Shown here: positions 1 to 25,248 of the stretch, piece by piece
How positions within the stretch are numbered: the stretch's first letter is position 1
Layout of the letters: every line of letters starts with the position of its first letter
Assembly: GCA_016839655.1 (NCBI GenBank)
Contig: JAEOTW010000348.1
Coordinates: forward strand, 1-25,248
Length of the DNA: 25,248 bases
Source: Promethearchaeota archaeon
GTDB lineage: Archaea > Asgardarchaeota > Lokiarchaeia > Sigynarchaeales > SOKP01
Reading direction: 5' to 3'
Program-made: the position numbers and the translations under genes
The notes under the pieces: generated by a model
The model's input: the letters and a program-made list of their open reading frames with translations, nothing else
Database searches by the model: none
What the model was told of the DNA's origin: nothing

Positions 1-784
1 CTATTCCTAAAGAATATATAATCCATGAAAAACGTTGTCTGTATAAAAAATCAGGAAATTTAATCAGAATTCCAATTATTATTAAGCAAATTCCTATTAA
101 TATTGCTGGAATTAAAATCCTTTTTTTTAAATCTACTTTTTTATTAATAGACCTGTTATTTAAATATGAATCGAACAGTATATCTCCAAAAACTGTTCCT
201 AATAGAAAAAAAGGAAAAAAAGTCAAAATTGGATCTTGATAAATATTGTTATATAACACATGATATAAAATACCAAAGATATTGAACTCACCTTGAAAAC
301 CCAACAAAAAGTTCAATATAGCTTGATTGGCAATGATTATAAAAAAACCAATACTAACTCTAACTATTTTTGAGGTATATAATAATGGCCAGACCATAAA
401 CATGGATACCGCTACTGTTAATAGAACAAACCAGGTCCAAATATAAGAAGGGTTATTTAAGACAATTGCAATTGGTATATTGTAAGAAATTGCAATTATA
501 AAAAGGAAAAGAGCACGGAAAAAGTATGAATTTTTTACTATTCTCATATTTATATCCTCTGAGGTTCTTGCTTTAATCTGTCTCCTCCTATAGGACATAG
601 AGATACTCACACCAGAAATAAATAAAAAGCCAGATGCACCTATTGAGTCTAATATCATTATTGTAGCATTATGCAATTCAGAAGAACTGCTTAGCAGCCA
701 CCAATCGATTAGATGGTTTAAAACCATCCAAGTCATACATAATCCACGAAAAATATCTATGCTTTTAATTCTTTGAAGTTCCAT
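1..784 (-). CDS. HGSNAT-type membrane acyltransferase, 3' end cut off by window
   Basis: Multi-pass membrane protein of the heparan-alpha-glucosaminide N-acetyltransferase catalytic-domain type (DUF1624-like). Members move acyl groups across a membrane onto a sugar; the substrate here is unknown. I translated it from the ATG at 784-782: it opens with the family signature RIKSIDIFRG (residues 5-14) followed by a conserved His (H24) in NHLIDWW. At least six hydrophobic helices follow. The reading frame is open for 261 codons to the window edge with no frameshift, and the last visible residues (YSLGI) align with YTIGL near the end of its neighbour, so only about 20-25 residues are missing. It is a paralogue of the gene at 1054-1920, same strand, and similar along its whole length. 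Family placement is fairly sure, the reaction is not. Confidence 0.8.
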   Translation of the reverse strand, partial: MELQRIKSIDIFRGLCMTWMVLNHLIDWWLLSSSSELHNATIMILDSIGASGFLFISGVSISMSYRRRQIKARTSEDINMRIVKNSYFFRALFLFIIAISYNIPIAIVLNNPSYIWTWFVLLTVAVSMFMVWPLLYTSKIVRVSIGFFIIIANQAILNFLLGFQGEFNIFGILYHVLYNNIYQDPILTFFPFFLLGTVFGDILFDSYLNNRSINKKVDLKKRILIPAILIGICLIIIGILIKFPDFLYRQRFSWIIYSLGI

Positions 785-812
785 TTTGATTGTAAGTTAT
801 TTTATGTAATTT

Positions 813-1094
813 TTATTCATATTTTTTATTTTTTCGAGCTAAGGATAAAGATAATTTACCAATTTGAACTTTCAAAGAAAATTTTCTCTCTAATTTTATA
901 TATATAAATCTTAGAAATATTCCATATAGTATAACGGTCACTATGATAAAAAACCAAATATTATATCTATTCAATAAATCGTAAAATAGAATGAAATTTA
1001 AATTTTGTAGCAGAAAGAGAGTTAGAGAATAATAAGAAAAATAGAATAGAAATCTATAACTTTTTTTTTGCTTTGAAGAATCCAAAGACCTCAC
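813..1094 (-). CDS. Possible small two-helix membrane protein (doubtful)
   Basis: An open frame of 93 codons beginning with GTG at 1094-1092, inside the last 41 bases of the upstream acyltransferase gene, and filling the space between the two paralogues. The predicted product has a basic N-terminus, two hydrophobic segments (about residues 15-38 and 47-66) and a Lys/Arg-rich C-terminal tail, as expected of a small membrane protein with both ends inside. I do not recognise a family. Against it: there is no ATG, no clear ribosome binding site, and AT-rich DNA easily encodes F/I/L/Y/N/K-rich hydrophobic frames. In its favour: stop codons are frequent in such DNA, so 93 open codons are somewhat unusual. 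It could also be a decayed remnant of duplication. Confidence 0.33.
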   Translation of the reverse strand: MRSLDSSKQKKSYRFLFYFSYYSLTLFLLQNLNFILFYDLLNRYNIWFFIIVTVILYGIFLRFIYIKLERKFSLKVQIGKLSLSLARKNKKYE

Positions 1095-1920
1095 ATGACA
1101 GCATAGCTATTATTACAATCAGGTCTAAACCAATTGTATAAATTAGCCACCAAAAGTTTGTTTTAATAGTGAGAATCCTTACAGAGAATAAATTTGGATA
1201 TAGAAACGGAATACTTAATGCAATTAATATCACCCCAATTATTAAAATTGGAAATGCTATTTTTGTTTTAAACACTTTTTTTCTCTCAGTTTCATCTTCT
1301 ATAAATGAAAAATCATAAATCACATCCCCTAACACAGTGCCTATTAGAAAGAAAGTAAAGAATGATAAAATGGGATTCTGATCTTTAGAATTATAAAAGA
1401 TATAAAAAAGAATCCCCGGTAAATTCCCTTGGGCTTCAAATGGTAATAAAGCATGAAATAAAAACTGGTTAATAACCCATATTAATAATCCAATAAAAAT
1501 TCTAGCTAATTTTGAGGTTTTTAACATTGGCCAAGCTAACAATAGGCACCCTGCTACTGTTAATATAATAAACCATTTCCAAATTATTGTTATATCAAAA
1601 AATTGGATTGCTACAATAAAATTGTAAATTAGAGCAAGCCCTAAAACTAATATTGCTCGAATATAATATTCTTTTCTAACGTTATTTATATTATATTCTT
1701 CCGAGATTTTAGTTTTTTCAATTCTATTTCTATAAGAAATCATAGTGCTCACACCAGAGATAAATACAAAACCCGCAGCACCCAACGCTGAAAATAGAGA
1801 AACGTATACATAGAACAACCAATTATCCATAGGTTGAGACCACCAGTCAATCATATGTCCTGCCATGATGTAAACCATGCCTAGTCCCCTAAAAATATCA
1901 ATACTTTTAATTCGTTTCAT
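1054..1920 (-). CDS. HGSNAT-type membrane acyltransferase (paralogue 2)
   Basis: Complete 288-residue multi-pass membrane protein of the heparan-alpha-glucosaminide N-acetyltransferase-like family. It starts with the signature RIKSIDIFRG (residues 3-12), then GHMIDWW, in which H22 corresponds to the family's conserved first-helix histidine. Around eight hydrophobic helices follow, with a charged loop around residues 70-85 (IEKTKISEEYN) and another around 208-217 (EDETERKKV). The C-terminus ends in a short basic stretch (KAKKKL), suggesting it faces the cytoplasm. Human HGSNAT is longer, with an extra N-terminal part; this length matches the prokaryotic single-domain form. The ATG start lies immediately before the signature, as in the neighbouring paralogue. 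Together the two genes look like a recent tandem duplication, probably for modification of surface or lipid-linked sugars (inference). Confidence 0.82.
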   Translation of the reverse strand: MKRIKSIDIFRGLGMVYIMAGHMIDWWSQPMDNWLFYVYVSLFSALGAAGFVFISGVSTMISYRNRIEKTKISEEYNINNVRKEYYIRAILVLGLALIYNFIVAIQFFDITIIWKWFIILTVAGCLLLAWPMLKTSKLARIFIGLLIWVINQFLFHALLPFEAQGNLPGILFYIFYNSKDQNPILSFFTFFLIGTVLGDVIYDFSFIEDETERKKVFKTKIAFPILIIGVILIALSIPFLYPNLFSVRILTIKTNFWWLIYTIGLDLIVIIAMLSCEVFGFFKAKKKL

Positions 1921-2000
1921 ATTAGTCTCGTTAAAATTTATTTTAATTTTTATTTTGTAAAATTAAGTAATAGTGGTATGGAGTAACATAGTATTAAATA

Positions 2001-2855
2001 TTAATTTATGATATTTCCGTAAAAATTTTCAGAGGAATGACTTAGAGAAATTTGATTATTTAATATTTTATCTATTAAGTCTTTTAAATTAAAAGAAGAA
2101 TCATCAAGTTCAGGAATAGTTCCTTTATTTTCCTTCTTAGAATTTAATTTCTGAATTTTAAACTGTTTAAGAATTTTAGAATAATTTGATTGATCAATTT
2201 CGACACCTTTTCTCAATGCCAAAATTAATGCAGAAACTTCATGTTTTGTCTTTATTCTCTTTTTTTTATCTTTTATTTTCGTTTTTGATGATTTAGATTC
2301 ATCAATCAAAAAAATTTTCATATCTTTTCTCTCACCGAAATGATCATAGATCTCATTTAATAGTTCAATTGTTAATGGTAAAACACCACTTCCAAATTTA
2401 AATTCTAATTTCATTGGAAGTGGATTTTTTTTTTGGAAACAATCTACCTTATCAATAATAAATTCAATGAATTCATTTTTATCAAAAATTGTATGAGAAA
2501 TCAAAAACAAATCATCTAAAAATATAACAATTCCGATTCGCTTTGTACCTGGATCTATTGAAAACAATAAGTTTGAATAATTTTCTTTAAATTTAATCTT
2601 ATTGGCTGCTAGTACTTTTAAAACATAATGTTGAAAATTTTCCTTATAGGAATAAGCTAAAAATTTTACCTTTTCATTAGATTTTTTAAAATTATGAATT
2701 TCATCTGATGTTGTAAGAATAACCGTAGGAATTTCTGGTATTTTATCGCTCACATTTAGAACATCAAATTTAATATTTAATCGAGTTAATTCTTTATTAA
2801 TTCTATAAAAAAAATTTAAATTCTCAGTTCTAAGGTATAAAATTTTATTGCTCAA
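2001..2855 (-). CDS. RuvC/YqgF-like RNase H-fold protein, putative nuclease
   Basis: A 284-residue protein with a central RNase H-like fold of the RuvC/YqgF class. The first strand carries SIDPGTKRIGI (D101, the usual first metal ligand). A second acidic position lies in KLEFKFGSG (E151), a third in IDESKSSKT (E186), and a helix HEVSALILALRKG (H205/E206) matches the last RuvC motif, where Asp or Glu precedes the A-x-x-x-A-x helix. So a complete catalytic acidic set is plausible. About 95 residues precede the fold and resemble nothing I know; a charged C-terminal tail follows. RuvC relatives cut branched DNA or act on RNA ends; the substrate here is unknown. The gene is divergent from a RadB-like ATPase with only 44 bases between starts, which supports a role in recombination. 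Archaea generally use Hjc/Hje resolvases, so this would be an additional enzyme. Confidence 0.65.
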   Translation of the reverse strand: MSNKILYLRTENLNFFYRINKELTRLNIKFDVLNVSDKIPEIPTVILTTSDEIHNFKKSNEKVKFLAYSYKENFQHYVLKVLAANKIKFKENYSNLLFSIDPGTKRIGIVIFLDDLFLISHTIFDKNEFIEFIIDKVDCFQKKNPLPMKLEFKFGSGVLPLTIELLNEIYDHFGERKDMKIFLIDESKSSKTKIKDKKKRIKTKHEVSALILALRKGVEIDQSNYSKILKQFKIQKLNSKKENKGTIPELDDSSFNLKDLIDKILNNQISLSHSSENFYGNIIN

Positions 2856-2899
2856 ATTATAATTATAAATATTAGATAAAATTAATAATTTTTAATTAC

Positions 2900-3589
2900 A
2901 TGAAATTTCCAACCTTAGAATTAAATAAATATTTTAGTTCTCAAGATACTTTACAAGGCATTTTTTCCGTGTTTGGGGATTTTGGTGTTGGAAAAACAAC
3001 TTTTGCTCTCCAAACAGCACTAAATTCTGCATGCCAAGGAAATTTAACTATATATGTTTACACCAAACCCAATTTCCCCTCAGAAAAAATCTTGTTGATT
3101 AATAAGCATTCTCCAGATATTTTTGATAATATTGTATTTATTCAGACTACGAGTTTTACAGAGTTAAGTAGCATTATTTTTAATTTTGAATTTTTAATTT
3201 TAAATTACTTAAATAAGCATAAAACTAAATTGGAAATGATCATAATTGATTCTATAACGAATCTCTACCGATTAGAATTAAATAAAGATAAAAAAGAGAA
3301 AAATTATAGTTTAAATTACAAGTTAAATCAGATGTTAGCTAATTTAACATACTTAAACCAGAGTTATGGAATTGAAATATTAGTAATAAATGAAATAAGT
3401 AGAAAAAGCCTTGATGATATTTTAATAGATGTAGAGACTGGCGGAAATGTTATGAAATATTGGGTAAACTTTAACTTAAAGATTAGTAAAACTAGTAAAT
3501 TAAATGAAAGAAAGTTTTCTTTTAATAAAATTTCTGAAAACTATACAATTGAATTCATTTCAAATTTGAGAGAAGAAGGGTTTGAATAA
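2900..3589 (+). CDS. radB: RadB-like RecA-family ATPase
   Basis: A 229-residue single-domain RecA/Rad51-family ATPase lacking the N-terminal helix-hairpin-helix domain of RadA, which is the hallmark and usual size of archaeal RadB. Walker A is GDFGVGKT (residues 26-33), Walker B is MIIID (113-117), and VETGGNVMKYW (about 187-197) corresponds to the GGN segment after loop L2. RadB proteins bind DNA and modulate RadA-mediated strand exchange; they hydrolyse ATP weakly. The gene is transcribed away from the RuvC-like gene across a 44-base spacer, so the two may share a promoter region. Family assignment is good; RadB versus a more general KaiC/RadA-like ATPase is less certain because the sequence is divergent. 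Confidence 0.72.
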   Translation: MKFPTLELNKYFSSQDTLQGIFSVFGDFGVGKTTFALQTALNSACQGNLTIYVYTKPNFPSEKILLINKHSPDIFDNIVFIQTTSFTELSSIIFNFEFLILNYLNKHKTKLEMIIIDSITNLYRLELNKDKKEKNYSLNYKLNQMLANLTYLNQSYGIEILVINEISRKSLDDILIDVETGGNVMKYWVNFNLKISKTSKLNERKFSFNKISENYTIEFISNLREEGFE

Positions 3590-3716
3590 TATAAAGAGTA
3601 GTTAATTTCAAGTAATCCTGACACTAATTTTATGAAATCTTTACAATACTTAAGACCCAATTACTAAAGATTTTGCAAAGTTTAATGTTTTTGATAAATT
3701 TATTTAATATCATATA

Positions 3717-4934
3717 ATGGAAGAAAAAGATCTAACCCTAATTAGAGAAAGCTCAACTGAATTTTACATCCACAATATCGATATAGACTCAGTCCCCTCA
3801 AAAACAATGAATGTTTTTTATAATAAAAGAATGGAGATTAATCGTGACATTACAAATTTAAGTATTAATGCTTATAACGAATTATTCAATCAAGATAAAC
3901 TAATTATAATAGATTCCATGGCAGCATCGGGAGTAGGTGCTATCAGAATTATAAAAGAGTGTACAGAAGTAAAAAAGATTTATATTAATGATATTAATCC
4001 CGAAGCAGTTAACCTAATTAAGAAGAATATAATAATTAACAAATTGGATAAAGAGAATAAACTATATTGTATAACAAACAAGGATGCAAATCTTTTATTT
4101 TCTGAAATTGCAAGTCAATCAAGTGAAAAACAGAAAAAGCCAAATGTTATCTCTATTGATCCATTTGGAACCCCAAATCTCTACATAGATTCGGCTTTTA
4201 AAACATTAAAAAAAGAAAATGGTTTGATGTGCATTACAGCTACGGACACAGCAGTTTTATTTGGAGTAAGACCAAATGCATGTATTAGAAAATATTTGTC
4301 TAAACCGCTTCATAATGAATATTGTAAGGAAATAGGCGGCCGAATTTTAATATCTTTCATTTCTCATATAGCAAATATAAATAAAATTGGAATTATTCCT
4401 CTTTTATCATTCTATTCAGGCCATTTTATTAGATTGGTCTGTTTAACATTTAAGAATAAGAAAAAAATTTCAGAATTTTTTAATAAATTTGGCTATATAA
4501 TACACTGTAATAAATGTAATTATCGATCTGTGTTTACAAATAACATCCTAGATATTTCCCAAAAATGTCCTATATGTGATAGTAGAGGAGATCTTGATTT
4601 TGCAGGGCCTTTATGGATAGGAAAATTACATGATGAAAATTTTTTAAAAAAAGTAATATCCTTAAATAATGATACAATATCTCCAAATAAAAAAAGAATT
4701 GATAAACTCTTAAACTACGCAGTGGAGGAAAATAATATGCCAATTTCTTATTATAATATTCATAATCTTTGTCAAGACTTAAAACTAAAATCTGTCCCAA
4801 AAATTCAGAACATATTGAATGAAATCAAAAATTTGGGATATAGAGCTTCAAAAACCCATTTTGATTTTTTGTCAATAAAAACTGATTTAGATCTCCTCAC
4901 AATAAAAAATATTTTGCGTAAATTACAAAATTAA
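3717..4934 (+). CDS. trm1: tRNA (guanine-26-N2)-dimethyltransferase Trm1
   Basis: S-adenosylmethionine-dependent enzyme that dimethylates G26 at the D-stem/anticodon-stem junction of tRNA. The 405-residue length fits archaeal Trm1. Visible motifs are the SAM-binding strand IIIDSMAASGVGAIR (about 63-77), acidic NDINPEA (91-97), the catalytic-loop motif DPFGTP (148-153), and TATDTAVLFG (174-183). A C-terminal zinc site is formed by C264, C267, C284 and C287 (HCNKC ... CPIC), and the final ~100 residues form the basic C-terminal domain seen in the archaeal enzyme. The ATG at 3717 sits shortly before the KTMNVFYN segment that starts the conserved part. It is followed 32 bases later by another RNA methyltransferase gene in the same direction, so the two probably share a transcript. 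Confidence 0.93.
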   Translation: MEEKDLTLIRESSTEFYIHNIDIDSVPSKTMNVFYNKRMEINRDITNLSINAYNELFNQDKLIIIDSMAASGVGAIRIIKECTEVKKIYINDINPEAVNLIKKNIIINKLDKENKLYCITNKDANLLFSEIASQSSEKQKKPNVISIDPFGTPNLYIDSAFKTLKKENGLMCITATDTAVLFGVRPNACIRKYLSKPLHNEYCKEIGGRILISFISHIANINKIGIIPLLSFYSGHFIRLVCLTFKNKKKISEFFNKFGYIIHCNKCNYRSVFTNNILDISQKCPICDSRGDLDFAGPLWIGKLHDENFLKKVISLNNDTISPNKKRIDKLLNYAVEENNMPISYYNIHNLCQDLKLKSVPKIQNILNEIKNLGYRASKTHFDFLSIKTDLDLLTIKNILRKLQN

Positions 4935-4966
4935 TTATATTAATAATATTAATTAACAACAGAGAT

Positions 4967-5584
4967 TTGCATAAACAAGAATCGTTTTACAAACAGGCAA
5001 AAAAAGAAGGTTATCGAGCAAGATCAGCATATAAATTATTTGAGATCCAAAAGAGGTTTAATATTTTCAAAAGAGCATTTTATATAATAGATTTAGGAAG
5101 TGCACCTGGTTCATGGTTACAAGTCGCTAAGAAATTTGCCGAAGAAAATTTATATAAATATAAAGACCAATTCTATCATAGAGATTACTACAAAATAATG
5201 GGTGTTGATATTCAAAATGTAGCTCCGATTGAAAATATTAATATTATTAAAGCAGATCTTACAAAACCAGAAATACAAGAGCATATAGATTCTTATTTTG
5301 ACAATAAATTAGATTTAATTATATCAGATGCATCTATAAAGAAGACAGGGAATAAATTCACAGATCATATTAAACAATTAGACTTGTGCAATATAGTATT
5401 GAATTTGGCAGAAAAAAATTTAAAATACAAGGGCAATTTGGTTATTAAAACCTTCCAAGGTTCTGATTTCGATAACTTCACAAGAAAAATGAAGAAAATT
5501 TTTAGATTTTTAAAATCATATAAACCAAAATCCTCAAAAAAGAAAAGTAATGAAATTTTTTTAGTAGGTATAAGCAAGATTTAA
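4967..5584 (+). CDS. rlmE: RlmE/FtsJ-type rRNA 2'-O-ribose methyltransferase
   Basis: A 205-residue FtsJ-fold methyltransferase that transfers a methyl group from SAM to a ribose 2'-OH, in this family usually a uridine in the A-loop of large-subunit rRNA. The catalytic K-D-K-E tetrad is visible: K23 in YRARSAYKL, D121 in IISDAS, K161 in NLVIKTFQG and E196 in SNEIFLVG. The SAM site is DLGSAPGSW (42-50). Residues DAS replace the more common DMAP/DGAP after the catalytic Asp, a mild variation. The start is TTG at 4967: there is no in-frame ATG upstream of the conserved FYKQAKKEGYRARSAYK block, which must be included. Its stop abuts the stop of the convergent gene within TTAATTAA. Confidence 0.9.
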   Translation: MHKQESFYKQAKKEGYRARSAYKLFEIQKRFNIFKRAFYIIDLGSAPGSWLQVAKKFAEENLYKYKDQFYHRDYYKIMGVDIQNVAPIENINIIKADLTKPEIQEHIDSYFDNKLDLIISDASIKKTGNKFTDHIKQLDLCNIVLNLAEKNLKYKGNLVIKTFQGSDFDNFTRKMKKIFRFLKSYKPKSSKKKSNEIFLVGISKI

Positions 5585-6196
5585 TTAAATATTTTGCAAA
5601 CGTGATTCAATTTCATCAAAATTGATATTATAGTCTTCTCCTTTTGATAATATTTCTATCCATTCAGTTAACCATGGACAATGTTGAGGATTAAATTGAT
5701 CTAGATTAGTATCGTTGCATTTATCTCGAAAGGGACAAATAAAACATGGCTGTTTTGAAAACATATTCCAAATAAAATCCTTTCTTTTTTTATTAATTTT
5801 TAGATCTTTGAATTTTGCTTCAATTTCCTCGAGTGCAAAGATATGTTTAGTCCATGAGGCATCAACTAATTCCCGTTTCATTTTAATTTTTGACTGTAAT
5901 ACTAAGAATTCTAGTATTTCTTCAAGATCATTGCGTTGTTTATTACTTAATTCAATTAGTCTATCAAATAATATATCTTTTTCTCGATTTATGATTGAAA
6001 GAACTACTTTTTCATCTTTTCTTAAGTTTCGGTTGAATTCCTTCTTTTTTTCTTCAATTCTTTCAATTCTTCTCTCAATATCTGACTTTTCTTCTAAAGA
6101 ACCCTCAACACGCTCTTTAATTTTACACTTATGCCGAGATAAATAAGCAAAACTTTTTCCACAATAAGGACATGTCTCTTTTTTCTTCTTTGCCAT
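5585..6196 (-). CDS. RPC34-like protein with N-terminal zinc finger and C-terminal Fe-S-type motif
   Basis: A 203-residue protein in four parts. Residues 9-24 form a C2HC zinc finger (C9, C12, H22, C24). Residues 25-58 are highly charged and helical. Residues about 60-120 look like a winged helix (LSIINREKDILFDRLIELSN, then DLEEILEFLVLQSKI). Residues 151-179 carry CX2CPX5CX12CXWLTEW (C151, C154, C160, C173). That last motif closely resembles the C-terminal Fe-S motif of eukaryotic RNA polymerase III subunit RPC34/RPC39, whose human version I recall as CGLCPVFDDC...C-x-x-TEW. RPC34-like proteins are known in several archaeal phyla, where they may act in transcription initiation beside TFE. The N-terminal finger is not part of the eukaryotic subunit as I know it. 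The RPC34 link is inference from the motif and winged helix; the zinc finger is seen directly. Confidence 0.65.
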   Translation of the reverse strand: MAKKKKETCPYCGKSFAYLSRHKCKIKERVEGSLEEKSDIERRIERIEEKKKEFNRNLRKDEKVVLSIINREKDILFDRLIELSNKQRNDLEEILEFLVLQSKIKMKRELVDASWTKHIFALEEIEAKFKDLKINKKRKDFIWNMFSKQPCFICPFRDKCNDTNLDQFNPQHCPWLTEWIEILSKGEDYNINFDEIESRLQNI

Positions 6197-6392
6197 ATTA
6201 TTTTTGAGATTAATGTGATTTTCTAATTAATTTATTATTAATTGTAATAATTAAAAGCACTATGATATAATCTTTATGAATATTTTAAAATTAATCTTTC
6301 GATTTTCTTCAATTTTCATACAAATTCTTAGTTTATCTTATATTGGTAAAATCATAGTTTATTTATATTGAAAATTTTAATAATAAATTATA

Positions 6393-7220
6393 ATGTCTAT
6401 TAGCAAAATATTGGATATCAATGATAGACAAATCAAAAAAAGAAGAGAAATTCTTAGTGATTTTAAAGTTATAGAGAAAAATAAATACGTTTTAAACACA
6501 GGTACGAAGAATTTTGATGGTATATTAGGAGGGGGTTTTTGCTCACGAATGAAATATTTAATCTTTGGAGCAAATAAAACCGGTAAAACTCAATTATGTC
6601 ATCAATTATGTGTTCAAGCGTATATTCAGTTCTCTAAAAGTTTTGAATATCATAAACAGAGAAAGCGAGAATTTATTTATTATTTTGATACAGAAAATAC
6701 TTTTCGTCCTGAACGGATTAAAGAATTAATCCTAAATAGTGAGATTGACTATAAGGATTTGCTTAGAAAAATCCTAGTATCAAAAATTATGAGTAATTCT
6801 GCGCTACTATTGTCATTAAAAGAACTTGAAAATTTTTTAGAAATGAATGATAGTAATATCCTAATTATTGACACAATAAATAACCATTATAATTCTGAAT
6901 TAGCTAATAAGGGAATTTCAGCAAATAAAACTAAAACGGCATTTATAAAAATATTAGATAAGATTAACCAGCTTACCAATGATTATAATTTGATCACGAT
7001 AACTACAGCTCAAGTAATCTCAAATTTAAGACGAGAATCTTCAATTCCAACACTACCTGGTGGGAATATAATATTGAATCAGTATTTTTCGGAATATTTA
7101 TATTTAGACTATAAAGAACATGATAAAAGATATATTCAATTAGCTAATTCGATTAGCTTACCTGAAAAACGATTACCCTATAAAATTACTTCTTTTGGAA
7201 TTCAAGATTGTAAATTATAA
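6393..7220 (+). CDS. RadA/Rad51-family paralogue without HhH domain
   Basis: A 275-residue RecA-family ATPase closer to RadA/Rad51 than the RadB-like gene upstream. Visible landmarks are LNTGTKNFDGILGGG (34-48), Walker A GANKTGKT (59-66) followed by QLCHQLC, DTENTFRPERI (89-99), and Walker B NILIIDT (155-161). The loop region IPTLPGGNIILN follows, and the C-terminal RLPYKITSFGIQD is typical of RadA. It is shorter than canonical RadA (about 320-350) because the N-terminal helix-hairpin-helix domain is replaced by about 30 residues of basic helix. It is therefore probably a recombination mediator paralogue rather than the main recombinase. The polymerisation FxxA motif is not obvious to me. Its last 19 bases overlap the end of the convergent mptE gene. 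Confidence 0.78.
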   Translation: MSISKILDINDRQIKKRREILSDFKVIEKNKYVLNTGTKNFDGILGGGFCSRMKYLIFGANKTGKTQLCHQLCVQAYIQFSKSFEYHKQRKREFIYYFDTENTFRPERIKELILNSEIDYKDLLRKILVSKIMSNSALLLSLKELENFLEMNDSNILIIDTINNHYNSELANKGISANKTKTAFIKILDKINQLTNDYNLITITTAQVISNLRRESSIPTLPGGNIILNQYFSEYLYLDYKEHDKRYIQLANSISLPEKRLPYKITSFGIQDCKL

Positions 7221-8047
7221 TTTGTAATACCCAAAAAATCATCTATTGAAAGGTTTGCAAAATCTTTAGATATATACTCAGAATTAACCAAATATATTTT
7301 ATTTTCTATTTTACTCTTTAACCATTTTATTAATGTTAATGCGTAAACGAGCTTTTTATTCTTTTCAGGACCTGCAATTCGGCTTTTTTCTATATTCAAC
7401 TTTGAATATTTACCAATTATGCTTCCAAAATCCATTCCAATGAGATATATCATATGAAATGAAGATAGTAAAGAATTTATAAAATAAAGTATTCGATCAC
7501 CATCGGTAAATCCTCCAGGATTTATTAAATTTTTGGTTGGTTCTACTTGGGTGGTTCCTATGAGATTCTTAAATATTTCTATTTCATTCTTGAAATATTT
7601 CAAGGCTTTAATATTATCTCCATGTGCGTGGACTATATTAAAGGTTGGAAAATGGAATTCATTTTTAGATATGCCATCTAAATCAGTAAATATAGCATCA
7701 ACCTTAATATTTTTTTCTCTTAATAGAACCGAAGCACCATCTGCAGTCAAATTTATAAAGTCATTGAAAAATTCTGATCCCCTTCTTTTCAAGATAATTT
7801 CAATAGTCGATTCTAAGGATGGGCCACAACCATAGATTATTATTGCACTTCTTGATGATATTTGAACTTTAAATAATTTTAAAATTTGCTCAAGGTTCCA
7901 ATCCTTTTTTTTTTCTAGTAAAGATGATAAATAATCCCGAGCTTCACAATCCTTTTGATAGCTAAATTTAAAGTCATTTATGATTTTGATATACCAATCC
8001 TTAAATTCATCATAGAAATCTAATTGTTCCTTTAATTTTAAATCCAT
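7202..8047 (-). CDS. mptE: 6-hydroxymethylpterin diphosphokinase MptE (DUF115)
   Basis: Archaeal-type 6-hydroxymethyl-7,8-dihydropterin pyrophosphokinase, which activates the pterin alcohol with ATP on the way to tetrahydromethanopterin or folate-type C1 carriers. The 281-residue sequence shows the DUF115 motif set in order: YGCGPSLE (72-79), TADGAS (101-106), FTDLDG (120-125), HAHGDN (140-145), GTTQ (164-167), NPGGFTDGDR (176-185) and GMDFG (204-208). The first ~65 residues are a helical N-terminal part seen in the family. No other pterin biosynthesis gene is in the window. The GcvH-like gene divergently placed upstream (8174) is also linked to C1 metabolism, which may or may not be coincidence. 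Confidence 0.88.
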   Translation of the reverse strand: MDLKLKEQLDFYDEFKDWYIKIINDFKFSYQKDCEARDYLSSLLEKKKDWNLEQILKLFKVQISSRSAIIIYGCGPSLESTIEIILKRRGSEFFNDFINLTADGASVLLREKNIKVDAIFTDLDGISKNEFHFPTFNIVHAHGDNIKALKYFKNEIEIFKNLIGTTQVEPTKNLINPGGFTDGDRILYFINSLLSSFHMIYLIGMDFGSIIGKYSKLNIEKSRIAGPEKNKKLVYALTLIKWLKSKIENKIYLVNSEYISKDFANLSIDDFLGITNYNLQS

Positions 8048-8173
8048 TTTTAAGATCAGTTGATTCTCTATCTCAATAATAAAATTTTAAATTATTACCT
8101 TAATTAATAACAACATACTATATAATTCAATTTTATTAGAAATAATAATTAAGTAAAAAAGAGTTAGATAAAA

Positions 8174-8566
8174 ATGGCTAAATGGTTTACCAAAACTCAT
8201 CAATGGTTTGATGATGCTACCAAAATGGTTGGAATTACTCCTTATGCTGCAGAACAGCTCGGAGAAATCAGTTTTGTTGATGTGGAAGGTCTTGAGGGAG
8301 CTGATCTTGAACAAGTGAAAATGGATGGAGATGAACCTTCGAGTGATCCAATTGATTGCACAGTTGAATCAAGCAAGGCTGTTGGTGATATATATTCACC
8401 TGTAAGTGGGAGTGTAACTGAAATTAATTCAGATTTAATGGATGAACCAGAAAAAATAAATGAAGATGCGTTTGCAGCTTGGCTCTTTAAAATCGATCCA
8501 TCAAATTGGGATGCAGAAAAGGGTAATTTATTAGATGAATCAGGATATAATGCATTTAAAGGGTAA
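8174..8566 (+). CDS. gcvH: GcvH-like lipoyl carrier protein
   Basis: A 130-residue lipoyl-domain protein of the glycine cleavage H family, which shuttles the aminomethyl group on a lipoyl-lysine between the P, T and L proteins. The motif TVESSKAVGDIYSPVSG places the lipoylated lysine at K68. The N-terminal WFTKTHQWF and ITPYAAEQLGEISFVDV correspond to the usual THEW and GIT-AQ-LGDIVFVELP parts. The segment from about 40 to 62 (GLEGADLEQVKMDGDEPSSD) is longer and more acidic than in standard GcvH. No gcvT, gcvP, lipoate ligase or lipoyl synthase gene lies nearby, so the partner proteins must be elsewhere or this carrier has another use. The G+C content looks higher than in flanking genes, consistent with good expression. 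A strong T-rich tract follows the stop. Confidence 0.86.
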   Translation: MAKWFTKTHQWFDDATKMVGITPYAAEQLGEISFVDVEGLEGADLEQVKMDGDEPSSDPIDCTVESSKAVGDIYSPVSGSVTEINSDLMDEPEKINEDAFAAWLFKIDPSNWDAEKGNLLDESGYNAFKG

Positions 8567-8581
8567 TATTTAAAGATTTAA

Positions 8582-8610
8582 TTTTTTTCAAAATACTTTT
8601 TCTTTTTTTT
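8582..8610 (+). terminator. T-rich terminator after gcvH-like gene
   Basis: Three runs of T (8582-8588, 8597-8601 and 8603-8610) begin 16 bases after the gcvH-like stop codon. Oligo-T tracts in the non-template strand are the main intrinsic termination signal in archaea; no hairpin is needed. Confidence 0.5.
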
Positions 8611-8657
8611 AATAGGTATAGCAATATTCTGTAAATTTAATACATGAATAAGAATAA

Positions 8658-9164
8658 TCAATATTGAATAGTTCCTGCTTTAATACTAATTATATATTGA
8701 AGTATTATAAAGCTAACCATAAGCATTATAAGTCCAATTACTAATATCCAAATTGCCATTTTTTTATTATATACATATTTTGATGCTTGATATAACATTA
8801 TAAATCCAGTTGAACAAAAAAAAATCAAAACAGCTGCAACAATACTTTCTATAATATAACTATCGTGAATATCTTGATAGATGAATACTGGGTCTCCTTG
8901 TTGAGTAGCTCCAAGTGCAGATGGTCCTCTCACTATTAAATAAACTACCCCCATCTGAAGAAAAAATAAGACTGCAAAGACAACCACGATAGATAAAGAT
9001 CTTGAAGGCATTGGAAGAGAAATTCTGGGAAGCTTCATTCTCGGAAAATTAATCTTAGGTTTTCTTAAAGAATTTCCGAAAATCCAAGGAATTTTGGTTT
9101 TAATCTTTTCAATAACTGTTTCAGAACCAATAATTTCCTCTTTCTTAGATGTGTTTTTTTGCAT
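8658..9164 (-). CDS. OSTC/Ost3-like oligosaccharyltransferase subunit
   Basis: A 168-residue membrane protein with a basic, proline-containing N-terminus (about 1-55) and three hydrophobic helices at about 57-78, 104-125 and 136-160. It resembles the eukaryotic OSTC/DC2 family and the membrane half of Ost3/Ost6 over most of its length. KLPRISLPMPS precedes the first helix (OSTC: KKPPWLHMPS). VVYLIVRGPSALGA (73-86) matches IIYDVIVEPPSVGS. DSYIIESIVAAVLIF...GFIML (101-124) matches the QYIMEG...GFIIL block, followed by the same spacing to the last helix. I recall the human sequence from memory, without alignment. These subunits link the STT3 oligosaccharyltransferase to the protein-conducting channel. 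There is no thioredoxin domain, so it is OSTC-like rather than full Ost3. Accessory OST subunits are a known Asgard trait. Confidence 0.72.
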   Translation of the reverse strand: MQKNTSKKEEIIGSETVIEKIKTKIPWIFGNSLRKPKINFPRMKLPRISLPMPSRSLSIVVVFAVLFFLQMGVVYLIVRGPSALGATQQGDPVFIYQDIHDSYIIESIVAAVLIFFCSTGFIMLYQASKYVYNKKMAIWILVIGLIMLMVSFIILQYIISIKAGTIQY

Positions 9165-9233
9165 AAATTATGAAATAATTATTAAATTAAATTTATTAAC
9201 TTTTTTAATTAATTTTAAACAATATATAATTTT

Positions 9234-10730
9234 CTAACTTGTCTTTTTAAGTAAATTAAGTAACACATTCCATACCTTTTCAACAGATTTAACCTTTAAT
9301 TTTTCATCTGGAGAATGAGCCCCTTCGTTTGTAGGTCCAATTGAAATCATTTCCATCTGAGGAAACTTTTTTTTTAAAATTCCACACTCTAAACCCGCAT
9401 GAATAGCTTTAATTTTTACATCATCTTTGAAAATCTCCCGATATGCATCTTTATAATTTGCTAATAATTTAGATTGAAAATTTGGCGTCCATCCAGGATA
9501 ATCAGAATCTCTTTTTATATTAATTTCTAAATTACTTAATTCAAAAAGAGTTTTAGTTTTCTCCCAGATTACATATTTGAAATACTCACTTAAACTTCTT
9601 TGACTTAATTTTATTATTATATCATCATTTCCAGTAATAATTACACCAAAATTAGATGATGTAAAAACCAAATCTTTTATTCTAGGATGCATTGAGATAG
9701 AGCCATTAGGGATTAGATTCATTATATTTAACAAATTTTCTTGAAGATTTTTTGACATAACTGTGTTATTGGTAAAATCTTCCAACTCTTTTATGGATAA
9801 GTCTAAATTTGGTTCAATACCATCAAAAAGTACCAATATTTCATTAAAAATTTTATAAATAAAATTAAGAATCTCTGATGCATTGCTTTTCTCAATAAAA
9901 AAGATTGATGAAGCTTCTCTCGGAATAGCATTAGTTCGATTGCCACCATCAATTGAATAAATTTTAATTGAGTATTTTTCATTTAACTCCCAGAGAATTT
10001 GTGCGATTATTTTTAACGCGTTTCCTCTACCCAAATGAATATCTACTCCAGAATGACCTCCTGATAAACCAGAGATAAAAATTCTTATTGGTACTAATTT
10101 TTTTTCTTGAACATTGACGGTTATGGATTCTTTTTTTATTTCTATTATGTGAACAAGACCACCCGCACATCCGATAGTTACAGAGTCATCCTCTTCAGAG
10201 TCAAGGTTTATAAGAAAATCCCCCTCTAAAAAATCCTCATTAACTGCGAATGCGCCTCGTAAGCCTTGTTCTTCATCCACAGTAAATAATAAATCAAAAC
10301 CTAATGAGTTAAAGTGTAATTCTCCTCCCTGAATTTTTTTCATTAGGGTTAACATATAACATATTCCTACTCCATTATCTGCGCCCAGGGTTGTTCCTTC
10401 TGCAGTAATCCATTTTTCTTTATTTATTTCTTCAATTTTTAACTTTAATGGATCTTTCGAAAAATCATGAGTCACAGATTCGTTTTTTTCACAAACCATA
10501 TCCATGTGGCATTGTAGAACGCAGTTTCTTATTTGGTTTGATTTAGCGGGAATACTAATTAAAAGATTTCCAATAGAATCAATCTTAAATTTGAAACCCA
10601 AACTCTCTGATTCTTCTTTTAAAAATGTTCTAATTTTCTCTTCATTTTCAGAACATCGAGGAATTTTAGAAACTTTTTCGAAATATTCCCAAAATTCAAA
10701 AGGCCCTCCTAAATCTTTTAAATTTAACAA
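9234..10730 (-). CDS. pepD: PepD aminoacyl-histidine dipeptidase (M20C)
   Basis: Cytosolic zinc dipeptidase that cleaves Xaa-His and other dipeptides. The 498 residues match the usual PepD length. Metal and catalytic residues are in place: H75 and D77 in LQCHMDMV, bridging D118 in LGADNGVG, the catalytic base among E143/E144 in VDEEQGLRGA, D177 in LINLDSEE, and a C-terminal His (about H472) in NEGAHSPDE. The dimerisation (lid) domain is the middle region from about 190 to 390, with GGHSGVDIHLGRGNA. The family is widespread in bacteria and patchy in archaea, so acquisition from bacteria is plausible, though base composition matches its surroundings. Its role is probably peptide scavenging, in line with a peptide-fermenting lifestyle (inference). 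Confidence 0.92.
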   Translation of the reverse strand: MLNLKDLGGPFEFWEYFEKVSKIPRCSENEEKIRTFLKEESESLGFKFKIDSIGNLLISIPAKSNQIRNCVLQCHMDMVCEKNESVTHDFSKDPLKLKIEEINKEKWITAEGTTLGADNGVGICYMLTLMKKIQGGELHFNSLGFDLLFTVDEEQGLRGAFAVNEDFLEGDFLINLDSEEDDSVTIGCAGGLVHIIEIKKESITVNVQEKKLVPIRIFISGLSGGHSGVDIHLGRGNALKIIAQILWELNEKYSIKIYSIDGGNRTNAIPREASSIFFIEKSNASEILNFIYKIFNEILVLFDGIEPNLDLSIKELEDFTNNTVMSKNLQENLLNIMNLIPNGSISMHPRIKDLVFTSSNFGVIITGNDDIIIKLSQRSLSEYFKYVIWEKTKTLFELSNLEINIKRDSDYPGWTPNFQSKLLANYKDAYREIFKDDVKIKAIHAGLECGILKKKFPQMEMISIGPTNEGAHSPDEKLKVKSVEKVWNVLLNLLKKTS

Positions 10731-10826
10731 AATTATCCCTTTTAATCAAAATATATATATTAATTCAGTTATAATAATTATAAAATAACACTAAATTCCT
10801 TATAACTTTATTTAAAGGCTAATCAA

Positions 10827-11957
10827 ATGAGTTGGAAGGATCTTTATTCCGAAGTAAAGAAACGAAAAATGGAAGCACTCGATAAAAAAGATGTAGTGCA
10901 AGCTGTTGAAAAACATGGAAAAATTTTAGCAGTTAATGGGAGGTACGAAAAACCTAAAAAAGTAATAGAGCACATGTACGCATCATTAAAAAAAGTCATT
11001 AGAGAAAAAGAAATTATGAAAGAAGATTTATCTCAATATGATGTTTTACTCATCGGATGTCCAGGAAGTGATATACCACATGCGTCTTATCCAAAAGTTA
11101 AAGATTTTGTATTGAATGGTGGATGGCTAATAACAACAGATTGGGCTATACAAAGTATTATTGAAAACATATTCCCAGGTTTCATTCGGTGGAATCGTGC
11201 AAGAACTGCAGATGCAGTAGTTGCATGTCAAGTAATTAATCCAAATCATCCATTTTTAGATGGTGTATTAAGTGAAATTCAACAAAGCAAGTGGCAAAAA
11301 CAGACAGTTAAAAATACTAAGAAAAGTGAATTCAGATGGTGGTTAGAAACGAGATCTTTCCCAATACAAATTTTAAATCCTCAAGCCGTTAGAGTCTTAA
11401 TTGGTTCTTGGGAAATTCAAAATAAATGGGGAGAATCACCTGTGCTTGTAGAGTTTGATTATGGTAAGATGGGGGGAAGAGTAATTCACATGATCAGTCA
11501 TACTCACTTACAAAAAGGTGGAGCTAAAGGGAAATATGCTTCTGCTCTAATCATTACAAATATTCTAGACGAGAAAGTGTCCCAAAGAATGGGGATTTCA
11601 AAAAAACCAACTCCAGGTTACGTTTCTGATTGGCAAACTTCATACTCTGCTTCTCAACAACAATATCAACCTCCTCTAGAAGAACAATGGGTTTCACCAC
11701 CAGAAGAGACTGATTATTTGACACCAACTACAGGAGGGAGTGGATTAACAGAGACTTCTCAAATAATTGAAGCAAATGTAAGTAGTACAGACTTTTCATA
11801 TGCTACTAAATGTGTATTCTGCGATTATGACTTTACTGAATATAAAGGAAAAATTTATCTTTGTAAAGCTTGTCATGCGCAATACCATGAAAATTGTATC
11901 AATTCACAAATCAATGAAGGTATATGCAAAAAGTGCGGTAGAATATTACTTTGGTAG
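10827..11957 (+). CDS. GATase1-like protein with C-terminal C4HC3 (PHD/RING-like) finger
   Basis: A 376-residue protein of two domains joined by a linker. The N-terminal ~250 residues look like a class I glutamine amidotransferase-like fold. VLLIGCPGSDI (70-80) is followed by YPKVKDFVLNGGWLITTDW, the strand-turn-strand of ThuA/GATase1 proteins, and later HMISHTH. I see no proper Cys-His-Glu amidotransferase triad, so an enzymatic role is doubtful. Residues about 255-325 are a Q/P/S/T-rich linker. Residues 329-370 form CX2C-X13-CX2C-X4-H-X2-C-X9-CX2C (C329, C332, C346, C349, H354, C357, C367, C370), the exact C4HC3 ligand order of PHD and RING-CH fingers. In eukaryotes such fingers act in ubiquitin ligation or chromatin reading; the role here is unknown. 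The gene stands alone on the plus strand. Confidence 0.68.
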   Translation: MSWKDLYSEVKKRKMEALDKKDVVQAVEKHGKILAVNGRYEKPKKVIEHMYASLKKVIREKEIMKEDLSQYDVLLIGCPGSDIPHASYPKVKDFVLNGGWLITTDWAIQSIIENIFPGFIRWNRARTADAVVACQVINPNHPFLDGVLSEIQQSKWQKQTVKNTKKSEFRWWLETRSFPIQILNPQAVRVLIGSWEIQNKWGESPVLVEFDYGKMGGRVIHMISHTHLQKGGAKGKYASALIITNILDEKVSQRMGISKKPTPGYVSDWQTSYSASQQQYQPPLEEQWVSPPEETDYLTPTTGGSGLTETSQIIEANVSSTDFSYATKCVFCDYDFTEYKGKIYLCKACHAQYHENCINSQINEGICKKCGRILLW

Positions 11958-11987
11958 AAATTGAAATCACCTTAAAGATATTAAACA

Positions 11988-12010
11988 ATAAAAAATAAAA
12001 AAAAGAAAAG
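11988..12010 (-). terminator. T-rich terminator of the ferredoxin gene (minus strand)
   Basis: Read on the minus strand, this is an almost pure run of T broken by single other bases, starting about 20 bases beyond the ferredoxin stop codon. It fits the archaeal oligo-T terminator pattern. The plus-strand gene ending at 11957 has no T tract of its own here. Confidence 0.45.
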
Positions 12011-12030
12011 ATAATTTCTGATTCTAAAAG

Positions 12031-12228
12031 TTAGTTTTCTATAATTTCTATTGCCTCTTCAGGACATTGAGTTTCGCAAGCCCTACATCCTACACAGTCT
12101 TCCCTGTTTTCTTCTATTACGTTTACTTTACCTCCCTCAGGTTCACCAAAGCATTCAGAAGGGCATACTTCATAACATGTACCACATCCTGTACATGCAT
12201 CTAAGTCTAGTTTTATGTCGAAGGACAT
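12031..12228 (-). CDS. 2[4Fe-4S] ferredoxin
   Basis: A 65-residue electron carrier with two classic CX2CX2CX3CP cluster motifs: CTGCGTCYEVCP (residues 12-23) and CVGCRACETQCP (45-56). The insertion between the clusters is short and acidic (FGEPEGGK), typical of low-potential clostridial/archaeal ferredoxins. It would serve as the soluble electron shuttle for ferredoxin-dependent oxidoreductases. It is monocistronic, with its own ribosome binding site (AAGGAG) and a downstream T tract, consistent with high independent expression. Confidence 0.95.
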   Translation of the reverse strand: MSFDIKLDLDACTGCGTCYEVCPSECFGEPEGGKVNVIEENREDCVGCRACETQCPEEAIEIIEN

Positions 12229-12237
12229 GAATTTTAA

Positions 12238-12243
12238 CTCCTT
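12238..12243 (-). promoter_or_regulatory. Shine-Dalgarno site of the ferredoxin gene
   Basis: AAGGAG on the minus strand, nine bases before the ATG. It is one of the best ribosome binding sites in the window outside the ribosomal cluster. Confidence 0.6.
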
Positions 12244-12402
12244 GCAGTTCTAATTTCTTATTTTTTGATTATTATTATAATAATCCTAACTTAGATAATA
12301 ATATAAAAAATATAAATTTCGGTTTTATTAAGTAAAGTTATCAATGAATTATTATTTTTTTAATTTAATCCAAATTTTATAAATTCACATTATTAAGGAA
12401 CC

Positions 12403-13515
12403 TTGCAATTTAAAAAACTCTGGACTTATAATCATAATGAACCAATACTAGGATTTCAATTAGCAGATATTAATAATAATCGAAAAATTGAAATTATTGC
12501 CTATAATAAAAAGGGGAATATATTTTTTATTTCCCTAGATGGTCAATTATTACATAAAGAACTAATTTCAAAAGATAAACCAATATGGCATTTAAAAGTA
12601 TTTGATATTGATAACGACGGAGAAAAAGAATTAATTTTAGGTGGAATGGATGGATTTTTAAGAACATTTAAATGCGATTTAACATATAATTTACAATGTT
12701 TATGGACCCATAGTTTTGGTTCATCAATTAGTGGAATCCTTATAGAAAACATTAATAATAATGATATTTATGAATTAATTGCGTTTTCTCTCGATAAAAC
12801 AATAAGAATACTAAATCCTTTAAGCGGTGACTTAATTTGGGGACAGGTTTTTCAAGATGGTATAGGAGATGCAACAGTTTTTAGGAAGGACAAAATTTTT
12901 ATATTAGGAGCTGGAAATGACGGTACATTACGAATTTTTAATGGTTTCGATGGAAAGTTATTATGGTTTAAGAAATTTTCTAATAAGGTAAGATGTGTTA
13001 GTTATTTAAATTCAATTAAAGGATGGGTTGTAATATGTGGCGGCGATGATAAGAAATTACACTTTATAAATGAAAATACTCATCGTGAATTCAAAACAAG
13101 AGAATTTGAAAATTATATATGGAAATGCAAATCTTACCCTCCTCAAAAATACACAAGTGCTATTATTAGTACTTATTCTTTTGATTATTTTGAGGATTTA
13201 ATTCCAATTGAAGATATAAAATTTTCATCAAAAATCGTATCCATAAATGAATATCTTGACTACAAATGGGAAATCGCAGGCTTCAATACTGAATGCCTTT
13301 GTATAATAGAAATTTTTAATAATACTCTTATTTGTATAGGTACTACTAAAGGGGAACTCATTATTATAGAGGAAAACACAGGGAGAATACTTTTTAGAGA
13401 AATATATTTATATTGTTTAAATTCAATTCAGTTTAGTATAGAAAAAAAAATATTAATTTGTTGCTATGATGATGGAACAATTGTAGCTTATACCATTGAG
13501 GACAATTTAGGGTAA
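12403..13515 (+). CDS. WD40/FG-GAP-like beta-propeller protein
   Basis: A 370-residue soluble protein made of repeated propeller blades. Recurrent motifs are hydrophobic strand plus D-x-N/D-N-D/N: ADINNNRKIEIIAYNKKGNI (about 21-40), DIDNDGEKELILGGMDG (67-83), ENINNNDIYELIAFSLDKTI, then GAGNDGTLRIFNGFDGKLLW, GGDDKKLHFI, GTTKGELIII and CCYDDGTIVAY at the C-terminus, adding up to about seven blades. There is no signal peptide or membrane segment, so it is probably a cytosolic scaffold. The start is TTG at 12403: an in-frame TAA lies at 12394-12396 and the first internal ATG would remove the first two blades. No partner can be inferred from the neighbours. Confidence 0.72.
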   Translation: MQFKKLWTYNHNEPILGFQLADINNNRKIEIIAYNKKGNIFFISLDGQLLHKELISKDKPIWHLKVFDIDNDGEKELILGGMDGFLRTFKCDLTYNLQCLWTHSFGSSISGILIENINNNDIYELIAFSLDKTIRILNPLSGDLIWGQVFQDGIGDATVFRKDKIFILGAGNDGTLRIFNGFDGKLLWFKKFSNKVRCVSYLNSIKGWVVICGGDDKKLHFINENTHREFKTREFENYIWKCKSYPPQKYTSAIISTYSFDYFEDLIPIEDIKFSSKIVSINEYLDYKWEIAGFNTECLCIIEIFNNTLICIGTTKGELIIIEENTGRILFREIYLYCLNSIQFSIEKKILICCYDDGTIVAYTIEDNLG

Positions 13516-13570
13516 AATGATTTTATCCAAAAAGCAAACTGTTTTGATATAATAAGCAAATTTAAAATGG

Positions 13571-13588
13571 AAAAAAAAATAAAAAAAT
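13571..13588 (-). terminator. T-rich terminator of the small membrane protein gene (minus strand)
   Basis: On the minus strand these are runs of seven and nine T separated by one A, starting eight bases after the stop codon of the gene at 13596-13901. It fits an archaeal intrinsic terminator. Confidence 0.45.
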
Positions 13589-13595
13589 TATTTTA

Positions 13596-13901
13596 TTATT
13601 CTTCAGAAGCTAGTTCCTCTTCCAATTCTTCGAGTGGAACTGGAGCAGGAGTAGTTAACATACTATATCCAATCCAAATAGCAATAATTGAAATTAATAT
13701 AACAAGAAGCCACATTGGAGCTACTACAAATAGTCTCCAATCAAGCCAATCAACTCCAAATAGGCGTATCCATGCATCCCAATTGGGGTTATTAAATAGT
13801 TCATCGAACATTAAATCAACAATGCTACCCATGGAATAAATGATTGCGATTAGAATACCTACAACCATCACAATTGCGCCAATAATTTTATCCTTAGCCA
13901 T
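13596..13901 (-). CDS. Small membrane protein with acidic C-terminus, function unknown
   Basis: A 101-residue protein with two clear membrane helices: about residues 7-30 (beginning IGAIVMVVGILIAIIY) and 57-80 (LFVVAPMWLLVILISIIAIW). Between them is a ~25-residue segment rich in Trp, Asp and Asn, and after them a Pro-containing acidic tail (EELEEELASEE). The pattern suggests an integral membrane protein with both termini on the same side. I do not recognise a family. It stands alone, divergent from the ribokinase gene. The plus-strand open frame over the same bases is a shadow: its translation is low-complexity Ser/Asn-rich. Confidence 0.75.
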   Translation of the reverse strand: MAKDKIIGAIVMVVGILIAIIYSMGSIVDLMFDELFNNPNWDAWIRLFGVDWLDWRLFVVAPMWLLVILISIIAIWIGYSMLTTPAPVPLEELEEELASEE

Positions 13902-14015
13902 TTTTATAACCGTTTTAAATTTTATTATTTTAGCTATTTTATTTTAATTTTGAAAGAAGTTAAGCATCTAAAATTTGCTTAATATTATTTTTAAAAAACT
14001 ATTAAATTAAAACCA

Positions 14016-14039
14016 TTCGATCTATATTAGTTGATCGAA
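14016..14039. promoter_or_regulatory. Perfect inverted repeat, possible operator
   Basis: Two 7-base arms, TTCGATC (14016-14022) and GATCGAA (14033-14039), flank a 10-base AT-rich spacer. It lies in the 221-base region between the divergent small membrane protein gene and the ribokinase gene, 84 bases before the latter's ATG. Arm length, and centre-to-centre spacing of about 17 bases, would suit a dimeric repressor, perhaps one that senses a sugar. The other possibility is a chance palindrome. Confidence 0.35.
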
Positions 14040-14122
14040 AATAAGATAATATAATGATAAATAACTAGAAAATATAGATACAAGTAAAATCTTAAAAATT
14101 GGTATAATTTAGTGACATTTTA

Positions 14123-15082
14123 ATGACAGAGGAACCAGAATACGTTCTAATTGTTGGTTCAAGCAATATGGACCTAAATATTTATTCTAACCGTTTTCCT
14201 AATCCTGGAGAAACCGTGACAGGAGGATCTTATAAACAATTTTTAGGAGGAAAAGGGGCTAATCAGGCAGTTGCCTCGATAAGATCAGGAACTAAGACTA
14301 TTTTTATAGGGAAGATTGGTAATGATACATTTGGAGATCAAATGATTTCTCGATTACAAAAAGATGGTGTAAATACGGATTATATCATCAGAGATCCTAT
14401 GAATCCCAGCGGCGTAGCTTTTATATTAATTGATGAAAATGGAGAAAACATGATAAGTGTAGCCCCTGGAGCTAACTCTAAAATAAGTAAAGAAGACATA
14501 AACAATGTAAAAGATGTTATTAAAAAAGCAAAAACTATTCTAGTGCAAATGGAAATTCCCAATGACATAATTCAGCAAATATTTACTATAGCTTCTCAGG
14601 GAAAGACTCTTAAAATTTTAAATCCAGCTCCATTGAAACCAATATCAATTGAAATTTTACGTAATATAGATATAATAATACCTAATGAGGGCGAGCTTTA
14701 CAGATTACATTCACTTTTGAATTTCAAAAAGTTAACAGGACAGGGAAAAAAGAAGATCCTACAAGCAGCAGAAGATCTTTCTAGTTTGGGGTTAAAATAT
14801 ATCATAACTACATTAGGGAAAAAAGGTTGTTTAGTATTTCGAGGGAAAGATAAAAAATACTTTGAAATTCCTGCACCAAAAGTTAAAGTCATAGATACTG
14901 TTGGTGCAGGAGATTGTTTTATTGGTGTTTTGGCAAGTTTGTTAACTAGAGATGAAGAAATATTAATTGCGGCTAAACTCGCAACTTTAGCGGCCTCAAT
15001 CGCTGTTACTAAAAAAGGGGCTCAAGAATCTATGCCCTTCTTAAATGAAATTCAAGATATGTATAATAAATTAAAAACTTAA
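14123..15082 (+). CDS. rbsK: Ribokinase (PfkB family)
   Basis: A 319-residue PfkB-family sugar kinase. The N-terminal VGSSNMDLNIY (about 10-20) and GGKGANQAVA (42-51) form the first PfkB signature and contact the sugar. The C-terminal DTVGAGDCFIGVLAS holds the anion-hole GAGD and catalytic Asp of the second signature. The arrangement (NMDL, GGKGANQA, AAxG...) is that of ribokinase rather than fructokinase or adenosine kinase, so D-ribose to ribose 5-phosphate is the likely reaction. It is followed 25 bases later by a mannose-6-phosphate-isomerase-like cupin, suggesting a small sugar-phosphate operon, and preceded by an inverted repeat that could be its operator. Confidence 0.88.
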   Translation: MTEEPEYVLIVGSSNMDLNIYSNRFPNPGETVTGGSYKQFLGGKGANQAVASIRSGTKTIFIGKIGNDTFGDQMISRLQKDGVNTDYIIRDPMNPSGVAFILIDENGENMISVAPGANSKISKEDINNVKDVIKKAKTILVQMEIPNDIIQQIFTIASQGKTLKILNPAPLKPISIEILRNIDIIIPNEGELYRLHSLLNFKKLTGQGKKKILQAAEDLSSLGLKYIITTLGKKGCLVFRGKDKKYFEIPAPKVKVIDTVGAGDCFIGVLASLLTRDEEILIAAKLATLAASIAVTKKGAQESMPFLNEIQDMYNKLKT

Positions 15083-15107
15083 AAAACTTAAAAGACTACT
15101 TTATTTG

Positions 15108-15779
15108 ATGCAATTCGATCTAGCGAGTCAAAGAGGTACGCCATTAAGGAAAAATAAATCTCAGTGGCTAAATATTGAGATTGAATTAAATAAATTGGAT
15201 GATATTTTCCTTGTCAATGGAAATTCCTTATATACGAAGGGAATTTCAAATTCGGATTTACAAATCGCACCTAACTCTTATTATATGGTAATAAATAAAG
15301 GAAAAGATTTAATTAGAATCAATTTCAATCAAGATATTTCCAACCATGAAATAATATATGATCCGTATAAATTTGAATTTTCAAAGAAGGTTAATCTTGA
15401 TGCTGATTTTTTTAAGGAAAATTATGATATACCTAAAGACTATATTGACACACTTCCTAAATGGTATAGTTTTAAATTTACGTATCCAAATTATAATTTA
15501 ATTTTCTTAAAACCTGAATTTGGACTTTCAATCCAACTTCATCACTTTAGATATGAATCTTGGAAAATAATCAAGGGAAAGCCAATTGTTATTAGTAAAG
15601 ATAAATTGTATTATTTTGTGAAATCTGGTTCGGTTTTTTATAATCCAACAAATACATACCATGCTATTATTAACCCGAATAAAAAAGTAGGTAAATTTGT
15701 CGTAATAAAGGAAAAATGGGATGGAAAATTCGATGAAAACGACATAGAGAGAGTCTATAATCCAAATAATTATATATAA
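15108..15779 (+). CDS. Cupin protein similar to the type II mannose-6-phosphate isomerase domain
   Basis: A 223-residue protein whose C-terminal half (about 135-223) looks like the cupin of type II phosphomannose isomerases. SIQLHHFRYESWKIIKGK gives the H-H-(x)-E metal-binding motif, TNTYHAIINP gives the distal His, and EKWDGKFDENDIERVY resembles the diagnostic G-x-Y-x-E-x-D-I-x-R ending of that family. The N-terminal half (about 1-130) is unlike anything I recognise and is not a nucleotidyltransferase domain, so it is not a full ManC/GMP. It is probably a metal-dependent sugar-phosphate isomerase or sugar-binding cupin acting with the preceding ribokinase. I chose ATG at 15108 over the immediately preceding in-frame TTG. 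Confidence 0.62.
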   Translation: MQFDLASQRGTPLRKNKSQWLNIEIELNKLDDIFLVNGNSLYTKGISNSDLQIAPNSYYMVINKGKDLIRINFNQDISNHEIIYDPYKFEFSKKVNLDADFFKENYDIPKDYIDTLPKWYSFKFTYPNYNLIFLKPEFGLSIQLHHFRYESWKIIKGKPIVISKDKLYYFVKSGSVFYNPTNTYHAIINPNKKVGKFVVIKEKWDGKFDENDIERVYNPNNYI

Positions 15780-15942
15780 CTTATTGCGACCATACTAAAG
15801 TAGAGAAAAAGCACTCAATAGATTAAGAAACAAAGCTATGAAATATTAGCGTCAAAATTACATCCTACACTTATAAGTTTTATGATTTTTGCTAGCTTAA
15901 CCTAAAAGTTAAAATTAAATAAACCACTAACAACCTTACCGT

Positions 15943-15957
15943 ATTATAATATATAAG
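15943..15957 (+). promoter_or_regulatory. Candidate TATA element for the ribosomal protein cluster
   Basis: An AT-rich TATA-like element (ATTATAATATATAAG) about 50-60 bases before the uS19 start codon, in the 226-base gap that separates the cluster from the cupin gene. Transcription would begin near 15980, leaving a short leader. The surroundings are AT-rich, so similar strings occur by chance. I see no other structure in 15780-16005. Confidence 0.3.
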
Positions 15958-16005
15958 AAAAAATTTACAGATTAATATAAATGGAATAAGCAGATTGGTT
16001 AAAAA

Positions 16006-16581
16006 ATGGCTCCAGATGAAGAATCTGATGAAAGAATATCAGAAGAAATGGAAGAAGAACCTCAGAATGAATTAGAAAAAGACTCAGATTCAGAGAAAGA
16101 GACTGAAACTGAAACTAAAGCTGAAGTTAAAGAAAGATTAAAGAGAAAAGGAGAAATAGATACAGAAGCGGAGTTAGATCGACTGAGATTCAAATATAGA
16201 GGCTATACTCTTGAAGAATTGAAGAAAATGAATATGGATCAATTCATTCAATTATTGCCAGCAAGAGCACGACGATCATTAAAACGAGGTTTGCCTCCCA
16301 GACAGAAAAAATTACTCGAACGGTTGAGACGAGCTTACCGGGCAAAAAAAAGAGGTAAAGATCTTCTTACTAGAACTCATGTAAGGGATATGATAATCTT
16401 CCCTGAAATGGTCGGTTTAAAAATTGGGGTTTATAATGGTAGAATTTTTGAAGTTGTTGATATAAAACCAGAAATGATAGGTCATTATCTAGGAGAATTT
16501 TCATTAACGAGAAGGCGAGTACAGCACGGTTCACCAGGAATTGGAGCCACAAGAAGTTCAAAATATGTTCCATTGAAATAA
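16006..16581 (+). CDS. rps19: Ribosomal protein uS19 with long acidic N-terminal extension
   Basis: Small-subunit protein of the head, near the decoding region and bound with uS13. The conserved part starts near residue 61 ([11 protein letters not shown]) and includes [37 protein letters not shown] and the C-terminal [18 protein letters not shown], close to archaeal S19 and eukaryotic RPS15. The ~60 residues before it are unusual: 19 of the first 40 are Asp or Glu, followed by a charged helical stretch. The ATG at 16006 is the first in frame after the putative promoter. It is the first gene of the cluster here; uL2, which normally precedes it, is absent. Confidence 0.95.
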
Positions 16582-16607
16582 AATTTTAAAAATTGAGTTG
16601 ATTAATA

Positions 16608-17087
16608 GTGCCAACTTGGGGTTATTCATTTACAGAACAAAAGTATGATGCAGAGAGAATAGCGAAAGCATCAGGTAGAGATATCAGAATTAAACCAAAA
16701 CAAGCAAGAGAAATTTGTGCTGTAATAAAAGGTATGAAAGTAGATCAAGCAAAAACTTATTTAGAAAAAGTAATACGTTTAGAGCAATCAGTGCCTTTCA
16801 GACGACATAAGAAGAAAGGAGCCCATAGAAGCGATTTAAAACAATTTAAATGGTATGCTGGACGATATCCTCAAAAAGCAGCCGCAAGAATTTATGAGAT
16901 TCTCACATCTGTAGAATCAAATGCTGAATATAAGGGTTTAGATATTGATCTCTGTAGAATCATTCATGCAGCGACACATAGAGGAAGAATAATTAAAAGA
17001 TACATTCCACGTGCTCGTGGCCGCAGTACAGCAAAATTTAAGCATTTATCACATGTAGAAATTGTAATATATGAATTCCCAAGTTAA
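16608..17087 (+). CDS. rpl22: Ribosomal protein uL22
   Basis: Large-subunit protein whose extended beta-hairpin lines the polypeptide exit tunnel. The 159-residue archaeal-type sequence starts WGYSFTEQKYDAERIAKASG and has RDIRIKPKQAREICAVIKG and the basic hairpin RGRIIKRYIPRARGRSTAKF near the C-terminus. The start is GTG (16608), shared with many archaeal L22 genes that begin with a Pro codon next. It lies 26 bases after uS19. Confidence 0.96.
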   Translation: MPTWGYSFTEQKYDAERIAKASGRDIRIKPKQAREICAVIKGMKVDQAKTYLEKVIRLEQSVPFRRHKKKGAHRSDLKQFKWYAGRYPQKAAARIYEILTSVESNAEYKGLDIDLCRIIHAATHRGRIIKRYIPRARGRSTAKFKHLSHVEIVIYEFPS

Positions 17088-17135
17088 ATAAAATGATTAT
17101 ATGAATATTTATAAATTGACGATAATTGAGTGAAA

Positions 17136-17936
17136 ATGAGCCCATTAGTAAAAAATTTTATCGAGCAAGGGATTAAGTTGATGCAAATAAATGAATACTT
17201 GCGATCAGAGCTAATGCGTGCTGGATTTGCAGGAGTAGAGCTACAACGTACTCCACTTGGAGTAAGAATTACATTAAAAACTTCACGTCCAGGTTTAGTA
17301 ATTGGTAAAGGTGGTAAACGTATCCAAGAGATAACAGATGTACTTCAAGAAAAATTCGGTCTAGAAATGCCTCAGATTGAAGTAGAAGAGGTAGCAGAAC
17401 CCGATCTTGATGCCCAAATTATGGCAGAAAGATTAGCTTATAGTTTAGATAGAGGAAGACACTATAGAAGAGCAGGTTATTATATCTTAAGGAAAGTAAT
17501 GGATGCTGGGGCACGTGGAGTTGAGATTATCATTTCAGGAAAGGTAACCTCCCAAAGGGCAAGAACACAAATCTTTCGTGCAGGTACTATGTCTAAGAGT
17601 GGCCAACCTGCCCAAGAAGGAGTAGATAAAGGTGTCGCCCAATGTATTCAGAAATCAGGAGTATTAGGAGTAATCGTGAAAATAATGCGTGCTAATACAA
17701 AAATGGGAGATGATATTAAAATAAACGATAAACTCTTAATAAAAGCCCAAGCAGAAAAGGAAGCAAAATCTTCAAAAACGAGAGCAGAATATCTTCTTGA
17801 AGAAAAAGAAGGAACAGTAATAAAGGAAGATAAAGGACTACTTGATGAAGTAGATGAAGGAGAAATTTCTGAGATCTCTTTAAAACCAGAGAATGAAGGC
17901 GAAAAAGAAGAAGATCAAAATCCCCAAGAGGAATAA
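17136..17936 (+). CDS. rps3: Ribosomal protein uS3 with acidic C-terminal tail
   Basis: Small-subunit head protein at the mRNA entry channel. The type II KH domain is visible with GLVIGKGGKRIQEI (GKGG loop), followed by the C-terminal S3 domain (GARGVEIIISGKVTSQRART...AGTMSKSG). From about residue 220 the protein runs into a Glu/Asp-rich tail of some 45 residues ending NPQEE, which is longer and more acidic than I expect for archaeal S3. ATG at 17136 is chosen; an in-frame GTG six bases earlier (17130) is possible but overlaps a GTGA that could itself be part of the ribosome binding site. Confidence 0.96.
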   Translation: MSPLVKNFIEQGIKLMQINEYLRSELMRAGFAGVELQRTPLGVRITLKTSRPGLVIGKGGKRIQEITDVLQEKFGLEMPQIEVEEVAEPDLDAQIMAERLAYSLDRGRHYRRAGYYILRKVMDAGARGVEIIISGKVTSQRARTQIFRAGTMSKSGQPAQEGVDKGVAQCIQKSGVLGVIVKIMRANTKMGDDIKINDKLLIKAQAEKEAKSSKTRAEYLLEEKEGTVIKEDKGLLDEVDEGEISEISLKPENEGEKEEDQNPQEE

Positions 17937-17964
17937 TACTAAACTAAAAATGATGTGATAGGGA

Positions 17965-18159
17965 ATGGATATATTAACTGCTGAAAAAATACGTGAAATG
18001 GATGATAGAGAAAGAGAAAGAGCCTTAATTACTTTAAGAGAAGATTTAATGATACTCTATTCAATGCAAACCGGAGGGGGCCTTTCAGATAACCCTGCCA
18101 ATGCAAAATTATTAAGAAAGCAAATTGCAAGATTACTTACAATAATGAATGAAGAATGA
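17965..18159 (+). CDS. rpl29: Ribosomal protein uL29
   Basis: A 64-residue helical protein near the tunnel exit, where signal recognition particle docks. The sequence EKIREMDDRERERALITLREDL and the C-terminal NPANAKLLRKQIARLLTIM show the two-helix hairpin of the family. Its TGA overlaps the next gene's ATG (ATGA), indicating translational coupling. Confidence 0.95.
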   Translation: MDILTAEKIREMDDRERERALITLREDLMILYSMQTGGGLSDNPANAKLLRKQIARLLTIMNEE

Positions 18160-18476
18160 TGATGATAAATCCAAGATTTCTGATATACCATGATTTAATA
18201 GGTATTTATGCCTTTGCTAAACCCACATCAAGATCAAAAGATAAAGGTTTCTCACCAATAGGCATCGTGGTTGATGAAACAAGAGATATGTTAATTACAG
18301 AAAAAAATAATAAATTAAAAAAATATATCAAAAAGGATTATATATTTAGGTTTGAGATCTCACAATTTATGAATGAAGAAGAGGATTATTATTTAGAAGT
18401 ACAAGGAAGTAAGATTATCGGTCTTCCTGTAAATAGATTAAGAAGTTTAAAGAAAAAGAGATGGTCAAAAATATGA
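18156..18476 (+). CDS. rnp1: RNase P protein component 1 (Rpp29/Pop4)
   Basis: A 106-residue Sm-like barrel protein of archaeal RNase P, which trims tRNA 5' leaders together with the RNA and Rnp4 (Rpp21). Recognisable parts are the early DLIGIYAFA strand, GIVVDETRDMLITE (37-50) and the basic C-terminus RLRSLKKKRW. It sits between uL29 and uS17, its normal archaeal location, though the eIF1/SUI1 gene often found just before it is absent. Three ATG codons in a row open the gene; the first overlaps the uL29 stop. Its stop overlaps the uS17 ATG as ATGA. Confidence 0.93.
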   Translation: MMMINPRFLIYHDLIGIYAFAKPTSRSKDKGFSPIGIVVDETRDMLITEKNNKLKKYIKKDYIFRFEISQFMNEEEDYYLEVQGSKIIGLPVNRLRSLKKKRWSKI

Positions 18477-18826
18477 GTAGAAATATTGGTATTCCTGGGG
18501 TTGTACCACCTAAAAGTAAAGCTGAAGATTGTAAGGATCAAGATTGTCCCTTTCATGGTACAACAAGAATTAGGGGAAAAATTGCGAAAGGAGTCATTGT
18601 TAGTAAAAAATCAAAAAATACTGTTATTATTAGACGGGATTATGTTCAATTTATTAAGAAATATCAAAGATATGAGCGTCGAAATACAAGATTAGCTTGT
18701 CATTTACCAGAATGTTTAATTCATGAGATTGAATTAGGGGATTTAGTAAGAGTTGGAGAATCTCGAAAATTATCTAAATCAAAAGCATTTATTGTATTAG
18801 GCAAAATTATGAGTAAGGTGGTTTAA
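18473..18826 (+). CDS. rps17: Ribosomal protein uS17
   Basis: Small-subunit body protein of the OB-fold type. It has the archaeal/eukaryotic N-terminal extension with CPFHG (as in eukaryotic S11) and the core IRGKIAKGVIVSKKSKNTVIIRRDYVQF followed by LGDLVRVGESRKLSKSKAFIVL. I place the start at ATG 18473, which forms the same ATGA overlap with Rnp1 as between uL29 and Rnp1; an in-frame ATG 12 bases earlier would add only MVKN. Confidence 0.95.
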   Translation: MSRNIGIPGVVPPKSKAEDCKDQDCPFHGTTRIRGKIAKGVIVSKKSKNTVIIRRDYVQFIKKYQRYERRNTRLACHLPECLIHEIELGDLVRVGESRKLSKSKAFIVLGKIMSKVV

Positions 18827-19252
18827 GTGGGTACAAGAAGAAAAATGGGAAGAAAAACATATGCTAAACCAAGAACAAGTTATGGTTTATGTAATGGATC
18901 AAGGATCATCATTACAGATAATTCAGGAGCAAAAATTGCTCAAATAATAAATGTAGATGGTTTTAAGACCAGATTAAGAAGATTACCAAAAGCTTCAGTT
19001 GGTAGTGTATGTACGGTAACAATAAAAAAAGGAAAACCAGAATTACGAGGAAATATCGTAAAAGCAGTAATAGTCAGACAAAAAATGATTTACAGACGAT
19101 TGGATGGTTCTAGGCTCTGTTTTGAAGATAATGCGGGTGTTATTATTACAAAAGATGGGGAACCAAAAGCCACGGAAGTGAGGGGCCCAATCGCACGAGA
19201 GGCAGCAGAAATGTTCCCTCGATTAGCCTCAATTTCATCATTAATAATATAA
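18827..19252 (+). CDS. rpl14: Ribosomal protein uL14
   Basis: Large-subunit protein at the subunit interface (bridges with 16S rRNA). The core GSRIIITDNSGAKIAQII, followed by CTVTIKKGKPELRGNIVKAVIVRQ and GVIITKDGEPKATEVRGPI, is diagnostic. The gene begins with GTG directly after the uS17 stop (no intervening base), with GGTGG just upstream. The N-terminal ~25 residues are basic and archaeal-specific. Confidence 0.97.
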   Translation: MGTRRKMGRKTYAKPRTSYGLCNGSRIIITDNSGAKIAQIINVDGFKTRLRRLPKASVGSVCTVTIKKGKPELRGNIVKAVIVRQKMIYRRLDGSRLCFEDNAGVIITKDGEPKATEVRGPIAREAAEMFPRLASISSLII

Positions 19253-19266
19253 GTGGATGATTAAAT

Positions 19267-19695
19267 ATGAAAGTTAAATCACAAAAACCAAGAAAACAAA
19301 GAAAAGCTCTCTATAACTATAATAATCATCAACGGTCAAAATTGCTTAGTACACGAGTAGCTGATTTTCTCCGTGATGAATATGGAATTAAAAAGCTCCC
19401 CCTTAGAGTTGGCGATCATGTAAGAATAACACATGGTGAATTCACTGATTTTGAAGGGGAAGTAATTGAAATTACTAAAAATCAAAGAGCTAAGATTAAA
19501 GAAGCTCAATTCGAGAAGACTGATGGCACTCAATTTCATCCACCGATTCACATATCAAATTTAATTATTACAAAGTTTACTAAAGAGAAGAAAATGGATC
19601 CATGGCGTGCAAATATGATTGAGAGAAAAGCTTTATATGGATTTTATGACGAAGAACTAAAAGGTCCAAAAAAAGAGAAGGAGGTAGAGAAATAA
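19267..19695 (+). CDS. rpl24: Ribosomal protein uL24
   Basis: Assembly-initiating large-subunit protein with a KOW motif: LRVGDHVRITHGEFTDFEGEV (about 42-62). The N-terminal KVKSQKPRKQRKALYNYNNHQR is the archaeal/eukaryotic form, eukaryotic RPL26-like. The C-terminus has a short basic/acidic extension (ELKGPKKEKEVEK) and ends three bases before eS4. Confidence 0.95.
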   Translation: MKVKSQKPRKQRKALYNYNNHQRSKLLSTRVADFLRDEYGIKKLPLRVGDHVRITHGEFTDFEGEVIEITKNQRAKIKEAQFEKTDGTQFHPPIHISNLIITKFTKEKKMDPWRANMIERKALYGFYDEELKGPKKEKEVEK

Positions 19696-19698
19696 ACA

Positions 19699-20451
19699 AT
19701 GACTAGACATGGAAGTCAAAAGGTATTAAAAAGACTTAATACTCCCGCTCATCTACAGATTAAAAGAAAACATGGGACATTTTTTGTAAAACCAATTCCT
19801 GGGCCTCATCCCAGCAGATTTTGTTTACCTCTACTTCATATCGTAAGAGATTTAATTGCTATTGTTGATACCCACAAGGAGGCTAAAAAGCTTATTGGAT
19901 TAGGCTATTTTAAAATTGATGGAAAAGTTGTGAGAAATAAATCATACCCTGTAGGATTGATGGATGTAATATCAATTGATAATATGAATAAATATTATAG
20001 AATATTACCAGATTCTCATCACGGGTTAATACTGCACGAAATATCTGAGGTAGAAAGTAAATTCAAATTATGCAGGATAAATAATAAAACCACCATCAAA
20101 GGAGGTCATATTCAATTAAATCTTCATGATGGGAGAAATATTTTAATTAATGTTCAGGATCCAAGAACTCCTAAAGAGGATAAATATAAGAGAATGGATG
20201 TTCTTAAAATCTCCATTCCTGAGCAAGAAATTCAAAAAATATTAAGATTTAAAGAAAAAAATACTGCTATCATTATGTCTGGAAAGAATATTGGACAGGT
20301 TGGAAAAATTATAAGTATATTAAAAAGATTTGGCCCCAAAGCAAGTACAGTATCAATTCAGCATAATGGTGGTCATACAGAGACCTTGTATGATTACACA
20401 TTTATTATAGGAGAAGAAAATTCTGAAATCAAATTACCTATTGAAAGCTAA
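19699..20451 (+). CDS. rps4e: Ribosomal protein eS4
   Basis: A 250-residue small-subunit protein found only in archaea and eukaryotes. An S4-type RNA-binding domain covers about residues 40-100 (REAK-like HKEAKKLIGLGYFKIDGKVVRN), then the central S4e domain, and a KOW motif near the C-terminus (MSGKNIGQVGKIISI). The start ATG follows AGGAGG (in the uL24 coding end), one of the strongest ribosome binding sites in the cluster. Confidence 0.96.
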   Translation: MTRHGSQKVLKRLNTPAHLQIKRKHGTFFVKPIPGPHPSRFCLPLLHIVRDLIAIVDTHKEAKKLIGLGYFKIDGKVVRNKSYPVGLMDVISIDNMNKYYRILPDSHHGLILHEISEVESKFKLCRINNKTTIKGGHIQLNLHDGRNILINVQDPRTPKEDKYKRMDVLKISIPEQEIQKILRFKEKNTAIIMSGKNIGQVGKIISILKRFGPKASTVSIQHNGGHTETLYDYTFIIGEENSEIKLPIES

Positions 20452-20477
20452 ATCGAGAAAAATTAAGTGTGAAAAAT

Positions 20478-21071
20478 ATGTCGAGTAGAACACAAAGAAA
20501 AACTCCGGATAATCTCTCAAAAGAATTCGAAGAGAAATGGAAAAATCCAATGAAAAAGCCATACCTTGAAAAAATTGTATTAAATATAGGTGTTGGTGTT
20601 GGTGGAGAGGAGTTAGAAAAAGCAGTAACAGTTTTGGAAACTATCGCAGAACAAAAAGCTATTAAAACAGTTTCAAAAACGAATGTAAAAGAATTTAATC
20701 TAAGAAAAGGACGCCCAATTGGAGCAAAAGTAACTGTTAGAGGTCAAAATGCTGATAAATTGCTTAAAAAATTGTTAATAGTTAATAATAATAAAATATT
20801 AAGAAGAAGTTTTGATGATTATGGAAATTTTGGATTTGGAATAACTGAACACATTTCTATACCTGGTATTGAATATGATAATAGAATAGGAATATGGGGA
20901 TTAGATTGTGTAGGCAGAGTAATAAAGCCTGGTATGAGAGTAAAATCTAGAAGAAAATCTCGAACTAAAGTACCTAGTCATCATTACGTATCTCGTGAAG
21001 AAACCCAATATTTTTTAAAACAAAATTTTGGTGTTCAAATAGTAGAAAAATTAGATTTAGAATTTATATAA
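20478..21071 (+). CDS. rpl5: Ribosomal protein uL5
   Basis: Large-subunit protein that holds 5S rRNA in the central protuberance and contacts P-site tRNA. Recognised from NPMKKPYLEKIVLNIGVGVGG, FNLRKGRPIGAKVTVRG and FGITEHISIPGIEYD. ATG at 20478 lies five bases after a GTGA motif; the in-frame GTG at 20469 is part of that motif, so I treat it as the ribosome binding site and not as the start. About 15 extra N-terminal residues precede the conserved block. Confidence 0.95.
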   Translation: MSSRTQRKTPDNLSKEFEEKWKNPMKKPYLEKIVLNIGVGVGGEELEKAVTVLETIAEQKAIKTVSKTNVKEFNLRKGRPIGAKVTVRGQNADKLLKKLLIVNNNKILRRSFDDYGNFGFGITEHISIPGIEYDNRIGIWGLDCVGRVIKPGMRVKSRRKSRTKVPSHHYVSREETQYFLKQNFGVQIVEKLDLEFI

Positions 21072-21077
21072 TTAAAT

Positions 21078-21084
21078 AAGGTGA
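21078..21084 (+). promoter_or_regulatory. Shine-Dalgarno site that decides the uS14 start
   Basis: AAGGTGA, a full match to the anti-Shine-Dalgarno core, six bases before the ATA at 21091. The same GTGA element with 5-7 base spacing precedes the starts of uL5, uS8, uL6 and eL19, so its position points to ATA as the initiation codon. Confidence 0.6.
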
Positions 21085-21090
21085 AATAAA

Positions 21091-21240
21091 ATACCACAAG
21101 GCAAGCATTATGGTAAAGGAGTTCGTGAATGCAGACGATGTCATACTCATAGAGGCATTATTAGACGTTATGGTTTATACATCTGTCGAAGATGCTTCTA
21201 TGAAATAGGAAAAGATATTGGATTTAAAAGATTTGAATGA
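21091..21240 (+). CDS. rps14: Ribosomal protein uS14, zinc-binding, apparent ATA start
   Basis: A 49-residue zinc-ribbon small-subunit protein at the expected place between uL5 and uS8. The archaeal S14 sequence is unmistakable: [18 protein letters not shown] and [21 protein letters not shown], with zinc ligands C14, C17, C32 and C35. In frame, a TGA stands at 21082-21084, followed only by AAT, AAA, ATA and then the conserved protein. The frame holds no ATG, GTG or TTG anywhere, so initiation must use ATA at 21091 (or another non-standard codon). AAGGTGA at 21078-21084 is correctly spaced for ATA. The alternative is a base error or mutation of ATG to ATA in this sequence. Confidence 0.92.
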
Positions 21241-21278
21241 AAATTACTTTAAAAAAAATTTGAAAAGCGTGAGTTATA

Positions 21279-21662
21279 ATGACAAATACAATAGCAGATG
21301 CATGTTGCGCTCTTAAAAATGCAGAAAAAGCACGAAAAACAGATGTAGTGATAAGTCCAGCTTCTAAAGTTCTACAACAGATTTTTCGAATATTTCAAAG
21401 GCACGCATATATTGGAGAATTCGAAAGGTATGATGATGGACGTCAGGGTAAATTCAAAATTGCCTTATTAGGTAAAATTAATGAATGTGCAGGATTAATG
21501 AGGTTAAATTATAAAACCTCTCAATTTGAATTGTTGGAAAGAAAATTATTGCCAGCACCTGGATTAGGATTAATAATAATGACCACAAATCAAGGAATTA
21601 TGACAATGAATGAAGCAGAAGAAAAGAATATTGGTGGTCATACATTATGTTATATCTATTGA
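21279..21662 (+). CDS. rps8: Ribosomal protein uS8
   Basis: A 127-residue small-subunit protein binding helix 21 of 16S rRNA; in some organisms its orthologue represses this cluster's mRNA. Recognised by TIADACCALKNAEKA at the N-terminus, VLQQIFRIFQRHAYIGEFE, and the closing IIMTTNQGIMTMNEAEEKNIGGH. The ATG follows GTGA by six bases. Confidence 0.96.
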   Translation: MTNTIADACCALKNAEKARKTDVVISPASKVLQQIFRIFQRHAYIGEFERYDDGRQGKFKIALLGKINECAGLMRLNYKTSQFELLERKLLPAPGLGLIIMTTNQGIMTMNEAEEKNIGGHTLCYIY

Positions 21663-21684
21663 ATTAGTATGAAGTGAAAAATTT

Positions 21685-22263
21685 ATGGTAAAAATAGCAT
21701 TCTTTAAGGAAGAATTGGAAATTCCTAAAGGAGTAAAAGTTACTCTAGAAGGCGGGCATCATATCAGGGTAAAAGGCCCAAATGGAGATATTACAAAGGA
21801 TTTCTCCCATGTAAGAGGTATTATGGTCTCTATAGAAGGGAGTAAAATTATTTTTTCTACTAATTTTCCTAAAAGTGGAACTCTTGCTTTAATTAAAACT
21901 GTAGTCAGTATTATTAATAATCTAATAATTGGAGTTCAGACTAATTATAAATATATATCAAAAATCTGTTATTCACATTTTCCTTGTAATTGTGAAGTTA
22001 AACCAGATAAACGAGAGATCCATGTGGTAAATTTCCTTGGAGAGAGAGCTCCTAGAAAAGCAAATTATCCTAAAAATGTAGATGTGGAAGTGAAAGGAGA
22101 GGATGTATATTTCATCGGGCCTGATAAAGAATTATTAGGACAAACTGCAGCAAATGTTAAAAGAGCTTGTCGCATTAGAAAAAAAGACCCTAGAGTCTTT
22201 CAAGATGGAGTTTATTTATATAAAAAAATGCTCGGAGAGGAAGTTATCTGGGAAATACATTAA
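21685..22263 (+). CDS. rpl6: Ribosomal protein uL6
   Basis: A 192-residue large-subunit protein near the factor-binding site, with two similar alpha/beta domains. It shows IPKGVKVTLEGGHHIRVKGP, SHFPCNCEV, the second-domain signature VHVVNFLGER-like HVVNFLGERAPRKANYP, and QTAANVKRACRIRKKDPRVFQDG. The start ATG follows GTGA by seven bases. Confidence 0.96.
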   Translation: MVKIAFFKEELEIPKGVKVTLEGGHHIRVKGPNGDITKDFSHVRGIMVSIEGSKIIFSTNFPKSGTLALIKTVVSIINNLIIGVQTNYKYISKICYSHFPCNCEVKPDKREIHVVNFLGERAPRKANYPKNVDVEVKGEDVYFIGPDKELLGQTAANVKRACRIRKKDPRVFQDGVYLYKKMLGEEVIWEIH

Positions 22264-22278
22264 ATTGAGGTTATTATT

Positions 22279-22764
22279 ATGGAACAAGATAAACGATTAA
22301 TGGAACTTCGGAACAAAATTAATAAAAAAAGACCCTCATTTAGACGAGTTGAATCTTGGAGATATAAAAGGGTTAAAGATTCATGGAGAAAAGCCAGAGG
22401 AATCGATTCAAATACTAGAAAAAAAAAGAAATCGGGGGTTAAATCTCCAACAGTAGGATATAGAAATCCAAAAAAAGTACGAGGTTTACATCCATCTGGT
22501 TATGAAGAAGTTAGAGTTATCACAGTACAAGATTTAGAAAATTTAAATAAAAATCGTCATGCTATTAAAATTTCTAGTAAGTTAGGATCTAAGAAACGCA
22601 TTGCTCTTATCGATCTTTGTCAAAGAAGAGGATTTAAAATATTAAATCTTGGAATTTCCCAAAGAGAACTTGAAAGGTTAGAAGCAATAGCCGAAACACC
22701 ATTATCAGATATGGAAGATGAAGATTTTTTAGATATAGATGAATTAGATGATACCTTAGAGTGA
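22279..22764 (+). CDS. rpl32e: Ribosomal protein eL32 with acidic C-terminal tail
   Basis: Archaeal/eukaryotic large-subunit protein. The core is FRRVESWRYKRVKDSWRKARGIDS, VGYRNPKKVRGLHPSGYEEV and KISSKLGSKKRIALIDLC. Residues from about 140 on form a tail with many Asp/Glu (DMEDEDFLDIDELDD), not part of the canonical fold; comparable acidic extensions occur on uS19 and uS3 in this cluster. Its stop codon sits in the GTGA that serves eL19. Confidence 0.95.
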   Translation: MEQDKRLMELRNKINKKRPSFRRVESWRYKRVKDSWRKARGIDSNTRKKKKSGVKSPTVGYRNPKKVRGLHPSGYEEVRVITVQDLENLNKNRHAIKISSKLGSKKRIALIDLCQRRGFKILNLGISQRELERLEAIAETPLSDMEDEDFLDIDELDDTLE

Positions 22765-22771
22765 AAATAAT

Positions 22772-23233
22772 ATGAATTTAAAACCACAAAAAAGGATGGC
22801 TGCTGAGATTCTCAAGTGTGGGGAGAATCGAGTCTATTTTGATCCTTATCTCATTGAAGACATCTCATTAGCTATAACTCGTGAGGATGTTCGTAATTTA
22901 ATAAAACAAGGAGCAATTCAGAAGAAATATAAACAAGGTAATTCTAAATACAGAAAAAATCTTCTACATGAAAGAAAGAAGAAAGGGAGAGCACGAGGTT
23001 TAGGTAAAAGAAAAGGAACAAAACATGCTAGAACCCCAAAGAAAAGAGCTTGGATTAGCCGAATTCGACCAATTAGAAGAGAGTTGAAAAAACTTAGGGA
23101 TCGAAAACTAATTACCAGTGCAAATTATCGAAAGTTATATAAAAATGCTAAAGGTGGCATGTTCGTTAGTGTAGCTCAATTAAATAGATATATTAAAGAG
23201 AAAGAATTAATTAGACGAGGAAGAGGACGGTAA
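22772..23233 (+). CDS. rpl19e: Ribosomal protein eL19
   Basis: Helical, very basic large-subunit protein with a long arm that forms a bridge to the small subunit. Identified from LKPQKRMAAEILKCGENRVYFDP, the basic centre RARGLGKRKGTKHARTPKKRAW and YKNAKGGMFVSVAQLNRYI. Its 153 residues match archaeal L19e. It ends two bases before uL18. Confidence 0.96.
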   Translation: MNLKPQKRMAAEILKCGENRVYFDPYLIEDISLAITREDVRNLIKQGAIQKKYKQGNSKYRKNLLHERKKKGRARGLGKRKGTKHARTPKKRAWISRIRPIRRELKKLRDRKLITSANYRKLYKNAKGGMFVSVAQLNRYIKEKELIRRGRGR

Positions 23234-23235
23234 AA

Positions 23236-23829
23236 ATGGCAAGAGGTCCAAAGTATAAAAGATCATTGCGACGTCGCGATGAGGGTAAAACAGATTATCA
23301 TAAAAGGTTAAGATTACTAAAATCTAGAAAGTTAAGAGTAGTCGTTCGAGCAACCAATAATCATATGAGAGTTCAAATTATTCAATCGAAATTAGCAGGA
23401 GATAAAGTTTTAGTTTCAGCTATCTCTAAGGAATTGCCCTTAAAGTATGACTGGAATGCAAACACAGGAAACGTCCCAGCAGCATACTTAACAGGGTATT
23501 TAGCAGGAACAAGAGCAAAAAACAATAATATTCAAGAAGCAATTTTTGATTTAGGGATTTTTTACCATAGAAATCGAGTACTTGCAGCATGTAAAGGAGT
23601 AATAGATTCAGGAGTTAATATTCCTTACCGTGAAGAATTTTTTAAGGAAAATTTAGAAGATAGAGTTAAAGGTACTCACATAGAAGATTATGCAAAAACT
23701 TTAAAATCTAATGACCCAGAAAAGTATGAACATGTATTCTCTGGTTATATAAACAAGAATAAGGTTAACCCACAGAAAATTAGCCAACTTTTTTCAAATT
23801 CATTAAAATTAATAGAAAATAAAGCTTAA
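23236..23829 (+). CDS. rpl18: Ribosomal protein uL18
   Basis: The 5S rRNA-binding protein of the central protuberance in its long archaeal form (197 residues, like eukaryotic RPL5). Visible are GPKYKRSLRRRDEGKTDYHKRLRLLKS, VVRATNNHMRVQII, TGNVPAAYLTGYLAG and the C-terminal IPYREEFFKENLEDRVKGTHI. Confidence 0.96.
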   Translation: MARGPKYKRSLRRRDEGKTDYHKRLRLLKSRKLRVVVRATNNHMRVQIIQSKLAGDKVLVSAISKELPLKYDWNANTGNVPAAYLTGYLAGTRAKNNNIQEAIFDLGIFYHRNRVLAACKGVIDSGVNIPYREEFFKENLEDRVKGTHIEDYAKTLKSNDPEKYEHVFSGYINKNKVNPQKISQLFSNSLKLIENKA

Positions 23830-23843
23830 AAAAGTGTAATATC

Positions 23844-24458
23844 ATGAGTCGATTAAGAAGTGTTGAAGAGGAATGGTTTCCTAAAACTAAATTGGGTGAA
23901 CTTGTAAAACAAGGACTCATTACCCTAGATAAAATCTTTCAAAATAATCTTGTGGTAAAGGAAAAAGAAATTATTGACATTCTTTTGCCACAATTACGTG
24001 AGGATGTAATCACCATAAAAATGGTTCAAAAAATGACCGCGAGTGGTCAAAGGAGCCGATTTAAAGCAGTTGTAATTGTAGGAGCAGACGGATTCCTAGG
24101 AGTTGGGGCGTCAAAAAGCAAAGAAGTTGGGCCTGCTATCAGAAAAGCTATTGATAAAGCAAAATTGTCTGTAGTTCCTATTATGAGAGGTTGTGGAAGT
24201 GGAGAATGTGGGTGTGGAGGTACTCATAGTATTCCATTTAAAATAGAAGGAAAATGTGGTTCTGTTAAGATTCGATTAATTCCCGCTCCTGTAGGAGTAG
24301 GATTGGCATGTGCTGATAAAGTTAAACAAGTATTAAGATTATGTGGAATTGTAGATATTTGGAGTAAAACTTTTGGTGATACAAGAACAAGTGAGAACTT
24401 AGTGAAAGCTACATTTGATGCCCTAAAAAATGCACATAAATATAATTTTAATTTGTAA
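23844..24458 (+). CDS. rps5: Ribosomal protein uS5
   Basis: Small-subunit protein at the mRNA entry site, important for fidelity. It begins with EEEWFPKTKLGELVKQG, has the S5 double-stranded RNA-binding domain (MVQKMTASGQRSRFKAVVIVG, GVGASKSKEVGPAIRKA) and the archaeal Cys-rich loop RGCGSGECGCGGTHSIPF (four Cys), then LIPAPVGVGLACAD. Length (204) is standard for archaea. Confidence 0.96.
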   Translation: MSRLRSVEEEWFPKTKLGELVKQGLITLDKIFQNNLVVKEKEIIDILLPQLREDVITIKMVQKMTASGQRSRFKAVVIVGADGFLGVGASKSKEVGPAIRKAIDKAKLSVVPIMRGCGSGECGCGGTHSIPFKIEGKCGSVKIRLIPAPVGVGLACADKVKQVLRLCGIVDIWSKTFGDTRTSENLVKATFDALKNAHKYNFNL

Positions 24459-24475
24459 ATACGAGTGGTGTATAA

Positions 24476-25000
24476 ATGGCTATGGCAAAAAAAAAGTCAA
24501 GAATTAAGGAGAAGGAATCAATTCCTAAACTCTATTTTGCAGTCCGTATTCGAGGAGCTCCCGGGATGAGGAGAAAGATATTGGACACATTAAAAATGCT
24601 TAGAATGCATAAATTAAATCATGGTGTACTGATCTGGGGAACTCCCTCATTTGAAGGAATGCTTGTTAAATGTAAAGACTATATTTCTTTTGGAGAAATC
24701 GATGAAAAAACATTGATCCGATTATTACGAGTACGAGGCAAAATTGAAGGTAATCGTACTCTAACAGAGGAATATATTAAAAGTCTAACTAGATATAAGA
24801 GTTTCAGAGAATTAGCAAAAGCTCTGATTAATGGAGAAATCCAATATCGTGAAAAAGATATATATAAAATTAAACCAGTTTTCCGATTACATCCACCAAG
24901 AAAAGGACATCGTGGAACAATAAAGAAGCATTATAATGAAGGTGGAGCACTCGGTAATGTTGGCATTTACATCAATGAATTAATTCATAAAATGTTATAA
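24476..25000 (+). CDS. rpl30: Ribosomal protein uL30
   Basis: Large-subunit protein in its long archaeal form (174 residues, like eukaryotic RPL7). FAVRIRGAPGMRRKILDTLKMLRMHKLNHGV is the core L30 fold, and the C-terminal FRLHPPRKGHRGTIKKHYNEGGALGN is the archaeal/eukaryotic part. A second in-frame ATG two codons on (24482) is an equally possible start. Confidence 0.95.
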   Translation: MAMAKKKSRIKEKESIPKLYFAVRIRGAPGMRRKILDTLKMLRMHKLNHGVLIWGTPSFEGMLVKCKDYISFGEIDEKTLIRLLRVRGKIEGNRTLTEEYIKSLTRYKSFRELAKALINGEIQYREKDIYKIKPVFRLHPPRKGHRGTIKKHYNEGGALGNVGIYINELIHKML

Positions 25001-25017
25001 TTTTAAGGTGAATAATG

Positions 25018-25248
25018 ATGACAAGAAAATTTCCTAAAAAAGTCCGGAAAATGAGAGGCAGACGCACACATGGATATGGGAGAGTAGGTCAACATAGAAA
25101 AACAGGGCAAAGAGCCGGAAAAGGAAAAACTACCCAATGGAAAAAAAGCAAAAAAAGTTACTATTTAAAACAAAAAGAACTCGGATTTCCAGATCCAGAT
25201 TGGGATTTTGGAAAGAAAGGTTTCAAGAGACCCCAGGATATTACCAGA
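25018..25248 (+). CDS. rpl15: Ribosomal protein uL15, truncated by window end
   Basis: The first 77 codons of the archaeal uL15 gene, cut by the window edge. The basic N-terminus RKFPKKVRKMRGRRTHGYGRVGQHRKTGQRAGKGK is the rRNA-binding arm, followed by KKSYYLKQKELGFPDPD, close to the archaeal/eukaryotic (RPL27A-like) version with G/GKG in place of bacterial repeats. Two ATG codons stand in a row (25015 and 25018); the second is six bases after AAGGTGA (25005-25011), matching the other genes' spacing. secY would be expected next. Confidence 0.93.
   Translation, partial: MTRKFPKKVRKMRGRRTHGYGRVGQHRKTGQRAGKGKTTQWKKSKKSYYLKQKELGFPDPDWDFGKKGFKRPQDITR

Follow-up and report, generated by a model that had tools for sequence, protein, structure and literature searches.

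The gene for ribosomal protein uS14 in the Lokiarchaeal DNA analysed here is very probably translated from an ATA codon (21091–21093), with initiation driven by a Shine–Dalgarno (SD) sequence. Judging from the genes compared, starting at AUA, AUU or AUC (AUH) would be a general but minor habit of these Lokiarchaeia. An AUU is also found at the apparent start of the gene for aIF1, the start-codon fidelity factor, and its occurrence across Lokiarchaeia is a stronger point than uS14 alone. To our knowledge, it is rare for any organism to conserve a non-AUG start in an essential gene for a ribosomal protein. Such genes are lost or shortened by gene callers restricted to ATG, GTG and TTG.

The probable uS14 start site and its conservation

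The window (the whole stretch of 25,248 nucleotides that was analysed) carries a Lokiarchaeal cluster of S10/spc ribosomal-protein genes, with uL5 and uS8 flanking uS14. When uL5 is compared, the closest named relatives of the window prove to be metagenome genomes of Lokiarchaea, with L001 nearest at 93% identity. The features around the start are the following.

20469..21071, + strand: uL5, upstream neighbour, starting at GTG 20469 or ATG 20478 (Pfam PF00281, PF00673 and NF003258 above cut-off)
21078..21084, + strand: Shine–Dalgarno sequence AAGGTGA, the TGA part of which doubles as the in-frame stop closing the uS14 frame upstream
21085–21090, + strand: spacer AATAAA between AAGGTGA and ATA
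21091..21093, + strand: ATA, putative uS14 start codon (ATA, ATT or ATC in 18 of 18 clade genomes)
21091..21240, + strand: uS14 (S14P/S29e) coding sequence, 49 codons and stop (NCBIfam NF004424 above cut-off)
21238–21240, + strand: uS14 stop codon TGA
21279..21662, + strand: uS8, downstream neighbour, ATG start (Pfam PF00410 and NF003115 above cut-off)

The match of the product to NF004424 (65.7 bits against a cut-off of 54, residues 2–48 on positions 7–53 of the 54 in the profile), together with the position of the gene between uL5 and uS8, identifies it as an archaeal uS14; its score against Pfam PF00253 was 24.7, slightly short of the cut-off of 27. Direct reading of the window places AAGGTGA exactly six bases ahead of ATA, as the initial annotation had it, and bears out the rest of its description of the site. 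The in-frame TGA at 21082–21084 leaves just AAT-AAA-ATA ahead of Pro-Gln-Gly-Lys (CCA-CAA-GGC-AAG), the frame is devoid of ATG, GTG and TTG both ahead of the gene and within it, and uS8 shares the TGA-N6-start layout. The accompanying suggestion that automatic annotation misses the gene stood in part: no open reading frame of at least 40 amino acids with an ATG, GTG or TTG start is listed at this place, but NCBI does have Promethearchaeota uS14 proteins that start with MPQGK (P0001 is 94% identical to uS14 of the window).

AGGTGA is complementary to the 3′ end of 16S rRNA, GGATCACCTCC, as read in the relatives G110, G118, G002, G001 and G139, and its position six bases ahead of ATA points to SD-led initiation. 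The duplex (−8.5 kcal/mol) is among the strongest of the 20 start sites scored in the cluster, being equalled by that of uL15 and exceeded by that of eS4 (−11.8 kcal/mol), and its strength may offset the weak start codon, which in the initial annotation could limit uS14 levels. We detected no altered anti-SD in the five genomes, where the 16S 3′ end is canonical. The initiator tRNA of G002 has a CAT anticodon, an intron after the anticodon and nothing odd, and an altered initiator tRNA as the cause of AUH starts was rejected on the basis of this one genome read; introns were the reason why an exact-pattern search for the tRNA matched only one of nine genomes. The intron of G002 (L116) follows the anticodon, and that of G139 (L269) seems to sit in the T arm.

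Given the canonical 16S ends and one ordinary initiator tRNA, we favour a plain model of initiation on uS14. By base-pairing with the 3′ end of the 16S rRNA, AAGGTGA would position the 30S subunit so that AUA, six bases further, occupies the P site, where the initiator tRNA would be accepted despite the mismatch at the third base, and methionine would presumably be inserted.

The available text of PMC7531240 names AUG, GUG and UUG as archaeal starts, with no AUA, AUU or AUC among them. SD-led initiation at GUG or UUG resembles that proposed for uS14 in combining an SD with a near-cognate codon, but AUH is absent from that account. Reviews describe SDs as rare in Lokiarchaea, and PMC7531240 suggests, in the same portion, that they have a low prevalence in the Lokiarchaeal genome that it looked at. 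The closest precedent that we found is atubA, a tubulin gene in a metagenome-assembled genome of the Kariarchaeaceae, for which an ATT start has been inferred behind a plausible ribosome-binding site (PMC13394414, as far as its accessible part goes). Like the starts of uS14 and aIF1, this is a putative AUH start in an Asgard gene, but it concerns a single gene of another lineage and was deduced from structure and homology, and the accessible part of the paper reports no conservation across species, whereas the AUH of uS14 is kept in 18 of 18 genomes. In our literature search, with most subscription papers and preprints outside its coverage, we came across no account of Lokiarchaeal genes for ribosomal proteins or aIF1 that start at AUH.

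When 227 genomes of the phylum were searched with a profile, 213 had a uS14 match. The uS14 loci of 70 of these were fetched, and the start was readable in 67 (the pattern missed three), which with the window makes 68 frames. An in-frame ATG, GTG or TTG is present in 49 of them. The 19 frames without a standard start belong to 17 genomes of one branch, to the window and to G110. In the clade of 18 made up of the 17 genomes and the window, the codon is ATA in nine, ATT in eight and ATC in one, with ATG, GTG and TTG in none, and the layout GGTGA-N6-ATH-CCN-CAR is kept throughout. A near-cognate codon is thus conserved at the homologous uS14 start in 18 of 18 genomes, with no standard start possible. 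Within the clade the third base drifts among A, U and C, G being found in none of the 18. Frame, SD, spacing and AUH codon are all conserved, and sister genomes, for example G101 and G139, carry ATG at the corresponding position. ATG in the close relatives would have marked the ATA as an error of a single assembly; none of the 18 has it, and only the more distant sisters do, which leaves initiation at ATA as the best reading.

In a tree of uL5, uS14, uS8 and uL6 the 18 members fall on one branch with a printed support of 97, a label that rerooting could have moved by one node, and the ATG-bearing G139 and G132 adjoin the clade. The tree implies at least three interchanges among ATT, ATA and ATC, and ATG was never seen within the clade. 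Since the clade is a single branch with ATG sisters, ATG appears to have been replaced, and AUH then retained.

Putative AUH starts in other genes

The gene for uL15, of which the window contains the beginning, has the same arrangement in part of the clade.

25005..25011, + strand: AAGGTGA ahead of uL15
25015..25248, + strand: uL15, cut by the window end, with ATG-ATG in the window

GGTGA-N6-ATT precedes uL15 in five of 11 clade genomes (G001, G002, G113, G119 and G125; loci L187–L205), and these five genes have no standard start until an ATG at about codon 13–14; in the other six there is ATG or GTG near the N-terminus. The conserved internal ATG is a possible alternative start of uL15. The stretch ahead of it resembles the N-terminus of uL15 from G099, an ATG starter. 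Pfam PF00828 matches the full-length uL15 of G001, and the Pfam search gave no match for the fragment in the window. Such genes seem to be few, as among 98 ORF pairs common to 400-kb chunks of G001 and G002 only uS14 and uL15 were without a nearby standard start. The 17 other genes of the cluster have standard starts in the compared loci, with uS19 of L002 as the one apparent exception; the missing standard start of uS3 in L001 and L002 proved to be an artefact in both.

The rule that AUH stands six bases after GGTGA came from GGTGA-opened ORFs in the chunks of G001 and G002. In a census of GGTGA-opened coding ORFs from five clade genomes, N6 was occupied by AUH in 16 of 30, by ATG in two, by GTG, TTG or CTG in eight and by another codon in four, while AUH was found at the control offsets N0, N3, N9 and N12 in 2, 4, 2 and 3 of 30, respectively. 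Among data fetched after the rule had been made, AUH was at N6 in 7 of 16 (P about 0.0008 for a background of 0.107), or 6 of 15 without the uL15 copy (P about 0.003). The genomes contributed unevenly: 5 of 6 in G125, 0 of 4 in G118, which is a clade member, and 0 of 1 in G112. Five genomes outside the clade gave AUH in 2 and ATG in 6 of 11 ORFs, a contrast with the clade that was not replicated in the held-out set, which was by itself too small for it. A census of SDs without stratification gave no clear start-codon signal.

The census turned up several further genes. That for a DJ-1/PfpI protein has GGTGA-N6-ATT, and TIGR01382 spans residues 2–167 of its product on profile positions 1–169; a FAH-family gene has GGTGA-N7-ATT in G125 versus GGTGA-N7-ATG in G002; the gene for D-aminoacyl-tRNA deacylase has ATT in G118 and ATC in G125; and the gene for the GTP cyclohydrolase MptA was also among them. 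By their sequences, AUH starts would be a recurring habit across several genes, and not a one-off of uS14. Outside the clade, a peroxiredoxin-like ORF of G139 (named by eye) has GGTGA-N6-ATT.

aIF1 and a possible regulatory circuit

We searched for the SUI1 factor to look for relaxed fidelity of start selection, and found the aIF1 gene itself to be without a standard start. Its product matches SUI1 (PF01253) with 67.3 bits against a cut-off of 25.5. The set consisted of 43 rows, G095–G157, which from our own class assignment we take as Lokiarchaeia and kin; 41 were readable, G001 (which reads N) and G141 (which is cut) being left out. In 32 of the 41 (loci L170–L186 and L207–L231), the stretch from the in-frame stop to the zinc knuckle contains no ATG, GTG or TTG. 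The aligned codon in these 32 is ATT in about 29, two rows having been corrected by eye; the exceptions are ATC in G108, ATA in G098 and ATA-ATT in G157. In most rows AUU is the sole near-cognate codon at the homologous start. The other nine rows have an in-frame standard start, and four of them are second copies.

Two SUI1 genes each were seen in G139 (L168/L186), G121 (L176/L185), G095 (L209/L230) and G130 (L213/L231), one copy of each pair having an in-frame GTG or ATG near its start. Among other Asgard aIF1 genes, 4 of 25 rows were without a standard start, four of the 25 being poorly anchored. The non-Lokiarchaeal loci (L234, L235, L247 and L248) offer ATA in G004, G007 and G084 and CTG in G194 as the sole near-cognate candidate ahead of the zinc knuckle, with GTG in several others.

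Ahead of the aIF1 AUU stands a conserved element, AAAGGTTGTGA, which pairs with the 16S tail via a bulge, most rows giving about −8 to −9 kcal/mol. In pairs of 24 sequences, the codons after AUU differ by 1,445 synonymous versus 600 non-synonymous single-base changes, where random changes would give 18% synonymous (the pairs are not independent of each other). The codons after AUU thus evolve as protein, which argues that the zinc knuckle is translated.

The E. coli gene for IF3, a protein unrelated to aIF1, is infC; like Lokiarchaeal aIF1, it is a fidelity-factor gene with an AUU start. uS14 is a different case, since the protein has no fidelity function and the codon can be AUA, AUU or AUC depending on the genome. 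The autocontrol of infC is abolished by changing AUU to AUG, according to the title of Butler et al. 1987 as cited in PMC9845219, and by analogy aIF1 may be under autocontrol as well. Eukaryotic eIF1 belongs to the same SUI1 family as aIF1 and also has a deliberately weak start site, limiting its own synthesis through a poor AUG context (PMC9082881 and PMC6237735, in the portions available). In eIF1, however, the weakness is that of an AUG in poor context met by scanning, whereas in Lokiarchaeal aIF1 it is that of a non-AUG codon after an SD-like element. The available portion of PMC6237735 also has aIF1 of other archaea discriminating against non-AUG starts.

The AUU of aIF1 fits the logic of self-control in infC and eIF1, in which case uS14 would follow the level of aIF1. 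In such a circuit, aIF1 started from AUU would be self-limiting, and the SD-led AUH genes (uS14 and sometimes uL15) would be read by the same factor; uS14 output would depend on aIF1 through its weak start, and ribosomal protein output would track the stringency of initiation. We put the circuit forward tentatively, as a possibility that we find somewhat doubtful. If true, it would give the archaea closest to eukaryotes their own equivalent of the autoregulation of both infC and eIF1. The apparent AUU start of aIF1 makes it testable whether all three domains share feedback on the stringency of initiation.

It is also possible, at not quite an even chance in our judgement, that these starts have no regulatory role: the start sites would be the same, but start selection would be relaxed, AUN being tolerated after a good SD and AUG drifting to AUH in AT-rich genomes. 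Drift of this kind would agree with AUH starts in unrelated genes, with the alternation of ATG and ATT among relatives in uL15 and the FAH gene, and with the changing third base of uS14, yet AUG, the best codon for an essential gene, is found in 0 of 18 uS14 genes. The AUU of aIF1 is, moreover, retained in most Lokiarchaeal rows, and 17 other genes of the cluster retain standard starts (apart from the apparent exception in uS19), both of which speak against a general relaxation.

Protein databases treat the aIF1 start unevenly. Among the 120 aIF1 clusters listed, of 190 found, 52 fail the pattern for an intact N-terminal zinc knuckle, and 14 start five residues ahead of the first Cys, with M replacing AUU; some annotation pipelines seem to truncate aIF1, and others to accept the AUU codon. 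The metagenome entries P0031, P0036, P0038 and P0039 start with MWKK, which would fit a caller reading TTG-TGA ahead of AUU as Met-Trp, that is, in the wrong genetic code.

Alternative readings of the uS14 frame

The drift of the third base would also fit an internal isoleucine in a protein started upstream, as ATA, ATT and ATC are all synonymous Ile codons. Translation would then pass the stop by TGA readthrough, or enter the frame by a +1 frameshift from the GTG in GGTGA, which lies one base ahead of it, and the uS14 protein P0002 does carry an in-frame upstream M, with an internal Ile at the place of ATH. We consider an upstream start very unlikely. All 18 genomes have the TGA in frame; the frame of the GTG is closed after two codons in both the window and G124, and gives differing short peptides elsewhere. 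The two codons ahead of ATH are not conserved as amino acids (N, K or R at −2; K, D, N or G at −1), while all 18 genomes encode P, Q, G and K at +1 to +4 and differ there by synonymous changes only, so that protein-level constraint sets in with the ATH codon. The ATG of the sisters G101 and G139, furthermore, stands at the very place of ATH. A frameshift from the upstream ATG in TAATGA was rejected because the motif is present in some loci only. RNA editing was rejected by argument, since U and C besides A would all need conversion to G.

The window is a single record, but a sequencing or assembly error, or a decayed uS14 with a functional copy elsewhere, has a negligible probability, as independent assemblies agree (ATH in 10 of 14 named loci), uS14 of the window is 88–98% identical to that of ten relatives across the full frame, and the gene is the only copy in the two single-contig genomes G001 and G002, where a search for a second copy to an E value of 10 gave only a chance match of 13 residues.

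Initiation of uS14 at ATA, as we read it in the window, may extend to a second lineage, that of G110 and G111, to judge by their sequences. The gene of G111 is ambiguous, with ATG directly after the SD and ATA six bases further, and so is that of G098, with GTG three codons ahead of ATA. G110 (L036) reads ATA-ATT-ATA-CCG where G111 (L054) reads ATG-ATT-ATA-CCG, and in both ATA stands six bases past GAGTGA.
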